Shown here piece by piece: positions 1 to 64,000 of a DNA stretch of 64,000 nt. The notes below the pieces were generated by a model. The model did not search any database. It saw only the letters and a list, made by a program, of their open reading frames with translations, and had not been told where the DNA came from. The stretch is from a virus. A program made the translations under genes and the position numbers. Location: positions 42,908 through 106,907 of the IMG/VR virus record IMGVR_UViG_3300034417_000033. The stretch is one strand, 5' to 3'. Position 1 is the first letter of the stretch; every line of letters begins with the position of its first letter.

Positions 1-342
1 AGTTGACAGTTGGCGCCAACCTTTACTTATTTCTACAAAGTCAACTAGGATAGAAAACATTGCGTTAAGCATCACAACTGGCGGCTCATAATACCCAGGC
101 TTTAGCTGTATGTCGACTAAGTGATATCGATGTCTAGGAATGATGCGATACATAAGCCAACGGGCCATTTTTTCACTTCTGATAGACACTGGTAGAAAAA
201 TACGCTTCCTTAAAGTCTTTGTTAAAAAATACCTAAAAGGAGCTTCAGCTCGAAATCGTGCATCAAATTTTTCCCAGCCTTCCATTGTGGTTGTGACAGG
301 ATTAAATTTTAGCCATTGTATAAAATCTTCAGTAAATAACAT
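1..342 (-). CDS. Conserved phage protein of unknown function, C-terminus cut by window edge
   Basis: An open frame runs from an ATG at 342 to the left edge without a stop (114 codons seen). GGAG lies five bases before the ATG. The visible protein is rich in aromatic and basic residues: EGWEKFDARF at 21-30, RWLMYRIIPRHRYHL at 61-75 and a hydrophobic segment MLNAMFSILVDFVE at 91-104. It resembles conserved unknown proteins of T4-like phages by general composition only. It follows the PAAR/M15 gene by 47 bases on the same strand. The function is unknown and the end lies outside the window. Confidence 0.72.
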   Translation of the reverse strand, partial: MLFTEDFIQWLKFNPVTTTMEGWEKFDARFRAEAPFRYFLTKTLRKRIFLPVSIRSEKMARWLMYRIIPRHRYHLVDIQLKPGYYEPPVVMLNAMFSILVDFVEISKGWRQLST

Positions 343-389
343 TATGTCTCCGTATAGAACTAAGACTATAGCATCAGTATACTTAAATG

Positions 390-1496
390 TCAAGCCATGC
401 GTATTAAGCCGGGCCTGTAAGAATTAGGGGCAATTTGAGTTAAGACCATATGTCTGTGCCCTGATTTGTTGGACGATATGTGGAACCACGGATTTCTTCC
501 GCCGTATTCCAATATCATTTGATCGCAGTTGATGTCAGCTTTTATTTCCTGTGCTCTGTCCCAAATTTGTTGGGCATTAAATCCGGGGAATTGTATATCG
601 CTTGCTTGTCCCTTGTTGTGCTGACTAGATCCAGATTTTTGGCGATAGCACGAAGTGATTAAAAAGTTTCCGTATTTTGCTCTTACTGCCTCTAATACAA
701 CATTTGCATGATAACATAAATTACTAAGCAATTGCTTTTGCGTTAGTCCTACGATTGCAACAGTGTCACCAAACTCGTATGTACTAACTGCGGTTTTTAT
801 TGTTAGGTCAGCTAAGGTATAATTTGTAGATAACTGAAACGAATTTGCAAATTGTGAAAAACTTGCGTATGGTTGCCCAGTACCTGGGTTAACTGCTGCT
901 TGCCACGTAAAGTTATCTGGCAAGGCGTCAACGTCTGCGCAAGTGTGTGGCGGAGCAGGCGGTTGTTCTGGAGGTGCATCATCTTTCTCTATGGGCTCAG
1001 GAACTTCTACACTGCCAGGTGGAGTAACTGGAGGATCAGATGGATCTTCTGCGCTAGTCTCTTCATCGTCGTGCATTGTAGTGTGGTATTCAAACTCAGT
1101 AGTCTGCATTGTTGCGCCAGGTGGAGGAATAACTAAAGGTGTGCTACTAACAGGACTAACAAATGCAGAATATTTGGGCGTGTTGTCTACCATGTAAGAT
1201 GTACCGCCTCCGCTGTTCACAAAAACATTTGGCGAGCCTGCCAAAGCAAACGAGCCATCTGTTTCTGGACAACTAGTGTAACTAGCACCTAAGTAATTAA
1301 CAAACACATTACTAGAACCTTTCTGTAAGGTACTATCGTGACAACTTTGTCCCTTACAGTGTGTGGGCCATAAATCTGTTTCTCGATGTACGCCAATGTT
1401 ATTTGCAAAGACGTTCGAGCTGGCTTGCACGTTTCCACGAGCTGGCCAACCGTCATGTTCTGTATCTACATCGCCGAGTCGAGTAATTTTTGGCAA
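390..1496 (-). CDS. PAAR-like spike-tip protein fused to an M15 peptidase domain
   Basis: The N-terminal part carries PAAR-type glycine-rich repeats with recurring NVFVN / NVFAN motifs (about residues 26-95), the fold that sharpens tail spikes. A proline-rich acidic linker (about 120-185) follows. The C-terminal third has M15 peptidase hallmarks: SSQHNKGQASD (His293, Asp300) and WFHIS (His339), the usual zinc ligands of this D-Ala peptidase family. The likely role is piercing the envelope and cutting peptidoglycan crosslinks from the baseplate spike. The start is a TTG directly after the TAA of the gene upstream. It is chosen because MPKITRLGD matches the usual PAAR N-terminus. The fusion is inferred from motifs only. 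Confidence 0.82.
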   Translation of the reverse strand: MPKITRLGDVDTEHDGWPARGNVQASSNVFANNIGVHRETDLWPTHCKGQSCHDSTLQKGSSNVFVNYLGASYTSCPETDGSFALAGSPNVFVNSGGGTSYMVDNTPKYSAFVSPVSSTPLVIPPPGATMQTTEFEYHTTMHDDEETSAEDPSDPPVTPPGSVEVPEPIEKDDAPPEQPPAPPHTCADVDALPDNFTWQAAVNPGTGQPYASFSQFANSFQLSTNYTLADLTIKTAVSTYEFGDTVAIVGLTQKQLLSNLCYHANVVLEAVRAKYGNFLITSCYRQKSGSSQHNKGQASDIQFPGFNAQQIWDRAQEIKADINCDQMILEYGGRNPWFHISSNKSGHRHMVLTQIAPNSYRPGLIRMA

Positions 1497-1814
1497 TTAA
1501 GTGATAATTCCTGGTTTAGTAACAAGTACAATTTTAGAAATGCTGCGCTCGTAATCAGCTTGCAATTCTTTTGGCAGCAAGAAGTATGTAACAATGCTTG
1601 ATCTACTAATAGGTAAATCTGCTTCGCCAGCACTAAACAATGGCCAGTGGCCTAATTGTATTCCTGCTTCACCTTGCATTAAAGTCTTAGGGCTTTGTAA
1701 AATTAAGTCTGTTCTATCAACAGAAACAATCTTTGCAAAAATTTCATCGCCAGTAAATAACTTGAATCCGAAAATTTTGCCTTCTTCTAACATCATATTT
1801 TTATCTTGCAGCAT
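1497..1814 (-). CDS. Small conserved phage protein, possibly Sm-like
   Basis: This 105-residue protein has FGFKLFTGDEIFAKIV near its N-terminus and a run of short beta-like segments. That is the layout of phage proteins sometimes predicted to have an Sm/LSm-like barrel. The ATG overlaps the stop of the glutaredoxin gene by one base (TAATG), so translation is probably coupled. The gene sits between glutaredoxin and the PAAR/M15 gene. The Sm-like suggestion is weak and no function is assigned. Confidence 0.7.
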   Translation of the reverse strand: MLQDKNMMLEEGKIFGFKLFTGDEIFAKIVSVDRTDLILQSPKTLMQGEAGIQLGHWPLFSAGEADLPISRSSIVTYFLLPKELQADYERSISKIVLVTKPGIIT

Positions 1815-2038
1815 TACATATTTACCTTTTTAACAAGTTCGGGATATCCACCAACGTATTCATCATTTATAAAAATTTGTGGAACTGATCGAACTGGAAC
1901 TGGACAAATATCCATTAACTGCTCTCTTGTAAGATCAACCCCTACTTTTTTATATTGAAAGGAGACACCTTTCATTTCACATAATTTTTTTGCTTGTTCG
2001 CAAAACGTACAATTATCTTTACCATAAATTACTACCAT
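1814..2038 (-). CDS. Glutaredoxin
   Basis: This 74-residue protein is a minimal glutaredoxin. It has the active-site CTFC (Cys10, Cys13), the cis-proline loop SVPQIF (Pro53) and the C-terminal GGYPEL motif. It probably supplies electrons to the ribonucleotide reductase encoded just upstream, whose large subunit ends in a CEAC redox pair. It belongs to the nrdA-nrdB-(72 aa)-grx run, and its stop overlaps the next start. The length is typical of phage glutaredoxins. Confidence 0.9.
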   Translation of the reverse strand: MVVIYGKDNCTFCEQAKKLCEMKGVSFQYKKVGVDLTREQLMDICPVPVRSVPQIFINDEYVGGYPELVKKVNM

Positions 2039-2049
2039 TAATTTTCTCC

Positions 2050-2268
2050 TTATACATTTCTAAATTTTACGGGTGTTACGTGGCACATTTTTATCTGACC
2101 AGCTTCAAACATTGCTTGCGATGCTGTCATTTCAGCATCAGAAACACAAAACTGCCAAGTGTTAGATACTGGTTGATGCACAAATGTTAAACATAAAACT
2201 TGCCCATCAGATAAAGGCAACAATATTTGTTTTGACGGTTTAATATTCCCACGGTTATGTTCTTCCAT
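2050..2268 (-). CDS. Small unknown protein in the nrd operon
   Basis: This 72-residue protein is unrecognised. A strong GAGGAGG site sits four bases before the ATG at 2268, supporting a real gene. It lies between nrdB (10 bases away) and glutaredoxin (12 bases), so it is cotranscribed with dNTP synthesis genes. It has no transmembrane segment and no clear motif. Confidence 0.65.
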   Translation of the reverse strand: MEEHNRGNIKPSKQILLPLSDGQVLCLTFVHQPVSNTWQFCVSDAEMTASQAMFEAGQIKMCHVTPVKFRNV

Positions 2269-2277
2269 ACTACCTCC

Positions 2278-3378
2278 TCAGAGATCAGGTAATTCATCAG
2301 AGTCGATGTCCCCTGACATAACTCCTATTACATAGTTTGTAGATTCACTTTCTTGTAACGCGGTTTGTTTTTTATTAATATTTAAATGTCTGTTAAACCA
2401 AGGGATAGGCGATGTTTTGGGATGATCATTTAAATACTTGATGCCAATGTCTTTTAGTTTTGTAAACGCAGTCCAATCGACAAAGTCACGCAAAATGTTT
2501 TCATTCAATCCAATCACAACACCTTTTTGGAACAAATAGTTTGCCCAAGATTTTTCTTCTTCAATTACAGACAAGTACATTTGGTATACTTCTTCCGCAC
2601 ACTCTTTTTCTAAGTTAGCAAAGTCAGCATCGTCTTTAGTAACGTTATTTATAAGCCAAGCAGTCCATTCAGTGTGTAATAGCTCATCTTGTAAGATCAA
2701 ACTAATGATATTACCGTTACCAATAAAGATTTTGTTTTCTACCATAGCAAGGCTTGTCGCAAACGAAACCATAAAACGCAATGCTTCAAGAGCATAGCTT
2801 GCATGTAATGCTAACCAAATTGCTTTCTTATGTTCGTATGTATCTACAGCAATACCTACTTCTACTTTACAGTTAAGCAAATGCAAAGCATCGTAATACT
2901 CACCGATGTTTGCTGCCATCGACACAATTTCTTGTGTGTCGTGGATAGAATCAAACACATCTTTTGGCACGCCATAAATATTTCTAATAATGTGACTGTA
3001 CGACTTAGAGTGAATGTTGCTTTCAAACATTGACCAGATAGAAACAAGTGATTCTAATTCTGGAACTGAACAAACAGGTGTAAATATTTGTGATGGTGCT
3101 TTACCTTGCACAGAATCCAATGCTGTTTGTCTTAACAAGTTAGCAGTGAACATGTGCTTGATTGCGTCTGATGCTTCTTTAAAATCAATTTTATCTTTTG
3201 TTAAACTAACTTCTTCTGGAACCCAAAAGAAGCCACGTTGCATTTCTTCAAACCTTGCAAGTTTAGGATAACGATATTCTTCGAAACGCTGAACCGTTAC
3301 CGGTCCGGCTGGATCTAGAAACATTTTCCTATTCAAGTAGTTTGTTGGTGTAGCTAAATTATATTGGTACTTACTCAT
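2278..3378 (-). CDS. nrdB: Ribonucleoside-diphosphate reductase small (R2) subunit
   Basis: This is class Ia R2, which houses the di-iron centre and tyrosyl radical used to reduce ribonucleotides. The visible hallmarks are the metal-ligand region TALDSVQG, the radical-tyrosine region HSKSYSHIIRN (as in the E. coli Tyr122 segment) and the helix LQDELLHTEWT with its Glu/His ligands. The ATG at 3378 overlaps the nrdA stop (ATGA), which is preferred over a GTG nine bases upstream. At 366 residues the length is normal. The partner large subunit is directly upstream. Confidence 0.95.
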   Translation of the reverse strand: MSKYQYNLATPTNYLNRKMFLDPAGPVTVQRFEEYRYPKLARFEEMQRGFFWVPEEVSLTKDKIDFKEASDAIKHMFTANLLRQTALDSVQGKAPSQIFTPVCSVPELESLVSIWSMFESNIHSKSYSHIIRNIYGVPKDVFDSIHDTQEIVSMAANIGEYYDALHLLNCKVEVGIAVDTYEHKKAIWLALHASYALEALRFMVSFATSLAMVENKIFIGNGNIISLILQDELLHTEWTAWLINNVTKDDADFANLEKECAEEVYQMYLSVIEEEKSWANYLFQKGVVIGLNENILRDFVDWTAFTKLKDIGIKYLNDHPKTSPIPWFNRHLNINKKQTALQESESTNYVIGVMSGDIDSDELPDL

Positions 3379-5681
3379 AAAACACACGCCTCACATTGTT
3401 CTTCATCTTCAAATTGTTCTAACACTGTGCTTACTACTGCATCAGCTTCTTTTGCCCCTGACTTGTTAATTAAAGAATAGTACATTGTCTTTAATCCCCA
3501 CTTGTGTGCCAACATCAAGTTCTTAGCAATAAGTGTTGCTGGAACTTTTCTTTCTGGGAAGAAAGCAGGGTTGTAAAATGTATTAGTGCTCAAGCTCTGA
3601 TCTACATACGCTGCAATTACTGCTGCTGTTTTTAAATAACTAGAGCAGTCCATTTGTTCCCACATAAGTTGATAACGGTTTTTCAAACGTCTATACTCTG
3701 GAACAACTTGTACAAAACTACCTGCTTTAGATTCTTTAACGGAAATCAATTCCATTGGCATCTCAATTCCGTTTGTAGAATTTAATACCACTGACGAACT
3801 TTCAACTGGAGCAACAGCCATCAATGTTGCATTACGGATACCATACGTTAACAACATTTTACGCAAGGGTTCCCAATCCATCGACGGTGTAAAGTCAGCA
3901 AGTTCATTAACACCTTTGGATCTACGTTCCCATGGGAACACACCTTTGCCATAATACGTGTCTGCGCTGTTTTTACATGCGCCACGTTCTTTAGCAAGTT
4001 CGACACTCATTTCTGTTAAGTAGTATGCTTGGTGTTCCATCCATTTCTTAACTTCTGCCAAACTGTCTTTTTCGCCATATTTAAAATTACGACGTGCATG
4101 CCAGTATGCAAGGTTTGTGATACCGATGCCAAGCGGCTCAAATTCCAAATTAGCCAATTGGCTTTGCACTGACAAGAAGTCCTGATAGCTAAGTAAGTTA
4201 CTCAGGCTACGCACAAGGATACGACATGCTTTACGCATTTCTGCTGGATTACGGAACGAACCCCAGTTAATAGAACCAAGTGTACACAGTGCAATTCTTC
4301 CTTTAATATCTTCAATACGTTGGAAGGGAATTGTTGGCAACAGGATTTCTTGGCACAGGTTAGATTGATAAATTGGGTTAACCATTGTATCAAACGGTCC
4401 TTGATTAATAACGTTATCTACGTTAACAAGATAAATTCTGCCTGTGTCAGTTCGTTCTTTAAGAATTCCTTGTTTGAAGATTTCTTCTGCAGGAATAACT
4501 TTTTTCTTAATGCCTTTCTTGTGTTCGTACTCTTCATACAATTTGTCAAACTGTTCTGTGTTGCGATAGAACGCTTCGTACAAATCTGGAACTTCGCTTG
4601 GATCAAACAAAGTGATGTTTTCTTTGTTTTTAAATCTGCGCCAAAAGAACGCGCTAAGTACAACAGAATAATCCATTTGTCTTACACGAGTTTCTTCTGT
4701 ACCCTGGTTGTTCTTTAAAACAATCAAGTCTTCAAACTGTAAGTGCCAAATAGGGAACGTAACTGTACAGCTTGCGTTACGAATACCGCCTTGCGAGCAC
4801 GAACGTAAATCACCAAACCATTTCTTTAAGAACGGAATGAGACCTGTGTGTTTAATTTCGCCATTTCTAATAGGAGATCCAACTGGACGAATGCGACCAA
4901 TCTCAAGACCAATACCAGCACGTTTAGAAGCATACTTAGCCATCATCTCGCCAGAAGCAAAGATGGAATCAAGTGTGTCATCAGACGAAATTAATACGCA
5001 AGACGAAAACTGCTTAGTTGTTGTTCCAAGGCCTGCCAATACTGGTGTTGCAAGTGTAAACTGGCCTGCGCTTGCGCATTCATAATACTCTTTTACTAAT
5101 TTTAATCTCAGGTCTTTAGATTCATTGTGAAACGCTGTTGCTGCCGCTAGTGCATAACGAACTTGTGGCGTTTCATAAATTTGACCAGTTGCTCTATTTT
5201 GCACAAGATATTTTTCTGCAAACTGTGCAATAGCAGCGTATGTGTAATCTTCATCTTTAGAGTGATCAATAAAGAGATCAATTATTCCCCATTCGTCTTC
5301 TGTGTACCAATCTAACAATTCTGATGTATATACACCAGCAGCCACATTCGTGTTTACAATGTCAAATAGTTTTGGGGGCGTGTACGTCCCATACACTTCT
5401 TTTCTGAGCATAGACACTTTTTGTCTGCCAGCCACATACTGGTAGTTAGTGTTGTTTATTTCTGGATTTTCTGTCTCGTCAATCAAATCAACCATCGCCT
5501 TTAACAAAAGCTCATCGATAGTTTTTGTGCTCATCCCTGTATGGATTTCGATTTGTGATTTAATTTCAATCATTGAAGGACTTACACCTTCAATACCTCG
5601 ACAAGCGTTTGCTACTTGACGTTGTATTTTAGAAATATCGAGAGGTACCCGTTCACCGTTTCTTTTAACGACTGTAATCAT
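3375..5681 (-). CDS. nrdA: Ribonucleoside-diphosphate reductase large (R1) subunit
   Basis: This is the class Ia catalytic subunit, 768 residues (T4 NrdA is 754). An N-terminal ATP-cone (about 1-95, beginning VVKRNGERVPLDISKI) suggests dATP/ATP overall control. Active-site segments visible are SSCVLISSDD, the NLCQEI triad region (Asn-Cys-Glu) and the C-terminal redox pair CEAC, which docks with glutaredoxin or thioredoxin. It starts an operon with nrdB, a small protein and glutaredoxin. The pathway is dNTP supply for phage DNA replication in the cytoplasm. Confidence 0.96.
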   Translation of the reverse strand: MITVVKRNGERVPLDISKIQRQVANACRGIEGVSPSMIEIKSQIEIHTGMSTKTIDELLLKAMVDLIDETENPEINNTNYQYVAGRQKVSMLRKEVYGTYTPPKLFDIVNTNVAAGVYTSELLDWYTEDEWGIIDLFIDHSKDEDYTYAAIAQFAEKYLVQNRATGQIYETPQVRYALAAATAFHNESKDLRLKLVKEYYECASAGQFTLATPVLAGLGTTTKQFSSCVLISSDDTLDSIFASGEMMAKYASKRAGIGLEIGRIRPVGSPIRNGEIKHTGLIPFLKKWFGDLRSCSQGGIRNASCTVTFPIWHLQFEDLIVLKNNQGTEETRVRQMDYSVVLSAFFWRRFKNKENITLFDPSEVPDLYEAFYRNTEQFDKLYEEYEHKKGIKKKVIPAEEIFKQGILKERTDTGRIYLVNVDNVINQGPFDTMVNPIYQSNLCQEILLPTIPFQRIEDIKGRIALCTLGSINWGSFRNPAEMRKACRILVRSLSNLLSYQDFLSVQSQLANLEFEPLGIGITNLAYWHARRNFKYGEKDSLAEVKKWMEHQAYYLTEMSVELAKERGACKNSADTYYGKGVFPWERRSKGVNELADFTPSMDWEPLRKMLLTYGIRNATLMAVAPVESSSVVLNSTNGIEMPMELISVKESKAGSFVQVVPEYRRLKNRYQLMWEQMDCSSYLKTAAVIAAYVDQSLSTNTFYNPAFFPERKVPATLIAKNLMLAHKWGLKTMYYSLINKSGAKEADAVVSTVLEQFEDEEQCEACVL

Positions 5682-5709
5682 GTATTGTTTACCTTATTAT
5701 TATTATATG

Positions 5710-6159
5710 TTAGACTATTTTGGTAACTTCTTTTGTAAAAATTTCCACAGTCTTAATATCTTTTTTGATTTTTTCTAAAGTGGCGATGTCGCCATGATAG
5801 TAATTGATAACGTATTTATTATCAAAAACTACAACCAGATAGCGATCCTGGTTATCATCTATCAAGTGAAGATGCAGCTTTTCTCTCTCCACATCTGCTA
5901 AAATTACATACAGTGTATGGAAGATTAGTAGTGCCGCAGTGTTCTTACAGAACAAACTATCTATTAAAATTTCCCAAGGCGTAGGCCAAGTTTGCGGAGT
6001 ATAAAAATCTATAGACCTTGCCCCCATCGGGAAAGATCTAAAGAAATTTGCGGTTTGTTGTAATTGGTCTATCTGTGGGAGATTAGAAAGTTCTTTTCTT
6101 AGGTCTCTCCATAATACTATTCTTTTATCTACAGGAGTATTATTCCAATCAATTATCAT
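5710..6159 (-). CDS. Conserved phage protein of unknown function
   Basis: The 149-residue protein has a WPTPWEILIDSLFC segment and a C-terminal beta-rich part, HLHLIDDNQDRYLVVVFDN. It overlaps the end of the upstream virion gene by 11 bases, so it is probably translated with it in late infection. It is soluble, without signal peptide or membrane span. I do not recognise a function; an assembly factor for its virion neighbour is only a guess from position. Confidence 0.7.
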   Translation of the reverse strand: MIIDWNNTPVDKRIVLWRDLRKELSNLPQIDQLQQTANFFRSFPMGARSIDFYTPQTWPTPWEILIDSLFCKNTAALLIFHTLYVILADVEREKLHLHLIDDNQDRYLVVVFDNKYVINYYHGDIATLEKIKKDIKTVEIFTKEVTKIV

Positions 6160-8017
6160 CGAAACTTTTCCATCTGCGAGCGATGACTTTCATAATTACA
6201 GGAGCGCCAAACTGATGTCTGTACATTACTGATACTACTTTAGTCACAGCATCGTATGAAGTTGAAAATTCAACATCAGGAGCAGTTGGACTATCTGTGT
6301 TTAACACAGTGTTGTTTCTAATTTCAACTGACTGATCCGACAACGTAGACTCTGACCCAACAATTAACGGGTTACAAACAACAGTCAACTTTCCAGCTTG
6401 TTGGAAATCTGGGCCGGAGTGCAAGCTGTATTCCATAAACTGTATGTCCGAAACAATTATTGAATATTCTAATGGTAAAGAACTAGAGTCTGACTGTGCA
6501 GGATTTTGAACTTTTGTAAATATTGCCGATGCTGGCAGTTCATAAGTATACACTGCGTCATACAGTGTGTCTGGAGATACACCAGCAGTTGTTAATTCAG
6601 TAATAATCTCTACGTTTTGCTTTGTTGTAACATACCCTTTGTCGTAATTACTCAAGGAGTTAATTAATGCAGCAACGTTGGACGATTGTCTAGGTGTTGT
6701 TAAGAATAAAAACCCATTAATCATTTTGTTTCCGAACGGATTCAAATTGAAGTTATCTGGATTCCCTAAAGTTCCAGAACCAAAACTGTCAAGTTTAGGG
6801 TTTGTTATAGTATCAGCGCCTGACAATGCCGCTGTGTTCATATAGTTAATAAGGAATTCAAGTCTACCATCTATTGCAGCAGAAGTGTCATCCGGGCCAG
6901 ACAGCGATGTGTTACTTTCAGGATATTGTGATCCGCCAACACTGTCGCCCAAACCAACATCATATATAAAAGAATACAACGAGTTCGATAGTGGTGCTTG
7001 TATTACAACTGTTGCAGTTGTATACCCAGACCCAGTGTTTACAGGTGTAAATCCAGTTACAAACCCAGTGTTTAAATCTACTATCGCAGTAAATTTTGCG
7101 TTGATGCCGTTGCCCACAATAGTAACTTCTGGAGAGCCGCCATAATATGCGCCTGGCGTCAATAGTGTTATGGATTGAATTGATCCAGAAACAATGTTAG
7201 CCGTTGCAGTTGCAGTTATAGCAGACTGGGTTGGAGCAGTCAACTCCACCACAGTATTAATGTCGTATCCAGTACCAGGATTATTGATTGTGAATCCAAT
7301 TACGCGACCTTCACCATCAGATGAAATAATTGCTGTTGCAGATGCACCTGACCCTGGAATTGGGCCGCCGCCATAGTTAGAAATAGTAACGCTAGGAGGA
7401 ACAAGATATCCCAACCCAGCGTTGTCAATAATAAACCCTGTAATAGCGCCGGCCGTTACAACTGGAGTTACCTCTGCTTGTGTTTCAACAGTTTCTGTCC
7501 AATCGTATGTTATTAGCGTGCCTGGTCTAAAATCTTCGTAGGCTGAAGTTCCGTGACGAGCGCCATACTCAACAGATGCTAACACTACGTCGTTTAAATC
7601 TCTAAGAATAGTAATGTTTTGCTCTAATGCTGTTACCACATCTCTATTCTGTGGGTCAACAAACACAGAAGATGGAATTAAACCTAATTGCTGAAGAAGA
7701 TCAGATTCGTTTGCTTTGGTGTTCACGTCTTGAATAAGTTGCACTGCATTGTACAGACGTCTTTTCTTAGTAACGAACTGGAGTATTTTGTAGTTGATAA
7801 TGCCCTGAACAATGTTCTGTCCATTAAGAACTTGTCCCTGGAATAATTCAATACCAGAGATTGCATCTTGTGCATCAAGACCGATGAAGAGTTGCTTAGT
7901 ATCAAGACACCAGCCAAGTTCACCTGGCTCTAAAGGTTGTGGGAGATTTACTCTATTACCACGACGGTTTTGTATTCTTGCTACGACAATTTTACTAGAA
8001 GAAAAATCAGTTGCCAT
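6149..8017 (-). CDS. Virion structural protein with Mtd-like N-terminus and G-x-G-Y repeats (baseplate/fibre)
   Basis: Residues about 15-50 (NRRGNRVNLPQPLEPGELGW then DTKQLFIGLD) match the short N-terminal module seen on many phage fibre and baseplate proteins such as Mtd. Residues about 185-340 contain three or four repeats of a roughly 45-residue beta module with GLGYLVPPSVTI, GTGYDINTVV and GSGYTTATVVI signatures. The same kind of repeat occurs in the plus-strand gene at 52868. A CATAAATA late element lies 26 bases upstream. It is likely surface-exposed on the tail. The exact position in the virion is inferred. Confidence 0.8.
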   Translation of the reverse strand: MATDFSSSKIVVARIQNRRGNRVNLPQPLEPGELGWCLDTKQLFIGLDAQDAISGIELFQGQVLNGQNIVQGIINYKILQFVTKKRRLYNAVQLIQDVNTKANESDLLQQLGLIPSSVFVDPQNRDVVTALEQNITILRDLNDVVLASVEYGARHGTSAYEDFRPGTLITYDWTETVETQAEVTPVVTAGAITGFIIDNAGLGYLVPPSVTISNYGGGPIPGSGASATAIISSDGEGRVIGFTINNPGTGYDINTVVELTAPTQSAITATATANIVSGSIQSITLLTPGAYYGGSPEVTIVGNGINAKFTAIVDLNTGFVTGFTPVNTGSGYTTATVVIQAPLSNSLYSFIYDVGLGDSVGGSQYPESNTSLSGPDDTSAAIDGRLEFLINYMNTAALSGADTITNPKLDSFGSGTLGNPDNFNLNPFGNKMINGFLFLTTPRQSSNVAALINSLSNYDKGYVTTKQNVEIITELTTAGVSPDTLYDAVYTYELPASAIFTKVQNPAQSDSSSLPLEYSIIVSDIQFMEYSLHSGPDFQQAGKLTVVCNPLIVGSESTLSDQSVEIRNNTVLNTDSPTAPDVEFSTSYDAVTKVVSVMYRHQFGAPVIMKVIARRWKSFDDN

Positions 8018-8042
8018 TTAAATGTCCCTGTGTTGTATCTTA

Positions 8043-8050
8043 TATTTATG
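8043..8050 (-). promoter_or_regulatory. Late promoter element CATAAATA
   Basis: Minus-strand CATAAATA, one base from the T4 late consensus TATAAATA, 26 bases before the start of the virion gene ending at 6149. T4-type late promoters need only this -10-like box plus gp55. Confidence 0.6.
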
Positions 8051-8054
8051 ACTT

Positions 8055-8720
8055 TTATAAGGTGTTTTTATAATAATTGTAAACTCTTTCAAGCCACATA
8101 TCTTTATACTTGTGGTATTCCGAGCCCTCAATGACAAATTCCTGGTATGCTCCTTCTCGGGACATCATCAAGATTACGCCAGTTTCAATGTTTGTGCCAA
8201 ACAGCGCATTATGTGCTTCGCCATATGCACAAAGTTGCAGCTTGTAATCTTCAACCCACTCATCTTTTTTGGCGCGGCGGGCGTTTTTATAATCTATAAT
8301 GGCAGGCTTATGTTTCCATTTGCCAACCAAGTCAGTTGTACCTGCGAAAAGCTGGGGATAGTAGACTGTTGCCTCAATCCCCCAAATTTCCGTCACATGC
8401 TTAAGACCCTTTCGGATAATAGTATCAGCAAACATCTTCGATATTAACGGTCCAGTTCTCTCTGGTTTATCAAGCAAAAAGTTTTCTAAATTAGAATGAA
8501 GATGCGTTCCGATGTTTTGGGCTTCTTCTGTAATTCTTTTTGCTTCATCGTCGCCTACACGTTCCCTCCATTGGTCAAGAAAAGAAGTGTCTTTTCCATA
8601 AGAAAGAATTGTAGTGACTGAAGGTAATTTATATCCGTCTTGTGTATCGTAAAAGCGAATGCCGTTGTTCTCTATTCGCTCTAATTTTTTATAATTGTAT
8701 AAGTTGAGCATCTTATTCAT
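8055..8720 (-). CDS. PD-(D/E)XK nuclease, Cas4/RecB-like exonuclease family
   Basis: The core motif is visible: FAGTTDLVGKW (Asp), then AIIDYKNARR (the D-x-K motif), then the QLCAYGEA helix, the Q-x3-Y signature of RecB/Cas4-type exonucleases. At 221 residues it is the size of phage single-domain members. The likely role is DNA end resection in recombination or host DNA degradation. A near-perfect sigma70 promoter stands immediately upstream, with its -10 box five bases before this ATG. No ribosome-binding site is seen, so the mRNA is probably leaderless or nearly so. Confidence 0.85.
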   Translation of the reverse strand: MNKMLNLYNYKKLERIENNGIRFYDTQDGYKLPSVTTILSYGKDTSFLDQWRERVGDDEAKRITEEAQNIGTHLHSNLENFLLDKPERTGPLISKMFADTIIRKGLKHVTEIWGIEATVYYPQLFAGTTDLVGKWKHKPAIIDYKNARRAKKDEWVEDYKLQLCAYGEAHNALFGTNIETGVILMMSREGAYQEFVIEGSEYHKYKDMWLERVYNYYKNTL

Positions 8721-8725
8721 ACCGT

Positions 8726-8754
8726 AGTATAGCTTAAGATGCTGGGTATGTCAA
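8726..8754 (-). promoter_or_regulatory. Sigma70-like promoter (TTGACA-17-TATACT), leaderless configuration
   Basis: On the minus strand TTGACA (8749-8754) and TATACT (8726-8731) are separated by exactly 17 bases. Five bases follow before the ATG of the nuclease gene, so the expected +1 falls on or beside the start codon. Confidence 0.82.
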
Positions 8755-8766
8755 GTGTTTTCTACA

Positions 8767-9657
8767 TTACCACTTAACAGTCCACTGAAGTGTGGTTCCT
8801 GTCGATGGGTTTTCTGCAAGTGTAATGCTGTATCCCAAGTCAGTGAAATGCTTTTTAACATAATCTATTTGGTCTTGGATGATAGGGTCTTTAGAAGTCC
8901 CTGCAACAACATCGTAATAAGGATACGAATCAGGCTTAGCATCGTTGTTAAGATCCTGAGGTGTTGTCATTGGAGTATTTACGTCAACTGTTACAGGAGA
9001 TGTGTTTGTGTACAATTTTGTATACAACAAGCCAGTTTCAGTCGATAACACAATTCCCCAAAGTAATGGATCCATACCAAGGTCAACATCAGTGGATTGT
9101 ACTACCCATCCAGTGTTTGCTTGAGTTCCCTCTGTTACATACACTGCTGCGTTCGGAACGTCAGTGTCGAGATTAAAATCAACTACTCTTGCCCAACCAA
9201 ACTCACTAGCAGCGAAAAGGCCGTTTTGTTCAGGACGTGTTTGGTTCTTAACTAACACTCTATCCTGATCGACAGTTTGAATTCCGTCAATTACAAGTAA
9301 CCCGCCAGTTATAATATCTATATCAGCGGTAGTTGCAAGACGAACAGGAGTATGCCATGTAATGCCGGATGGTGACGGGGAAACCCAAACATCGCCTGCA
9401 TTAGGATTAGCAGGAGATATTGTCTGAACATATACTGTCCCATTAACATTTGTTTTAGGAACTGCAACAGCAACCCAAGCATATGTAGCTGGTGTTGACG
9501 ATGTCATATGTGGAACTAAAGTAGAACGCTTATGCAAGTCTATTTGCACTAAAATTGATTGTTGAATCGCACAAATCTCTTTAAAGATTACAGCATAATC
9601 TCTAGAGCTAATCTTAGCATCTGATGCGGGTAAAAAAGAACTTGAGTCGCAGGTCAT
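8767..9657 (-). CDS. Virion protein, tail-fibre-like
   Basis: Residues about 110-170 (ADIDIITGGLLVIDGIQTVD, then DRVLVKNQTRPEQNGLFAAS) form a module common in phage tail fibres and other surface proteins. The segment NAGDVWVSPSPSGITW resembles G-D-x-W modules inserted in the tail sheath of this phage. GAGGAAG precedes the ATG. At 296 residues it is followed 11 bases later by virion-cluster genes. It is probably an exposed tail or baseplate appendage. Receptor binding is possible but not shown. Confidence 0.7.
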   Translation of the reverse strand: MTCDSSSFLPASDAKISSRDYAVIFKEICAIQQSILVQIDLHKRSTLVPHMTSSTPATYAWVAVAVPKTNVNGTVYVQTISPANPNAGDVWVSPSPSGITWHTPVRLATTADIDIITGGLLVIDGIQTVDQDRVLVKNQTRPEQNGLFAASEFGWARVVDFNLDTDVPNAAVYVTEGTQANTGWVVQSTDVDLGMDPLLWGIVLSTETGLLYTKLYTNTSPVTVDVNTPMTTPQDLNNDAKPDSYPYYDVVAGTSKDPIIQDQIDYVKKHFTDLGYSITLAENPSTGTTLQWTVKW

Positions 9658-9668
9658 TTATATCTTCC

Positions 9669-9998
9669 TCAATTAACTGCTTTTTGGGCTAAATCCGAAA
9701 CCATATCACTGCTGCTTTGGCCATCGCCACCATTATCGCCGCCCATCGAAGAATCTTCTTTAGCTCCCAACGTAACAGACTTTTCATTTGCATCTGAAAC
9801 AAATGGGCTGCTTTGTAAAACAGGAATCAAAGATTCTGCGTCTGCATTAAAGCCCATTTGATTAAGTTGCTGACAAAGTTTACTTGTGTCTATTTCAGAA
9901 ATGCCATTTGCTTTTAATGTTGCAAGCAGGTCAGCCAGGGCTGACTCTACTTTATTAGTATAGTCATTCCCTTCCTGTAATATTTCGTGTGCTCGCAT
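9669..9998 (-). CDS. Small virion-cluster protein with capsid-targeting-like N-terminus
   Basis: This protein of about 109 residues starts MRAHEILQEG, a short N-terminus with an L-x-E site like those cut by T4 prohead protease. The ATG at 9998 follows the stop of the upstream acidic protein by one base, which is preferred over an in-frame Met 36 bases earlier inside that gene. The middle is helical (ALADLLATLKANGISEIDT) and the tail is Gly/Ser/Asp-rich. A head-internal protein is inferred from context and from the shared N-terminus. Confidence 0.68.
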   Translation of the reverse strand: MRAHEILQEGNDYTNKVESALADLLATLKANGISEIDTSKLCQQLNQMGFNADAESLIPVLQSSPFVSDANEKSVTLGAKEDSSMGGDNGGDGQSSSDMVSDLAQKAVN

Positions 9999-9999
9999 C

Positions 10000-11298
10000 T
10001 TATTTTCTAGACTTAAGACGTTTAGCTTGTGCAATAAGATTTTTTGTTTCTAAAATTTTACGCTTTAAATCAGCTTCCTTGGATTCTTTTGTTGCACGTC
10101 CCAATGGCTCTTCTTCAGGACCAGCAGCAGCAATGTCGCCACCGAAAGCGTCACCTGCTAAGTCTTCAACATCGTTGCCCAGCTCGTCGTCAACACCCAT
10201 ATCGCCCATATCGTTAAAATCTTCACCGCCGCCGATCTCGGCGTCCATATCTGTTTCAGCATCCATTCCACCACCAGTGGAAATGCTTGTTACAGATGCA
10301 TCAATTTTATCTTTAGTAGAACGCAGATTTCCAAGAACGTTTTCAAGTTCGCTTTGCATTGTAGTTTGAAACGATGCCGCAACGTCTTGACCGTATGCTT
10401 GACGCATTTGATCGGAAACTGGAGGAAGATCTTCGTTCATAAGTCTGCCTACTTTTTCGATCATATCTTGCAATTCTTGACTGAAGCCTTTAGCAGCAAT
10501 AATAACTTCTGCTTGCTCAACTTCGCTTTCTAGAAGAGCACGTAATTGTTTTACAAAATTTTCTTTCATTTGTGTGGTCCCTTTTTTTCTAAGAAGTGCT
10601 TGTTTGCCATGTGGGTATGATACTTTTCCGTCATGGTCGTGATTATGGTTATTTTGTGGGGAGTCAACTGTGATGTTGTCCCAATCTATTCCTGAGCTGC
10701 TTTTAGGGCCCGCTTTAATGAATTGGGATGCTCTTTCTCTAGCTGCTGGATCAGCAATATCACGCCCTGTTTTATCTAAATTGGCGTTGTATGCTTCATC
10801 TACTTCTGGCTCAAGCAATTGATTGCCAATGTTCGGCAACAGTTCTTGCACTTTGTTTTTCAAATCATATTCGATTTCGTAATCTGGGAATCTATACTTG
10901 CTGGAACGGTAATGTTTCATGGCATGTTTGATTGCCTCTTCTTCATCATCGCCAACTTCTACATTCTGCACAACAAAGTTAGCCAAGTTATCAATAACTT
11001 TAGTATATACTCTGCTTGCTGGGCCTACGCTTCCAGATTCGTTTAATTGCTTCTTGCCGGATATAAGAAGATTTACACCTTCCAGCATAAGCAATTGCTT
11101 AACAAGCTCCGGATCTTTTGGAGACATGTTTTCCTTAATTTTTAAGGTCATGACATTTTTCTTAATGTCACTTTTAATGTTGTTAAGATCTTCAACAGAA
11201 ACTTCAGAATCAAGTGTAAACCCAAAGTTCTCTCTCAAAAACGAGTTGATTTTACCCAACTTAGTGTCTCTGTTAAAATCAAAATCCTGTAAAAGCAT
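10000..11298 (-). CDS. Acidic virion/prohead-core-like protein
   Basis: 432 residues. The helical N-terminal half is followed by a His/Asn-rich patch (QNNHNHDHDG), a basic helix (MKENFVKQLRALLESEVEQ), a long Gly/Asp/Glu low-complexity stretch (about 345-410) and a short basic C-terminal helix ending AQAKRLKSRK. This pattern of coiled coil, acidic tail and basic end is common in scaffold and core proteins. LLES is a possible L-x-E cleavage site. A GATAAATA element lies 28 bases upstream. The core role is inference; no catalytic motif is seen. Confidence 0.7.
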   Translation of the reverse strand: MLLQDFDFNRDTKLGKINSFLRENFGFTLDSEVSVEDLNNIKSDIKKNVMTLKIKENMSPKDPELVKQLLMLEGVNLLISGKKQLNESGSVGPASRVYTKVIDNLANFVVQNVEVGDDEEEAIKHAMKHYRSSKYRFPDYEIEYDLKNKVQELLPNIGNQLLEPEVDEAYNANLDKTGRDIADPAARERASQFIKAGPKSSSGIDWDNITVDSPQNNHNHDHDGKVSYPHGKQALLRKKGTTQMKENFVKQLRALLESEVEQAEVIIAAKGFSQELQDMIEKVGRLMNEDLPPVSDQMRQAYGQDVAASFQTTMQSELENVLGNLRSTKDKIDASVTSISTGGGMDAETDMDAEIGGGEDFNDMGDMGVDDELGNDVEDLAGDAFGGDIAAAGPEEEPLGRATKESKEADLKRKILETKNLIAQAKRLKSRK

Positions 11299-11326
11299 AG
11301 TTAAAATTCCTTTAAATTCTTTCTAT

Positions 11327-11334
11327 TATTTATC
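11327..11334 (-). promoter_or_regulatory. Late promoter element GATAAATA
   Basis: Minus-strand GATAAATA 28 bases before the ATG at 11298 of the acidic virion gene. It matches the element found before several other structural genes here. Confidence 0.65.
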
Positions 11335-11346
11335 ATATTTCTGTAG

Positions 11347-11790
11347 TTAAACAGAAATTTTCTTCGACTGTATTTTTCGACGCAATCTTTCCATTGCATC
11401 CATTGCAACTAGTATCCTATCTTCTAACACAAGGTATCTTTCTACATCCTTTTTATCCAATGCAAACGACGCATTGTGTTTATAGAACTTTAAATCTTCC
11501 TTATGCTTTGCAAACTGTGTATCTAACTCCAACAATGCTGGGATATCAAAATATTTCTTTTTAATCACTCTACCATATATCATAAGTGCTGAATCATATA
11601 GAAAAATATCAGAATACAATATCTTTCCAGAAACAACACTGTATAAGCCAGTGGTTCGACGTATTAATGAACATGTTCCAGATTGTTGGAGAATTTCATC
11701 TACTAATGCTGCGGCGTTTATTTTTTTAGCAGCAAGTTCTACGGCCTTCTCTAATGTGTCTATAGCTTTCTTTCTTTTATTTTTATTCAT
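11347..11790 (-). CDS. Conserved phage protein of unknown function, helical
   Basis: 147 residues, strongly basic at both ends (MNKNKRKK at the start, RLRRKIQSKK near the end). A central segment, TGLYSVVSGKILYSDIFLYD, is followed by a long helix. It overlaps the upstream gene by 8 bases, so coupled translation is likely. It is unrecognised; a DNA- or nucleoprotein-associated role would fit the charge but is a guess. Confidence 0.68.
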   Translation of the reverse strand: MNKNKRKKAIDTLEKAVELAAKKINAAALVDEILQQSGTCSLIRRTTGLYSVVSGKILYSDIFLYDSALMIYGRVIKKKYFDIPALLELDTQFAKHKEDLKFYKHNASFALDKKDVERYLVLEDRILVAMDAMERLRRKIQSKKISV

Positions 11791-12481
11791 GTCTGGGCTT
11801 TGGGCCCGGTTTTTTATTTGGTTTCAGTTTTCGTAGCTTATTCTTTAATTCATTTTTTGGCATAACTGCGCCAGCAATGGATGCAGAATGTAATACACCA
11901 AATGTAGATTCTTCAACTCCCAAAGGAGATGATTTATCTTCTATGCCTGCGAGCTGTTTAATTCTCTGTATTTCTTTTTCAGCAGCAGCTTTATTTGGTA
12001 CTTGAGGTGTATTAGTGGCAACAATTTGTTCGGGCCCATTCGTTCTGTAAGTTGTTGCTCCAGCTATATTGTTAACGTTTTTGACGGTAACTTCCTTTGA
12101 TTGACCTTTATTTTGTTTTGGTATTCTAACTTTGTCGCCAGCATGTAACTTAGTTAAATCTATTTCTTGGTTACCAGGAGTTGTTGGATTGGCTGGCTTG
12201 CTGGCAGCGTTTAGTGACGCATTTCCAGATTGTGCAGCAGGATCAGGCTGCATAGATTGTTGTGCAGTTGCATACGAGTTTGCACCTTCCTCTGTTTTTC
12301 TAGGAATGTCTGATACTCCTAAAATGTTTGCAACAGTCTGAAGGTCATCAGCATTTATTGCTTTTTCAACATTTACATAGTCACTAAAACTCAACTGACG
12401 TACTAGTTCCTTTGCTACATCAGTGTCCATTCCTAATCTAGACGACAGTGTATATTCTAACCCTTCTGACAATTTTCTCAT
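11783..12481 (-). CDS. Virion-cluster protein with RKLSEG N-terminus and LysM-like middle
   Basis: The protein begins MRKLSEGLEY, sharing RKLSEG with the 839-residue protein at 30084. The N-terminal 60 residues are helical, followed by a Pro/Asn/Ala linker. The segment LTKLHAGDKVRIPKQ resembles the start of a LysM-type or SH3-like binding module. Near the C-terminus EIQRIKQLAGIE closely matches EMQRMKQLAGIQ in the 839-residue protein. The end is very basic (KNKLRKLKPNKKPGPKPRHE). A packaged or assembly protein is inferred from these shared motifs. Confidence 0.66.
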   Translation of the reverse strand: MRKLSEGLEYTLSSRLGMDTDVAKELVRQLSFSDYVNVEKAINADDLQTVANILGVSDIPRKTEEGANSYATAQQSMQPDPAAQSGNASLNAASKPANPTTPGNQEIDLTKLHAGDKVRIPKQNKGQSKEVTVKNVNNIAGATTYRTNGPEQIVATNTPQVPNKAAAEKEIQRIKQLAGIEDKSSPLGVEESTFGVLHSASIAGAVMPKNELKNKLRKLKPNKKPGPKPRHE

Positions 12482-12927
12482 TTATTAACCTTTATAAACT
12501 CCACGTTTTTGTTTTCACCCACTGTATTTATCACAGATCCGTTTGGCAAAACAATCCCATGAAGTTCTTTGATTAACAGCCCTACTGGGTCTGAATCATC
12601 TTCAAAAGAGTATTCGTCCTCTACTGCAAACTCCCATATGAACCCCTCACCATCTAGTGTGGGAGAACCCATTAGTTTTAAATCCACAGTCACTTTAGGC
12701 TCCATCATTACATATGGCATAGACCTAAGAGCAATACTTTGCAACAGTAGTTCAAAGTTTTTTTGACTCTCGTCCTGTATGCTGCCAGTTGTCAGAATAT
12801 AGATCCCAGTTGCATCTTCCGGGTATGTTACTGCTTTGGGTGACGAAGCATACATTTTAAAATGCCCAAGACTTTCCACTGATGAGTTGAATTGAGCTTT
12901 TGCGCTTCCGTTAATTCTGTCAGGCAT
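12478..12927 (-). CDS. Conserved phage protein of unknown function
   Basis: 149 residues, beta-rich, with FEDDSDPVGLLIKELHGIVLPNGSVI near the C-terminus and IYILTTGS in the middle. Its stop overlaps the next start (ATGA) and it begins 9 bases after helicase 41. It may be a virion or replication accessory protein. Nothing in it identifies a function. Confidence 0.68.
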   Translation of the reverse strand: MPDRINGSAKAQFNSSVESLGHFKMYASSPKAVTYPEDATGIYILTTGSIQDESQKNFELLLQSIALRSMPYVMMEPKVTVDLKLMGSPTLDGEGFIWEFAVEDEYSFEDDSDPVGLLIKELHGIVLPNGSVINTVGENKNVEFIKVNK

Positions 12928-12936
12928 TGCCTATCC

Positions 12937-14331
12937 TTATTTTTCTAATTTCTTTAAAATGCTTTGTAAGTCACTGCCTCTACTCAGCACACTTTTTTCT
13001 TCTTTCTTTTTCTCTGGACTCACAACACTTTTTTGTTTCAAAGTATTTAGAATATTGGAAGTTTGTGCACCAATTGATGTTTCTTCACCCTCTTCCAAAT
13101 CTAAGATCCTTAAGGACTTTGTGTTAAACTTCAAGTCTACTTTAGATCCAACACCAGAAGACGACCGCGTTTTCATAAACTGTATTTGGTATCTTCCTTG
13201 TTCTTTCATAGACGAAGTAACAAAAATACCAATAACATTATCCGCTGTGTTGATTTTGGAAATACCACCAGAGATGTGTGAGTGATCAAATTCTACTTCT
13301 TCATGAGACGATCTGTTTAACTGCGATGCTGTTACAAACAATACATTTAGATCTACTGCTAGGTCACGCAAGTTCTCACTTACATACTTATCTTTGACGA
13401 ACAGGTCACTCGGTGAAACTTTGACATTCGTTGGCATACATAAGTCCAAATAGTCGAGTAGGATTGCATCTACCTTAACGCCTGTTTGGATTTCATATTC
13501 TTTAATGTAGGCCTTAATGTCGTTTGCTGTACAACCGTTTTTAAGCTGTTTAATACGCAACGAGCCTTTATTTTTCTTTGCCGCGACTCTGATCTTGAAA
13601 TCAACATCAGTTCTATTCTTCATTACTTCTTGTGTTGCATACCCAGTGAACATGGCGTCGATACGCATGGCACAAAGGACTTCACTTAATTCCAAACTAA
13701 GGTAAACTACGTTCAGACCCATATCAGACCAGTTAACTGCAAAATTCTGCAAGAACAAAGATTTACCAGCACCTGACTGTCCGCAGAAGATTGTCAATTC
13801 CCCTCTGTTCAATCCACCATATAGCTTTTGGTCAATTGATTTATATCCGGTGCTAATTGTATTTTTACTGTTGGCCATTTTATCCAAACGACCTAACGGA
13901 TCAGCAAAATAGTCTGTACCTAAATCTTTAACAAGACCAATAGAAACAGCGTCTTTAACTTGCTTTTCAACTTCCCCGTATCTCCCTTCCATTAACAAGT
14001 CTGGAGATTTATAAATCACATGTTCTAATTGCCGGTACCTTGCAAACTCTTCGTATTCCTTTAAAAACCAATCCTTATGTCCGTCGTTTACGCTATCTAA
14101 TATTGATACTTCTTTTCCTGTGGTTGCTTTTATCTGCTGTATTAGCGGCAGTGTTCCAAACTCGTTTGCATGTTCTAGAATAAACGCAACTGCTTTTTTA
14201 TTTTTATTATCATGAAAGTGGCTTGGGTCAATTACCCCCATACACCTAACAAATAACTCCGGTTCTGTTACGAAGAAGTTTACAAACACATCCTCGATTT
14301 CCTTCGTATACTCTTTTATATCATTGCTCAT
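12937..14331 (-). CDS. 41: Replicative DNA helicase, DnaB/T4 gp41 family
   Basis: This is the hexameric 5'-3' helicase that unwinds the fork and partners the primase encoded directly upstream. Residues 1-140 form the DnaB-type N-terminal domain. The RecA-like ATPase follows: Walker A CGQSGAGKS (183-191), Walker B AILLDYLDL and the sensor segment VTASQLNRSS. 464 residues compare with 475 in T4. Its start overlaps the end of the primase gene by 11 bases, as expected for a helicase-primase pair. Confidence 0.94.
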   Translation of the reverse strand: MSNDIKEYTKEIEDVFVNFFVTEPELFVRCMGVIDPSHFHDNKNKKAVAFILEHANEFGTLPLIQQIKATTGKEVSILDSVNDGHKDWFLKEYEEFARYRQLEHVIYKSPDLLMEGRYGEVEKQVKDAVSIGLVKDLGTDYFADPLGRLDKMANSKNTISTGYKSIDQKLYGGLNRGELTIFCGQSGAGKSLFLQNFAVNWSDMGLNVVYLSLELSEVLCAMRIDAMFTGYATQEVMKNRTDVDFKIRVAAKKNKGSLRIKQLKNGCTANDIKAYIKEYEIQTGVKVDAILLDYLDLCMPTNVKVSPSDLFVKDKYVSENLRDLAVDLNVLFVTASQLNRSSHEEVEFDHSHISGGISKINTADNVIGIFVTSSMKEQGRYQIQFMKTRSSSGVGSKVDLKFNTKSLRILDLEEGEETSIGAQTSNILNTLKQKSVVSPEKKKEEKSVLSRGSDLQSILKKLEK

Positions 14332-15334
14332 TATAGTTGTCCATTTTCCTTAGAATATTTATTTTTAATGGATTTGTCTCTATCGACGACAAGATGGAAT
14401 GCAATGTAATCAGTCTGCCATACACCTGGCATGCCTGTCCAGCGTCTTTAATATTATTCGCCCATTTTGGAAAAGCGACTGCCCATTTATTTTCTATTGC
14501 AACTGCAACTAGTGGGTCGCCATCCTTATCCCTGTCCGGACATACAACAATTTGTTTATTTAGAGAATTTATAATATCTATTTGGGTTTTATTTATAGTT
14601 CCTAAACTAGAAACCCCATCTGTTAAGTATGCGTCTAACACACCTTCATTTACAATGCAGTATTTTCTGTCATCCTTCTGCTTGTCTAAATTATAAACAT
14701 AATTGTCCGGCATCGTATTTATGTACCGGCGTATGGTTTTATTATGAACATCCTTATAATATCTACCAGTGTTGCCTACAAGTTTGCCATTATAATAAAA
14801 CGGTATTATTATTCGTTTGCATTGCTGCAATTCTTTTTTAGGACTCCAGTAGATATCACCTAAGGACAAATGTCTCTCGTTTGCATATTTCACAGCCTGC
14901 AAATAATCCATATCTGTGCATCCTTCCCAGCTAGACAAAGGCAGAGAATCCTCCGGAAGTTCAATCTCTTTCCATTTGTCAAATACATTTCCGGCTAAGA
15001 CAGGAGAAGCAAATATTTGGCCTGCTTCCTTTTCCCTAAAAGATTGGAATTTTAATTTGTTTACATCAGCCTTTGGCATGCCGATCGCAGTAAGGAACCA
15101 ACAGAAATCTTTACTCAGTTCTGTTCCCACTGTCCACAGTGCATGAAATTGGCAATTGAAACAATTTATTCCTATGCCGTCGGGCGACAGCTTGACTCCG
15201 AATCTGCCCTTCTTATCCTGAGTGTAGCCACGCTGGACACAAAGTGGGCAGTTTCTAGTTTTCCAACCTTTTCTGGAGTTCTTTAAATTAGGAAGATAAT
15301 TTGTTATTGTTTGTTCTAATACTTCCGCTAACAT
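14321..15334 (-). CDS. 61: DNA primase, T4 gp61 family
   Basis: This protein synthesises RNA primers on the lagging strand with helicase 41. An N-terminal zinc finger has Cys29/Cys32 and Cys58/Cys61 (CPLC and CFNC). A TOPRIM-like core shows IVNEGVLDAYL and the acidic VCPDRDKDGDP motif. 337 residues match T4 gp61 (342). A perfect TTGACA-17-TATAAT promoter ends six bases before the ATG, and there is no ribosome-binding site, so a leaderless mRNA is predicted. The -35 box includes the stop codon of the gene upstream. Confidence 0.93.
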   Translation of the reverse strand: MLAEVLEQTITNYLPNLKNSRKGWKTRNCPLCVQRGYTQDKKGRFGVKLSPDGIGINCFNCQFHALWTVGTELSKDFCWFLTAIGMPKADVNKLKFQSFREKEAGQIFASPVLAGNVFDKWKEIELPEDSLPLSSWEGCTDMDYLQAVKYANERHLSLGDIYWSPKKELQQCKRIIIPFYYNGKLVGNTGRYYKDVHNKTIRRYINTMPDNYVYNLDKQKDDRKYCIVNEGVLDAYLTDGVSSLGTINKTQIDIINSLNKQIVVCPDRDKDGDPLVAVAIENKWAVAFPKWANNIKDAGQACQVYGRLITLHSILSSIETNPLKINILRKMDNYNEQ

Positions 15335-15340
15335 GTTGCA

Positions 15341-15369
15341 ATTATAGCAAATTGTTATATAATTGTCAA
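15341..15369 (-). promoter_or_regulatory. Perfect sigma70-like promoter, ATG at the predicted +1
   Basis: TTGACA (15364-15369), 17 bases, TATAAT (15341-15346) on the minus strand. Six bases separate the -10 from the primase ATG, placing the A at +1. The TGA stop of the upstream gene lies within TTGACA. Confidence 0.88.
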
Positions 15370-16247
15370 GCCCTTAAATAAACTTTTACAATTGGCGTGT
15401 TATCTTCTTTTAATGATGATGGACGCTCGTAAGCATTAAGAATAGGTGAATCTGGTCTCCAAGAAAATTTAAGCCATCTGACATTAGCACTAAAAGTATA
15501 ATACTTAAATGAAGTCTCGTGTACAAAAGGATGCTCTACGCCATCGCCCATATAATCAATCTTAAAAAATTCATTCGGATCGACAGGAGCCACGGTTTCT
15601 AAACTTCCCATTAAATAAAACTTGCCAGAGAAGTCACGCATATTCACAGCAAAAGTGTGGGAAGCATGAATGTTGTTTTTTATTCTGTTTGCTTGGAATG
15701 CAGAACTGTAATACACATTAGCTGGCATGTCATCCCAAATTTCCATCTGGGAAACCCAATCGCTGTACCCAACTTCTTTTGTTGGTGCGGGAGTCATATC
15801 TACTGCGGGCATTATTTCCACTGTCATGGATATATGTGCAGACAAGTCTGTGTATAGTGGAGTTGTTGGAGTATCGTATTCATCCGAAGTATTTCCAGCA
15901 ACAAAGAAGTTGTAAAAGCCAGGGGCAATGTCGGCAATCTCACGCTCAAGAATATCTAAAGAAAATAATCCCTTAGTTGATGTCGTGAGTTTTGCTTTTT
16001 TCTGCAATACTCGCTCTTGATTTTCGACAGACACCATAGTAGCAACAAGATTGAATTGGTCTATCTTTGTTTTCTTTCGATCGGAGTCATACACAATAAA
16101 ATTAATTTTATTATCAACACCTTTGTAAATGCGTATAGTATTATCGTTCATAGGCCTGTTGTCGGTTGTATTACAAGAGCAGGTTATCACATCATCCTCT
16201 AAAAGAAGGGTGATTAGCTGATTGTAAAGGTATAGTGTGTGAATCAT
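15366..16247 (-). CDS. Virion protein with BppU-like N-terminal domain
   Basis: About residues 33-125 (MNDNTIRIYKGVDNKINFIV, later IAPGFYNFFVAG) resemble the immunoglobulin-like N-terminal domain of baseplate upper proteins (BppU), which attach fibres. The rest is beta-rich (WLKFSWRPDSP near the C-terminus). A second start at 16151 would begin exactly at this domain and remove 32 atypical residues. The longer start is kept with doubt. It stands alone between primase and a divergent plus-strand gene. A surface tail protein is inferred. Confidence 0.68.
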   Translation of the reverse strand: MIHTLYLYNQLITLLLEDDVITCSCNTTDNRPMNDNTIRIYKGVDNKINFIVYDSDRKKTKIDQFNLVATMVSVENQERVLQKKAKLTTSTKGLFSLDILEREIADIAPGFYNFFVAGNTSDEYDTPTTPLYTDLSAHISMTVEIMPAVDMTPAPTKEVGYSDWVSQMEIWDDMPANVYYSSAFQANRIKNNIHASHTFAVNMRDFSGKFYLMGSLETVAPVDPNEFFKIDYMGDGVEHPFVHETSFKYYTFSANVRWLKFSWRPDSPILNAYERPSSLKEDNTPIVKVYLRA

Positions 16248-16289
16248 ACCAGTATTTACCTTTTTTTAATCAACAAATCATTTTCATCT

Positions 16290-16297
16290 GATAAATA
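16290..16297 (+). promoter_or_regulatory. Late promoter element GATAAATA (plus strand)
   Basis: GATAAATA on the plus strand, 7 bases before the ATG at 16305. The spacing leaves almost no leader, so it may act with a very short 5' end. Confidence 0.45.
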
Positions 16298-16304
16298 AAA
16301 AGCC

Positions 16305-16673
16305 ATGGATGAAAATGATATCAAACAAAATTTTCCGTTCCTCACTATTCTGAAACATCAGATAAAGGAGTACATCTGTATCGTTCAGAATTCAGATGAA
16401 AACATAATCAGCTTCTATGATTTTAATTCTATTAAAACTCAAGCAGAAAAAGAAATATTCCTACAACTAGGGGATACTTGGTGGTGGGAGTCTAATAGGA
16501 TGTTACCTATATCAGTATTCCTCCCAAATCAAATGAAGACCTTCCAATACTGCTTAAAAACCATTCTTAGAAAAGATGCAGAAGTAGTAGTTGGGCCTTG
16601 CACTTCACTTCAAAACATTATACAGAAAAGAATCAAGCGTCGGCAGATATCTTTAATCAGGAAGATCGTTTAG
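16305..16673 (+). CDS. Conserved phage protein of unknown function, plus strand
   Basis: 122 residues, one of only two clear plus-strand genes here. The segment LGDTWWWESNRMLPISVFL, the following MKTFQYCLKT and the basic end IIQKRIKRRQISLIRK belong to a conserved unknown protein of marine T4-like phages. No enzyme motif is seen. It is convergent with the Pol III alpha-like gene and the two coding regions overlap by 21 bases at their 3' ends. The basic tail suggests nucleic-acid contact, which is speculative. Confidence 0.78.
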   Translation: MDENDIKQNFPFLTILKHQIKEYICIVQNSDENIISFYDFNSIKTQAEKEIFLQLGDTWWWESNRMLPISVFLPNQMKTFQYCLKTILRKDAEVVVGPCTSLQNIIQKRIKRRQISLIRKIV

Positions 16674-17243
16674 AAGATTAAGATGCACGCCTACCAAGTG
16701 TGCATACGAAATCGAATGCGCCATTTTGAAATAGTAGCTTCCGTCTGTCGGTTTATCCCAAACAGTTTTGGCAACTTCGTCCCACTTCTTACCAACTAAA
16801 TGCCTTTTGCCTGGCCTAATTACAGCAAGAAACATTGCGACCTTTTCAAACGTATCAACTGCTTCTGGCATTTCTAACAATAAATCATAGTGGTTTGCAA
16901 TATGAACTAACTGTTCGCATACTGCCCTATCATAAATCAATGCCCAATTGGGCTCTACCATGAGAGCATCGAGGTGCTCTTCATCACGAACTAGCTCATA
17001 TACTGAGTTGTTTAGTATATCTATTTTAAAATAGCCTAAGTTCGGAGATTCCTTATAATCAATGGTAGCGATATTTGTAAATGGGTTAACAGGTATATTT
17101 TGAAGATATATCCCAGTGTTGTGCTTAACTATTTCTTCGTTACGGTGCATCATAGCAAGCGTATGTGGTAACTTAGAAAGAACCAAGTCTCTGTTTGCTA
17201 CGTCGATATCAATATCAGTGTCAAAATTTATTCTTGTGTCCAT
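16653..17243 (-). CDS. Pol III alpha-like fragment of unknown role
   Basis: 196 residues. Three blocks read like the C-family DNA polymerase III alpha subunit in the same order: GYFKIDILNNSVYELV (compare the KFDFLGL block), FLAVIRPGKRHLVGK (compare RPGPL) and FKMAHSISYAHLVGVHLNLL (compare the NKSHAAAYALV fingers block). The catalytic PHP and palm regions are absent, so it cannot be a complete polymerase. It lies in the replication block with genes 62, 61 and 41. It may be a polymerase-derived DNA-binding or clamp-associated protein. The homology is inferred from motifs alone. Confidence 0.6.
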   Translation of the reverse strand: MDTRINFDTDIDIDVANRDLVLSKLPHTLAMMHRNEEIVKHNTGIYLQNIPVNPFTNIATIDYKESPNLGYFKIDILNNSVYELVRDEEHLDALMVEPNWALIYDRAVCEQLVHIANHYDLLLEMPEAVDTFEKVAMFLAVIRPGKRHLVGKKWDEVAKTVWDKPTDGSYYFKMAHSISYAHLVGVHLNLLNDLPD

Positions 17244-17530
17244 TTCCTAAATTCGCTCGTGAAATATTCGCCAGTGTATTTTAATTTAAAAGCCAGCTCA
17301 TCTTGTTTGTTGTGAAAATCCACCATACTCAGGAAGTGCAAGTTGCGGACAAAATATTGTGGTATCATAATATCCTCGTCAACAACGGTGTCAGACCATC
17401 GACGGCAAAAGTCCTCAACTTTATCAGCATTGGCATCGCATGGAAAGCCTAGTATGGTAGTAAAAATGCAAAGATTCGTAATAAGGCTCAACATACTCCT
17501 GCTTCGAAAAGCTAAATCTTGATCACCCAT
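17228..17530 (-). CDS. Small unknown protein in the replication block
   Basis: 100 residues with an aromatic C-terminal half (MVDFHNKQDELAFKLKY). It overlaps both neighbours (the next gene by 16 bases, the previous by one), so it is part of a tightly coupled operon with the zinc-finger protein and the Pol III alpha-like fragment. It is not recognised. Confidence 0.65.
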   Translation of the reverse strand: MGDQDLAFRSRSMLSLITNLCIFTTILGFPCDANADKVEDFCRRWSDTVVDEDIMIPQYFVRNLHFLSMVDFHNKQDELAFKLKYTGEYFTSEFRKWTQE

Positions 17531-18243
17531 TATACTCCTGCGGCAGCTAAAATTTCCTTAACAAACTTAGCATCGTCCTGATTCTGTAGGATTTTATTTC
17601 CCCAAAACTCTGGGTTAATAGCACTCTCAATTATAGTCCCTTGTTCTTCGTTCATTCTACCTAGCAATTGCGGGCCAGTGCTGGACAAATACAACACCCA
17701 CGGACTTATCTTTCCTGATTTTATGAGGTGTGTTGCTTCCACTGGATGGCACGCCACAAAGAAATCAGTAAATTCACGCTGATGTGCTGTTGCCCATAAT
17801 TGCATTTCAACAATTGTTCGCTCAACTGCTTTTTCAACCGGCTCTCTTTTGACAAGTTCCGATAGATACGCCTCATACACAATATCGTTACACCACTTAT
17901 CTAGTGGGATGCCCTGTTTAAGAACAAAATCAACAAATTGCTCTGGCATAATTGGATTTAAACCAATCAAATGTCTGCCAAATTTAACAAACGCCGAATA
18001 AAATTGACTATTGATAAAATCCATTTCATTTTTCGGCGTTTTAGACGTAGTAGTTATTTCATAAAACTTTTGAAACACCCTAAAACCAAATCTAGCTCCA
18101 GGTGTGTCCTTATCAGTGTATCTTCTTTTCTTAACGCACATGTGCGCAGACAATGTCTTCTCTGAAGAAAAGCCTTTCTCACAAAATTTGCAAATGTGAT
18201 CTCTATTTGAAAATAACTTTGATTGTTTCTTCGTCATACCCAT
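17530..18243 (-). CDS. C2H2-type zinc-finger protein of unknown function
   Basis: 237 residues. An N-terminal CKFCEKGFSSEKTLSAHMC finger is followed by a basic KKRR patch. The remainder is a helical domain with conserved-looking segments FINSQFYSAFVKFGRHL and SGKISPWVLYLSSTG. This layout is known from conserved unknown proteins of T4-like marine phages located near gene 62. It is probably nucleic-acid binding, with a replication-linked role inferred from its operon. It overlaps gene 62 by 41 bases. Confidence 0.75.
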   Translation of the reverse strand: MGMTKKQSKLFSNRDHICKFCEKGFSSEKTLSAHMCVKKRRYTDKDTPGARFGFRVFQKFYEITTTSKTPKNEMDFINSQFYSAFVKFGRHLIGLNPIMPEQFVDFVLKQGIPLDKWCNDIVYEAYLSELVKREPVEKAVERTIVEMQLWATAHQREFTDFFVACHPVEATHLIKSGKISPWVLYLSSTGPQLLGRMNEEQGTIIESAINPEFWGNKILQNQDDAKFVKEILAAAGV

Positions 18244-18664
18244 ACGTTCGCGCCAGAGTTTTCAAATCATCAGGTGTGTTTACTGCAATGAATGCGTCAA
18301 TATCATCCAACTTCATTTGCGGATAAAGATCAGACACAAATTCCTGCAATTTGTTTTTCTTCTTGCCCTTTGGAGGCTTCATGAATCTACGGCGTGTGTT
18401 ACGTTCCCCGCATATTGCAATTGTCATCCATGTTAGTTCTGGATGATTCTTTAAATCAGAAAAGTTCTTATTAACGACTGCATTAACTAATGGCACAAAG
18501 TATTCATTATACTCATTAAGTTCACACGATGTTGCCCAGCGCATAGTTAACCAAGGCGAGAACTCTTTCTTCTGCTCTGGTGTTAACTTGCGATAAAACA
18601 GTTTGTCTTTTCTATCTATTGCATTTAACAAATCTTTTAAATCAATTAATGTTTCTTTAGCCAT
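18203..18664 (-). CDS. 62: Clamp loader small subunit, T4 gp62 family
   Basis: 153 residues (T4 gp62 has 187). The segments LTMRWATSCELNEYNEYFVP, NHPELTWMTIAICG and RRRFMKPPKGKKKN follow the pattern of gp62 proteins, which with gp44 load the sliding clamp. Genes 44 and 45 are not seen in this window. It overlaps the upstream small gene by 8 bases. The identity rests on the conserved W-x-T-M-R-W and H-P-E-L motifs. Confidence 0.75.
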   Translation of the reverse strand: MAKETLIDLKDLLNAIDRKDKLFYRKLTPEQKKEFSPWLTMRWATSCELNEYNEYFVPLVNAVVNKNFSDLKNHPELTWMTIAICGERNTRRRFMKPPKGKKKNKLQEFVSDLYPQMKLDDIDAFIAVNTPDDLKTLARTYGYDEETIKVIFK

Positions 18665-18881
18665 GTTCGTGCCCAGTCCAAGGTATACTTAGTTTATTAC
18701 AAATACTTTCTTCGCCCAGTAATTTTAATACCATCATATCTGCATTATTGAGAAGGACAAAATAAAGTTTGTCCCCATCTATGCCTACTGCTAACACGCC
18801 TGGCAAATTACCCATATATTTTTTAGCTTGCTTGTACCAGCGAAACGATATATTTGTAGTCAGGCGCGTTCTTTTTGCCAT
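18657..18881 (-). CDS. Small unknown protein upstream of gene 62
   Basis: 74 residues with a basic N-terminus (MAKRTRLTT) and a beta hairpin-like middle (GVLAVGIDGDKLYFVLLNNA). Its start overlaps the stop upstream by one base (TAATG) and its end overlaps gene 62. It is not recognised; translational coupling suggests a replication accessory. Confidence 0.63.
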   Translation of the reverse strand: MAKRTRLTTNISFRWYKQAKKYMGNLPGVLAVGIDGDKLYFVLLNNADMMVLKLLGEESICNKLSIPWTGHEHG

Positions 18882-19384
18882 TACTGAAACAGTGTTGCGA
18901 TGTCGATTGGTGTTTGAATCTTAGCACCTTCTTTTACAAACAATGCACACAAGGGTTTTTCTCCGCCTTCGACTGGAACAACAAGAATGTTGCCATTTTT
19001 CAATTTTGGGAAATACCACTTAACATCTGCATATACGTTGGAAATAGTAATTTCTTTGGATGCCGGTACCATATGCTCTAATGGATTAAATAGCAGTGAG
19101 TGAAATCCCCTGTCGTTTAACTTTGTTAGCGGCATAATTTCTAAATCGCCATAATCTTCATCACACACAACAATCGACCAATCTAGTGGCATCTTAATTG
19201 TGTGCTTACCAATCTCTAACACAATCGCTGGAGAATGGAACGACTCCAAGAATATCAAAGGAAGGAAGTAAAAGTCTATGTTGTGTTTATCGGAACAATC
19301 AAGCACACAATATCTTATGTCTTCAATTTCCTCTGGAATGCTATCCAGCTCGTATGGGTTATTTTCTACTGTGAGTATTCTCAA
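18881..19384 (-). CDS. Conserved T4-like phage protein of unknown function
   Basis: 167 residues, starting at a TTG with AGGAC five bases upstream. Conserved-looking blocks are LPLIFLESFHSPA, PLDWSIVVCDEDYGD, LNDRGFHSLLFNPL and WYFPKLKNGNILVVP. Proteins with these blocks accompany uvsW and clamp-loader genes in marine T4-like phages. No catalytic motif is evident. The function is unknown. Confidence 0.78.
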   Translation of the reverse strand: MRILTVENNPYELDSIPEEIEDIRYCVLDCSDKHNIDFYFLPLIFLESFHSPAIVLEIGKHTIKMPLDWSIVVCDEDYGDLEIMPLTKLNDRGFHSLLFNPLEHMVPASKEITISNVYADVKWYFPKLKNGNILVVPVEGGEKPLCALFVKEGAKIQTPIDIATLFQ

Positions 19385-19404
19385 AATTTGTCCTATTGTT
19401 ATTA

Positions 19405-19668
19405 TTATTTTGCAATTTGATTTACCTTTCTATTCTCAAATGGTTGTATAACATCTCTAAATAACTTAATATCTAGTTCACCTGCTAAACAGCCCAATAA
19501 AAAAGTTTCTTTATCCGCACACCTAAACACAACATCGAGAAAATACTTACCTCCGCGCTGCTGTCTAACAAGGTCTGCATACGGAATTCTATTTTTTCTT
19601 AACTGCATTTTTAATGCACTTATTGGAAAATCAAAACTGTATGGAATATTCGTTTCGTGTATATACAT
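19405..19668 (-). CDS. Small protein of the F-x4-D-x-L-K motif family
   Basis: Up to 87 residues. Its segment YFLDVVFRCADKETFLLGC matches a motif shared by at least six other small proteins here. The TATAAT of a perfect promoter overlaps the ATG at 19668, so an mRNA from it would begin inside the frame. The real start may then be a Met at 19608 (67 residues, beginning MQLRKNRIPYADL). The function is unknown. Confidence 0.6.
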   Translation of the reverse strand: MYIHETNIPYSFDFPISALKMQLRKNRIPYADLVRQQRGGKYFLDVVFRCADKETFLLGCLAGELDIKLFRDVIQPFENRKVNQIAK

Positions 19669-19695
19669 TATAGCAGTTCCTTATAAAGATGTCAA
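19667..19695 (-). promoter_or_regulatory. Perfect sigma70-like promoter overlapping a start codon
   Basis: TTGACA (19690-19695), 17 bases, TATAAT (19667-19672) on the minus strand. The last two bases of the -10 are the first two of the ATG at 19668. The uvsW stop codon (TGA) sits inside TTGACA. Confidence 0.85.
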
Positions 19696-21149
19696 CGATC
19701 TAGTTTTACCACTTTAAATGGGTACTGCTCTTGTTTATAATATTTCTTACGTTCGGTTAGATGGCGTTTAGAATATTTAGAAGAGGAACACAAATCGTAT
19801 ACGTTTGCAAAGTCTTTATCTTCTGCTTTCCGTATGCTTCTGCCGATTGATTGAATAACTCGAATAAAGCTCTTGCCTGGTTCTAACATGAACAGATTAA
19901 AAATTCTTGGAACGTCAATGCCCACGGCCGCGACACCATAAGTAGCAATGATTGTGTTATTGTCTGAAGTTTGGATCTTTTTATATTCTTCTTTTCTTTC
20001 GTCACTGTCAACTGTCCCGTTAATAAAAACTGAGCCTGGAATAAGCTCTTGTAATATTTTACCTGTCTCAATTCTATCAATTAAGATAAGTGCGTTGCCA
20101 CCGTCTGCATGTGTAGTAATGTAGTTTGCAAGAAACTTTAGTCGATCCTTGTCTGTTACTAGATATTTTAGCTCAGTTGCATAGCTTGCAAACTTATAAT
20201 CATAATCTTGTATCTGTGCGACAGTAATGTGCAAGTTACTTAATATGCCTTTGTCTTGCAATTCTTTTGCAGTAACAGAATTAATAAGAGGGCCAATTGA
20301 ACAAAGCAATGACATCTTGTCATAATCTTCTAAAGGAATAGTGCCAGTCATCCCCCAACGTATTGGCACATTTGCAAAAGTAGATGTCAGATGTTTTCGA
20401 AGTACCTTTGCATCTGCTCCGTGACATTCGTCCACAATAACAGTTGCAATGCCTTCGACAAAATCATCAAGATCCAATTCCAGATCGTATTTTTTGCTTT
20501 TCTTATCTAGAGCTTCAATACTTTGCCATGTACAAATAATATGTTGGTGCCCAGGCTCTTTTCTATCACCAAAGTAAACACCCACATCAAGACCAAGTAA
20601 TTTGAAATCTCGTTCTGTCTGTGTTACCAGATCCTTACTTGGAACGATAGTTATTGTTCTTCCATACTTTTCTGTCTTGTGTGCAAGTATGGCCGTGATT
20701 AAAGTTTTTCCTGCTCCAGTTGATACTTTTTGTATAGACTGAGTATTTGCAAGATATTCGTTAACTACTTCAACTTGGTGCTCTCGAACCATAATTGATT
20801 CGCCTGCTTTTACGTGGCCTTCTGGCCAAACAATATGGGCATACGAATCTTCACTAACTGCATCAAATTCAAAAGTGTTATGTACGCGGGCATCATCAAT
20901 CGAAATTAAATATCCTGCCTCTTGTACAATTGGCAACAGCCTATCTAACAAATTAATATTTGTTCTGCCGCCCACATCACAAAACGCTTCTTTTCCATTC
21001 CAACGGCCTAACTTAAAGGCAGGTGAGAACTTAGCCCAAGGCATGAAGAATTCTGTTGCTTGAACTAATTTTCGTCTTGTGCCGGCATCGAGCCCTTTCA
21101 GTTGACAGTTAACTTCGTCCTGAATATAGATTATACAATCCTGCGACAT
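19692..21149 (-). CDS. uvsW: UvsW-type recombination helicase
   Basis: A superfamily 2 helicase, 485 residues (T4 UvsW 503). Walker A STGAGKT (143-149), DECHGAD (the DExH box, about 237-240), RWGMTGTIP (motif III) and the C-terminal QSIGRSIRKAED (motif VI) are visible. A UvsW-type N-terminal DNA-binding domain covers about 1-110. In T4 it rewinds DNA, branch-migrates Holliday junctions and shuts off origin-dependent replication. It sits in the recombination block with uvsX and the uvsY-like gene. Confidence 0.93.
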   Translation of the reverse strand: MSQDCIIYIQDEVNCQLKGLDAGTRRKLVQATEFFMPWAKFSPAFKLGRWNGKEAFCDVGGRTNINLLDRLLPIVQEAGYLISIDDARVHNTFEFDAVSEDSYAHIVWPEGHVKAGESIMVREHQVEVVNEYLANTQSIQKVSTGAGKTLITAILAHKTEKYGRTITIVPSKDLVTQTERDFKLLGLDVGVYFGDRKEPGHQHIICTWQSIEALDKKSKKYDLELDLDDFVEGIATVIVDECHGADAKVLRKHLTSTFANVPIRWGMTGTIPLEDYDKMSLLCSIGPLINSVTAKELQDKGILSNLHITVAQIQDYDYKFASYATELKYLVTDKDRLKFLANYITTHADGGNALILIDRIETGKILQELIPGSVFINGTVDSDERKEEYKKIQTSDNNTIIATYGVAAVGIDVPRIFNLFMLEPGKSFIRVIQSIGRSIRKAEDKDFANVYDLCSSSKYSKRHLTERKKYYKQEQYPFKVVKLDR

Positions 21150-21182
21150 GGTTCCTCAATTTTTATTATTATTTTTAATATT

Positions 21183-21386
21183 TTATTTTGAAAACTTTAA
21201 TTTTGCAATTAATAAATCTTCTGTGTGCTTGTATTTTACTTCATATCTTGCTGCTGGATAAATGGAAATTGTTCTTACCATCACAGCATCTTTAAATATT
21301 GCGTGTTGTATTGAAGCATCGAGATATGCTAACTCGATGCTTCCTGCACCTGCATTCCACTGCTCTGTTGTGTAATCGTTCCACAT
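21183..21386 (-). CDS. Small protein of the F-x4-D-x-L-K motif family
   Basis: 67 residues ending RYEVKYKHTEDLLIAKLKFSK, where the stretch from RYEV onward fits the shared motif of this window's small-protein family. It begins one base after the exported protein upstream. No other domain is visible. The function is unknown. Confidence 0.6.
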   Translation of the reverse strand: MWNDYTTEQWNAGAGSIELAYLDASIQHAIFKDAVMVRTISIYPAARYEVKYKHTEDLLIAKLKFSK

Positions 21387-21387
21387 G

Positions 21388-21930
21388 TTACCAATTCAAT
21401 TTGTGTGTAAACTGAATCCCTTGGTTTAATACAAGCAAACTATTACAAGGAATAATATTTAACTGATATCGAATATCGGATCTCGGAGTAATATTATAAC
21501 CCAATGATACTGTTTGAACAAGTGCAGGAACTAGTGTTGCCACTGTTGTTGCATCTGTGCCAGTATACCCTGTTGCTGCGCCGAGGTAAGTATCATAACC
21601 CACAAAGAATCGTTTTCCCAAAGATAGTTTGCCGTCGTACAGTCGATATGCAAACACAAACGACCTCTTACTGTATGAGTTATCGTATGTGCCTACTAGC
21701 CAATCATTGTATCCTGCTAGTACAACCTCGTTGTCTTCATTATATTTGCCAGAGTGCTTGGTGTGGTGTGTCTTAAAACCAGCGTAAAGGTGTACTTCAT
21801 CTGGGGCAATATATGGTTTCGGAACTTCCTGTTTAGTCTTCTCCACGTTTGCTGAATCTAAGCTATCGTGTGGGATAGCAAAAGACATTGTTGACATGCA
21901 CATTACAACAAAAAATAGAACTTTCTTCAT
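21388..21930 (-). CDS. Exported beta-barrel-like protein with signal peptide
   Basis: About 180 residues. The signal peptide is MKKVLFFVVMCMSTMSFA with cleavage expected after SFA. The mature part alternates hydrophobic and polar residues in strands (YAGFKTHHTKHSG, GYNDWLVGTYDNSY, SFVFAYRLYDG, GKRFFVGYDTY), as in small outer-membrane barrels. AGGGAG lies 9 bases before the ATG at 21930, preferred over a Met three codons upstream. It could modify the cell surface, for example in superinfection exclusion. That role is speculative. Confidence 0.72.
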   Translation of the reverse strand: MKKVLFFVVMCMSTMSFAIPHDSLDSANVEKTKQEVPKPYIAPDEVHLYAGFKTHHTKHSGKYNEDNEVVLAGYNDWLVGTYDNSYSKRSFVFAYRLYDGKLSLGKRFFVGYDTYLGAATGYTGTDATTVATLVPALVQTVSLGYNITPRSDIRYQLNIIPCNSLLVLNQGIQFTHKLNW

Positions 21931-21931
21931 T

Positions 21932-22273
21932 TCATTCATCTCCCTGTAATTTATCTTGCAACCGTTGCATCTTTTCCGACTTAGTTATGAAAAGTTCATA
22001 AGATGTAAAATCCAACCATCTTGCCGCATTAGCTGTTGCCAAAAGAAACACTGCAAACATTTGATACATCAACGGCCAAAATGCTTTCATGTGCAAATCA
22101 AAAGAACACACATAATTCACTAGCATTGGAATAAGGAAATTACAAAACAACATGCGTTTTCCAGAATTAACGTACTTTGTTATGTACAGCCTCTTCGGAG
22201 GCTTCGACAGCATCAAATCTGCCATCATAGCTGCGTGTTTTTTATAACTTCGCTCTGCAAAGTATTTAAACAC
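21932..22273 (-). CDS. Membrane protein with two predicted spans
   Basis: 113 residues from a GTG start. Two hydrophobic stretches, CNFLIPMLVNYVCSF (about 44-58) and MYQMFAVFLLATANAA (about 69-84), are flanked by basic ends. It overlaps its upstream neighbour by 8 bases and precedes the exported barrel-like protein. The pair may act together at the envelope. No family is recognised. Confidence 0.65.
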   Translation of the reverse strand: MFKYFAERSYKKHAAMMADLMLSKPPKRLYITKYVNSGKRMLFCNFLIPMLVNYVCSFDLHMKAFWPLMYQMFAVFLLATANAARWLDFTSYELFITKSEKMQRLQDKLQGDE

Positions 22274-22664
22274 TATCGCCCCTCAAACTAGCAAGCGTTT
22301 TTTCCATACCTGTAAGGTACTGCACTTGGTTTAGCAAGTCCATCATTTTGTTCAGTTCAGTAGATGTGTCCAAAAAAGACTGTATTTCTTTATCTTCACA
22401 AAATATGGAAAACGACTTGTTTTGCTTGTAGTCAATTTCGTTAAAAGCAAGGTTGCATTTTTCGTTAATGACAAACCGAAACAGAGATGTTAAATCTCTG
22501 GAGATATAAACGTGTACTTCCTTTTCCTGATCCCAAGTAATTTTAATGGGCTCGTAGTGCTTTGCGCTTAATAGCAGCACCATCCGTTTCAGGAAACGAG
22601 TTTTTAAAGACAAGTACTGGTGGTACAAATCCTCTTTTGTTTTTGTCTTTCTGGAATAACCCAT
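22266..22664 (-). CDS. Unknown early protein, helical C-terminus
   Basis: 132 residues from the ATG at 22664, which has GGAG 7 bases upstream. An in-frame TTG at 22706 is rejected because it lies within the promoter spacer. The middle (ITWDQEKEVHVYISRDLTSL) is beta-like and the end (TELNKMMDLLNQVQYLTGM) is a helix. It heads an early operon with two envelope proteins. The function is unknown. Confidence 0.65.
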   Translation of the reverse strand: MGYSRKTKTKEDLYHQYLSLKTRFLKRMVLLLSAKHYEPIKITWDQEKEVHVYISRDLTSLFRFVINEKCNLAFNEIDYKQNKSFSIFCEDKEIQSFLDTSTELNKMMDLLNQVQYLTGMEKTLASLRGDSV

Positions 22665-22690
22665 CTGTAACTCCATTGCTAAGAGTACAC

Positions 22691-22719
22691 ATGTTAGCAT
22701 ACCCAAGCAATGTTGTCAA
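22691..22719 (-). promoter_or_regulatory. Sigma70-like promoter (TTGACA-17-TAACAT)
   Basis: Minus-strand TTGACA (22714-22719) and TAACAT (22691-22696) with 17 bases between. It stands between the uvsY-like gene and the early operon starting at 22664. Confidence 0.72.
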
Positions 22720-22721
22720 CC

Positions 22722-23186
22722 TTAGTCTATAGTGGAGTCTTCTAACCCTGAACATCTCAGCTTTGTAATATGGCCGATCATCCAGTTTTTGGTATCTAAC
22801 CCTTTGTGCAATGCAAGGTACTTATTTCTCAGTAATGCAAATTCATTAACTAGAATGGTGAGGTCAATCACTGGCTGGTCACCATCCACATACTTTTCTG
22901 CATCTCTGGATGTGAGTGCCCGATTATAATTTTCTAAGAACTTCTTAAACGAAGCTGAACGTGCTTTCTTTAGTTCAATGTTTAGGTGCTCAAGGATTGC
23001 CTCAATTTCTTGAAGCTGACCGAAACGCTGCTCAACAATGCCTGGCAACTCAGAAGCATGCCTTTCTAATGACTTGCCCTTCAATGTAAGAGTGAGCCGG
23101 CCATCGTCAAGTTCAGTTTCAAAATGAGTGATACATGGCGATAGCTGAGACATATCCCTAACAATCTTATTATACCAAAGACTCAT
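22722..23186 (-). CDS. uvsY: UvsY-like recombination mediator (putative)
   Basis: 154 residues, mostly helical. SFKKFLENYNRALTSRDAEK, the KYLALHKGLDTKNWMIGHI helix and the end TKLRCSGLED follow the pattern of proteins annotated as UvsY in several T4-like phages. UvsY loads UvsX onto gp32-covered ssDNA. Support comes from position: uvsX and gene 32 lie just upstream and uvsW downstream. Direct similarity to T4 UvsY (137 residues) is faint, so this is a moderate-confidence call. Confidence 0.58.
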   Translation of the reverse strand: MSLWYNKIVRDMSQLSPCITHFETELDDGRLTLTLKGKSLERHASELPGIVEQRFGQLQEIEAILEHLNIELKKARSASFKKFLENYNRALTSRDAEKYVDGDQPVIDLTILVNEFALLRNKYLALHKGLDTKNWMIGHITKLRCSGLEDSTID

Positions 23187-23467
23187 TTTAAGTAATTAAC
23201 TCCATTGAGCATTGCTTGTGTAAACATAAGAGCTCTACGTCTTCTGTTTATGATTGCTTTTCCATTTACTCGCAGTAATCTCGGATTTACACCTAACGAT
23301 TCAATTAGCTTAGTATGCAAGGATGTGATTGCTGCAGGTGTAGTTATTTCCATTGCTAAACTTTCATCTGTCACTAACTGTTCGAGAATAGCAGAGAGAG
23401 TGCTTTTAACACTCTCCCTATCTCCCGAAAGTATGTGAGTTTCTAATATCTCAATACTCGTCGTCAT
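23183..23467 (-). CDS. Small unknown protein in the uvsX operon
   Basis: 94 residues, helical with a basic segment (GKAIINRRRRALMFTQAML). Two adjacent ATGs exist; the second (23467) is better spaced from GAGG. It overlaps both neighbours by a few bases. It is not recognised. The RRRR patch could contact DNA, which is only a suggestion. Confidence 0.6.
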   Translation of the reverse strand: MTTSIEILETHILSGDRESVKSTLSAILEQLVTDESLAMEITTPAAITSLHTKLIESLGVNPRLLRVNGKAIINRRRRALMFTQAMLNGVNYLK

Positions 23468-23672
23468 CATCTTCCTCTTCTAGGTCGTAATAAGAAGCAA
23501 TTGCAGTAGCAATGTCCTTATCAAAACCAATATCGTTATCGTGCCCATCAGCTACGCCATATTCGTCAAATAATTCTACAACAGAATCGGCAATATCTAA
23601 TCTCTCCTTTGGATTTATGTGCGGTTTAATAATTAACCACAAGTCATTCAAAAAAGCACTGTCTCTTGTCAT
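23451..23672 (-). CDS. Small acidic conserved protein next to uvsX
   Basis: 73 residues. MTRDSAFLNDLWLIIKPHI and the following ERLDIADSVVELFDEYGVADG are typical of a small conserved protein found near uvsX in T4-like phages. The C-terminus is extremely acidic (EEEDDDDEY), which could mimic DNA or bind a recombination protein. The function is unknown. Confidence 0.72.
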   Translation of the reverse strand: MTRDSAFLNDLWLIIKPHINPKERLDIADSVVELFDEYGVADGHDNDIGFDKDIATAIASYYDLEEEDDDDEY

Positions 23673-23683
23673 GTTTTCCCCGT

Positions 23684-24775
23684 TTACTCGTTTGTGTCTG
23701 TAGTGAAGTCTTCTAATTCTGTAGATTCTACAGGAACAATTGTTCCTAAATCATCTTGCGAGAACTCGTCCATTACAATCTTCATTTTCTCAAGATCGTT
23801 CCATTCCTTTCTGAAGTACAACATTTCTACGCCAGCTTTTGTGACATAACGATATCTGTTGCCTTGCTTAACTAACTTTCCTGTCTTTTCAAACAAATCA
23901 AACAAACCAGAAATTGGATTCATACCAGCATCATAAGGAATGTTAATTTTAACTGTTTCAAAAGGCTTTGCGTATCTAGACTTAACAACTTTACACACAG
24001 CACGAATACCTGCCACTTCTGTAATTTTGTTGCCAAGCTCATCTTCTTTAAGTTTCAATTTTTGCATTGCAACTACAATGGATGCAGCAAAGATAGGACC
24101 AGATCCACCACTAATAACAGCATCTGGATTAAACATATCTTGTGAAGCGTATGTGTGGTTAGTACATACTAAACCAATGTCTAAGTTACCAAACATGTTT
24201 GTGCAGTTTGTGACCAAAGCCTTCAGCTGTTTTGCTTTACGACCCATATCGCCTTTCATATCACCTGCCTGGAACTGGTTAGTTTCAGTTGGTGTTAAAA
24301 GCATACCCAACGAGTCAATCACGAATAAAATCTTCGGACGTTCTGCTGAAGGGACATTTTCATATTCTGCTTTATAGTCTTTAACAAAGTCAGAAATAAT
24401 TTTTGCTACGTTATCTACCATAGAGGCAGATATTTTTAACATTTTTTCTGCAGATGTATCAACACCTAATGCTTGCAACCAACTTTCGTCAAGTGCGTTT
24501 TCAGTATCAATTAATACAACAAAAATGCCTTTTGCTTGCGCATCCTTAACTACGTTTCCAGACACAATGTAGCTTTTGCCACTGCCGGATTCGCCTGCTA
24601 GGATTGTAACTTTGCCCATTGGGATGCCTTTGTAGAAATCACTACTAACTAAATAGTTAAGTGCGTAATTTCCTGTAGAAACCCAAACTGTAGGATCGTT
24701 AAATCCAGTTGAGATTCCAGCAATACTTTTTGTAATATCTTTACGGAATTTAGAGACGTCGAATGGTCTTGTCAT
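23684..24775 (-). CDS. uvsX: UvsX recombinase, RecA family
   Basis: A strand-exchange protein, 363 residues (T4 UvsX 391). Walker A AGESGSGKS (60-68), Walker B segment ILFVIDSLGML and the L2-like region around ISGGSGPIFAAS are visible. It drives recombination-dependent replication with UvsY, gp32 and UvsW, all encoded nearby. A GGAG-type site precedes the ATG. A terminator separates it from gene 32. Confidence 0.95.
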   Translation of the reverse strand: MTRPFDVSKFRKDITKSIAGISTGFNDPTVWVSTGNYALNYLVSSDFYKGIPMGKVTILAGESGSGKSYIVSGNVVKDAQAKGIFVVLIDTENALDESWLQALGVDTSAEKMLKISASMVDNVAKIISDFVKDYKAEYENVPSAERPKILFVIDSLGMLLTPTETNQFQAGDMKGDMGRKAKQLKALVTNCTNMFGNLDIGLVCTNHTYASQDMFNPDAVISGGSGPIFAASIVVAMQKLKLKEDELGNKITEVAGIRAVCKVVKSRYAKPFETVKINIPYDAGMNPISGLFDLFEKTGKLVKQGNRYRYVTKAGVEMLYFRKEWNDLEKMKIVMDEFSQDDLGTIVPVESTELEDFTTDTNE

Positions 24776-24823
24776 TTTTCTCCTTGTTATGCCATGCTTC
24801 GGATATTGTATCCTACTGTCGGC

Positions 24824-24853
24824 AAAAGATGGGGAGGATTTACTCCTCCCCCA
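24824..24853 (-). terminator. Intrinsic terminator after gene 32
   Basis: On the minus strand ATGGGG-GAGGA pairs with TCCTCCCCAT (one bulged G, 5-base loop) and is followed by CTTTT. It lies 31 bases past the gene 32 stop and before uvsX. Confidence 0.78.
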
Positions 24854-24884
24854 TTTGATTGGGCGTTAACCCTTATAGTTCTTA

Positions 24885-25886
24885 TTATTTACGGTTGCGG
24901 ATCATATCCAGGATATCTTGCGCAGATTTACCAGTTGTGCTTGCGTTAGCAGGTGGGGTCACAACAATAGCGTCATCGCTATCGGAATCTGTGCTATCCA
25001 TATCAAACGGAATGCTGTCGTCTGTAGGAGTAGATACTTTTGGAGTAGAGTACGTTGTACCTTTGTCGGTTCCGGCGTTCGTCGCAGGTGCTTTGTAATC
25101 TAGACCGTAAGGCTTGTAAAACTTCGCCCAACGTTCTGGATCATAAAGATCACCCTCAACAGAAGCTTCAAACATTTCGAATTGTGCGTTGAGTTCTTCT
25201 GAAGTAGGTTTCTTCGGAAGGAATTCACTCAAGTCGTACAAGCCGTATTTGTTGATTGCTTCAAGTTGTTCTTCTGTTAAAGCTGTTTCTCTTTTTGCCC
25301 ATTTAGAAGTGCTGTAATCTGCATAACCACCTTTAGATGATTTAGCAATACGGAAGTTTGTTCCGTTCAGCAAGTCAGTTGGGTTGCCTTCCATTTCTGG
25401 ATCGACAAGAGCTGCTTTAATGATGTTAAATACTTGCGGGGAGATAATGAATTTGCGGATTGGATTTTCCGGCAAATCTTTCTCGTGCATTGGATCTTCT
25501 TCAACAAAACCTTGGAAAATGTAAGAACGTTTTTTCCAATAAGTTCTTGCAGTTGCATCAAGATCAGTACTGAACCAAGGACGAATCTCTTGGTGAATTG
25601 GGCAAGTCTCGCCCCACATTTCAATACATGGTACTTGGATTACAATTTTCTTGTTTTCGTCGCCGCCTTTAATTCCACGGAATGGAATTTTAATAAGCTG
25701 ACGCTCAGTCCAGAAAAAGGTGTTGTCTTCGTTCTTATCAGGGAGGAATCTAACTACTGCTGTTTCACCTTCTGGGATATTCCAGAACGGATAACTTGTG
25801 TTGTCTTTGTTGGTGTTATTTGATTTGCCAGCACGTTTGTTGTCAAGTGCTTTTAATTTTTCGCGGATTTCTGCTAAAGATGCCAT
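24885..25886 (-). CDS. 32: Single-stranded DNA-binding protein, T4 gp32 family
   Basis: 333 residues (T4 gp32 301). The basic N-terminal LAST-type segment KRAGKS (18-23) mediates cooperativity. The OB-fold core opens YPFWNIPEGETAVVRFLPD and includes the metal-binding cluster with Cys87, Cys95 and His98. A Pro/Ser/Asp acidic tail (about 285-315) is the protein-interaction arm. It coats ssDNA in replication and recombination. The leader of about 115 bases carries a strong sigma70 promoter and, further upstream, two GATAAATA elements. Confidence 0.94.
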   Translation of the reverse strand: MASLAEIREKLKALDNKRAGKSNNTNKDNTSYPFWNIPEGETAVVRFLPDKNEDNTFFWTERQLIKIPFRGIKGGDENKKIVIQVPCIEMWGETCPIHQEIRPWFSTDLDATARTYWKKRSYIFQGFVEEDPMHEKDLPENPIRKFIISPQVFNIIKAALVDPEMEGNPTDLLNGTNFRIAKSSKGGYADYSTSKWAKRETALTEEQLEAINKYGLYDLSEFLPKKPTSEELNAQFEMFEASVEGDLYDPERWAKFYKPYGLDYKAPATNAGTDKGTTYSTPKVSTPTDDSIPFDMDSTDSDSDDAIVVTPPANASTTGKSAQDILDMIRNRK

Positions 25887-26008
25887 TTATGAATTTTCCT
25901 TTTATGATTATTATAGTTTAACGCTTTCCTTTTTTGATTGTTTAAGAGTGCGTTACGTCTCTCAACAACTCGCCCCCTAAAGGACTTGATAGCGTGTAAT
26001 ATTTGTAT

Positions 26009-26037
26009 ATTATACGCTATCCTTATTACAATGTCAA
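26009..26037 (-). promoter_or_regulatory. Perfect sigma70-like promoter for gene 32
   Basis: TTGACA (26032-26037), 17 bases, TATAAT (26009-26014) on the minus strand, giving a predicted leader of about 115 bases before the gene 32 ATG. Confidence 0.88.
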
Positions 26038-26038
26038 C

Positions 26039-26058
26039 TATTTATCTAAATATTTATC
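26039..26058 (-). promoter_or_regulatory. Two tandem GATAAATA late elements upstream of gene 32
   Basis: GATAAATA occurs twice on the minus strand (26051-26058 and 26039-26046), four bases apart, abutting the sigma70 promoter. Gene 32 may therefore be expressed both early and late. Confidence 0.55.
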
Positions 26059-27694
26059 TAACTATTTTAATTACAGAGCTAATATTAGCAACATACTCGT
26101 CGCCATCTATCGGACTGTAATAATGTATTGCTCCACGACTGCCGTCATCGTTCACTTCGTCTGGATTAAAATCTGAAACAGTTCGTTTAATTGTTTTGCC
26201 GTCGGCGCCACGAATAAGAACTACGCTGCCAACTTCTATATCGGAAAGAACATCACTCTCGAAAATATTTTCAAATTTTATTATTTTACTTTCAAAAGAT
26301 TTAAAACTCTCTGTAAGTGCATCCGCTGTTTCTTCTTGTAATGCAACAGTGCAATTTTCTAACACTTTAGATAAAACGCTTTTTTCAAATTCGGTTAGGG
26401 CTTGTTCGGAAACAATTTTATTTCCCAATTTCACAACATACGAAGAAAGCTCGGAGTTTTCTTTAATTGTTCTACCTAAAGAAGCAATTTGGTTTCCAAG
26501 TCTAGCAGTTTCTTTTTCAAATATAATGCCGGCCATATCAGAAAACATTTCAGATATTGCAATTTGTGTTCCTGCTGCTTCTTCAATTCTTTCTAAAAAC
26601 TTAGTGTTCTCAGTTACCATTGAACTTACAAGTGGGAGAATATCCATAAACTTCTCATCAAATCGTTTAACTGTAAACATGTCACGATATTTGTCAGTGT
26701 CTTCACACTCGCCTTCTAAAATTTGAACTTGTGTTTCTTCCATACGCAACTTAGCAGATTCGTATGTTTTAATTCCGGATAATTTTTTGAGGGTTTCTTG
26801 AATAGAGTTAACGTTCTCTCTTACTAATTCAACAGCATCGTTACTGCCTTCATTAATAAGGTTATTTGATCTAGCATAACGAAGGAACTCTTTTAACTTC
26901 ATCATTGTTCCAGTATTGGAAACAATCTGTTCACCAATTTGGTCAGCAACTGAACCGCCCATTGTTAAATGGCGTGCCATTGCTCTTGCACCAGAAAGAC
27001 TGTTGTGAGGGAACCTAAAACGCTCGCCATTAGCTTCAAGGAAGATAGCTTGTATATTACGTGTTCTGGAACCACGAATTTCTTCTTGAACTGGCTTTCT
27101 GTGACGAACAAGTATTTGCACGTTCTCTAATGTTTGTCTGCTAGTTTTTGTAGAACCAAACATTTTAGAAAGGGATTCTGCAAGTGCAAACTTTGCTTGC
27201 TCGAAGGATTCTTTAGTTTTACTAGCCATAGCAGCTTTTGCTTTTCTAGCTTTATCAAAATCTTTATCTTGCTTCTTCATTTGCTTAGACCATGCCCCTT
27301 CTTTTTTCCATTCTTTTTCTGGATCTTTGGCTTCTTCAACGTTTTCCATTGTCGCTTCCTTATAATTTTTAGCTTGATATGAAAAGTCTTTTGGTTCTAC
27401 TTTTTTACCAAAATCTTTTAGTGTAAAGTTTAACATGTTTTGACTTGCTACTAATCTTAGTCTCTTCAAGACATCTTCATACACATCTAAAGGAACATCT
27501 GAATTTTTATTCAGAATAATTTCTTCGCTTGTGTCATCTAAAGTAAGCATCATGTTTGGTTCGTCAACGTAGAAACGTCTTGCTTCTTCCGGATCGATAA
27601 CTTCGGACCCATCTAATCCAAACATTTTTATCTGATACCCGTAGCCTTTTAGAATACTAAAAAGTTTCTTAGCTACTCTATCAAAATTTACCAT
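26054..27694 (-). CDS. Conserved virion-cluster protein, 546 aa
   Basis: Long, largely helical protein. The Lys-rich stretch at about 120-160 (KEWKKEGAWSKQMKKQDKD) precedes a conserved-looking block, RGSRTRNIQAIFLEANGERF, with FPHNSLSGARAMARHLTMGG right after it, known from marine T4-like phages. Coiled-coil helices fill the C-terminal half. The last 60 residues form an SH3-like beta segment (IEVGSVVLIRGADGKTIKR). A GATAAATA element lies 28 bases upstream. It is probably a structural or core protein; no function is assigned. Confidence 0.72.
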   Translation of the reverse strand: MVNFDRVAKKLFSILKGYGYQIKMFGLDGSEVIDPEEARRFYVDEPNMMLTLDDTSEEIILNKNSDVPLDVYEDVLKRLRLVASQNMLNFTLKDFGKKVEPKDFSYQAKNYKEATMENVEEAKDPEKEWKKEGAWSKQMKKQDKDFDKARKAKAAMASKTKESFEQAKFALAESLSKMFGSTKTSRQTLENVQILVRHRKPVQEEIRGSRTRNIQAIFLEANGERFRFPHNSLSGARAMARHLTMGGSVADQIGEQIVSNTGTMMKLKEFLRYARSNNLINEGSNDAVELVRENVNSIQETLKKLSGIKTYESAKLRMEETQVQILEGECEDTDKYRDMFTVKRFDEKFMDILPLVSSMVTENTKFLERIEEAAGTQIAISEMFSDMAGIIFEKETARLGNQIASLGRTIKENSELSSYVVKLGNKIVSEQALTEFEKSVLSKVLENCTVALQEETADALTESFKSFESKIIKFENIFESDVLSDIEVGSVVLIRGADGKTIKRTVSDFNPDEVNDDGSRGAIHYYSPIDGDEYVANISSVIKIVR

Positions 27695-27722
27695 AAGTTC
27701 ACGCTCACATCATTTAATGTAG

Positions 27723-27730
27723 TATTTATC
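27723..27730 (-). promoter_or_regulatory. Late promoter element GATAAATA
   Basis: Minus-strand GATAAATA 28 bases before the ATG at 27694, the same spacing as before the acidic virion gene at 11298. Confidence 0.68.
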
Positions 27731-27752
27731 TTTTTCACACAAGAATATTTTA

Positions 27753-29309
27753 TTAACAGAAAACCAATGGCATCGGTGCATCGTAGTCATCAAAGTCGTC
27801 ACCAATGTTACTGTTTATCTGACTTAACGTCTTATCATCCCACATGCTTATATACTGTGCCATTCTAATAAACAAGATTGTTGACATTACTAAGTCATCT
27901 GTACATCCGCCTTTAGCTTGGAATGTATTCCCGACGCCAATGAATGTTTTTAGTTCGCTAAGCAAATTACCAGAATTGATTTTTAACTTACCTGTCTCGA
28001 CCAACGATTTCATTTTAGAACATGCTTCTAATTTACTTTTGTTTGTAGTAATAAAGCCCATACGTTTTCTGCCAGAAGCATTTGTGTTTCTTACAGGATC
28101 GTGCAACATTGTTCCTGGGAAGTTTTCTTCACCTGTATCTCTCACAACAACAAGTGCAGCTTCGCCCAATGTGTTAGCTTCAATTGACCAATACAACTCT
28201 GGCTTTCCTTTGCTCTCGATATCCTTTAATAGACTCATAAGTATTTTCATCTGCCCTTCAATTGCAGTCTTATTGTGTTGCCACTCTGCAACTTGAATCA
28301 TTGAAGGTAGTTCCCATACTTGTATTGCAGCATTGTCCCCGCCGGTTCCCATACTCGGATCTAAGGCAACAACATATGTCTTAGTAGAGTCAATGTCTTT
28401 ATACCATCGTATTTGAGATTCTTTTCTAATAGGCTGAGACCCTCTCATGCCAGCGAGGATGATTGAATCAATTAGTGTCTCTTCGAAGATAATGAACTTA
28501 CACTCATGTTCCCGCTGGAATCGTTCTTCTCCAATTTTACCACGTTCTTCACTTGCCCATTGTTCACCTCTATCTGGATGTCTTCTCCAGTCTGCGATGT
28601 ATGGCACAAATCCATTAATTCCTGCAGGAGTTTCATTACCATACTCATCAAGACGCATGTTAGCCTTGCGCCAAATATCAGCAAATGTATCTTCGTCAGA
28701 GTTGGGAGTGCTTGTAATAATAGCTTTACCACCAGTTGACAACGTAGGTGACAAAGATGTCCATAGTTCTTTAGCAACACGTTGTTCAACGAACGCAAAC
28801 TCATCCATGTAAACAAGTGTAATAGACATACCACGACCAGTATTTTCTGTAGTTGTTGCAGAAACAATACGTGAGCCGTTATCAAATATAATGGATTGCT
28901 TGTTGTACTCTGCTGCTCCAGCTCTAATATGATCCGGTAATTCCTCATACGCAAATCGTATACGAATCATAATTTCACGGGAGTCGCCACCGGACTTAGA
29001 AGCAACAAGGATAGTAGAATCTCGCACAAACATTGCATACCACAGTAAATATGCAGCAGCTACCGTTGTCTTACCTAACTGACGTCCAGTTAATGCAATT
29101 GCGTACCTGTTATTATGAAATACGTCAATCATCTCTTTTTGGTATTCATACGGCTCAAATTTCATTCGCCCCTTAACAGGATGCTGAACGTAAATAAAGT
29201 TTTCCATGAAGTACAACGGCGATTCCATGCACTTCTGTAGTTCTTCAGCTTTCTGCTTGGTATAATTTACCTTAGATCGTGCTTTTTTAATTAAATCTGT
29301 GTTGGCCAT
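27753..29309 (-). CDS. 17: Terminase large subunit, T4 gp17 family
   Basis: The DNA-packaging motor and headful nuclease, 518 residues (T4 gp17 610). Walker A TGRQLGKTT (74-82), Walker B LVYMDEF (Asp169, catalytic Glu170) and the coupling motif TSTPN are visible. The RNase H-like nuclease domain shows VALDPSMGTGGD, SIEANTLGEAAL and GGCTDDLV. Its start overlaps by 19 bases a shorter, terminase-like protein upstream. It is the canonical late packaging gene, near tail genes 18 and 19. Confidence 0.95.
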   Translation of the reverse strand: MANTDLIKKARSKVNYTKQKAEELQKCMESPLYFMENFIYVQHPVKGRMKFEPYEYQKEMIDVFHNNRYAIALTGRQLGKTTVAAAYLLWYAMFVRDSTILVASKSGGDSREIMIRIRFAYEELPDHIRAGAAEYNKQSIIFDNGSRIVSATTTENTGRGMSITLVYMDEFAFVEQRVAKELWTSLSPTLSTGGKAIITSTPNSDEDTFADIWRKANMRLDEYGNETPAGINGFVPYIADWRRHPDRGEQWASEERGKIGEERFQREHECKFIIFEETLIDSIILAGMRGSQPIRKESQIRWYKDIDSTKTYVVALDPSMGTGGDNAAIQVWELPSMIQVAEWQHNKTAIEGQMKILMSLLKDIESKGKPELYWSIEANTLGEAALVVVRDTGEENFPGTMLHDPVRNTNASGRKRMGFITTNKSKLEACSKMKSLVETGKLKINSGNLLSELKTFIGVGNTFQAKGGCTDDLVMSTILFIRMAQYISMWDDKTLSQINSNIGDDFDDYDAPMPLVFC

Positions 29310-30019
29310 GATAACATGTACTCCTGTTCAAAGTGTTCCTTCCCAATCACCTGCTTATTTTTTTCTATCCAGTTGACAGGCTGATTATATAAATCGGAAG
29401 TTTTTATTTCTACTAATTGAAAAGGAGTTTCACGACCTTTTAATTTTTCTATTAATGCTTCGTGTGGATCTTCAGAACGTCTAGACTGTTCTACCTTTTC
29501 GTGCAGCCAAGAATCCTCTGCTATGTCACCATTTGCAGTAATAACAATTTTGGCACCGCGCAATAAACATGGATATACAGATGCAATCATACGTTCTTGA
29601 GTAGGAGCAGAATAGTAATTAAAATTATCTAATAAAAGCGACCTAAGACTTATGCCACGCATTGCGTTTATTGAGTCAAAAGCAAATATGTGAGAACCGT
29701 TTGTAAAACTAATTTGGCTACCACTGTGATGCACTAGTTGGGAGGCTAAAGCAGAATCTCCACGAACTACATCTCGAATAGCATCTAACATGTGCCAGGG
29801 TTTCATAGACAGTACACCAATACACTGCCCTGGATTAAGAAGACTAGAAGCAATGGCGTTAAGAGTAAGACAAGTGGTTATGCCTGCGCGCCTAGTATGG
29901 TGCACAATTACTCTGTTGTGCGTATCAATCGCACTGAGGATTTTTTCTTGATTCGGAGTAGGCTGAAATTCGCCATGGCCGTTAATAGATAATCGTTTGA
30001 TTAAAGAGTTTGTATTCAT
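29291..30019 (-). CDS. Terminase-ATPase-like paralogue with lost catalytic motifs
   Basis: 242 residues that align with the ATPase half of gp17: SQISFTNGSHIFAFDSI against SIIFDNGSRIVSATTT, MRGISLRSLLLDNF against GRGMSITLVYMDEF, and GKEHFEQEYMLSW against GEERFQREHECKF. The Walker A lysine is replaced (TRRAGITT, Ile47) and the Walker B glutamate by Asn132 (LLLDN), so ATP hydrolysis is unlikely. No nuclease domain is present. A terminator and a GATAAATA element precede it, and it is coupled to gene 17. It may be a regulatory or structural subunit of the packaging motor. Confidence 0.75.
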   Translation of the reverse strand: MNTNSLIKRLSINGHGEFQPTPNQEKILSAIDTHNRVIVHHTRRAGITTCLTLNAIASSLLNPGQCIGVLSMKPWHMLDAIRDVVRGDSALASQLVHHSGSQISFTNGSHIFAFDSINAMRGISLRSLLLDNFNYYSAPTQERMIASVYPCLLRGAKIVITANGDIAEDSWLHEKVEQSRRSEDPHEALIEKLKGRETPFQLVEIKTSDLYNQPVNWIEKNKQVIGKEHFEQEYMLSWPTQI

Positions 30020-30025
30020 AACAAA

Positions 30026-30033
30026 TATTTATC
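30026..30033 (-). promoter_or_regulatory. Late promoter element GATAAATA
   Basis: Minus-strand GATAAATA, six bases before the ATG at 30019 and directly after the terminator T-run. The short distance to the ATG makes the start of this mRNA uncertain. Confidence 0.5.
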
Positions 30034-30067
30034 AAAAAAAATCCCACTAACTTACGGAAGTGGGATT
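30034..30067 (-). terminator. Intrinsic terminator after the 839-residue gene
   Basis: On the minus strand AATCCCACT and AGTGGGATT (9 bp, 10-base loop) are followed by eight T residues. It lies 16 bases past the stop at 30084. Confidence 0.85.
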
Positions 30068-30083
30068 ATTATGCTAATACATG

Positions 30084-32603
30084 TTATTTTTTGAAGTTTT
30101 TAAATGCTTCTTCTAATGTTTCACGGATTTGATCAATGTTAGTAGTGTAAGAATAATCTTCTTTCATACCAGTGTACATTGCATTATCGCCGTTCTGTGC
30201 AGCAGTTGGACCTGCTTTACGTGTTGGGTTACCAGTTGCGCCATTCGGGAAAATCTTTTTAGAACGATATTCGCCGGACGATGGTCTCTGACCGTAGTCG
30301 CCTGCTTGATAGCCTGCGTCGCCGCCCCAGTTTTCATCTTCTTCTTCAACTTGACCGCCTGTAACTTTTTTGTATACACGCATAAGTCTATCTAACGGCA
30401 TATCAATAAGTTGATCTACGTCGTAGAATGCGTTAGAACCGGACATGCCGCTTTGTTGCAATTGATCAATGGTATCAATCAATTGTGATGGATCAATAGA
30501 AGTGTTTAAGAAGCTGCTTTGTTGCTGTACTTCGCCAGCTGCGTCTGAATCAGAATCAAATCCGTCTTCGTCGCCCACATCAACGATGCCACCGGAAGTG
30601 CGCGGCGCTTCTTCAGCGTCATCTTCTTCATCGGCTTCATCTACTTCATATCTGTCGTCGGAATTATATTCTCTGCCTTCAGGCTCACGATTCATATTAT
30701 CCACAACATATTGCTCTAAATTGGCAAGAGCAGCAGGATCTAAACGATCAACAATTTCCTGTCCGTTTAGTTTCACACTGTAAACGTCTACTTTTTCGTC
30801 AGCACCTGGATAATCGTATGTTGCTGGTTCGTGTGGTTGAAGATCATACTCAACTTCAACCTCGTCATCTCCAAGTGGCGCTGTGATTCTGTTGACATTA
30901 CTTTTAGGTGCTTCTTGGATTCCTGCTAGTTGCTTCATTCGTTGCATTTCTGGGTTCATTGTATTAATTCCTTGGTCTTGGTCTGGGATGTCAACGTACA
31001 TACAGTCGTCTTGTCCAGGCTGTGTTTGTTGTATTTGTTCATCATCGTCTGGAAGTTCTTGTATTTCAATGTCAAAATCTTCAGCAAAAGATTCTTCCAT
31101 CGTACCTGAGTCTTCCAATTCGTCAAAAAACTTATCCGATACCCAAGTATGCGGATCTCCATCTCTTGCCTTAGCAATATTATACGGCATTTCGCCATTG
31201 TTATTATAGTGGTTAAATAAGAAATCATACAATGGGCTGTTGTCTTCTAATTCGCCAAATTCCCACATTTTTTGCACATCTTCTGGGAACAACTCTTTAA
31301 CGTGACTAATAAAGTCGCCTTCGGCTGGCTCTTCATCATCCTCCATCATTTCCCACAGCTCAGCGCCATCGTCTGCGTTAGCAAATGCACTGGAAATCTT
31401 ATTAAGGGAATCTCTAGTGTGATTGCCAATTGCACTAATTTCAGGACTGGTCTGAGCAGGGATTTTAATTTCCGGTTCTGCTTGCCAACCCTGTGGTGCA
31501 TCGGGGTGATATTCGTTGCCTTCAATTTCATTGTCTGGATCAGCAGGATCATAATATCTTGCTTCGTCTACTGCACCTTCTTCAGCATTGATTCTGCCAG
31601 TGTTGACATAGTCTTCCATATCATCAAATTCATCATCGGCGCCAGAGCGAGCATTTCTTACTTGTGGTGCATCAGTGCCGTGTACTCCACGCATATATTT
31701 TAAATACTCGCGGGTATTACCAAAATCTGCATATGTTTTTTGCGGGGCAGCAGATTCTGTTAACTTAGTTTTTACGCCGGCTAATTTTAACAGGCGGCTT
31801 AGTTCGTTATCCATTGATTCTCCTAAGATCTTAGATTCTGTTGTGCGGGATTGCCCTTCAGACCAGCAGTCTCTAGCTGACACAGAAGTGTACTCGTCTC
31901 CGTCGATATAATCTCCTTGAAAACCTTCGTCGCCGCCATATAAACGGAGTGTACTTCCAGAAATTTTATCAAGTCTGCCACATTGTTCGAAATCACTTTT
32001 AAACCAAACAGTGTCTCCCACACTAACAACAGATCCGTCGCCAAGTTTAACTTTAGGTTTATTTGCTGAAGAAGTTTCAGCGCCTTTAGGATTCCACTCT
32101 CCAACAGGAGGAGTTCCAGAACCACTAACTAATAAAAATTTAGATGCAGGGTAATCGTACAAATTTGTCTTTTTACTGGCGCCAAATCTTCTATCATATA
32201 CAGTTTCCACTCTTGTAACAGTAATGGTGCCATCAGGCTGTATTCTTTTTATTGATCCAACAAAGCCAGCTGGAGCGTATTGAACTTCATTCCCAGTACG
32301 ACCGTATTTGCCGTCGCCCAGTTTTGCCCAAGATACACCGTTAGCATCAACCCCTGCTGCGTTTTCCTCAGTTAACTGAGATTCTACAATTTTTTTAACT
32401 TCTATTTTCTTATCTGGGGATTTACGTTTATAACTATCTGCGATTCTATCAGCAGCATCTTTTCCCCAACGAGTGTCTTTTAACTTTCCGTCAACATAAA
32501 CACCGTGGCGAGTATCTGGATCTTCATGTGAGCTTGACATGCCTCCAGATTTCTTATCATACGCATACCCTTCGGATAGCTTACGGTTTAAGTCATCTGA
32601 CAT
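30084..32603 (-). CDS. Large acidic virion-cluster protein with RKLSEG N-terminus
   Basis: 839 residues, very acidic, mostly low complexity (EEDDAEEAPR; DEDGFDSDSDAAG). It starts MSDDLNRKLSEGYAY, with an L-x-E site and RKLSEG shared with the protein at 11783. Two segments, ELSRLLKLAGV and EMQRMKQLAGIQ, repeat an R-x-x-K/Q-L-A-G-[IV] motif also found there. Short beta domains lie at about 85-260. A basic end (KIFPNGATGNPTRKAG) precedes a final helix. It is probably a core or internal head protein processed during maturation. That is inferred from motifs and neighbours. Confidence 0.66.
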   Translation of the reverse strand: MSDDLNRKLSEGYAYDKKSGGMSSSHEDPDTRHGVYVDGKLKDTRWGKDAADRIADSYKRKSPDKKIEVKKIVESQLTEENAAGVDANGVSWAKLGDGKYGRTGNEVQYAPAGFVGSIKRIQPDGTITVTRVETVYDRRFGASKKTNLYDYPASKFLLVSGSGTPPVGEWNPKGAETSSANKPKVKLGDGSVVSVGDTVWFKSDFEQCGRLDKISGSTLRLYGGDEGFQGDYIDGDEYTSVSARDCWSEGQSRTTESKILGESMDNELSRLLKLAGVKTKLTESAAPQKTYADFGNTREYLKYMRGVHGTDAPQVRNARSGADDEFDDMEDYVNTGRINAEEGAVDEARYYDPADPDNEIEGNEYHPDAPQGWQAEPEIKIPAQTSPEISAIGNHTRDSLNKISSAFANADDGAELWEMMEDDEEPAEGDFISHVKELFPEDVQKMWEFGELEDNSPLYDFLFNHYNNNGEMPYNIAKARDGDPHTWVSDKFFDELEDSGTMEESFAEDFDIEIQELPDDDEQIQQTQPGQDDCMYVDIPDQDQGINTMNPEMQRMKQLAGIQEAPKSNVNRITAPLGDDEVEVEYDLQPHEPATYDYPGADEKVDVYSVKLNGQEIVDRLDPAALANLEQYVVDNMNREPEGREYNSDDRYEVDEADEEDDAEEAPRTSGGIVDVGDEDGFDSDSDAAGEVQQQSSFLNTSIDPSQLIDTIDQLQQSGMSGSNAFYDVDQLIDMPLDRLMRVYKKVTGGQVEEEDENWGGDAGYQAGDYGQRPSSGEYRSKKIFPNGATGNPTRKAGPTAAQNGDNAMYTGMKEDYSYTTNIDQIRETLEEAFKNFKK

Positions 32604-33265
32604 TATTTGGTCTCCTTAGCAGGCGTCGACATCATTGTGTTCTTGCCTTTCTTGGGAGAATTCTCTGCTGCTGTTCTCCACATATCTTTTAATGGACTAT
32701 CTGTGCCAGGCTTGCCTTTCTCTTCGCCTGCAACTGTGTCTTTGTCTATCTTTTGCGCTGGAATTAAATCGTTAGTAACGATGTTTTCTTCTCTTTCCTT
32801 TTTAACTGTTTCTAGAGATTTAAGAAACGCGCTGTTGTATGCTTCGCCGTAAGCTGGCTCAGTTGTCCATTTTTCTGGGTTGCCCAATGCAGTGGGTTTG
32901 CCTGTGTTATCTTCCAACACGTCTTTAGTATATTGGTGACGTGGATCGTTAGCTGTATAAATGGCAACTGCATTCATTGGAATGCCGCCAACTTCAGCCA
33001 CTTCTCTTAACAATGCGTCAGGAGTAACAGGGTATTGCAATGTTACATTAAAAATGTGAACTTCGCTATCTCTTACATTTGGGAAATCTAACGGGCTTTG
33101 TTGAATTGGTGTTTTCTTAACAGAAGACACATTTTTCAAATCATATTTTTTAAGTGCTTCTTCAATGTGCCCAACTTGCTCTTCTGCAAGGTCGTTCACT
33201 GCAATCTTAATTGTGAACTCGTAATCCTTTTTCAAGGCGTTAAAATAATCTACAAATCTCTTCAT
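32603..33265 (-). CDS. Conserved virion protein
   Basis: 220 residues. The N-terminal half (KDYEFTIKIAVNDLAEEQ, then ALKKYDLKNVSSVKKTPIQQ, then SPLDFPNVRDSEVHIF) belongs to a conserved structural protein of marine T4-like phages with a ferredoxin-like layout. The C-terminal part is disordered and basic. A GATAAATA element lies about 30 bases upstream. The stop overlaps the next start by one base. The exact virion location is unknown. Confidence 0.72.
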   Translation of the reverse strand: MKRFVDYFNALKKDYEFTIKIAVNDLAEEQVGHIEEALKKYDLKNVSSVKKTPIQQSPLDFPNVRDSEVHIFNVTLQYPVTPDALLREVAEVGGIPMNAVAIYTANDPRHQYTKDVLEDNTGKPTALGNPEKWTTEPAYGEAYNSAFLKSLETVKKEREENIVTNDLIPAQKIDKDTVAGEEKGKPGTDSPLKDMWRTAAENSPKKGKNTMMSTPAKETK

Positions 33266-33295
33266 AAGGATTCCTATTATTGTATAATCTTACAC

Positions 33296-33303
33296 TATTT
33301 ATC
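33296..33303 (-). promoter_or_regulatory. Late promoter element GATAAATA
   Basis: Minus-strand GATAAATA about 30 bases before the ATG at 33265. Confidence 0.65.
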
Positions 33304-33308
33304 AGAAT

Positions 33309-33833
33309 TTAAAAGAAAGTAGAAAAATCCGATAGCTTGTATTTAAGCCCAACTTTGTTTGCTTTTTTAATTGCTCGCTCTAACTTTAGCTTAGATACTG
33401 CTTCTAAAAATACATGACCTTCTAAATGCTCGTGCTCATGCAAAAACACCCTGGCGTCAAAGCCTTGCAATTCAAAATGTTGCTTATCGCCTTTAACATC
33501 AAAACATTCAACAATTACGCCTAACGGACGCTCAACTTCAATAAACAATCCGGGAAAGCTCAAACAACCTTCATATTCAATATCTTGTTGTTCAGATGTT
33601 TCTATAATTACTGGATTAAATAAGCATGTGGCGCTCTTTTCTGTGCCCATTGCAAAAACACGCTTGTTATATCCTACTTGATTTGCTGCTAGGCCTAACC
33701 CTCTACTACGAACCATTATAGAAGTTAATGTTTGCTCTAACAGTTCTGGCTCTATATCAGGATTGGAAAAATCAAAATCGTCTAATGTAGTTTTTAAAAT
33801 GTCTGATTTATAATCAACAAATGAGAAATTCAC
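33309..33833 (-). CDS. def: Peptide deformylase
   Basis: 174 residues from a GTG that overlaps the stop of the gene upstream (GTGA). All three deformylase motifs are present: GLGLAANQ (45-52), EGCLS (88-92) and HEHEH (132-136, usually HExDH). The enzyme removes formyl groups from nascent N-termini. In phages it is thought to speed maturation of phage or short-lived host proteins. It sits among head genes in the late block. Asp to Glu in the third motif is a mild variation. Confidence 0.93.
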   Translation of the reverse strand: MNFSFVDYKSDILKTTLDDFDFSNPDIEPELLEQTLTSIMVRSRGLGLAANQVGYNKRVFAMGTEKSATCLFNPVIIETSEQQDIEYEGCLSFPGLFIEVERPLGVIVECFDVKGDKQHFELQGFDARVFLHEHEHLEGHVFLEAVSKLKLERAIKKANKVGLKYKLSDFSTFF

Positions 33834-34324
33834 TTTGTCAGCTTTCCTTTGGCTATCATGTCTAACAACTCATTTCTATCAAACTCGTTGTTTGTGTCAG
33901 GCGTGGTCGCAGGATCTTTCTTGGATATGTCGTGATCTAGTTTTGCTTTTTTCAATTGTAGCTCAATAGTTTTTAGTTTTCGTTGCACTTTTGCATCTTT
34001 GGCAGTTAGTGCAGTGTTGAGCATGTTTGCTGCAACTTCGTATATTTTAGACATGTGTGCTTCTGGAACATTTAGTCCAAGCTGACACAGCTCATTATAC
34101 GACTCTATTGCCTTTTTTGCAATATCGTCCATTTCCACATCATGTTCACTAAGATTAGTTACAGTATTTAGAGCTAGGTCAATTTTTTCTATTGCAGTAA
34201 TAGAGTTAGCAATTTCCACAGTGTGTTCGATAATTTCCTCTGCGCGATGAACAGACTCTTCTGGAGTTAACTCCACATCTTCTGAAGGTGCGAGATTGAA
34301 CAGTGATTCGAGTTTCGTTGTCAT
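33830..34324 (-). CDS. 16: Terminase small subunit, T4 gp16-like (probable)
   Basis: 164 residues, nearly all helical. The block IESYNELCQLGLNVPEAHMS followed by KIYEVAANMLNTALTAKDAK and LKTIELQLKKAK is typical of gp16-like small terminases of T4-related phages. These form rings that recognise DNA and regulate gp17. It is separated from gene 17 by five genes, unlike the adjacent 16-17 arrangement of T4. Its neighbour is head-completion gene 4. The call rests on the helical signature and position. Confidence 0.68.
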   Translation of the reverse strand: MTTKLESLFNLAPSEDVELTPEESVHRAEEIIEHTVEIANSITAIEKIDLALNTVTNLSEHDVEMDDIAKKAIESYNELCQLGLNVPEAHMSKIYEVAANMLNTALTAKDAKVQRKLKTIELQLKKAKLDHDISKKDPATTPDTNNEFDRNELLDMIAKGKLTK

Positions 34325-34336
34325 ACATTTCCTTTT

Positions 34337-34762
34337 TTAAGAATTGTGCCAGATATCAGATTCAGTAATGACTCTAAATTTTAGACCATTAGCTTTGCAA
34401 TATGCTTGAGCAGCTTGCCATTTAGCGGCATTAATTGCAAGTTTTATTTTGGAACGTGCAGATTTAGCTTCTGACAGATATGTCTCTTTCTTAGGCTTTA
34501 TTTCTACAATTTCAGCAATCTGTTTTTTGTGTTTGTCCTCGTATACTACAAGGAAGTCTGGCACATACACAGTGTATTTATTCAGGATGGGATTGAAGTA
34601 CCGTATTCTTATGGGTTCACTTGCCCAAGATACGATGTTAGGATTATCATCAAAAAAGCGCATCACAGTATATTCCCACGATGAGCGATAATAAGGTTGC
34701 GTTTTTCCAGTGTATTTTGCAGGGTTCTTAACTTGGTAGAAACCTTTGAGTGTATTACTCAT
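34337..34762 (-). CDS. 4: Head completion protein, T4 gp4 family
   Basis: 141 residues. YRSSWEYTVMRFFDDNPNIV, then IRIRYFNPILNKYTVYVPDF, then EIVEIKPKKE match the gp4 (gp50/65) family, which has a nuclease-like fold (D-F and E-x-K residues) and finishes packaged heads. The usual length is about 150. It overlaps the gene upstream by 4 bases and lies in the late head cluster. Confidence 0.9.
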   Translation of the reverse strand: MSNTLKGFYQVKNPAKYTGKTQPYYRSSWEYTVMRFFDDNPNIVSWASEPIRIRYFNPILNKYTVYVPDFLVVYEDKHKKQIAEIVEIKPKKETYLSEAKSARSKIKLAINAAKWQAAQAYCKANGLKFRVITESDIWHNS

Positions 34763-35208
34763 ATAAGAAGCTCTCTACTTCTGTAAGATGCAGTGTTATC
34801 GTTAGTTACTAAAATTGTAGTTCTTGAAGAATTTGCACGGAACAAGTTCATATAAACATGAGCATACAAATCCATATCTACATAGTCACTGCTGTTAGTG
34901 CTATATAAAACTTTGTTTATTGGGATGCCGCGAAACTTAGCAGAATCTATTGCAACAAGTGCCATTGCTTGTGCTGCTGTTTCAGACGAGCCATGCTGCA
35001 AAAAATATGCTAATGCAGAATGATAGTCTTCAACAGACAGGCTTCCCGGAGTCAATGTTATGTCACTAAGTGTCACACTAGCAGGTTGAGTTGCTTTTTC
35101 TGATCCGGATGAATTTTGAAAAGTGTTTACAAATTTGCCGTCTTGGTACTGGACATTCTTTCTAGCGCCCTGTCTTTTTAATATGTCTGTACTAAAACGA
35201 TTTATCAT
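34759..35208 (-). CDS. Conserved virion-cluster protein of unknown role
   Basis: 149 residues. The middle, YHSALAYFLQHGSSETAAQA, is followed by FRGIPINKVLYSTNSSDYVD and a C-terminal beta strand. Proteins with this G-I-P-I-N-x-V-L pattern occur beside gene 4 in marine T4-like phages. A structural role in neck or baseplate is inferred. It begins one base after the metallopeptidase gene. Confidence 0.7.
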   Translation of the reverse strand: MINRFSTDILKRQGARKNVQYQDGKFVNTFQNSSGSEKATQPASVTLSDITLTPGSLSVEDYHSALAYFLQHGSSETAAQAMALVAIDSAKFRGIPINKVLYSTNSSDYVDMDLYAHVYMNLFRANSSRTTILVTNDNTASYRSRELLI

Positions 35209-35721
35209 TTAGTTATGTCCATAGCTAATGTTGCTGTGTAATATTAACTCGAGTGCGGAATGCAATGCTAATCCAGACAAATGCTGCTTTAACCAACGTG
35301 CTGCAAGTTTATTTACTATTTTTTCGTTCGCATAAATCTTGCCACGGCTTCTCGAATGGAGCCAAGCATGGTACGCCTCATGTGCCGCAGTTGCGACATC
35401 TTTTGCGTCACGGCTGTCCAAGTTAGGGACTCCGAGAGATCCTCCAATATCATCTGGGCTAGAATCATCACTGTTAAACAAAGGCCAAGGAGAAGAATAC
35501 ACATAATACTGGCCAGGGCTAAAATCTTCGTCATCCCTGACAATATTTTGTTTACCAAGTATATCACAAATAACATCGTACGATGTCCAATCTGTAGGTG
35601 CTTTTGTGTTATCTGATTTTTCATTATGTAGCCACTTTGTTTCTGGATCGCCATCCCAGCCTGCTCTTCGCATCGCATCGTCGGACAAATCATACTCTAA
35701 AAGGAGTTCGGTCAACCTCAT
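35209..35721 (-). CDS. HEXXH zinc metallopeptidase-like protein with capsid-targeting-like N-terminus
   Basis: 170 residues. AAHEAYHAWLH (His114, Glu115, His118) is a clear HEXXH zinc-binding motif; a downstream acidic residue in YANEKIVNKLA could be the third ligand. The N-terminus MRLTELLLEY ends in an L-x-E site like T4 capsid-targeting leaders. It lies inside the tail/head gene run and overlaps its neighbour by 4 bases. It may process virion proteins, or be packaged and injected. No known family name is assigned. Confidence 0.7.
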   Translation of the reverse strand: MRLTELLLEYDLSDDAMRRAGWDGDPETKWLHNEKSDNTKAPTDWTSYDVICDILGKQNIVRDDEDFSPGQYYVYSSPWPLFNSDDSSPDDIGGSLGVPNLDSRDAKDVATAAHEAYHAWLHSRSRGKIYANEKIVNKLAARWLKQHLSGLALHSALELILHSNISYGHN

Positions 35722-37088
35722 GGTTTTTTCCTAAACACATCTATCACGTCGCCAACTGCTGCTTTTGCTGTTGATGCGAACACCCTAGTTGCAACACCCT
35801 TGGTTTCACCAATTGCATTGTGGACTAGCTCCCTCTTAATATTTTGGACATTAATAGGATTTTTAAACTTACCAGTAAGAATACTTGCACCTACTGCATT
35901 ACCTATTTGTCCCGGAATGTCGTTAATGATGTTTCCGATATTCCGTTCTAAGTTGCCTAACACGCTCAAATCTGGCTTGCCTGGTAAACCAGTTACATTA
36001 ACTGCTGGCTCAAATGGATCTCTCCATCTCTCATGGAAGTCAGGCTTGTTAGGTGCATACCCATCCAATTCTGAAAATTGACCATATTGATACACACCCT
36101 TTGCCAACTCATCAAATATAGAATCAGTAAAGGCCATGTTGTAGTTCATGTATTGTGAACGTTCATACTCTATGCCGAACGTCATTTCTGTTAAATCGTT
36201 TTTATCATATCTTAACGTGTCATGCTTAAACGAAGTAATCCTAGGATTAATTAGCGTTACTGCGGAAAATCTTCCGCCATGAACTTGAAATATATCGATG
36301 TTTTTTATCAGTTGCTTATTGTTTTGTACAGTCTCCATATTATAGCCATATGAAGAATCAAAATCTATTTGCAACGTGTCGTCAGTATCTGGCGGTGTAG
36401 CATGTAAGTGCTTAATATCATATGAAGGTCCGCCTGTTTTTGGATCGGTTACTACTAAGTTATCTTTAAAATAATACTCGTAGTACATTTCCCAAAGACG
36501 CAATGTTTTTCCGTCAACAACATCGTGCATAGTTAATGCAATAGGTTCGTAATGCACTTTTGTTTGAGCAATACGCTTTCTATTGTATTGATTAAGAATC
36601 GTAGTATCTACAGTTGCTGATGGCATATCTACAGACTTAACTAACGGAATAAGCATTGCTTGCTCACTAGTATTTAAGTATCTCTGTACAAACTTAGTAC
36701 CGTTAGCACAGCGAACGTTATCGTTAAATATGAATCTTACAAAATACTGGAACGACAGTCTAGGAGTGTTATCTTGGTAGTAAGTGCTTTTAGTGCCAAA
36801 GTTCCAGGCTGCATGTTTGGAGTCGTCAAAATACGTTGTGCCTCCACCAAACAGCCCATTACCTAAACCACCCAATAATTTATGAGAAAGGTCATTGGCT
36901 AATTTCCCGCCAAGTTTCCCAATGTTATTTGCAACGTTAGTGCCAATATTGCCGACAGCGTTACCAAGGGCGTTTTGTCCAGTATCTATTAGACTAGCGC
37001 CTTTGGATTCTGCCGCACTTAAAAGACTGGCGCCCTTAGCCGAAATATCAGCTTGGGCTTGACTAAAGAGTTCACCAAATCCAGTCAT
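35718..37088 (-). CDS. Tail-tube-fold baseplate protein (gp48/gp54-like)
   Basis: 456 residues. The central region (about 110-330) has a tail-tube fold layout: LIPLVKSVDMPSATVDTTIL, then YNRKRIAQTKVHYEPIALT, then VDGKTLRLWEMYYEYYFKD. It resembles the tube protein just upstream and the T4 tube-initiating proteins gp48/gp54. Ala/Gly-rich amphipathic ends flank it. It probably caps the baseplate and starts tube growth. Assignment to gp48 or gp54 is not possible here. Confidence 0.75.
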   Translation of the reverse strand: MTGFGELFSQAQADISAKGASLLSAAESKGASLIDTGQNALGNAVGNIGTNVANNIGKLGGKLANDLSHKLLGGLGNGLFGGGTTYFDDSKHAAWNFGTKSTYYQDNTPRLSFQYFVRFIFNDNVRCANGTKFVQRYLNTSEQAMLIPLVKSVDMPSATVDTTILNQYNRKRIAQTKVHYEPIALTMHDVVDGKTLRLWEMYYEYYFKDNLVVTDPKTGGPSYDIKHLHATPPDTDDTLQIDFDSSYGYNMETVQNNKQLIKNIDIFQVHGGRFSAVTLINPRITSFKHDTLRYDKNDLTEMTFGIEYERSQYMNYNMAFTDSIFDELAKGVYQYGQFSELDGYAPNKPDFHERWRDPFEPAVNVTGLPGKPDLSVLGNLERNIGNIINDIPGQIGNAVGASILTGKFKNPINVQNIKRELVHNAIGETKGVATRVFASTAKAAVGDVIDVFRKKP

Positions 37089-37100
37089 TTAATATTCCTA

Positions 37101-37730
37101 TTATGCACTGAAGCCAGCGGAAGAAGCTACGCCTTTGAAGATATCTGTAATACCAGCCGAGAATGGATCTCCGCCAACTGTTGGAACAACACTTGCGCCA
37201 GCCAATTGAGTTGCGTTATCATAGCAAATTGTTAATTCATAAAGAGACTGTTTGCTATCTGCATAATCGCCTTCTTGTGTTTTAACTTCTGTTAACCAGC
37301 AACCTTCTACGTTCCAATACTCTAATGGATCACCGTGTGTACCATCTAAGGATTGAATTTCCAATCTGAACTTGTAATCAGCTGCGGAAATAGCACTTGT
37401 TTGTTCAAAGTGGTTAACTTGTTTCTGCATTTGCGCGCCTACTGCTGCTGCTACGCTGTTTTGCAAATCATCACGAATAGAAATAGTGATAGTGTTCCAC
37501 TTATGCTTTCCACCAATCTTAACGGTCGAATTGTAAGAATGTATTTCTACAGGGTCTTGTGTGTATGTTGGGCGAGCAACTTTTTCCACGTTTTGTGTAA
37601 GCTCTCTTAGTAGATCACCTTTGCCGAAACCGTCAAAAATAACTCTAAAGCGGTAGTTCAATTTCGGCATTAAAATGCCGCCTGGTCCGCCTACGGTTGG
37701 GTGAATACCAAATTTAGAAAAATCTGACAT
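37101..37730 (-). CDS. 19: Tail tube protein, T4 gp19 family
   Basis: 209 residues. PKLNYRFRVIFDGFG, RPTYTQDPVEIHSYNSTVKI, KHKWNTITISIRDD and the C-terminal ELTICYDNATQ follow gp19. It forms the inner tube through which DNA passes. GAAGGAG lies 7 bases before the ATG and a GATAAATA late element 37 bases upstream. It is separated from the sheath by an inserted nuclease gene. Confidence 0.92.
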   Translation of the reverse strand: MSDFSKFGIHPTVGGPGGILMPKLNYRFRVIFDGFGKGDLLRELTQNVEKVARPTYTQDPVEIHSYNSTVKIGGKHKWNTITISIRDDLQNSVAAAVGAQMQKQVNHFEQTSAISAADYKFRLEIQSLDGTHGDPLEYWNVEGCWLTEVKTQEGDYADSKQSLYELTICYDNATQLAGASVVPTVGGDPFSAGITDIFKGVASSAGFSA

Positions 37731-37767
37731 GTTCTTTCTCCTTCATATAAAGAATCTTTTCTAATAC

Positions 37768-37775
37768 TATTTATC
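37768..37775 (-). promoter_or_regulatory. Late promoter element GATAAATA
   Basis: Minus-strand GATAAATA 37 bases before the tail tube ATG. Confidence 0.68.
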
Positions 37776-37796
37776 AAATAATAGAAAATTTTTAAA

Positions 37797-38603
37797 CTAG
37801 CGATTTTGTTTGCAAGCAATGCGTTTTTGTATAATCACTTTCTTTAAATTCGCAACTGGCAATGCCACTTTCTTATCTAAATCATACTGTGTTGCTATTG
37901 CAAATCTAATACCAGTTAATAACTCAACTTCATTTACAGTAACTTGATATTTACTCAGATCGTTGCCAGTTGCCGTTTGTGGCATAATAAATGCGTATGC
38001 TTTTTTAGATCCTAAGTCAGCTACAATTTTATAAAATGCATCTGGAACAACAACATTATTTGGTCCTATTGTTTTAGACTCATCGCTGTACACTGGGCCT
38101 ACATAAATTAAAAAGTTATTATTTGATTCTACTGCCCAAGCTCTAATGTATGTCTCTAACAGTTTCCACGTGCCACGGTTTAATCTTGGAGTTTGCGGCG
38201 CCATATTTGTAAGTAGAAAACTTTGATCTTCTGTTTCTAAACTGTATGCTTGGTCTCCTGCAGGAATCTGATGGCCCATATCATATCCACTTTTTGCATA
38301 ATCAATAAGTTCTGCTCTGTCACCTTTTCGCAAACTATTGTCCGGAGCAAAATTATTTTTTCTAATTGCGCACCCAATGGAACTTTTTCCATCAGACACA
38401 TATGCTGACCAAATAGGGAGTTTTGCCTTAACATCATTAAGTGTAGCATACCCAGTTCTGCAAATTAACGTGCCTGATTTTCCAGACGGCAGACCAAACG
38501 GCAAGTGACTATTGCAATTGTTTGCGGGAAGTGGATCGGGCTGTTGCCAGGCGGTCGAAACGGAAGAAAATGCGAGTGCAAACAATAAACATAAGTATTT
38601 CAT
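37797..38603 (-). CDS. Exported DNA/RNA non-specific endonuclease (NUC family)
   Basis: 268 residues with a signal peptide (MKYLCLLFALAFSSVSTA). The NUC active site is present as DMGHQIPAGD (His111; usually DRGH) with the partner motif NMAPQTPRLNRGTWKLLE (Asn133, Asn142, Glu150). Several Cys residues could form disulfides after export. It probably degrades nucleic acid in the periplasm or outside the cell, for example incoming rival DNA. It is inserted between tube gene 19 and sheath gene 18. A GGTAAATA element lies 7 bases before the ATG. The Arg-to-Met change in DRGH is tolerated in some family members. Confidence 0.86.
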   Translation of the reverse strand: MKYLCLLFALAFSSVSTAWQQPDPLPANNCNSHLPFGLPSGKSGTLICRTGYATLNDVKAKLPIWSAYVSDGKSSIGCAIRKNNFAPDNSLRKGDRAELIDYAKSGYDMGHQIPAGDQAYSLETEDQSFLLTNMAPQTPRLNRGTWKLLETYIRAWAVESNNNFLIYVGPVYSDESKTIGPNNVVVPDAFYKIVADLGSKKAYAFIMPQTATGNDLSKYQVTVNEVELLTGIRFAIATQYDLDKKVALPVANLKKVIIQKRIACKQNR

Positions 38604-38634
38604 AGTATGTTATTTACCAGAAATTAAACCCAAC

Positions 38635-38658
38635 AAAAAAGGGCGCGAACGCCCTTTT
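38635..38658 (-). terminator. Intrinsic terminator after the tail sheath gene
   Basis: Minus-strand AAAAGGGCG-TTCG-CGCCCTTTT, a stem with a TTCG tetraloop followed by more T. It lies 14 bases past the sheath stop and separates it from the nuclease gene. Confidence 0.9.
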
Positions 38659-38672
38659 CATTTTATGCTATC

Positions 38673-41414
38673 TTAGCCAGCTAGGCTAGATCCAGTATTT
38701 TTAATACGGATCGGAATATAAATAAACTCGATCGCTTTTACTGGTTGGATTGCGATATCAATCCAAAGTTCGTTTCTATCAATACGATCTGGTGTGTTGT
38801 TGCTCTTATCGCACACAACCAAGAAGTCATACAAGCCACGCAATGTTACTAGGCTGCTTAACAAAGCATCATATGCAGACTTAGCATTGCCACGAGTAAT
38901 ATCATCGTTTGGTTCAAACAAGAAGCCATGGGATAATATATCTGCTTGGTAACGGATGAAGTTCAACAATCTTGCAACGTTGATTCTGTCCATTGCTGAT
39001 TCTGCAGAAGCACGAGTCTTCTGACCCCAAAGCACAATACCGCTGTTTGGAATAACACGGATTGGGTTGATGTTGTTAGTATAAAGAACATCACGCAAGC
39101 CTTGGTTCAAGCTAACTGCTGCAAATTCACCTTCAGCATTTACATAACCTACTGACGAAGCATTAGATACAACACCACGATTTAAACCAGCTGGAGCAAA
39201 CCATTGGTATGCAACTTGGTCATTATACGCAAGTGATCTAAGCGTCATGTGCGAAGCTGGAACAACAACGTTGGTTCCGTCTAAGTTAGTTGAGAAACCA
39301 CTTGGGTAGTAAATGCCCAAATACTCGTCTGCTGTGATCAAACCTTCATCGCCAGTTTCAGCAGCGTTGAATGCGTTTGTTGCCCAGTTGTGCAAATCTG
39401 TACCGTTAGCAGCTAAGTGGAACGGAGTATCACCAAGAACAAATGCAGTTTCTTTTCTGTCAATGTTCAATGAAACCATGTCGTCCATAAGCTCTGGATA
39501 ACCAGGAGTAGCAATCAAATTGTAGAATACTGATTCTGATCTGATGTCTTCGTTGTTTGCAATAGCTGCTTGAAGAGCTTTAACAACAATTTTCTTAACA
39601 GCAGCGTCGCCAGTTACTAAAGAACCATCAACTGCATTGCCGCTTTCGGAAACCCAACGATCGCCTACTAATTCGCCTTCAAATGTATAAGCTACAGTCC
39701 AACGCTTAACGTTTCTTGTAGAGTAACGTGTGTTGAATAACAACATTCCTGTTGGGTATGCAAGTGCATCAGGTGCATCAGCGTCAAGCACTGTTGCGGC
39801 GCTGCCAACAAACGGATTAGGAACAGTTGGTCTTGCATCAGCAAAAATTACACCTTTTGGAGAGGATTGATCTGTGTTATCAACAAGTCTCCAGCCAGTA
39901 GCAGTTTTAACATTAATGATTGGATAAGATGCAGTATCTGAAGTGTCAACCCATACGTCGCCAGTAGCTGCGCCGATCGGAGCACTTGGGGATACAACTG
40001 CAGGTTTTGCCAATTCTTTCCAAGCTCCAGCAGAAGCAATCATAATGTCAACTTTGTATGAAGGATCATACCAAAGTGTGCCATCTTCTAAATCGCCTGT
40101 TGGTTGTACATTGGACGCTTCATAAACAAGATTTTCCCAGTTGCTATATCTTCCGTCTGGGATTCCAATTGGGTCAGCTAAATCGTTAACAATAACCATG
40201 CTATTGCCAACCGAGTTCTCGAAAACCAGTTTATTGTCTATAACAATTGCAGTAATTTCGGCTGTGTTAAATCCAGTCCAAGCGTTAATTGCATCAGCAG
40301 CTTCTTGTGCTGTGGAAGTAGATGTCAAGCCAAGGGTTGCCAAATCAATAAGAATTGGAACGCCAGTGCTATCTGATATTCCAGCTTTACCAACACCGTA
40401 ATTCGTTAGTGTGGAACCCGGAGTATGCACAACTGTTCCGCCGTTGTGTATAAAGATTGGGTTTTGGTAAATGGTTAATACGTCTGTATCTCTATCAAGT
40501 CTGTAATTATAGTTAACATATGTTGAACCTGCTGTTAATGCAGACCCATATCCAATAATAGCTGCGTCGCCAGTGGCATAAGTTGGTGCAAGTACGTTAA
40601 CAAAAGATCCAGCTGTAGAATCATAATAACTAACATCAAAAGACAACTCTCTTAAATTAATCCAAAAATCGCCAGTAGATAATGCAGTGATATTATCTTC
40701 TCTAAGTGTTGGGTAAACATTTGAATATTGGATATCAATTCCTGGACCAGCATTAAAATCAGTTCCAGTCTTATCCATAACCTGCCAACCGGACGCAAAC
40801 TTTTTATAAATGGTGTTTTCTGTTCTAAAGTTTCCGTTGCCGTCTTCCACTCTACCTACAGTCACTGCGTGATTATAGTTGGATGGAACGCCCGATGGCT
40901 TAGCGTTTGAGTCTACTTCAGTAGTAACATAAAGAGGAACTTTGTTCCATGTATCAGTTGCGCCGTCAAACATGTAAAGGCCAAAACTGGATTTTGCCAA
41001 GTTCATCCAGAATGTACCTGGATTAGGATTAGCAACTGGTGGAACAGTTCTTGGTGCTAACTGACTTGTGTCAACGTCTGCTCTTAATACATAAGAAGCA
41101 TTAGAAATTCCTAAGAATGAATGATCAGCTAACAAGCCGTATTCGTTCAATGAATAACCGTGAAGTGAATTTCCTCCAACGGAGTAAAAGTTTGGTGTAC
41201 CGAAAGTTTGAAGCAACTCTCTTTGAGAAGCAACTAACCACAGTTTGCCAGCGTTTGCTTTTGTAGTACCAATTGCAATCGCGTCGCCTGCAGGTGTAAG
41301 TTTATCTTGCGCTGTTGCAATAATAACGAGAGGCACAGTCCCTGGTCCGGAACTTACATAAAATGACTCGTCTGTTACTGTAATAGCGGTTCCTGGTGAA
41401 ATAAGTGTCGCCAC
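38673..41414 (-). CDS. 18: Tail sheath protein, T4 gp18 family, with inserted modules
   Basis: 913 residues (T4 gp18 659), GTG start with AAAAGGAGG upstream. The N-terminus (PGTAITVTDESFYVSSGPGT) and C-terminal third (SGIVLWGQKTRASAESAMDR, then INVARLLNFIRYQA, then ELWIDIAIQPVKAIEFIYI) are typical sheath. The extra length comes from inserted modules recurring as NPGTFWMNL, STGDFWINL, EDGTLWYDP and ATGDVWVDT. It contracts to drive the tube through the envelope. An inverted repeat covers its ribosome-binding site. Confidence 0.95.
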   Translation of the reverse strand: MATLISPGTAITVTDESFYVSSGPGTVPLVIIATAQDKLTPAGDAIAIGTTKANAGKLWLVASQRELLQTFGTPNFYSVGGNSLHGYSLNEYGLLADHSFLGISNASYVLRADVDTSQLAPRTVPPVANPNPGTFWMNLAKSSFGLYMFDGATDTWNKVPLYVTTEVDSNAKPSGVPSNYNHAVTVGRVEDGNGNFRTENTIYKKFASGWQVMDKTGTDFNAGPGIDIQYSNVYPTLREDNITALSTGDFWINLRELSFDVSYYDSTAGSFVNVLAPTYATGDAAIIGYGSALTAGSTYVNYNYRLDRDTDVLTIYQNPIFIHNGGTVVHTPGSTLTNYGVGKAGISDSTGVPILIDLATLGLTSTSTAQEAADAINAWTGFNTAEITAIVIDNKLVFENSVGNSMVIVNDLADPIGIPDGRYSNWENLVYEASNVQPTGDLEDGTLWYDPSYKVDIMIASAGAWKELAKPAVVSPSAPIGAATGDVWVDTSDTASYPIINVKTATGWRLVDNTDQSSPKGVIFADARPTVPNPFVGSAATVLDADAPDALAYPTGMLLFNTRYSTRNVKRWTVAYTFEGELVGDRWVSESGNAVDGSLVTGDAAVKKIVVKALQAAIANNEDIRSESVFYNLIATPGYPELMDDMVSLNIDRKETAFVLGDTPFHLAANGTDLHNWATNAFNAAETGDEGLITADEYLGIYYPSGFSTNLDGTNVVVPASHMTLRSLAYNDQVAYQWFAPAGLNRGVVSNASSVGYVNAEGEFAAVSLNQGLRDVLYTNNINPIRVIPNSGIVLWGQKTRASAESAMDRINVARLLNFIRYQADILSHGFLFEPNDDITRGNAKSAYDALLSSLVTLRGLYDFLVVCDKSNNTPDRIDRNELWIDIAIQPVKAIEFIYIPIRIKNTGSSLAG

Positions 41415-41494
41415 TTTAAAACCTCCTTTTGATTTTAGCTAAAATAGTTTCTATACTTATTTATCGTTATCTTAGGAAAAGGAGGTGTTTTAAA
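41415..41494 (-). promoter_or_regulatory. RBS-sequestering inverted repeat in the sheath leader
   Basis: Minus-strand AAAAGGAGGTTTTAAA (41415-41430), which contains the ribosome-binding site, is complementary to an upstream TTTAAAACACCTCCTTTT (41477-41494), with 16 paired bases and a 2-base bulge. The late element at 41458-41465 lies in the loop, so late transcripts would lack the upstream arm. Confidence 0.78.
41458..41465 (-). promoter_or_regulatory. Late promoter element GATAAATA for the sheath gene
   Basis: Minus-strand GATAAATA 43 bases before the GTG at 41414, inside the loop of the RBS-sequestering inverted repeat. Confidence 0.72.
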
Positions 41495-41500
41495 CCGGGG

Positions 41501-41508
41501 TATTTATG
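41501..41508 (-). promoter_or_regulatory. Possible second late element CATAAATA
   Basis: Minus-strand CATAAATA 86 bases before the sheath start and upstream of the whole inverted repeat. A transcript from here would carry both arms. Confidence 0.4.
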
Positions 41509-41513
41509 ACATT

Positions 41514-42149
41514 TTAAGAAATAATTTTAGCTATAGAAAAAACCTGCTGTTTTAGATCATCTAGTGTCCCAGTGTTTGTTATTACATGGTCTGTCGGCAC
41601 AGCAAGCCAAGCCCATTCGCTGAAATGAACATCCGCGTATTTTTCTTCCATTGCAGCTTTTGCAATCTCGTTACCATTGACAGCTAGTGTTGCAATCTCT
41701 TCCCACTCAGGAGGATGCTTTCCTTTTACACGAATTATTTTGCCGCCCAAAGAACGAATGTGCTGCATTTCATTTGGAAATCTTGCATCACTAATTATGA
41801 TATTTTTATTACTAGATTCCATGAATCGCCGCTCAAATGTTAAGAGCCACATATCAGGATTAAAATGATCTCGAAGGGTATCTGTACCAATTAATTGCAT
41901 TGCTTTTCGTGGTGTGAATTTAGGAATCCCTAATTTATCAGACCACCACTTGTCAACAGTATTGCGCCATTCTCTGCTTTCAGGTGTGTCGCCTTCTAGT
42001 AAACTACGTTCCCAGCCAAACAAAGGCGCAACAATATCTTTTAGTGTTGCTGCAAAGCTGTCTCGCTCGTAGTTAAAGTTGTCTACAAAGAAATTTGCGG
42101 CAGTGTCTTTGCCGCTACCAATAAAACCAGAAATTGCAAGAAGTGTCAT
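41514..42149 (-). CDS. 1: Deoxynucleoside monophosphate kinase, T4 gp1 family
   Basis: 211 residues (T4 gp1 241). Walker A GFIGSGKDT (8-16), the DSFAATLKDIVAPLFGW lid region and the NIIISDARFPNEM motif are typical. It phosphorylates dNMPs to dNDPs for DNA synthesis. It has its own early-type promoter (TTGATA-17-TATACT), which fits an enzyme needed before the surrounding late genes. AAGGATAGCGT precedes the ATG. Confidence 0.9.
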   Translation of the reverse strand: MTLLAISGFIGSGKDTAANFFVDNFNYERDSFAATLKDIVAPLFGWERSLLEGDTPESREWRNTVDKWWSDKLGIPKFTPRKAMQLIGTDTLRDHFNPDMWLLTFERRFMESSNKNIIISDARFPNEMQHIRSLGGKIIRVKGKHPPEWEEIATLAVNGNEIAKAAMEEKYADVHFSEWAWLAVPTDHVITNTGTLDDLKQQVFSIAKIIS

Positions 42150-42177
42150 ACGCTATCCTTTTATTTTTATAAGAAGC

Positions 42178-42206
42178 AGTATAACACAACTTGCAACAAA
42201 TATCAA
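42178..42206 (-). promoter_or_regulatory. Sigma70-like promoter (TTGATA-17-TATACT) for gene 1
   Basis: TTGATA (42201-42206) and TATACT (42178-42183) on the minus strand, spacing 17. The TGA stop of the upstream virion gene lies within TTGATA. Confidence 0.78.
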
Positions 42207-42958
42207 CCAATAATAAAAGGCATGCCTCTATCAGAAGTAACAAATTGCAAAATCTCTTCCTCGAGCCTTTGCATTTCTGCGAGGCCTTCTTGTTTCAGTG
42301 CATCGCCATTTAATGTTACGTTTCCGTTCGGTCCTGGCAATCCGCTTGTAATTTTGCTTCTTGCTTCACCCAACATAAACTTAGACTGTGCTAACGCATA
42401 ATCTCTAATCCACGGTCCAGAATATGTGCCTGTAATAAGATCGTCTTCTGCCTTTGCCAAGTATACAGTAACCATCACTGTTTCTTCACCTTCAGGACGA
42501 CGCAGTAATGTTAACTTGTGGTCTGACTCATTCCAAATAAAGTTAATTTCAGAAGAGAAAACTCTTGCCAATGTTTCTTTATATTCGCTAAATAATTCCC
42601 ATGTTGCAAGCCCGCCAGTTTGACCCCATTGCAATAAGAAGTAATTGCTGAATGCTGCCTCAAATGGATCGAAGTTGATGCCACCGCCACCAATTGTCAC
42701 ACCTACGCCGCGGCGATAAATTTTTCGGATTTCTTGAACGTTTTCAGGAAGGTTATAAACGTTCTGATCTTCCTGAAGATTCATAAACATAGTATCTTCA
42801 TTTGTGGATCCATCAGAACGCTGTCTGTATCTTTGTATTGCTAGGGTAATTGCCAAATCTAAGTGTTCTGGGTCAAGCTCAACTTCTACCATGCCGATAC
42901 CAAGCATAAGCTGGATTTGTTTTTTGAGCGTGTGCCTTGCAGAAGTCATTGCTGTCAT
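42203..42958 (-). CDS. Conserved virion structural protein (neck/tail region)
   Basis: 251 residues. LGIGMVEVELDPEHLDLAIT, IRKIYRRGVGVTIGGGG, FDPFEAAFSNYFLLQWGQTG, WIRDYALAQSKFMLGEARSK and LNGDALKQEGLAEMQRLEEE form a pattern conserved in virion proteins of marine T4-like phages. A GATAAATA element lies 20 bases upstream. Position next to sheath genes suggests a neck or tail-terminus role, which is not proven. Confidence 0.78.
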   Translation of the reverse strand: MTAMTSARHTLKKQIQLMLGIGMVEVELDPEHLDLAITLAIQRYRQRSDGSTNEDTMFMNLQEDQNVYNLPENVQEIRKIYRRGVGVTIGGGGINFDPFEAAFSNYFLLQWGQTGGLATWELFSEYKETLARVFSSEINFIWNESDHKLTLLRRPEGEETVMVTVYLAKAEDDLITGTYSGPWIRDYALAQSKFMLGEARSKITSGLPGPNGNVTLNGDALKQEGLAEMQRLEEEILQFVTSDRGMPFIIG

Positions 42959-42978
42959 AGAAACCTCGTTGTTTCTAC

Positions 42979-42986
42979 TATTTATC
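42979..42986 (-). promoter_or_regulatory. Late promoter element GATAAATA
   Basis: Minus-strand GATAAATA 20 bases before the ATG at 42958. It touches the stop of the small gene upstream. Confidence 0.66.
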
Positions 42987-43240
42987 TAGTCTATCGAGTT
43001 GTATGGTGACGCTCCAGCTTCTCCTGGATTCTTTAACCTAAGTAAAAAAATCTCCTCTTCCGATAAGTTGAGTCCTTTGCAAAATTCATGAAAATCAGGA
43101 TATACATGGCCACAATATGCCCACACATAAAATTTACCAGATCTAGACACAAATGCTGGACCATCTAATCTGTGCAGGTCACCATTTTGATTTTTCCATC
43201 GAGTTCCGCCATTCCGGTCAACGGTCATGACTGACGCCAT
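42986..43240 (-). CDS. Small unknown protein with a DGPA motif
   Basis: About 84 residues. WKNQNGDLHRLDGPAFV and GKFYVWAYCGHVYPDFHEF recall short phage proteins with R-x-D-G-P-A repeats read as beta hairpins. The ATG at 43240 follows the previous stop by one base; a GTG at 43255 is possible. The function is unknown. Confidence 0.66.
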   Translation of the reverse strand: MASVMTVDRNGGTRWKNQNGDLHRLDGPAFVSRSGKFYVWAYCGHVYPDFHEFCKGLNLSEEEIFLLRLKNPGEAGASPYNSID

Positions 43241-43241
43241 G

Positions 43242-44366
43242 TTATTTTTCGACACTTAAAATAAGAACATGTTCGTTTAAGCGACCGTTAAGTTTAGTTT
43301 CGATACCAGTTACTGCGGTAAACTCTTTCTTCTTATTTGTTTTGTTTGCTTTCATAAACGACTTTAGTGAAAGAGTAGTGTTTTTCCTAATAGATTTTTC
43401 AACACTTTTCTCTGAGAAGCCTTTGATTGCAGTGCCTTTTACTGTTAAGCCTGCGGCGTCTGCTGCAATGTACACGCCAAGTTTTTTAGTCTTAGTGTTG
43501 TACACCCAAATTTCTTTCGATGCAACAAGGTTAACCGGCCGAATGCTTGTAATTCCCAAATCAGTGTCAACCTCTTTAAATTTCAATTTAGAAACAACTT
43601 TAGCAACATCAATTGCTTTCTTCTGTCTCGGCTTTTTAGCAGGTGTTGACGATGCTTTAAGGTGTTCTACTGCATTAAGCACATCCTGGAACATGCCGTG
43701 CAATTTCTTTAGTTGCGGCTTTGTTAAGTATGAGTACCCTTCATTTAACTGCTCGTCCTGTCCCCCAATTGCTTCCGCAATTTCTGCAAGATCAGGTTCG
43801 TAAAATTTAGAAATGTGCCTATAGTGACCAACTTTTAGATTCGAGTGTAAAAAGTGCTTCTTAATATCGAATAAGTGAATATTAAAAGTCTTAGGATCTG
43901 TACAAAACGAATCGATCCAATGATCAACATTGCTACACGCTTCTGCAGCCTTTTCTCTGAGGTGGTCTTGTATGTTTGCTTTTTTTGGTGCAGCAGGTTT
44001 TGCTTCGGCGGTAACTACTTCTACTTTCACAGAAGACTTTGCGCGTTTGCCTGCGTTTTCTTGCATTGCTTGCAGATGCTTATGGAAGCTCGCCATGATC
44101 TCGGGTGTTAGTTCTCCACCGTTTTGCAGCATGTATCCGTATTTGCCAATTGCGTCAAACTCATAATCCGGAAGAGAATTTAGAATTTTGAAATCATACT
44201 CAGTGTTCTTTTTAATCCATGCCATAGTGGCAGGTTTTAATTTCTTAGAATCAATCTCGTAGTTGGTATAAAACCGTGCTTTGAAAAATTCCCTGTCGTA
44301 ATCTTTAGCAGTCAGTTTTAATTGGGAGAAATCATATTTAATAACAGTATAGCGTGGAGCCGACAT
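43242..44366 (-). CDS. Conserved phage protein of unknown function, 374 aa
   Basis: The protein has an N-terminal domain (TVIKYDFSQLKLTAKDYDRE), a Lys/Ala/Pro linker (about 110-135), a helical middle and a basic second linker (TPAKKPRQKKAIDVAKVV). A C-terminal beta domain (KEIWVYNTKTKKLGVYIA, then AIKGFSEKSVEKSIRK) completes it. AAAGGTG precedes the ATG. Similar proteins occur in large myoviruses without known function. DNA binding is a possibility given the basic linkers. Confidence 0.74.
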   Translation of the reverse strand: MSAPRYTVIKYDFSQLKLTAKDYDREFFKARFYTNYEIDSKKLKPATMAWIKKNTEYDFKILNSLPDYEFDAIGKYGYMLQNGGELTPEIMASFHKHLQAMQENAGKRAKSSVKVEVVTAEAKPAAPKKANIQDHLREKAAEACSNVDHWIDSFCTDPKTFNIHLFDIKKHFLHSNLKVGHYRHISKFYEPDLAEIAEAIGGQDEQLNEGYSYLTKPQLKKLHGMFQDVLNAVEHLKASSTPAKKPRQKKAIDVAKVVSKLKFKEVDTDLGITSIRPVNLVASKEIWVYNTKTKKLGVYIAADAAGLTVKGTAIKGFSEKSVEKSIRKNTTLSLKSFMKANKTNKKKEFTAVTGIETKLNGRLNEHVLILSVEK

Positions 44367-44387
44367 AATGCACCTTTATTGTTTTAG

Positions 44388-44564
44388 TTAGAATAGTATA
44401 TAGCCTTTTTGGAGGAAGAGCAACCGTAAAAAAAGGTTGCTGTTGCAACCTTTGTGTTTTTCTTTTCTGGAATAATCTTTTTTCTTATCCCTATGCACTT
44501 GTGCCTTATTAAATGTTGCAGCGTGTTTTGCCACAAAATTATTAGTTGTCTGTCGCTTCTTCAT
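44388..44564 (-). CDS. Small basic conserved protein whose 3' end contains a terminator
   Basis: 58 residues from the ATG at 44564 (GAGGAG 6 bases upstream). MKKRQTTNNFVAKHAATFNK, then AQVHRDKKKDYSRKEKHK, matches a short basic protein common in T4-like phages that normally stops near K-H-K. Here the frame continues 19 codons through a perfect intrinsic terminator. The core is convincing; the extension is probably not made in quantity. The function is unknown. Confidence 0.72.
   Translation of the reverse strand: MKKRQTTNNFVAKHAATFNKAQVHRDKKKDYSRKEKHKGCNSNLFLRLLFLQKGYILF
44395..44423 (-). promoter_or_regulatory. Weak possible sigma70-like promoter (TTGCTC-17-TATACT)
   Basis: The -10 is good (TATACT at 44395-44400) and the spacing is 17, but the -35 matches only three of six positions. 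It would serve the gene starting at 44366. Confidence 0.35.
44428..44453 (-). terminator. Intrinsic terminator inside a coding region
   Basis: Minus-strand AAAGGTTGC-AACA-GCAACCTTT (9 bp stem, 4-base loop) followed by T residues. It lies about 40 bases before the stop codon of the small basic gene. Confidence 0.88.
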
Positions 44565-44578
44565 TTTATACTCCTCGG

Positions 44579-44620
44579 AAATAAAGACTCCCCTTAAGGT
44601 AGCGAACAATAAGGGGAGTC
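44579..44620 (-). terminator. Stem-loop with T-rich tail upstream of the small basic gene
   Basis: Minus-strand GACTCCCCTTA and TAAGGGGAGTC pair over 11 bp with a 13-base loop, followed by TTTATTT and then GAGGAG and the ATG at 44564. It could end transcription from the gene upstream or act as an attenuator in the leader. Confidence 0.65.
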
Positions 44621-44655
44621 ACGTAACCACAACGGTCCCACGGTGCAGTTAATAT

Positions 44656-44663
44656 TATTTATC
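44656..44663 (-). promoter_or_regulatory. Late promoter element GATAAATA
   Basis: Minus-strand GATAAATA immediately after the stop at 44664 and about 92 bases before the small basic gene, with the stem-loop at 44586-44620 between. Confidence 0.55.
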
Positions 44664-45134
44664 TTATTCTGGTGTTATATTGAACTTTAAACAGAACACC
44701 AACAAATCCTGCTTGCTTCGGAACTGCATCCGAAACTTATTTCTAGTGCCGTTGTATGTGTAATCTACTATTTTGTGTTCCCTGTAAAATATTCTGTGAT
44801 CATCAGTGTTAACTCCAAACTTCATGTGTTCTGATAATTTTAGATTATTACTTGGTGAAATAATTAACACGTCATGAGACGAAACTTTGTACGTGACACT
44901 CCATTGCGAACAGCATGACAGCGAATACCAATCACTGTACTCCTTCAGACATTGCTCGAAGTGTGATCGAAAGAAACCAACATGTAAGTCATGGTACGTA
45001 ATGTCATTTTCTGGATCAGACACATCGTGCAAGTCAATCTTTAAAAATGTACCTGATGGCCGTTTTAGTAACTTTGCCTTTCCGTGATTGGGCAGGCAGC
45101 GATGCCGAAAGGTTGCAAGGTCAAATTCAGCCAC
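44664..45134 (-). CDS. Small protein of the F-x4-D-x-L-K motif family
   Basis: About 156 residues from a GTG at 45134 that overlaps the stop upstream; a TTG at 45161 is an alternative. GGAG lies 10 bases before the GTG. The C-terminus KFRMQFRSKQDLLVFCLKF is the clearest copy of the family motif. The middle is beta-rich and includes a Cys-Cys pair (SLSCCSQWS). The function is unknown. Confidence 0.62.
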   Translation of the reverse strand: MAEFDLATFRHRCLPNHGKAKLLKRPSGTFLKIDLHDVSDPENDITYHDLHVGFFRSHFEQCLKEYSDWYSLSCCSQWSVTYKVSSHDVLIISPSNNLKLSEHMKFGVNTDDHRIFYREHKIVDYTYNGTRNKFRMQFRSKQDLLVFCLKFNITPE

Positions 45135-45447
45135 GTTTTCTAAACTCCAGATAGTTATCAAGCAAGGACTGTATGGAAGCTGCCCCAGCTGGGTTTGCCG
45201 AATGCACGTTAAATTGGAATCCTTCTGGAATTGCAGTGCCGCCCATTTCTAAGTCATGCTCAACCAACCACTTTGCAAAGTCCGATCCGTCTTGGCCTGG
45301 GCCTTGCGCTAAGTCGTGATCGAAGCTAATGTAATCCGGAACACCATTCGTCAGTATGTACACGATCGCTGCTTTCATTGTGCGAACAATAGTCCACGGG
45401 CGATCGGTTTTAGGCGTTCTTTCATCATCCAAATACAAGTATTTCAC
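45127..45447 (-). CDS. Cyclic-phosphate processing receiver (cRec) domain protein
   Basis: 106 residues from a GTG at 45447, which overlaps the upstream stop (GTGA) and has GGAAG before it. LYLDDERTP, PDYISFDHDLAQG, AKWLVEHDLE, FNVHSANPAGAASI and the C-terminal DNYL are hallmarks of the receiver-like family proposed to act on cyclic phosphate ends of RNA or nucleotides. A role in RNA repair or anti-defence is possible. The biochemical activity is not established. Confidence 0.78.
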   Translation of the reverse strand: MKYLYLDDERTPKTDRPWTIVRTMKAAIVYILTNGVPDYISFDHDLAQGPGQDGSDFAKWLVEHDLEMGGTAIPEGFQFNVHSANPAGAASIQSLLDNYLEFRKRG

Positions 45448-45830
45448 GGTTTCTTCCACAACTCATAATAATATTTAGGATCAACATCAACCTCAACATC
45501 TTGTTGATATCTGTAGGGAGACGAGTTCTGTTTGTGCATTCGTTTCAACTGTTCTAAAACATCGTTCTGTGCGTTAGCTGCGTTAGCTGCTTCTTTCTTT
45601 TTTGCAGCGTTGAGCGTGCCACGTCGAATTTCATGAAAGCGTTCTTCTAATTTTTCATCAATAAACTTATTATAGTCGGCCAGTTCAGTAAATGCAACAG
45701 CAAGAGACTTGCTGTCTTGAGTGTAATAGATTTTAAATTGTCCGGACAGCCTACCATCTAGAAATAAATCCATCTCCATAGCAGTAGTGTCCGAAGATTT
45801 AATCTTTGTATCTACAATGTAAAGCTCCAT
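45444..45830 (-). CDS. Unknown small protein
   Basis: 128 residues. The N-terminal beta part (MELYIVDTKIKS, then SLAVAFTELADYNKFIDEKL) loosely recalls the small-protein family motif. An Ala/Lys-rich helix (NAAKKKEAANAANAQN) and a Tyr-rich end (DPKYYYELWKK) follow. It starts one base after its neighbour. The function is unknown. Confidence 0.62.
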   Translation of the reverse strand: MELYIVDTKIKSSDTTAMEMDLFLDGRLSGQFKIYYTQDSKSLAVAFTELADYNKFIDEKLEERFHEIRRGTLNAAKKKEAANAANAQNDVLEQLKRMHKQNSSPYRYQQDVEVDVDPKYYYELWKKP

Positions 45831-45831
45831 A

Positions 45832-46092
45832 TTAAGACATCCTTAAGAATTCAGCTAACACCTTTTCTAAATTCTTCATTTTAAACATAGTTGCGTCTTC
45901 ACCTTTAGCAAATGCAATACTAACAAGAGGGTATGACGATACCGTAGATTCGTAATAGTAATATTTTACTTCATCAATAAATTGGCCGTAAACAAAGGCT
46001 TTAAATACTGCTTCATTCATTGCGCTCTGTCTAAGTTTTGTGTCAATTAATACCCACGATTTAACGCGGATAGTATCTGGCTCGGAACTCAT
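45832..46092 (-). CDS. Small protein of the F-x4-D-x-L-K motif family
   Basis: 86 residues from the ATG at 46092 with AGGAG 7 bases upstream. Tyr-rich middle (VKYYYYEST) and the motif copy PLVSIAFAKGEDATMFKMK. It overlaps the end of the gene upstream by 32 bases. The function is unknown. Confidence 0.62.
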   Translation of the reverse strand: MSSEPDTIRVKSWVLIDTKLRQSAMNEAVFKAFVYGQFIDEVKYYYYESTVSSYPLVSIAFAKGEDATMFKMKNLEKVLAEFLRMS

Positions 46093-46363
46093 CACACTTC
46101 TCCTTCGATTCTTTCAGGCCGAGGCCGGTTTTATTTCTATACCACTTGATCAGCTCTACTATATTGTCACCCTTAAACGGATGCCCTTCAAAATCGCCGA
46201 AGCCATGGGATAGTCGGAAGATAAATTTCTCGTAGTCTGTTTTAATTAACGAGATGTCTTCTTTCATGGTCATGTTCATGATCCATTTTACTGCATCTGG
46301 AAACTCGTCATAGTTTTTCTTAACAAGTTCTTCCAACTGTTCTTTAAACGTCAGCATACTCAT
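46061..46363 (-). CDS. Small protein with an L7/L12-like C-terminal helix motif
   Basis: 100 residues from the ATG at 46363. IVELIKWYRNKTGLGLKESK reads like the C-terminal domain of ribosomal protein L7/L12 (VIKxVRxxTGLGLKEAK), the part that contacts translation GTPases. The N-terminal half is helical (FKEQLEELVKKNYDEFPDAV). The resemblance is local and may be convergent. It sits in an early operon of unknown small proteins. Confidence 0.62.
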   Translation of the reverse strand: MSMLTFKEQLEELVKKNYDEFPDAVKWIMNMTMKEDISLIKTDYEKFIFRLSHGFGDFEGHPFKGDNIVELIKWYRNKTGLGLKESKEKCDEFRARYYPR

Positions 46364-46365
46364 GA

Positions 46366-46833
46366 TTATGTCCAGTAATTCCAAGCGAGGGTGGATGGTG
46401 CAATAACCTTACATCGGTACTGCTGGCCTTCTTCAGCAGTTAACAGCGTAGTATCCCATCGTTTATTAAAGACGTGGGCAGGCAAATAGGAACGTGCGTC
46501 TTTTATCTGGGCTTGATCTGTGTTGCCACAGCCGCCGTGGATGCCTAAGTCTCTAGCCACTTGCCATATTGCAGGCCAAGGACCTGTTTTTACATTCTCA
46601 GTGCCCCAAATTTCGCAATAGTTTATTACTAAGTATTTCATGCCAGCTGCGTTTGCTTTAGCAAGCAGCATTTCAAAATTCTGTTTTTGCAACGGAGCTA
46701 ATTCTGCCATAGCATCGTCTTGTACTTTAGCATAAAGAAAATTATGCACTGCATCGAAGCCACCTGGTAATCTAGGCTTATTGTATCCAATCTGCGTAGC
46801 ATATAACTTGTCGCACAATTTAACATCGATCAT
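46366..46833 (-). CDS. Unknown protein behind a structured leader
   Basis: 155 residues with MKYLVINYCEIWGTENVKTG and WPAIWQVARDLGIHGGCGNT. No family is recognised. It is the first gene after a 228-base non-coding stretch with two nested stem-loops, so its leader may be regulated. The ribosome-binding site is weak (GGTGATAT before ATG). Confidence 0.63.
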   Translation of the reverse strand: MIDVKLCDKLYATQIGYNKPRLPGGFDAVHNFLYAKVQDDAMAELAPLQKQNFEMLLAKANAAGMKYLVINYCEIWGTENVKTGPWPAIWQVARDLGIHGGCGNTDQAQIKDARSYLPAHVFNKRWDTTLLTAEEGQQYRCKVIAPSTLAWNYWT

Positions 46834-46844
46834 ATATCACCAGA

Positions 46845-46996
46845 AGTAAGTTTGTGTGTTAGGTTCCCCAATCCCTAACTCCCCCACCTGAATTAGCAAC
46901 CACCGAAGTTACTTACTCATTAACGTGAGCAGTGCCTCTTGCCATCATCGGTAACACATATTGTTCCTGGATTATTCAGTTTCGAATCCAGGAACA
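46845..46996 (-). other. Structured non-coding leader with nested inverted repeats
   Basis: A perfect 12-bp stem with an 11-base loop lies at 46962-46996. A second structure pairs 46845-46851 with 46911-46917 (7 bp) and encloses a 6-bp stem at 46858-46879. No T-run follows the 12-bp stem, so it is not a simple terminator. It is probably the leader of the gene at 46833 or a small RNA. Confidence 0.55.
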
Positions 46997-47061
46997 CTAT
47001 TAGCGTCATCGTCAACTATCAGGTTCGCATCCAGTCCGTTAAGACTACACAAAGGCTGCAA

Positions 47062-47640
47062 TTAATGTGGGAGCGTAATGCCTTTATCCACACCAGTTTT
47101 GAACGTTTCTTGCGAGTGCTCGCTTTGAATAACTTTGTAATCGTCAAGATTAATACTTGGGTAACCAGCAATGCCTAACCAGAACTTAGACCAGGGCTGT
47201 TTGGTTGCAATCGCATAAGGCGTAGTATGTTCAAGCACAAGGCGCTGCGAAGCTTCAAACTTGTTACGGCCGGCTTCCATTGCTTCCTGAACTGAGCGGT
47301 ATAGTTTCGGATCCAAGTTTGGATTCTGTTCTTTAAGGAACTGGAATACCGCTTTAGAGCCATCCTTACCGTATCTACCAGATAGTGCTGCTGTATACAC
47401 GTCTTGCAAGTCCTTCTTGTACATTGCAGGGACTTGAGCCATTTCACCAATCTTCAGAGAATATTGCGCAAGGACGTTTTGACTATCGCTCCAAGTTTTC
47501 TTGATATTTTCTTCTGAGGTAACAGCAAAGTTAGCATAATGGAAGTACATATACGCAAAGGTGCCGCCAATTGTAAGCAAAATGCCTAGTACAGCGCCGA
47601 GCATAATGACTGCGACGTTGCCTCGTTGTTTCGATTGCAT
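47062..47640 (-). CDS. Membrane-anchored protein, LemA-like (tentative)
   Basis: 192 residues. One N-terminal span (VAVIMLGAVLGILLTIGGTF) is followed by a long helical domain with NIKKTWSDSQNVLAQYSLKI, which recalls LemA (N-V-x-x-A-W-S-x-V-x-N-Q-L). The late segment WSKFWLGIAGYP resembles LemA's F-P-x-N-L-I-A-G-x-F-G-F. The partner gene upstream also encodes a membrane protein. GGAG precedes the ATG, and a TTGACT-18-TATAAT promoter overlaps the end of the neighbour. LemA identity is a suggestion. Confidence 0.6.
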   Translation of the reverse strand: MQSKQRGNVAVIMLGAVLGILLTIGGTFAYMYFHYANFAVTSEENIKKTWSDSQNVLAQYSLKIGEMAQVPAMYKKDLQDVYTAALSGRYGKDGSKAVFQFLKEQNPNLDPKLYRSVQEAMEAGRNKFEASQRLVLEHTTPYAIATKQPWSKFWLGIAGYPSINLDDYKVIQSEHSQETFKTGVDKGITLPH

Positions 47641-47677
47641 GTTTATCTCCAGTTTAGGTTAGTAAAATTACAGTTAC

Positions 47678-47707
47678 ATTATACAGGCATTAATACCTGC
47701 TAGTCAA
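47678..47707 (-). promoter_or_regulatory. Sigma70-like promoter (TTGACT-18-TATAAT)
   Basis: TTGACT (47702-47707) and TATAAT (47678-47683) on the minus strand with 18 bases between, about 38 bases before the ATG at 47640. It overlaps the 3' end of the neighbouring gene. Confidence 0.78.
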
Positions 47708-48820
47708 CTTCTTTTTAAAGGGATTCAACGGACGCACCCACTTGCCGTTGTCCATATCAAAGCAGTAAAAGAACCATGTTAGGAAGAACGATCCGAACAC
47801 TGAAAGGAAAGCAGCAAACCACATCAGTCCTTCTGGAGGCTGAATGGAATCCATTAGGTACTTAAAGTGCTCCATAGGTTCCCGATCAAAGTGTGCTAAC
47901 ACGTTATCTGCAATAATGTCCAGCGTATGCACGTTTGCAACGGGCTCATCCATAATCAGATTACGCATTTTCACTTGCAACAACTCGTTGCCTTTGTTCT
48001 GCCCAATGGTGATAGTGTCTGTCCAAGCAATTTCCGGAAAGTGTGGTGTACCAAGTAGCACAATCACGTCGTTTTGCTTGCCGCCAACCCATGCTGCCTC
48101 AAGTGCATACCGGTAATCCTGCCCAGGTTCGTTCACAAGCACTACAATTATGTTTGCTTGTTTTTTCGGACCTGCAGATTTCAGCAATTCCGACAAGTGC
48201 GTATTCCATTCTTGCAAATTAGGAACATTTACGCCAACAGGAATAACACGGTTTGCATTGTAATAGTCATACACTTGCGGATACGCAGGAATCTTATTTG
48301 CAAAGAACTTGATGTTGTCTTGAGAAACCCTAAACAGCGTGTCTGGTGCTGCTTTAATGTAGTTGACATAAGAACTAGTTTTAGCAAACGGTTCCCCTGT
48401 TTGCACAGCAGACCATCGAGGTGGCTCCCTAGTTCCCTGACGGTCGATACGGGCAATATCTGTATCTCCCACGTTTGAGTGGACGACCCAGTCGTAATCA
48501 TGCGAGTGCTCATAACAAGTCGAACAGTGCTGTGAGCAGCTCCTGTTCTTTCCGGAACCGGAACAAGATGTATAACAGCGACACTGGTATGAGTGTGAGC
48601 AAGAAACAGTATCTCTCTCTTTCCCAGTCACCTCGCCGTTAAGAATTTGCGTATCATGCAAGGAAGTTGCAAAGCCAATTGCAACTAGGACACCAATGAT
48701 AATCAATGTGCCACCAATTTGGAAAGCACATTCCTTCCAAGTTACATTGTTACGGAAAACCATTCTGGAAATGAACATCCAGATAATGGGGAACAAGGAC
48801 AACATTATAAAATATTTCAC
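47690..48820 (-). CDS. Membrane protein with Cys-rich loop and TPM-like domain (tentative)
   Basis: 376 residues from a GTG. Two N-terminal spans (about 1-20 and 35-52), then a Cys-rich region (CSHSYQCRCYTSC, CSQHCSTCYEHSH) that could bind metal or form disulfides. A soluble domain (about 175-310) with IIVVLVNEPGQDYRYALEAA and NDVIVLLGTPHFPEIAW follows, then a C-terminal span (WFAAFLSVFGSFFLTWFFYC). The soluble part loosely resembles TPM/YgcG domains, often paired with LemA in bacteria. Identity is uncertain. Confidence 0.62.
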   Translation of the reverse strand: MKYFIMLSLFPIIWMFISRMVFRNNVTWKECAFQIGGTLIIIGVLVAIGFATSLHDTQILNGEVTGKERDTVSCSHSYQCRCYTSCSGSGKNRSCSQHCSTCYEHSHDYDWVVHSNVGDTDIARIDRQGTREPPRWSAVQTGEPFAKTSSYVNYIKAAPDTLFRVSQDNIKFFANKIPAYPQVYDYYNANRVIPVGVNVPNLQEWNTHLSELLKSAGPKKQANIIVVLVNEPGQDYRYALEAAWVGGKQNDVIVLLGTPHFPEIAWTDTITIGQNKGNELLQVKMRNLIMDEPVANVHTLDIIADNVLAHFDREPMEHFKYLMDSIQPPEGLMWFAAFLSVFGSFFLTWFFYCFDMDNGKWVRPLNPFKKKLTSRY

Positions 48821-48846
48821 TTGCTATTACTCTATAAAATGGAAGG

Positions 48847-48866
48847 AAAACGGGTCTTACGACCCG
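48847..48866 (-). terminator. Intrinsic terminator at the end of rIIB
   Basis: Minus-strand CGGGTC-GTAA-GACCCG then TTTTCC. The rIIB stop codon (TAA) is the loop of the hairpin, so terminator and gene end overlap. Confidence 0.82.
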
Positions 48867-49666
48867 AAGTTATCAGTAGTTGGTGCAGCAGCAGGTGCAG
48901 CCGAATCATTTACGCCAGTTGCAAGTTCAGTAGCAACAGTTTCGTTTGCAACACCGTATTCTGCAACCACTTCATACTCGCAGCAGCGACCTTTTGCACT
49001 GTTGTAGTCTACCGGAATAGACACAACATCACGCGGATTGACTTTCACAATCATTACGCGGTCAGTATCACGGCTACCGGACGAACCGAAGTGCTTTAAG
49101 TACGACTCGGAACAGAAGTGCAAGCCTTCCGAACAAGTGTTGCGAGCATCTTCGTTAACTTGGTTGCGGCGCATAGTGGGCTTGTCGCCTACTTTGTTCG
49201 AGAAAGTACCGGAATGGATATCCATGTAGTTCTCGCGAACTTTTTTGTACGCCAGGAAGTAACCATCCGAAGTAATCGGAAGGGTATTCTTTTCCAAGAA
49301 GCCAAACAGCTCATCAACTGCTCGTTTCGATGGGTTTTCCATCAAGTTGTTCAGGAAGTTTACCATCGGAGTGATTGGGAAGCCTTCACGGTACAAGTCA
49401 ATCAAACGCTTCGACAGTGCATTGTGCATCAGCTCGCCGTCGTAATGTACTTCGCCTTTAAGAATTTGAACTTTGCCTGCGCCGAAATCTTCCAGCGATT
49501 TCTTAAAGTCTACCAGTTTTTCAACTGCATCCCAATCTTCTGCTTTAATGGCTTCCACCACCTTAGCAAATTCTGGATGAGTATCCTTGCTAATGGTATG
49601 CGACTTGTTGTCGATTACCAAAACAAGATTTTTACCTTGCATCATGTATGGAATGTAGCCTGCCAT
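48857..49666 (-). CDS. rIIB: rIIB-like protein
   Basis: 269 residues (T4 rIIB 312). GKNLVLVIDNKSHTI, DGYFLAYKKVRENYMDIHSG, RNQVNEDARNTCSEGLHFCS and VKVNPRDVVSIPVDYNSAKG match the rIIB family. rIIB works with rIIA at the membrane in lysis timing and resistance to RexAB-type exclusion in T4. An Ala/Pro-rich C-terminal tail is extra. TGGAG lies before the ATG. rIIA is directly upstream. Confidence 0.9.
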   Translation of the reverse strand: MAGYIPYMMQGKNLVLVIDNKSHTISKDTHPEFAKVVEAIKAEDWDAVEKLVDFKKSLEDFGAGKVQILKGEVHYDGELMHNALSKRLIDLYREGFPITPMVNFLNNLMENPSKRAVDELFGFLEKNTLPITSDGYFLAYKKVRENYMDIHSGTFSNKVGDKPTMRRNQVNEDARNTCSEGLHFCSESYLKHFGSSGSRDTDRVMIVKVNPRDVVSIPVDYNSAKGRCCEYEVVAEYGVANETVATELATGVNDSAAPAAAPTTDNFGS

Positions 49667-49690
49667 TTTGTTTCTCCAGTTAGTATAGTG

Positions 49691-51955
49691 TTAGTTTGAA
49701 TGTACAATCAGGTTAGAATCAACCGCGTTAATGTATTCTGCTGCAACCGTCATATCCTCGCGCAAATCATTGTCGGACCAATAGTTTCTGTCGGACATTA
49801 ACTTAATCATCGGATACTGCTTGTAGAACTCTGTTACAGAATTATACGCTTCATGCTCGTACTTGTCAATAGTTAATTTAGCGGAAAATGCTGCAATTGA
49901 CTTGAGCATCGACGTTTGTGTTTTCAGTTTTTCAATATCCGAATCCTGACCAAGTTTTACATCGCCGAGATGCTCAATTAGTGCGCCAGCTGCCGAGTTG
50001 TTTGAAAAAGTAATCCCTAATTTCCGGACGCCCAACACAAACGATTTGATTTGTCGTTCAGCTAGTACAGCAGATGCTAACAGTGTCTGACGAGCATGTG
50101 CTTCAGTAGTTTGGTCTGCTTTTTCAGCAATTGCATCAAAAATGTTTTTCCAGTTCTTAGCAGACTTGACTCCTTCGAGGCCTGCTTTACGAACGCCGTA
50201 AATACGTGAAGCAATTCCGGACGACGAAACAAAGTCCATTACCTTTTCAAAATTCCGGAATGCTGCCATTGCATGTTCAGCCACTGAACCTTCTGGTGTT
50301 TTGACCTCATAGCCGGATACTTCTACATAATAATATATAGTAGTGTCATCAAATTGGTAGTTTCCAGACCGATCGGAATCCCACAACCAACGTTTGCCTG
50401 AGCCGCGGTAGTCGCTGTAGTTTGGGTTTCTGGAATAAGCAACAGTATGGTTGCTTTCCACTTTTTCCTTTTTCGGTGCCTCTGGCATGTCGCTAACTTT
50501 TATGAATGTCGGATTGCCGAATTCCTTAGCAATTAACGCAACATACTTGTCTAGGCTTGCAGAAAAGTCAATTTTAGCCTTTTTGTTGTGCTCGAAGCCG
50601 ACCACAACGATATCTTTAGGCTTGCCTGCAAAATACAACCGCATTCTCTGCAAATACGAGCGAGCATCATCACAAATAACAAACACTGTGCTTTCTGAAA
50701 AACCAATATTGTGATAGAACCGGTCAGGCAACCCTTTTGTTTGACGGGAATGATCGTAATCTCGCTGCGGTGATTCACGGCGAAGACCTTTATATCCGGA
50801 AGCATACTCTGCAAACGTCATTCCTTTCGGAAACGAATCCAAATACACAGGACGACTCGAAGTATGAGAATAGCAACCTGAGGTACCGTTTCGATCATAA
50901 GTAAAGTACGAATCAAGTCCAGCGGCTACCCATGCAACTTTAACTGCTGCACCTAAGTAGTTGTCGTTCATGTACTTCTTCAAATACAGAATCTTTTCCC
51001 AATCAGTAGTCAGTTCCTTCATTTTCCCAGCAATGTATACAGACACATCTGCAATAATTGCTTGGGCTCGAACAGTAATGTTTGCCAACGTTTTCTTATC
51101 ATACGACAGTTCTTCACGTGACGCTGCAACATCAAGTTCGCCCATTGCGAACTCAATCACCAGCGGGTTGTATGCAAGGAATCGATACAAGTCAGCATCA
51201 ATACCTGCTGGATCGAGAGGATACTCTACGCCGCCTTGGATAGCAACAGATCCGCCTTGCCCTTTTCGGAAACGGACGCCTGGGGAAACAGCAGAACGCT
51301 CTGCTTCATAAACAGAACGGATGTGAACTTCTTTTAGGTCGGCGCCAGTAAAATTCGGCAGCACCTTAAAGTGGCGCAGTGCATGGCAAGTCTCATCACG
51401 AATTTGACGAATGTCATTATCGTTTGTGAGTGGGAATTTTACTTCAATCCCAGGAGCGTCGTCACTGTCAGCTTCAGTCATCAACAAAATGGATGGGACG
51501 CCTTGTTCGTTAATGAATGCACTGTAATTGCGCACTTTTCCGTCCATGTACGCTGCAACAGTAAAGTTGTCAGTGTAGCTGAATGGGGATTTAGAGCCTA
51601 AACCAAAAGCGCCAATCTGGTCGTTCGACTGTGTTTTGCTCGAGGAAAAGTAAGTTGAATACAGGGACAAAATACCTGCGTGATCTAGGCTAGTGCCATA
51701 GTCACGAATGGAAAACCACGGTTCCAAAGTAGTTGGCAAGTGCAAGTCAAACGGAACGTCTGCTTTCTTAGCCATAACATGGCTGTCCAATGCGTTACAG
51801 GAAAGTTCACGCACAATTGCCCGCAGCTTGTTTTTGTACAGCCCGGACGACAGAATCTTGAATGCTTTAGCAGAGTTCTTAATCTGGAATTCATTAGAAG
51901 CATTCTCTACGTTTCCAATAATAACTACTTCTGCTTGGTCGCCTGTTAAAATCAC
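49691..51955 (-). CDS. rIIA: rIIA-like protein with GHKL ATPase domain
   Basis: 754 residues (T4 rIIA 725), GTG start behind GAGGG. A histidine-kinase/Hsp90-type ATP-binding fold is visible: IVRELSCNALDSHV (N box), WFSIRDYGTSL (D-x-G), then GAFGLGSKSPFSYTD (glycine lid). The rest is a large helical domain. With rIIB it forms the rII pair that protects phage infection from exclusion systems. A perfect sigma70 promoter makes it an early gene. Confidence 0.9.
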   Translation of the reverse strand: MILTGDQAEVVIIGNVENASNEFQIKNSAKAFKILSSGLYKNKLRAIVRELSCNALDSHVMAKKADVPFDLHLPTTLEPWFSIRDYGTSLDHAGILSLYSTYFSSSKTQSNDQIGAFGLGSKSPFSYTDNFTVAAYMDGKVRNYSAFINEQGVPSILLMTEADSDDAPGIEVKFPLTNDNDIRQIRDETCHALRHFKVLPNFTGADLKEVHIRSVYEAERSAVSPGVRFRKGQGGSVAIQGGVEYPLDPAGIDADLYRFLAYNPLVIEFAMGELDVAASREELSYDKKTLANITVRAQAIIADVSVYIAGKMKELTTDWEKILYLKKYMNDNYLGAAVKVAWVAAGLDSYFTYDRNGTSGCYSHTSSRPVYLDSFPKGMTFAEYASGYKGLRRESPQRDYDHSRQTKGLPDRFYHNIGFSESTVFVICDDARSYLQRMRLYFAGKPKDIVVVGFEHNKKAKIDFSASLDKYVALIAKEFGNPTFIKVSDMPEAPKKEKVESNHTVAYSRNPNYSDYRGSGKRWLWDSDRSGNYQFDDTTIYYYVEVSGYEVKTPEGSVAEHAMAAFRNFEKVMDFVSSSGIASRIYGVRKAGLEGVKSAKNWKNIFDAIAEKADQTTEAHARQTLLASAVLAERQIKSFVLGVRKLGITFSNNSAAGALIEHLGDVKLGQDSDIEKLKTQTSMLKSIAAFSAKLTIDKYEHEAYNSVTEFYKQYPMIKLMSDRNYWSDNDLREDMTVAAEYINAVDSNLIVHSN

Positions 51956-51987
51956 TTAACTACCCTCGTTTGTCTGTGTATGCGTAC

Positions 51988-52016
51988 ATTATAGTGACAT
52001 GTGGAACTGATGTCAA
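51988..52016 (-). promoter_or_regulatory. Perfect sigma70-like promoter for rIIA-rIIB
   Basis: TTGACA (52011-52016), 17 bases, TATAAT (51988-51993) on the minus strand, about 32 bases before the rIIA GTG. Confidence 0.88.
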
Positions 52017-52032
52017 CTGATTTCCGGAAATA

Positions 52033-52428
52033 TTACCAAGAAATACTCAGAAGAATACTGTCGTCCGGTTGCATCCCAAAGTGCTTGATTAGGCCCTGGT
52101 TAAACTGCCACAAAACGTCATCGTCTTCCGGCGATTCCTCCGAATGCACATCGCTAATGTACCAGCTAATGTAGCAATCGTTGCCGGGGAACTCAATTTC
52201 TTTAAGAACTTCACGGCGCCACACATCTTTTCCGGAAAGTTTTCCCAATAACCGAGATTTTTGATCACTTTCGATCAAATACCCTTCCTTCTGCGCAATA
52301 TACTCTGCTACCTGGAAGAATTCAAACACCTTCTTTAATTCCGGCTCTGGTTTGTCACACGACCAACAGTGGGCGCCATAATGTAGGTAAAGTACAGTTC
52401 CGCATTTTTTACACTGTTCGCCTGTCAT
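52033..52428 (-). CDS. Zinc-ribbon protein of unknown function
   Basis: About 131 residues from the ATG at 52428 (GGGGA upstream), chosen over one seven codons earlier inside the neighbour. The N-terminal ribbon CKKCGTVLYLHYGAHCWSC has four Cys in two C-x2-C knuckles. The rest is acidic with Trp-rich strands (CYISWYISDVHSEE). Overlaps the gene upstream by 20 bases. The function is unknown; a nucleic-acid-linked role is possible. Confidence 0.68.
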   Translation of the reverse strand: MTGEQCKKCGTVLYLHYGAHCWSCDKPEPELKKVFEFFQVAEYIAQKEGYLIESDQKSRLLGKLSGKDVWRREVLKEIEFPGNDCYISWYISDVHSEESPEDDDVLWQFNQGLIKHFGMQPDDSILLSISW

Positions 52429-52738
52429 ATTTTTCCCCAAAGTAATCATCTAGTTGTTCGTTAAAAGATAAGGTGTTAAGTCTTTCCGGAATAGTTATCT
52501 TCTGTTCGCCTTTAACAAAAGTATTAAATCTGTTGTTTCGGCAAGATGCACACCCTGCCTTTCCACAATCCATAGAAGACTGTTTTCGGAATCGGCCGTA
52601 GGAATGGCAGAACGCACCAAATCTAGAAAGTTGCATAAACCATTCGGCTTCGCCATAATGAGAACGATAGATAGACATCTGTCTCTTACGGTACTGCTCT
52701 GTAAGATTGCGTCGGTGGCCCCGTTTCATATCCTTCAT
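52409..52738 (-). CDS. Small basic Cys-cluster protein, leaderless mRNA predicted
   Basis: 109 residues. Basic N-terminus (MKDMKRGHRRNLTEQYRKRQ) and a Cys cluster MDCGKAGCASCRNNR that could bind zinc. The ATG at 52738 falls exactly six bases after the -10 of a perfect promoter, so it is the likely start. The longer frame opening at a TTG inside the promoter is rejected. The function is unknown. Confidence 0.68.
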   Translation of the reverse strand: MKDMKRGHRRNLTEQYRKRQMSIYRSHYGEAEWFMQLSRFGAFCHSYGRFRKQSSMDCGKAGCASCRNNRFNTFVKGEQKITIPERLNTLSFNEQLDDYFGEKYDRRTV

Positions 52739-52744
52739 AGCCAC

Positions 52745-52773
52745 AGTATACAATGCACAATAAAGTTTGTCAA
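52745..52773 (-). promoter_or_regulatory. Perfect sigma70-like promoter, leaderless configuration, divergent from a late element
   Basis: TTGACA (52768-52773), 17 bases, TATACT (52745-52750) on the minus strand; six bases then the ATG at 52738. The plus-strand late element GATAAATA starts five bases beyond, back to back. Confidence 0.86.
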
Positions 52774-52777
52774 ATTA

Positions 52778-52785
52778 GATAAATA
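52778..52785 (+). promoter_or_regulatory. Late promoter element GATAAATA (plus strand)
   Basis: Plus-strand GATAAATA 82 bases before the ATG at 52868. The leader contains a stem-loop (CTCGT 52804-52808 with ACGAG 52836-52840, inner CGGA/TCCG). Confidence 0.68.
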
Positions 52786-52867
52786 GTGGGAAGACAAAAC
52801 TTCCTCGTAAGCTCGGAATAATCCGTATAGCGACCACGAGTCCAAAAATTAATGGAGAAGAATAAAA

Positions 52868-53950
52868 ATGGGACGTCCGATTAAAAAGAAATTCTTTGGT
52901 AATGTTGCTAAGGCAGGATTCCAAATCTTAGGAACTGCATGGCTCGGCGGAGCAGCAGTACCAGCAGTTATCATCAAACAATCAGGTACTAGAAAGTATG
53001 TATTCTTTGATGGAACAAACACCGCAGTATGCACACTTGTTGCCACTGCTCCTGCTAAGGCAGGCGAAGCACGTATCACTGTTACTCCACCTGGTGGCGG
53101 CGCAGTTGAATACGCTAGAACAATTTTGCAACACCGAGTTAAAACATTCCAAGGTAAAGATTACGCTTGGGACAACACTGGCAAAGATAACGTCAAGTAC
53201 GCATTGCTTGGTACAGACACTGCACTCGATACGGCAGCGGCTGGTGCAACAGTTACAGGCACAACAGTTACAGCTGGTGCAGTTACAGGATTCACAGGAC
53301 TTGTGGGCGGCGCTGGGTACATCACAGCACCAGTTATCACAATCTCTGCTCCAAATGGCGTGAACGGTACAGCAGGCGCGGTTACAGTGAGTGCGACAGG
53401 AACAATTACTGGTATCGCTCTTGGAACAGCAGGATCTGGCTATTCAGCTGGCGCAAAAACAGTTACACTCTCTGCTCCTAACGGAACAAGTGCTGTTCTT
53501 GGTGCAGTGACCGTAACAGGTGATGCAATTACAGCTATCGCAATCACTAACGGTGGTTCCGGTTATGCGGCAGGCCCGTTAACAGTTACTATCACTGGAA
53601 CTAACACAACACCTGCAACAGCAACAGCAACAGTTACCGCTGGCGTTATCACTGCTATCAACATCACAGCAGGCGGAACAGGTTATGTTACTGCTACAGC
53701 AACAGTACCAGCAGTTGTCAAAACACAGGCAGTGGCTACAGCAACAATTACCGCTGGCGCAATCAGCGCATACACTGTTACTACTCCTGGTGCGGGATAT
53801 GTTACTGCTACAGCAGTGCCGGCAGCAGTTGTCAAAACACAAGCTACAGCTACAGCAGTTCTTACAGCTGGCGCAGTGTCGAGCATTACAGGGCTGGTTG
53901 GTGGAGCAGGTTACGTTTCTGCTACAACAACAATTGCAGCACCGAACTAA
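52868..53950 (+). CDS. Repeat-rich virion (decoration or fibre-like) protein, plus strand
   Basis: 360 residues, GGAG before the ATG. The N-terminus MGRPIKKKFFGNVAKAG is typical of a class of short structural proteins in marine T4-like phages. From about residue 125 there are five or more copies of a roughly 40-residue beta module with GGAGYITAPVITI, GSGYSAGAKTVTL and GTGYVTATATV signatures, very rich in Ala, Thr, Gly and Val. It has its own late element and terminator and opposes its neighbours. It is likely exposed on the virion. Confidence 0.82.
   Translation: MGRPIKKKFFGNVAKAGFQILGTAWLGGAAVPAVIIKQSGTRKYVFFDGTNTAVCTLVATAPAKAGEARITVTPPGGGAVEYARTILQHRVKTFQGKDYAWDNTGKDNVKYALLGTDTALDTAAAGATVTGTTVTAGAVTGFTGLVGGAGYITAPVITISAPNGVNGTAGAVTVSATGTITGIALGTAGSGYSAGAKTVTLSAPNGTSAVLGAVTVTGDAITAIAITNGGSGYAAGPLTVTITGTNTTPATATATVTAGVITAINITAGGTGYVTATATVPAVVKTQAVATATITAGAISAYTVTTPGAGYVTATAVPAAVVKTQATATAVLTAGAVSSITGLVGGAGYVSATTTIAAPN
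53240..53945 (+). repeat. Tandem coding repeats in the plus-strand virion gene
   Basis: Near-identical DNA units recur, for example around the segment encoding VVKTQAVATATITAGAIS (about 53714-53770) and the one encoding VVKTQATATAVLTAGAVS (about 53828-53882). Such repeats can expand or contract by recombination. Confidence 0.75.
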
Positions 53951-53972
53951 GTTTAAGTTTGGGAAGGAAAGA

Positions 53973-53999
53973 AAAAAGGAGCTCATTGAGCTCCTTTTT
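53973..53999. terminator. Bidirectional intrinsic terminator between convergent genes
   Basis: AAAAGGAGCTC-ATT-GAGCTCCTTTT, an 11-bp stem with T-runs on both strands. It ends the plus-strand virion gene and the minus-strand gene stopping at 53998. Confidence 0.92.
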
Positions 54000-54282
54000 A
54001 TTTGGACAACAATTCGTCATACATAGATTGATATGGCATCGTTGGAACACACTTTAACTTGCACACTAACAAATCATTAGCATTGGAAAACTGTATTGCA
54101 CAATAATCAACTTTTAGTGCTATTGGGTAGGAAGCATATGTTATACGGTTAGTAGTTCGAATTCGTTTAAACTGGAGGTATTTGACATTGTACTTCTTCA
54201 GATACCGTTTCAACGTCCTCCGGTGAGTCCAAGTCACTGTCGTCGAAACTATAGGGAAATCTGTGTCCGTCTGATAACTCAA
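53998..54282 (-). CDS. Small protein of the F-x4-D-x-L-K motif family
   Basis: Up to 94 residues. VTWTHRRTLKRYLKKY and DYCAIQFSNANDLLVCKLK parallel TWLRRHMLTSYLTSK and RRCAVKFYSSQEAFLFEL in the overlapping gene upstream, so the two look like diverged duplicates. The start is unsure (TTG at 54282 or GTG at 54237); both overlap the upstream gene. The function is unknown. Confidence 0.55.
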   Translation of the reverse strand: MSYQTDTDFPIVSTTVTWTHRRTLKRYLKKYNVKYLQFKRIRTTNRITYASYPIALKVDYCAIQFSNANDLLVCKLKCVPTMPYQSMYDELLSK

Positions 54283-54463
54283 AAAGAAATGCCTCTTGTG
54301 AAGAATAAAATTTTACTGCGCAACGTCTAACACCTACACTGTCAATTCGCATAGAAATATTAAATTTAGAAAAGCCTTTACTAGTGAGATACGAAGTTAG
54401 CATGTGGCGACGTAACCAAGTATGCTGTGTCTTGAAAACTTTCTTTAAGTTTCTATGTTTCAA
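54167..54463 (-). CDS. Small protein of the F-x4-D-x-L-K motif family
   Basis: 98 residues, basic N-terminal half and acidic C-terminal tail (DDSDLDSPEDVETVSEE). It begins at a TTG four bases after the tRNA-Arg 3' end; a later ATG at 54403 is possible. It shares the family motif RRCAVKFYSSQEAFLFEL. The function is unknown. Confidence 0.52.
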   Translation of the reverse strand: MKHRNLKKVFKTQHTWLRRHMLTSYLTSKGFSKFNISMRIDSVGVRRCAVKFYSSQEAFLFELSDGHRFPYSFDDSDLDSPEDVETVSEEVQCQIPPV

Positions 54464-54466
54464 AAA

Positions 54467-54542
54467 TGGTACCCCCGACGAGATTTGAACTCATGTCTTC
54501 CCTTTAGGAGAGGGAGATTCTATCCGATTGAACTACAGGGGC
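54467..54542 (-). tRNA. tRNA-Arg (anticodon CCU)
   Basis: 76 bases including an encoded CCA. Acceptor GCCCCTG pairs with CGGGGGT (one G-U at each end region). Anticodon stem TCCCT/AGGGA encloses loop CTCCTAA (anticodon CCT). The T-arm is ATGAG-TTCAAAT-CTCGT. It reads AGG codons, which are rare in many hosts. Confidence 0.93.
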
Positions 54543-54696
54543 AAATAACACCGTGGTGGGATCAGCTGTAACCCACTTGCAGTATATGCCTACTATAACG
54601 GCAACCAGTTTTAGCGAATATAACATCGAAGTAGCAATTGATTAGTAATCAATAACTCGCTTGCAGGTATCTGCCCTACCGGAAACCCGAACGTTT

Positions 54697-55170
54697 TTAT
54701 TTAGTCAGGTGATATGCTTGTTGTATTACCCAAGCATCTACGCCTGCACGGTGTCTTTCTCGAGTGGCAAACAACTCATTCTTCTTAAAGAAAAACTTTT
54801 GTTGCTGCCCTTCAGAAAACAAAAAGAACAAATTCTGAATGTCAAACAACCTGTCTGTTCTTGCTGCATGGAACAGACGATCTAACCAAAACGTTTCGTG
54901 GTATGATGAATCGCTGTAGCATGTGCAATCTGCTAATTGCCCGTTAAGGATCCTAGCAACTTCCACAACAGACAGACCTTCATCATACAAACGCTCTCTA
55001 GGAATGTTGTGTATCTTGGAGGATTCTTCACTCCAATCAGTCCATTTCTTTTCTGGTCGAATTAAATAGTTTTGTACTGTGCCGTCTTCAAGAACAAAGC
55101 CCACTTCAATAGGATAGGACTCTGCACTTAGGCTAGATGCTTCACAGTCTATAACAATTGGGAGGCTCAC
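54697..55170 (-). CDS. DnaQ-like 3'-5' exonuclease (DEDDh)
   Basis: 157 residues from a GTG overlapping the stop upstream (GTGA). Exo I IVIDCEASSL (Asp8, Glu10), exo II CYSDSSYHETFW (Asp87) and exo III RHRAGVDAWVI (His140, Asp145) give a complete DEDDh site. It could trim DNA or RNA 3' ends, similar to T4 DexA. It precedes tRNA-Arg by about 150 bases. Confidence 0.85.
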   Translation of the reverse strand: MSLPIVIDCEASSLSAESYPIEVGFVLEDGTVQNYLIRPEKKWTDWSEESSKIHNIPRERLYDEGLSVVEVARILNGQLADCTCYSDSSYHETFWLDRLFHAARTDRLFDIQNLFFLFSEGQQQKFFFKKNELFATRERHRAGVDAWVIQQAYHLTK

Positions 55171-55550
55171 TTCAAGTACATCCGCAGCATAAATTCCAAT
55201 TGTTTAGGATCCAAGTCAAGCAAATCTTTCTCTTCAAAAAATTCAAGAACTTTTCCCAACTCAGCATGACGTCCGCTAAACTGGTAATCTCCTTTTTCAA
55301 GGATATGCTGTATTGCAGAGAGAGGCATGTCTTCCGGATCCCACTGTCCTTCCAGTCCATAACAAGAACAATGCGAGCCAAACACTGCCCAAATTTTTCC
55401 TTTCTCAATAAAAAGGACAGATGCAGACCCCTCGTATGCTTCGCAATCATATGTAGCGAAGAGTGGACAGACATCGCGAAAGCGCTCTGTATCCGATACT
55501 TCGAAGTGTCCTAAAACATCTTCCCAATTATTAAAAGAACCGTAAAACAT
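55167..55550 (-). CDS. Conserved phage protein of unknown function
   Basis: 127 residues. VFGSHCSCYGLEGQWDPEDM is a conserved-looking block seen in unknown phage and bacterial proteins. The C-terminus is helical and acidic. It is coupled to the exonuclease gene. The function is unknown. Confidence 0.7.
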   Translation of the reverse strand: MFYGSFNNWEDVLGHFEVSDTERFRDVCPLFATYDCEAYEGSASVLFIEKGKIWAVFGSHCSCYGLEGQWDPEDMPLSAIQHILEKGDYQFSGRHAELGKVLEFFEEKDLLDLDPKQLEFMLRMYLK

Positions 55551-55559
55551 ATATTACCT

Positions 55560-55826
55560 TTATTTAAATCCTACCAATTCATCTTCCTTTAAAGTTTCTA
55601 AATACTTCAAGGAAAAGTTAAGAAACTCTTTTGAAAAAATCGAGTTATCATAAAAGATACCGATAATTTCAGACACTAGTTTCTTTTTAAACGTGAAATC
55701 ACTCCGATATTCGATCGGAATAATAGAGAATAGTTTGCTATAGAGCTGAGGAAAACTTTGATTAAAAATTTCCTCAGATTCTGAATTTTCGAATACTGCA
55801 CCTATTAAAGCTGCATCATATGACAT
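55560..55826 (-). CDS. Small unknown early protein
   Basis: 88 residues from the ATG at 55826 with AAGGAG 7 bases upstream. A longer frame reaching into the promoter is rejected. Helical, with FDNSIFSKEFLNFSLKYL-like content (IFYDNSIFSKEFLNF). A strong promoter drives it. The function is unknown. Confidence 0.66.
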   Translation of the reverse strand: MSYDAALIGAVFENSESEEIFNQSFPQLYSKLFSIIPIEYRSDFTFKKKLVSEIIGIFYDNSIFSKEFLNFSLKYLETLKEDELVGFK

Positions 55827-55845
55827 AGTTAGTCTCCTTGCATAT

Positions 55846-55874
55846 ATTATAACAATATTAATGCAGTGTGTCAA
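55846..55874 (-). promoter_or_regulatory. Perfect sigma70-like promoter (TTGACA-17-TATAAT)
   Basis: TTGACA (55869-55874) and TATAAT (55846-55851) on the minus strand with 17 bases between, 19 bases before the ATG at 55826, leaving a short leader with AAGGAG. Confidence 0.88.
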
Positions 55875-55889
55875 GAAACTAAATAAAAA

Positions 55890-56150
55890 TTAATCCTTTT
55901 TAATCTTTGTTTCTTTAACTTGGTTTACTCGAATGTTAACATTATCGCTAGTGTCAGTTTTAAGATAAACAAACCTAGTAACAAACATTGCAGTTAAGCC
56001 AAATATACCAATCACTTTAAAAGGTACTATCGGGGAAGATGCGACAAGAACTAAAATTACTGAAGGCACTAAAAACATCAAAAAGCGCCACGGTTCTTTC
56101 ATTTTGTCATAATTTGCATGGAAGGAATTAAGTTTTTTTAATAGTTGCAT
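55890..56150 (-). CDS. Small membrane protein with two spans
   Basis: 86 residues from the ATG at 56150 (GAGGTG upstream). Two hydrophobic segments, FLMFLVPSVILVLVASSPIV and KVIGIFGLTAMFVTRFVYL, form a hairpin. It lies 8 bases after the patatin-like gene, so a joint envelope role in lysis is possible, for example a holin-like function. No family is recognised. Confidence 0.65.
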   Translation of the reverse strand: MQLLKKLNSFHANYDKMKEPWRFLMFLVPSVILVLVASSPIVPFKVIGIFGLTAMFVTRFVYLKTDTSDNVNIRVNQVKETKIKKD

Positions 56151-56158
56151 GGGACACC

Positions 56159-57118
56159 TCAATCGGCTCGGGTTGGACTTTGTTTTAAAATATCGCATAA
56201 CTCATCTAAAGATTGTTGACAATCAACAATTAATTTAGTCGCTTGTTTCTTAAGTTTGCTTATATTATCATCAGATACATCGTCCATAGAATCAGACGCA
56301 ATATTCAATCTCGTTTGGAATCTAAACATCTTAACATTTGGAACTTGACTAAGTTGATAATCAGTAACTGCACTTTGGCCGTCAAACATAATATCAAGCA
56401 AAGGAACTACCCACTGTGCATCTCCCCAATCTTTTGCAGATTCATATGGTATGGATCTAGTGTTCTGTCCAGTTCCGATAGAAACAACTAACAGATCATC
56501 ATCGGGGAATAATTTTTTTGCTTCTATACTAGCAGACAAAGATGGATTGTTAACGTATACTCCGCCATCAATCAAAATACGATCTAACCCATTAACTTTT
56601 ACTTTTGCGGGTTCGAAGTATGTTGGTGCTGCTGACGTACCTCTTGCTGCTTGCCATAACAAAGTATTTTTAGTGTCAGCTTTCCAGCTTTTTAGAAAAA
56701 GAGGCGTTCTGTTTTCTATGTCATAGGTAGTAACGAAAGTTTTAGTATGGCATGTATTAAGTGTTGCCGACTCTGTGAAGAAACGTTTTAATACTTTTAC
56801 AATACCTTCGTCTGAATATTTTTCAGACACGATGCCGCCGATGGAAAAAATGCTTCGCAATGCGCTTCTGGAAAAGATGTCTTTTCCATGATCTTTATAC
56901 ATATCAAACACATCATCAGCAGTATATTTCAATACGCCTTTTGAATCAGTAGCAGTCAATGCTAAAGACAGTATGCCGCCTGTTGACGTTCCTGCTATCA
57001 AGTCAAAACAATCAGCAATTCTTTTGCCTGTTTGTTTTTCAATATATGCCAACACTAATGCAGGCAGGGCACCTTTTATGCCTCCACCGTCAATAGAAAG
57101 TATTGTACGCAATGCCAT
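56159..57118 (-). CDS. Patatin-like phospholipase
   Basis: 319 residues from the ATG at 57118 with GGAG 6 bases upstream. Oxyanion-hole GGGIKG (11-16), nucleophile elbow GTSTG (Ser45) and the catalytic DGG (Asp184, IDGGVYVNNP) give a complete Ser-Asp dyad. Such enzymes cut membrane phospholipids; bacterial relatives serve in CBASS defence. Here the GATAAATA element points to late expression, fitting lysis or membrane remodelling. A two-span membrane protein follows. Confidence 0.9.
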   Translation of the reverse strand: MALRTILSIDGGGIKGALPALVLAYIEKQTGKRIADCFDLIAGTSTGGILSLALTATDSKGVLKYTADDVFDMYKDHGKDIFSRSALRSIFSIGGIVSEKYSDEGIVKVLKRFFTESATLNTCHTKTFVTTYDIENRTPLFLKSWKADTKNTLLWQAARGTSAAPTYFEPAKVKVNGLDRILIDGGVYVNNPSLSASIEAKKLFPDDDLLVVSIGTGQNTRSIPYESAKDWGDAQWVVPLLDIMFDGQSAVTDYQLSQVPNVKMFRFQTRLNIASDSMDDVSDDNISKLKKQATKLIVDCQQSLDELCDILKQSPTRAD

Positions 57119-57140
57119 TTTAATCTCCAATTCTTAAACA

Positions 57141-57148
57141 TATTTATC
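57141..57148 (-). promoter_or_regulatory. Late promoter element GATAAATA
   Basis: Minus-strand GATAAATA 22 bases before the patatin ATG at 57118. Confidence 0.68.
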
Positions 57149-57170
57149 AAGAAACTGGAAATCATTTACG

Positions 57171-57581
57171 TTAGGGCATAGGTACGATAGCTTTTTTTGT
57201 AGACTGTAACTTATAGATTATTTTCTGTTGCTGTTGAAAATCAAATTCTTTCTTACATAACACTTTTGCATGTTGAAAGAATCGATTGTTTTCAACTAGC
57301 GGCGCGTATTTCTGTTCTTTAGATTTCGAATAATTTGCGTACAGCTCACGATCACCATACTTAGAAAAACGCAAGGTGAAAGCTAATTCACCATGAATAT
57401 AAAAGGCACAATCATGAGACACAGACAAATTATGTATGACATCTTCTATCATGTATTCTGGCCAACGGCCAAAGTCTTCGGCGCCGTCAAACAAAAATTC
57501 TCCGGCGGTATTTACCCTAACTCGCATTAAATCGCCAATTAGATTATGGTAACATTGTGATATCTGTTTATCAAAGTTCAT
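57171..57581 (-). CDS. Unknown small protein
   Basis: 136 residues. FGRWPEYMIEDVIHNLSVSH and a Gln/Lys-rich end (FDFQQQQKIIYKLQSTKK). GELAFTLRFSKYGDRELYAN faintly recalls the small-protein family motif. It overlaps its upstream neighbour by 4 bases. The function is unknown. Confidence 0.62.
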   Translation of the reverse strand: MNFDKQISQCYHNLIGDLMRVRVNTAGEFLFDGAEDFGRWPEYMIEDVIHNLSVSHDCAFYIHGELAFTLRFSKYGDRELYANYSKSKEQKYAPLVENNRFFQHAKVLCKKEFDFQQQQKIIYKLQSTKKAIVPMP

Positions 57582-57904
57582 TCATATTTCCATTGATATG
57601 GTCGTGTGGAGTTTTTCTTCCAGGAGCGTTTTAGATTCCATGACGTTGTTACTAGGTCATCCCACATTGTGGGCAACATACTAGCAGATCGTCTGCCTCT
57701 TATTTTTACACCTACAGAAACCTCGTCTTCTGTTAGGAATGAATTCCTACATTCTTGCGAGGTCGCTGGATTTCTGTGATATCGATATCTAGAATCAAGA
57801 TCATAATACTTGTATCTCGACCATGACTCTGCAGAATAATATTCGAAATATAAGTCTTTAACCTTGTTCTTCCGTTTCTTCTGGTTCGACTTGATTCGTT
57901 TCAT
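57578..57904 (-). CDS. Small basic Tyr/Arg-rich protein
   Basis: 108 residues, strongly basic (MKRIKSNQKKRKNKVKD) with Tyr/Arg-rich middle (SRYKYYDLDSRYRYHRN) and an end TSWNLKRSWKKNSTRPYQW, which is reminiscent of short conserved phage proteins ending in a W-K-R-x-x-K motif. Overlaps the KTSC gene by 47 bases. The function is unknown. Confidence 0.63.
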   Translation of the reverse strand: MKRIKSNQKKRKNKVKDLYFEYYSAESWSRYKYYDLDSRYRYHRNPATSQECRNSFLTEDEVSVGVKIRGRRSASMLPTMWDDLVTTSWNLKRSWKKNSTRPYQWKYE

Positions 57905-58130
57905 TGTCTGCTCTCTTAATAACGAAATTGCCCTCGATATTCGTTTTGAAGAAATTTCCTTTGGACGGCGCTGCTAACCACTTGTCAAACAACTCTTGTG
58001 GAATGTTGTTAATGTTGTATGCAAGGCCGTTGCTCAAGGACATCCGAACTTCGCTTGTCTCAGCGTTGTAAGAAATGTCTGAAAGCCACGACGACTGGAC
58101 TGCGTCTTCAAATATTTCAGATGCCTTCAT
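57858..58130 (-). CDS. KTSC-domain protein
   Basis: 90 residues. SSWLSDISYNAETSEVRMSL, NGLAYNINNIPQELFDKWL and APSKGNFFKTNIEGNFVI follow the KTSC pattern (lysyl-tRNA synthetase C-terminal-like), small domains thought to bind RNA. The acidic tail (PEETEEQG) is extra. It overlaps the pth2 gene by 4 bases; the shared operon suggests tRNA- or translation-linked work. Confidence 0.8.
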   Translation of the reverse strand: MKASEIFEDAVQSSWLSDISYNAETSEVRMSLSNGLAYNINNIPQELFDKWLAAPSKGNFFKTNIEGNFVIKRADNETNQVEPEETEEQG

Positions 58131-58534
58131 AAAAGCCTCAAATTGCCAGTTACTGAGTCAATATCGTCTGCCAAGGCAGGACCAATTGCAACAGTGGTGT
58201 AAGTTGGGACGCCATTAAAAACAGTATGGCCAGCGTCCTGAATTATCGAACACAGCAATCCTTTTGCTTTAGCTTGATTGTATAACTGCAAAAGTTCCTT
58301 TTCGGATCCTACGCCCAATACAACTTTAGTAAATCTTTCTTTGTACCAAACAGAATCCACTGGAGTCAACTGCAAATGAATCATCTCAGGTGTATTAGTT
58401 TCGGGGACTGCATCAGTATGGGTTGATCTTGACAGAATCGCTGCTAACGATGCATGTGCTACTTGAGATGCAATCTTGCCGGTTGGCATAGATAAATCTC
58501 GTCTAACTAAAATTACCTGTTTAACATCTGACAT
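58127..58534 (-). CDS. pth2: Peptidyl-tRNA hydrolase, Pth2 family
   Basis: 135 residues from the ATG at 58534 with GGAG 6 bases upstream. QVILVRRDLSMPTGKIASQV followed by AHAS, then FTKVVLGVGSEKELLQLYN and IIQDAGHTVFNGVPTYTTVA with IGP are classic Pth2 blocks. The enzyme frees tRNA from stalled peptidyl-tRNA. Pth2 is the archaeal/eukaryotic type, less usual in bacteria, but known in phages. It belongs with the other translation-related genes of this window. Confidence 0.9.
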   Translation of the reverse strand: MSDVKQVILVRRDLSMPTGKIASQVAHASLAAILSRSTHTDAVPETNTPEMIHLQLTPVDSVWYKERFTKVVLGVGSEKELLQLYNQAKAKGLLCSIIQDAGHTVFNGVPTYTTVAIGPALADDIDSVTGNLRLL

Positions 58535-58705
58535 TTCGTTCTCCAAAAATTAGGCAGTCTTTATCGCTAGGGAAAGTTTGTACTTCGTATATAGCAAAGT
58601 GCATTGCAAACGCATTGCCTGTGCATGTCAGCGGGTACAAAACCGGATATGCTAACTAGGCTTGCCGAAGCAATCATAACGCCCTGCAATTGACTGTGTG
58701 CGTTG

Positions 58706-58713
58706 TATTTATG
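58706..58713 (-). promoter_or_regulatory. Possible late element CATAAATA
   Basis: Minus-strand CATAAATA about 172 bases before pth2, overlapping the stop of the gene upstream. The 160-base gap also holds a TTGC-TTCG-GCAA hairpin; nothing else is recognised there. Confidence 0.4.
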
Positions 58714-59020
58714 CGACCTTAACACCTTTTTGCATTATCAGGGTCATCGTTGTCTGCTTATTGTCCTGTAATGCTGCATCAATAACTTCTTCAGTAATCG
58801 AAGAATCTAACTTGATCGCCCAGGCTTGTAAATTTCTTTGCGAGTTCATCCGGCATCGCATTTCTAATGCCTTAAAATTAACGGGAAATTTGTAATCTGT
58901 TTTTCCTGTTGCTAACTTATCAACTAGGCTTTGCTGCATCTTTTCTTCTTCAGCGGTAATGTCAATGTAGCCTTCTAATCCATAATCAGAGACTATTAAA
59001 ATACAAGCCTTAGTTGTCAT
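58709..59020 (-). CDS. Unknown small protein
   Basis: 103 residues, mixed helix and strand, with ACILIVSDYGLEGYIDITAE at the start. Overlaps its upstream neighbour by 4 bases (ATGA). No motif is recognised. Confidence 0.63.
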   Translation of the reverse strand: MTTKACILIVSDYGLEGYIDITAEEEKMQQSLVDKLATGKTDYKFPVNFKALEMRCRMNSQRNLQAWAIKLDSSITEEVIDAALQDNKQTTMTLIMQKGVKVA

Positions 59021-59373
59021 TCATTTAACTTCTGTACAAAATATGACTGGCGCGCTGTTTCAATGCCTTGCCAAAAGTCAATTTCGTCTGGAGTAGCAGG
59101 ACGAATTACTTTAAAACTTTGGTCATGACGGCGATATTCATCTAAGTCAATCCAGTTCCCAGTTTCTAATTGAAGATGTATTCTAGAATTATTAAAAATA
59201 CGTCTAGAATAAGCAGACTGCAATGCTGTAATTAATGTAATAATTCCAAATTGACCATCGTCAATCAATTTCTCAATTTCTCGGCGTGGGACAATAACTG
59301 GAATCTTTTCTACGATAGTTCGTTCTCCCGTAAGGGTAAACTCACTTTTTAAATTCGCATATTTTCCATACAT
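59017..59373 (-). CDS. Unknown protein
   Basis: 118 residues from the ATG at 59373 that overlaps the stop upstream (TGATG) behind GAGGATGAAGAG. VEKIPVIVPRREIEKLIDDG suggests a small mixed alpha/beta fold. The C-terminus has Trp and Gln-rich helices. The function is unknown. Confidence 0.63.
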   Translation of the reverse strand: MYGKYANLKSEFTLTGERTIVEKIPVIVPRREIEKLIDDGQFGIITLITALQSAYSRRIFNNSRIHLQLETGNWIDLDEYRRHDQSFKVIRPATPDEIDFWQGIETARQSYFVQKLNE

Positions 59374-59732
59374 CACTCTTCATCCTCGTCATCTTCACTA
59401 TCGCCAGTAAGTTTTAATTGTAACAAACTATGCTGCACTGCGTCAATGTCCGCCATTAATTTTCTTTCAACTTTCTTAGCCTTTCTAATTTCTTCAGTAG
59501 AATACCAACTGTGACTTCCATGATGCTCAACGTCTTCTACCCACTGCCCATCTTTAATTTCTGCATCTGGACTTTTGGTTAAAGATTTTGCAACACTCTT
59601 TCGAAGTAAGTCTACTAACTGGGCTGGAGAAAGTTCCACTTCATTTAAAAGCCCCAACAAATCGTGTTCTGAAATCTGCACGTTTTCATACTTCGACACT
59701 GTCGCCCGAACTGTGTAATGTTGTTTTGCCAT
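59373..59732 (-). CDS. Unknown acidic-tailed protein
   Basis: 119 residues: an N-terminal strand (HYTVRATVSKYENVQIS), a helical hairpin, then KKVERKLMADIDAVQHSLLQ and an acidic end (GDSEDDEDEE). It overlaps the upstream gene by 47 bases. No family is recognised. Confidence 0.62.
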   Translation of the reverse strand: MAKQHYTVRATVSKYENVQISEHDLLGLLNEVELSPAQLVDLLRKSVAKSLTKSPDAEIKDGQWVEDVEHHGSHSWYSTEEIRKAKKVERKLMADIDAVQHSLLQLKLTGDSEDDEDEE

Positions 59733-60147
59733 CTTTTAATTTCCTAATATATGTTTTTAAATCTTTCACATCTTCAGTAGTATATGCAATCACATCAGCG
59801 TGTTTAATTGTAAATACTAGTGCATCATTCCTATCTGGGAATCGGTATACTGAAATATAGGGAGACGAATTTCCTAGCACACACTGGCTGTATTGTATAG
59901 AAAACCAGCCGTTATGCGACTGGGTGTCTAATATTGCAATTTTTGCTTTCCGATAATATTCAATTTGGTCTTCAATAATTCCCATATTAAATATTTCTCT
60001 TACACCAATATGGCTATTAACGTCATGAAGAACAACATATGCTGGAATACTATTGCGAAACAGCTCCTGCGATTTAACAGCAACCTGTTCTATAGCAACT
60101 ATAGATTTTCTTCCAAACCATGATAGAAATTTTCGAAATGAAATCAT
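59686..60147 (-). CDS. Small protein of the F-x4-D-x-L-K motif family
   Basis: 153 residues. PYISVYRFPDRNDALVFTIK carries the family motif, here centrally. A basic helix follows (LKTYIRKLKDGKTTLH). WFSIQYSQCVLGNSS precedes the motif. The function is unknown. Confidence 0.62.
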   Translation of the reverse strand: MISFRKFLSWFGRKSIVAIEQVAVKSQELFRNSIPAYVVLHDVNSHIGVREIFNMGIIEDQIEYYRKAKIAILDTQSHNGWFSIQYSQCVLGNSSPYISVYRFPDRNDALVFTIKHADVIAYTTEDVKDLKTYIRKLKDGKTTLHSSGDSVEV

Positions 60148-60410
60148 TTAGTTTTTCCAGTCAACACAATTGCAAACATTTCCTGTGGATCCAATTTTGT
60201 AACAACTGGGATACACAAAATATTTTCAATAGGGATCTTATACACTTTTGACAATCTAGCTATCATGCTACTAGCATGGTGTGTATAAGTAAACGGCCTT
60301 GCTTTAGTCCAATCGGAAACAAATCTAGCAGATGATGATGTTGCGCCTGTTCCGAAGCCGTGCCCTTGTGCATACACAATGTATGTGGTTTTTTCTTTTT
60401 CGAGATTCAC
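60144..60410 (-). CDS. Unknown small protein
   Basis: 88 residues from a GTG with AAGGGG five bases upstream. TTYIVYAQGHGFGTGATSSS contains a Gly-rich turn and is followed by a helix and strand. It overlaps the next gene by 4 bases. The function is unknown. Confidence 0.62.
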   Translation of the reverse strand: MNLEKEKTTYIVYAQGHGFGTGATSSSARFVSDWTKARPFTYTHHASSMIARLSKVYKIPIENILCIPVVTKLDPQEMFAIVLTGKTK

Positions 60411-60443
60411 AGTAGCCCCTTAAATAAATTAGAATATCAGTCG

Positions 60444-60602
60444 GCACACACAGGGTACTTCCAAAATAATTTTGGGCTGTGTGCGGCTAACTCTACTAGG
60501 AGGTTAACTTCCCATTAGACCGGTAGTGCATCCCTATCAGTCTTCTCGTAACAGCATTATCAATCAAGTGGCCGATGCACAGCATTGATATGTAGACTGA
60601 TA
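60444..60602. other. Structured non-coding region with two nested inverted repeats
   Basis: First structure: GCACACA (60444-60450) pairs with TGTGTGC (60478-60484) around a 7+1+7 palindrome at 60461-60475. Second: TATCAGTCT (60535-60543) pairs with AGACTGATA (60594-60602) and encloses TATCAAT/ATTGATA (60558-60564, 60584-60590). The gap from 60411 to 60632 has no convincing gene. A small RNA or regulated leader is possible. Confidence 0.55.
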
Positions 60603-60632
60603 TTCTAAAACTGGTAAAATTAATATTGTGTC

Positions 60633-61052
60633 TTATTGAAACAGTCGTTTTGCAACTTTCGATGCTAACGCGCCATCATATTGACCAGCAAACGATTTCT
60701 TAAGGAAGCCCATTGCCTCACCTAAGCTCTTTACATCAGCCATAGTGATTGCAGATTCAATCTGTGATTCTGTTAATTGATCTGGCAAAAAGTGTTTCAA
60801 AATATCAAGCTCTTGCTTGCACTGTTCTTCGGATTCAGCATTCACACCTGCAACATGCTTTAGTGTATCTGTTGCAGAATCCATAAATTTTTTCACTGTA
60901 GAAATAACCAACGTGTCAGTCACTTCTTCTCCGCCGCGCTTCGCTTTAGTTTCCAATTCGCCGAGCAACGTGATCAAGAGATTCTTTGCAACTGTATCTT
61001 TTGCTTTACGTGCTGCGAGTGCTTTCGATTCAATTTGTTGTAAAATTGTCAT
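60633..61052 (-). CDS. GatB/YqeY domain protein
   Basis: 139 residues, all helical. LQQIESKALAARKAKDTVAK, LLGELETKAKRGGEEVTD, CKQELDILKHFLPDQLTESQ and MADVKSLGEAMGFLKKSFAG match the YqeY family, related to the tRNA-binding tail of GatB amidotransferase. Role in phages is unknown, probably tRNA related. It overlaps the gene upstream and follows a tRNA. Confidence 0.88.
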   Translation of the reverse strand: MTILQQIESKALAARKAKDTVAKNLLITLLGELETKAKRGGEEVTDTLVISTVKKFMDSATDTLKHVAGVNAESEEQCKQELDILKHFLPDQLTESQIESAITMADVKSLGEAMGFLKKSFAGQYDGALASKVAKRLFQ

Positions 61053-61389
61053 ATTCCCTACCTTCTTGTTGTAAGTGTTCTGTAATATTTTCTAATATAG
61101 TTTCGTGCATAGTTACTGCATTATCCCAAGTATCACACCTGTCCATAATGCCGTCAAAGCCTCCACCAAACACCATTGTTTCAAATAAATGTACGTCCGT
61201 GCTAGTAAATGAGTGATCTAACCCTAAAAACACTGTACTAATTGTCACATGGGAGATTGGCAAGCCCATATGTTTTACTTCTAATGTCGTGACTACAACC
61301 TTTGTATTTGCGTGTTCAAGCCATGCTGCCCATTTCAATACATCGGGCTCATGAACTGCTACTCTTCCCTGCAATATATATTTTTTCAT
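61030..61389 (-). CDS. Unknown protein following the tRNA-Ser-like gene
   Basis: 119 residues from the ATG at 61389 (AGGA upstream), 14 bases after the tRNA 3' end. LKWAAWLEHANTKVVVTTLE, HVTISTVFLGLDHSF and FETMVFGGGFDGIMDRCDTW, then DNAVTMHETIL, follow a short phage protein pattern often seen as conserved hypothetical. The function is unknown. Confidence 0.7.
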   Translation of the reverse strand: MKKYILQGRVAVHEPDVLKWAAWLEHANTKVVVTTLEVKHMGLPISHVTISTVFLGLDHSFTSTDVHLFETMVFGGGFDGIMDRCDTWDNAVTMHETILENITEHLQQEGREYDNFTTN

Positions 61390-61402
61390 TTCTTTCCTAA
61401 TT

Positions 61403-61489
61403 TGGCGGAGAGCAGTGGTCTCGATCCACATACCTTTCGAGTACGAACTGTTTTCGAGGCAGTCTCAGTCCCTGACTGATTTACTCTCC
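61403..61489 (-). tRNA. tRNA-Ser-like (anticodon CGA), unusual D-arm region
   Basis: 87 bases with encoded GCCA end. Acceptor GGAGAGT pairs fully with GCTCTCC. Anticodon loop CTCGAAA (CGA) has an ACTGC/ACAGT stem with a C-A mismatch at the top. A long variable arm (GTAC/GTAT) fits the serine class. Position 8 is A rather than U, the D stem is TCAG/CTGA with a 7-base loop, and the T loop begins with A. Function is plausible but uncertain. Confidence 0.72.
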
Positions 61490-61684
61490 TGTATTATTTT
61501 CCCAGCTACGGTTACACCAAAATCTTGTGCCGGAATCTCTTACAACAGCCACTTGTAAAATGCTTGCTGTTTCTAACCATCGTGTTTCCGTTCCTATTTT
61601 TGTAGGAAACCACAAAAACTTTTTAATTACTCTGCCAGTCCCTGCCCTGGGCAAATGTGGCTTTTTCTTTTCGTAAAATCTCAC
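61481..61684 (-). CDS. Small unknown basic protein
   Basis: 67 residues from a GTG at 61684 with GGAG 7 bases upstream. RFYEKKKPHLPRAGTG and KKFLWFPTKIGTETRWLETA resemble short conserved phage proteins. Its last codons and stop lie inside the acceptor stem of the tRNA-Ser-like gene, an economical overlap. The function is unknown. Confidence 0.62.
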   Translation of the reverse strand: MRFYEKKKPHLPRAGTGRVIKKFLWFPTKIGTETRWLETASILQVAVVRDSGTRFWCNRSWENNTGE

Positions 61685-61686
61685 AG

Positions 61687-62034
61687 TTACTCTCCGTACA
61701 TTTTGCCGTTTGTGAACCACACTGTGTCTACAAACTGAACTGGGGCATTCGTGTCTTCCCAAACAAATGCACTAGACTTAAAGGGATTATATGAAATCCT
61801 TCTTGCTGTTTCTGGCTTTTGCTGGGCGTTAATGTTATAGGCATTTGTAACTACAAACGCATGTACATTCCTAACTTTAGTGAGTTTTGCTCTTTTATTA
61901 CCTGCTGCACTAACTCTCAGTTCCACGTTTCTGGCGCTGAAGTTGGATTGCCTGTCTATAACTTTTCCCCTCAACTTTATTGAGAAGTCTGTTCCAGAAT
62001 TTAAGTTCCTATAAATATACATTTTTGCAAACAT
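61687..62034 (-). CDS. Unknown small basic protein
   Basis: 115 residues from the ATG at 62034 (GGGA upstream); a longer frame through the tRNA-like sequence is rejected. IYRNLNSGTDFSIKLRGKVI followed by Arg/Lys-rich strands, then APVQFVDTVWFTNGKMYGE. No family is recognised. Confidence 0.62.
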   Translation of the reverse strand: MFAKMYIYRNLNSGTDFSIKLRGKVIDRQSNFSARNVELRVSAAGNKRAKLTKVRNVHAFVVTNAYNINAQQKPETARRISYNPFKSSAFVWEDTNAPVQFVDTVWFTNGKMYGE

Positions 62035-62049
62035 ACAATTCCCATAATT

Positions 62050-62121
62050 TGGTGCCGGTGACGGGACTCGAACCCACAACATGTACTTGGCATAACACAG
62101 GCGCATTAACTAGTTCCGGAC
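62050..62121 (-). tRNA. Incomplete or degenerate tRNA-like sequence (3' half intact)
   Basis: The 3' half is clear: T-arm GTGGG-TTCGAGT-CCCGT (62061-62077), acceptor strand CACCGGC, discriminator A and CCA (62050-62052). No upstream strand complements the acceptor. A possible anticodon arm TGTGT-TATGCCAA-GTACA has an 8-base loop containing GCC. It is either a decayed tRNA-Gly-like gene or a tRNA 3' fragment. Confidence 0.42.
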
Positions 62122-62162
62122 TTCGCAAATGACTTTAATAACCTATTGTGCTAGAGGCGTTT

Positions 62163-62474
62163 CTATTCTTCCCCTTCTGGGGACGGCTTTGCCAATTTGC
62201 CTACACCGTGCAATATTTCTTTCAAAACCTGTTTCGTTGTATCTCTTGCTAAACTTGAAGCTGATGCTCTTGCATAACCCTGAACAGAATATGCAATTTC
62301 TTTTGGGTCACCTAGTGTTGCAGTGTGACCACCATACATTCGATCAGTAACAATGTTGCCAACTGATCCGGGAATGCTGTCTGCATAATCACCCGTATTG
62401 CGGATAGCTTTATCAGGAATGCTTTCTGCATTCGCGACATTTGCAATCAGTAACATCAGGATTATGTGTTTCAT
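62163..62474 (-). CDS. Small exported protein
   Basis: 103 residues from the ATG at 62474 (AGAGG 6 bases upstream). Signal peptide MKHIILMLLIANVANA with expected cleavage after ANA. The mature part (GHTATLGDPKEIAYSVQGYA) is short and ends acidic. It overlaps the membrane protein gene upstream by 62 bases. A periplasmic role, perhaps in lysis or exclusion, is possible. Confidence 0.66.
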   Translation of the reverse strand: MKHIILMLLIANVANAESIPDKAIRNTGDYADSIPGSVGNIVTDRMYGGHTATLGDPKEIAYSVQGYARASASSLARDTTKQVLKEILHGVGKLAKPSPEGEE

Positions 62475-62664
62475 CAATAACCTCTTGTCTAGCGTACCAT
62501 TTCAAAACAAGTGCAACAAATGTGTTGCAGCACTTTTTTACCCACGAATTGTACACTGCATTGAATGCGTGGAAATCTCTTATCCAAAACCAGCACATTA
62601 CAAAAATTGCAAGCAGGCCAGTTCCAATAAAAAATGCTAACATAGCTAATAGAATATCTGACAT
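62413..62664 (-). CDS. Small membrane protein with Cys-rich tail
   Basis: 83 residues. One span (LLAMLAFFIGTGLLAIFVMC, residues about 5-24), then a basic-aromatic region and a Cys tail (DCKCRECRK). It overlaps the exported protein gene; together they resemble a two-gene envelope unit (as in nested lysis genes). That is only a positional analogy. Confidence 0.62.
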   Translation of the reverse strand: MSDILLAMLAFFIGTGLLAIFVMCWFWIRDFHAFNAVYNSWVKKCCNTFVALVLKWYARQEVIDETHNPDVTDCKCRECRKHS

Positions 62665-62665
62665 G

Positions 62666-63619
62666 TTAGCTTACCGAAGCAATGATGCGTGGGGCGTGTA
62701 CTTTAGGCATACTTGCACCAACTGACAGTTTTACGTGCTCTGGGTGTTCTGCCATCCAATCCTGGACGTACCAAAGCTGGCCACAGCCGCCTCCAATCGT
62801 ATCCTGTCCTGCAGGATCAAACACACGCACATTGTAACCGTTCTCAACAAGTTTGGAACCAAAATCTACTGCAAGATTACGCTGTGTTTCGTTTGTTGCT
62901 GCACAGTGACTGTCGCGTTCGCAAATTACAGAAACGGTTGCTTCCCAAATTTTCGGGTCAAACAATGCTTGTAAACGTGCGACATCAGCATCAGCATCGT
63001 TACCAGCGTGAGCACAATAGTTGAAGTAAGGACGACGACCTGTTGCTTCGTGCCATTTCACACCTTCAACTGCGATTTGTTCCAAGTTTAGTTTCTTTTC
63101 AAACGGAACTAGTTTGTTTCGTGCCTCGTCAGTGCTTTCATGTACAGAGAATTGCAAACCTACAGTTGGAATTTCAACGCTCATTTCGCGGATCCAACCA
63201 TAATCAACTGCGGGCGCAGATGTACTAATTAGCAACGATGCGTTTGGGTACTTCGCATGTAACATGCGGAATGCTTCCCAAAGTGCTTTAACCATTGCTG
63301 GCTCGCCCATGCTCATAACCATGATCTGCAATTTCTTGATTGCAGTTGGGTCGATACCAATTTGTGATTGCAAGCAATAGTCTGCTTGACCGAAAATTTC
63401 TTCTGCTGTCAGTGAGCGAACAAAGTAATCGCCAGTTCCACAGAATCGACAACCAATTGGACATCCGCACATTGTGGAGATACAAAGAACAGTGCGTTCT
63501 TCATATGTGGGATAACGATAAAGCACAGCTTCTACAGCAATGTCTTCTTTTTCAAAGACATACTTTTTAACGTGCTCTTTATCATCTTCAAATACTTTTA
63601 CGTTAGTCCACATAATCAT
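62666..63619 (-). CDS. RlmN-like radical SAM methyltransferase
   Basis: 317 residues. The radical SAM cluster motif CPIGCRFC (Cys53, Cys57, Cys60) is preceded by RTVLCISTMCG as in RlmN/Cfr. MSMGEPAMV, LQFSVHESTDEARNKLVPF and the C-terminal G-G-G-C-G-Q-L segment, with the catalytic cysteine, support the family. RlmN makes 2-methyladenosine in 23S rRNA and some tRNAs. The protein is shorter than RlmN (about 380) and lacks its N-terminal domain, so the substrate may differ. Confidence 0.85.
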   Translation of the reverse strand: MIMWTNVKVFEDDKEHVKKYVFEKEDIAVEAVLYRYPTYEERTVLCISTMCGCPIGCRFCGTGDYFVRSLTAEEIFGQADYCLQSQIGIDPTAIKKLQIMVMSMGEPAMVKALWEAFRMLHAKYPNASLLISTSAPAVDYGWIREMSVEIPTVGLQFSVHESTDEARNKLVPFEKKLNLEQIAVEGVKWHEATGRRPYFNYCAHAGNDADADVARLQALFDPKIWEATVSVICERDSHCAATNETQRNLAVDFGSKLVENGYNVRVFDPAGQDTIGGGCGQLWYVQDWMAEHPEHVKLSVGASMPKVHAPRIIASVS

Positions 63620-64000
63620 TCAGCTCCAAGTGTTGTGGGTTGAGTAGCTTTCTTTTTCAGTGTTAGCAGAACAAACTTTGCTTCTTCAATTGCAAGTTGC
63701 ATTTCTTTCATGTCATCAAAAGTCAACGTGATTCCACCGTTAGCAGACATCTTTACGTTGACACTTTTTGTACGGTCTACAGTTTCTCTATGGTCGTGAT
63801 GATACCCGTCAATTGCAACATAAACTAAAATATTTGCCATGGAATGCAGCTGACTATTAGTTGTAGTCTTTCGAAGAACTACGAAAGTCACGTCATCTTT
63901 AGTCTTAACTTGGCCATGCCAAGGACTAGCCGATTTACCAGTGCGTAACATGTGCGCTAAAGATGCGAGCGCATGTTCATCATCCGCTTCAATAGTAACT
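63616..64000 (-). CDS. Unknown protein, N-terminus cut by window edge
   Basis: The frame stays open to the right edge (128 codons seen), so the true start lies outside. ASPWHGQVKTKDDVTFVVLR and GGITLTFDDMKEMQLAIEEA are visible, the latter loosely like the small-protein family motif. It overlaps the RlmN-like gene by 4 bases (ATGA). The function is unknown. Confidence 0.65.
   Translation of the reverse strand, partial: VTIEADDEHALASLAHMLRTGKSASPWHGQVKTKDDVTFVVLRKTTTNSQLHSMANILVYVAIDGYHHDHRETVDRTKSVNVKMSANGGITLTFDDMKEMQLAIEEAKFVLLTLKKKATQPTTLGAE

Follow-up and report, generated by a model that had tools for sequence, protein, structure and literature searches.

The tail sheath gene of this virus, a large T4-like jumbo phage, is probably preceded by a promoter-gated translation lock of the kind found at gene e of phage T4, in which one arm of an inverted repeat would cover the Shine-Dalgarno region and a late promoter element lies between the two arms. 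The analyzed stretch of DNA (the window) comprises 64,000 nucleotides and covers positions 42908-106907 of a viral record 106,907 bases long; a simple script supplied its gene starts, its promoters are motif matches, and T4 served as the analogy for placing transcription starts. The order of genes on the minus strand is head-tail adaptor, dNMP (deoxynucleoside monophosphate) kinase, sheath, nuclease and tail tube genes (Table 1). The sheath protein shares 52% amino acid identity over its full length with the sheath of PA5oct, a jumbo phage of Pseudomonas; the corresponding figure for sheaths of the RaK2/121Q group is about 36%. The nuclease gene between the sheath and tail tube genes encodes a DNA/RNA non-specific endonuclease (PF01223; window 37797-38603), and PA5oct has a homing endonuclease gene at this place.

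According to the proposed mechanism, early RNA would read through from the kinase gene into the sheath gene and would carry both arms, and pairing of arm 1 with the Shine-Dalgarno region would keep the sheath gene silent. Late transcription, if fired from GATAAATA, would begin about 25 nt past arm 1, and the resulting RNA would have a free Shine-Dalgarno from which the sheath could be made.

Table 1. Positions of the sheath leader elements and of related features (window coordinates unless another sequence is named).
Feature	Position	Strand	Remarks
Tail sheath gene	38673..41414	-	913 aa; GTG start (41414-41412); PHROG tail sheath, E 3.7e-242
Arm 2, sheath Shine-Dalgarno region, AAAAGGAGGTTTTAAA	41415..41430	-	Complementary to arm 1
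Late element GATAAATA	41458..41465	-	Between the arms; start predicted at ~41452 by analogy with T4 spacing
Arm 1 (anti-RBS), TTTAAAACACCTCCTTTT	41477..41494	-	Would be missing from RNA begun at the late promoter
CATAAATA	41501..41508	-	Lies 5' of both arms; unlikely to be a working promoter; a transcript from it would begin at ~41495, with arm 1 whole
dNMP kinase gene	41514..42149	-	Directly upstream of sheath; PHROG 1.4e-46; Pfam DNMK
Competing segment, kinase gene 3' end	41517..41542	-	Can pair with 41452-41427; minor state by prediction
Sigma70-type promoter before kinase gene	42178..42206	-	TTGATA-17-TATACT with TG extension; 10/12 match
Patatin-like gene, RBS arm	57121..57137	-	Predicted pairing partner of 57147..57164
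Patatin-like gene, late element GATAAATA	57141..57148	-	Between the arms; motif match
Patatin-like gene, anti-RBS arm	57147..57164	-	Ends at the late element; second case, z -4.1
DHFR gene	L091:9209-9766 (same record)		Sigma70-like TTGACT-17-TACACT; 11-nt anti-RBS arm in spacer
Further gene	L091:2711-3190 (same record)		Sigma70-like TTGACG-17-TAAAAT; 9-nt anti-RBS arm in spacer
T4 (NC_000866) gene starts	regB 62740, alc 136275, alt.-3 123032, nrdC.8 53885, denV 65355	-	Anti-RBS arms in promoter spacer

The first-pass annotation had described the two arms as complementary over 16 bases, with a 2-base bulge and a spacing of about 46 nt, and had placed a late element between them. Sequence and coordinates proved correct: the bulge is CA, 46 nt separate the arms, and GATAAATA stands at 41465-41458. 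RNAduplex forms 15 of the 16 arm pairs (-14.2 kcal/mol). Pairing of the sheath ribosome-binding site (RBS) with the 75-nt segment ahead of the predicted start reaches -20.9 kcal/mol, a value attained by 2 of 20,000 dinucleotide shuffles of those 75 nt. A comparison set of 173 other pre-promoter regions, drawn from four phage records, contains none that pairs as well, and the z relative to foreign regions of this type is -5.9. The native arm site is the best partner of the sheath RBS on the same strand in the whole 107-kb record, and, given the record's total of about 160 genes, such pairing would be expected about 0.02 times genome-wide. The z-score of the whole-region fold is modest (-1.44), the signal residing in RBS-specific pairing. 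The complementarity of the sheath arms exceeds chance. The shuffles weigh against the idea that the inverted repeat arose by chance in a leader that is A+T-rich and has a Shine-Dalgarno of unusual strength, the sheath gene having a plain late promoter and no control of translation. That idea draws on the majority of sampled sheath relatives, which have no lock, and on a genome-wide count of RBS complements of at least 9 bp that is only mildly in excess (5 genes versus 2.05 expected), a tally of perfect complements being too blunt a measure. It is also opposed by the placing of the promoter, which separates the two arms in the record's strongest cases and likewise in RaK2-like phages, six genomes of which retain the hairpin; we regard this idea as unlikely.

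Folding predictions point the same way as the pairing statistics. The mean unpaired probability of the Shine-Dalgarno is predicted to be 0.68 in the short, late-start RNA versus 0.006 in the long RNA with arm 1 at 37 C, and the long form is predicted to be closed at 20 and 25 C too. With arm 1 present, opening the Shine-Dalgarno is predicted to cost 11.4 kcal/mol instead of 4.0 (z 6.8, relative to the same RBS joined to foreign upstream regions); in the identical test, the cost at T4 gene e rises from 0.4 to 13.1 kcal/mol (z 5.7), so that the sheath effect is of the same order. The opening-energy test left the documented case of T4 soc undetected, and thus misses some cases. The start codon of the sheath gene is predicted to be paired in both RNA forms; in the short RNA, the GTG lies within a predicted small hairpin, AAGUG-GCGA-CACUU (window 41402-41416). 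Because the pairing beats the shuffles and the opening cost rises with arm 1 to the same order as in T4 e, the T4 logic put forward in the first-pass annotation, in which the late promoter separates an anti-RBS arm from the RBS, gains support from folding and statistics, and also from recurrence elsewhere.

When more of the upstream RNA is folded freely, the predicted opening cost falls to about 4-7 kcal/mol, as the stretch preceding the Shine-Dalgarno (41452-41427) then has an alternative partner in the 3' end of the kinase gene (41542-41517). This raises the question of a two-state leader, in which the kinase 3' end would free the Shine-Dalgarno unless the kinase is translated to its stop codon, making the silencing translation-dependent in the manner of an attenuator. 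Among 7106 overlapping 49-nt stretches of the window, 17 match the competing helix (-14.9 kcal/mol). This helix and the arm helix are mutually exclusive because the two would cross. It is predicted to be a minor state, however (0.002-0.20), and the kinase 3' segment is A+T-rich and partly palindromic; this reading is very unlikely. The arm helix stays the main predicted state despite the competitor (0.77-0.96), with a probability of 0.96 when the full-length RNA from the kinase promoter is folded. During translation of the kinase to its stop codon, the competing helix should matter little, since ribosomes would cover the kinase 3' segment.

The element GATAAATA appears, from its distribution, to be the late element of this lineage and the dominant form 5' of genes. 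PA5oct has 32 copies of GATAAATA versus 11 of a reversed control, and 20 of the 32 are near gene starts versus 1 of 25 copies of CATAAATA; in the present record, 9 of 19 copies of GATAAATA are at promoter position versus 1 of 6 of CATAAATA. The base preceding intergenic minus-strand ATAAATA sites in the record is G at 15, C at 3 and T at 1. An ATAAATA late motif has been predicted for phage CBB, which the same paper links with GAP32 (PMC5259590). PA5oct encodes a homologue of the late sigma factor (PHROG E 8e-82), and a late sigma factor of the gp55 kind was not found in this 107-kb fragment.

The first-pass annotation had named CATAAATA, upstream of both arms, as the source of the silent form. 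This does not agree with the rarity of CATAAATA at promoter positions, and the sigma70-type promoter of the kinase gene is a better and the most likely source. As the kinase gene has such a promoter, read-through from it is the best explanation of the silent RNA, and the promoter motif suggests that the kinase RNA would be early. The RBS of the kinase gene likewise has a 9-nt complement (CCTTTTATT/AATAAAAGG; window 42149-42220), with the sigma70-like promoter between the arms, a weaker case (z -2.1). A terminator scan gave no convincing terminator between the kinase promoter and the sheath gene. PA5oct has an intrinsic-terminator-like hairpin between the kinase gene and the late element, which would do the job of the lock by other means. 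Since the stem of the window is followed by UUUU, it could be asked whether it replaces the PA5oct terminator as a transcription attenuator, with RNA reading in from the kinase gene forming the stem and stopping at the U residues. Yet an intrinsic terminator has a compact, G+C-rich stem and a U run, whereas the sheath hairpin has a loop of 46 nt and just four U, was not reported by the terminator scan, and has the Shine-Dalgarno itself as the 3' arm of its stem. Attenuation of this kind is therefore highly improbable.

The RBS-hairpin mechanism is established for T4 e, soc, 49 and I-TevI (PMC3014915, PMC2988022). In the T4 gene e leader, early read-in RNA hides the RBS in a hairpin, and late RNA is without the 5' arm (PMC3014915). 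The sheath leader resembles this group in that read-in RNA would have a hidden RBS and the late promoter would exclude the 5' arm. It differs in that the gene encodes a major tail protein and the late element is GATAAATA, and it is known here from sequence and folding. The first-pass annotation had seen direct complementarity as a departure from T4, but the 5' arm complements the RBS in e and I-TevI too (PMC3014915, PMC2988022). What does differ is the geometry: the sheath 5' arm lies wholly upstream of the late element and the loop is 46 nt, whereas the late promoter of T4 e overlaps the 5' strand. The leaders of Aeh1 mobE and T4 segB likewise combine an RBS-sequestering hairpin with a nearby late promoter, although these are homing endonuclease genes and not a structural gene as here (PMC2988022).

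No close relative was found, and a sheath search in bacterial genomes gave none that was confirmed. Among distant sheath leaders, the opening-energy z is 2.8 for L038, 3.8 for L040, 6.6 for L042, 2.6 for PA5oct, 2.5 for L026 and 2.5 for L010. In the L040 leader, the late element is itself part of the RBS-pairing arm. The PA5oct leader belongs to an orthologous gene and has GATAAATA in the same place with a weak anti-RBS arm of its own, but it differs from that of the window in its terminator-like hairpin before the late element and in an arm of unrelated sequence. The same test gave no lock in the best-sampled groups (L001/L005/L008/L012/L016, L017/L019/L030 and L014/L015), L010, which is akin to the L001-type group, being an exception. 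With lineages counted by eye, the opening-energy test gives a lock in 4 of the 7 sheath lineages, and the arms of these locks are unrelated. The first-pass annotation had looked to related phages for covariation between the arms; several relatives do have a lock of their own, but the arms of the window are not conserved. A lock may thus recur in function across sheath lineages without conservation of its arm sequence. In most of these relatives the sheath gene immediately follows the kinase gene; L038-L042 are exceptions. Sheath loci of the L001, L005 and L017 types have an opposite-strand GATAAATA that precedes the sheath GATAAATA by about 65 nt, a near-constant distance, and is near the end of the kinase gene. 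It is possibly an antisense late promoter, and it is absent from the window.

The same layout recurs within the record. In genes with a close upstream promoter motif, pairing between the region that the promoter would remove and the gene's own RBS was compared with pairing to the corresponding regions of other genes. A z below -2.5 was found in 4 of 40 genes of the record versus 0.66 expected, namely the sheath, patatin-like and DHFR genes and one more (Table 1). The patatin-like phospholipase gene occupies window 56159-57118; its relatives in the phage collection are limited to six records of Wolbachia phages, at ~42% identity, and one uncultured phage, and none was found in IMG/VR. When late promoters from eight phage records were pooled, 10 of 138 gave hits versus about 2.4 expected, and SPO1 gave 0 of 20. 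An Escherichia coli control yielded two hits, one of them mntH, whose repeat we take to be a regulator operator; with this assumption and only six promoters, the control is uninformative.

Beyond this record, PA5oct EST35_0209 has the layout of the sheath leader. The leader of RaK2 ORF155, from jumbo phages with a related sheath, resembles that of the window sheath in that the loop of its RBS hairpin contains GATAAATA, and this hairpin is kept in five orthologues (six genomes). Unlike in the sheath case, the arm sequence is conserved in the six genomes, and the gene is KTSC/DnaJ-like. The 121Q orthologue has one compensatory change from G-C to A-U. A single such pair, reached by 71 of 500 shuffles, does not establish covariation statistically; more weight falls on the retention of the pairing. 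A search of IMG/VR with ORF155 returned RaK2 itself and nothing else.

In T4, anti-RBS arms occur in the promoter spacer of the early genes regB, alc, alt.-3, nrdC.8 and denV. In five T4-like phage types whose regB arms differ, the predicted pairing of each arm with its own partner is -19 to -23 kcal/mol versus -4 to -17 with swapped partners; by these energies, the regB arms co-vary across the five types. No description of RBS arms at early promoters was found in the literature searched, most older T4 papers lying outside it. There is an even chance that RBS locks with a promoter in the loop are general, repeatedly evolved insulators of T4-like phages and T4-like jumbo phages, at late promoters and at early sigma70 promoters, where the arm is in the spacer. 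If so, only transcripts that start at a gene's own promoter would yield its protein, and read-through transcripts would be silent for that gene.

The sheath lock is well supported by these predictions, and its type of mechanism is already known from T4; the early-promoter pattern is the more novel lead, and the covarying regB arms make it directly testable in T4. With the sheath case, the control known from T4 lysozyme would reach a jumbo phage gene for a major structural protein. The case suggests that phages often set the timing of their late proteins twice, by the promoter and by the fold of the RNA.
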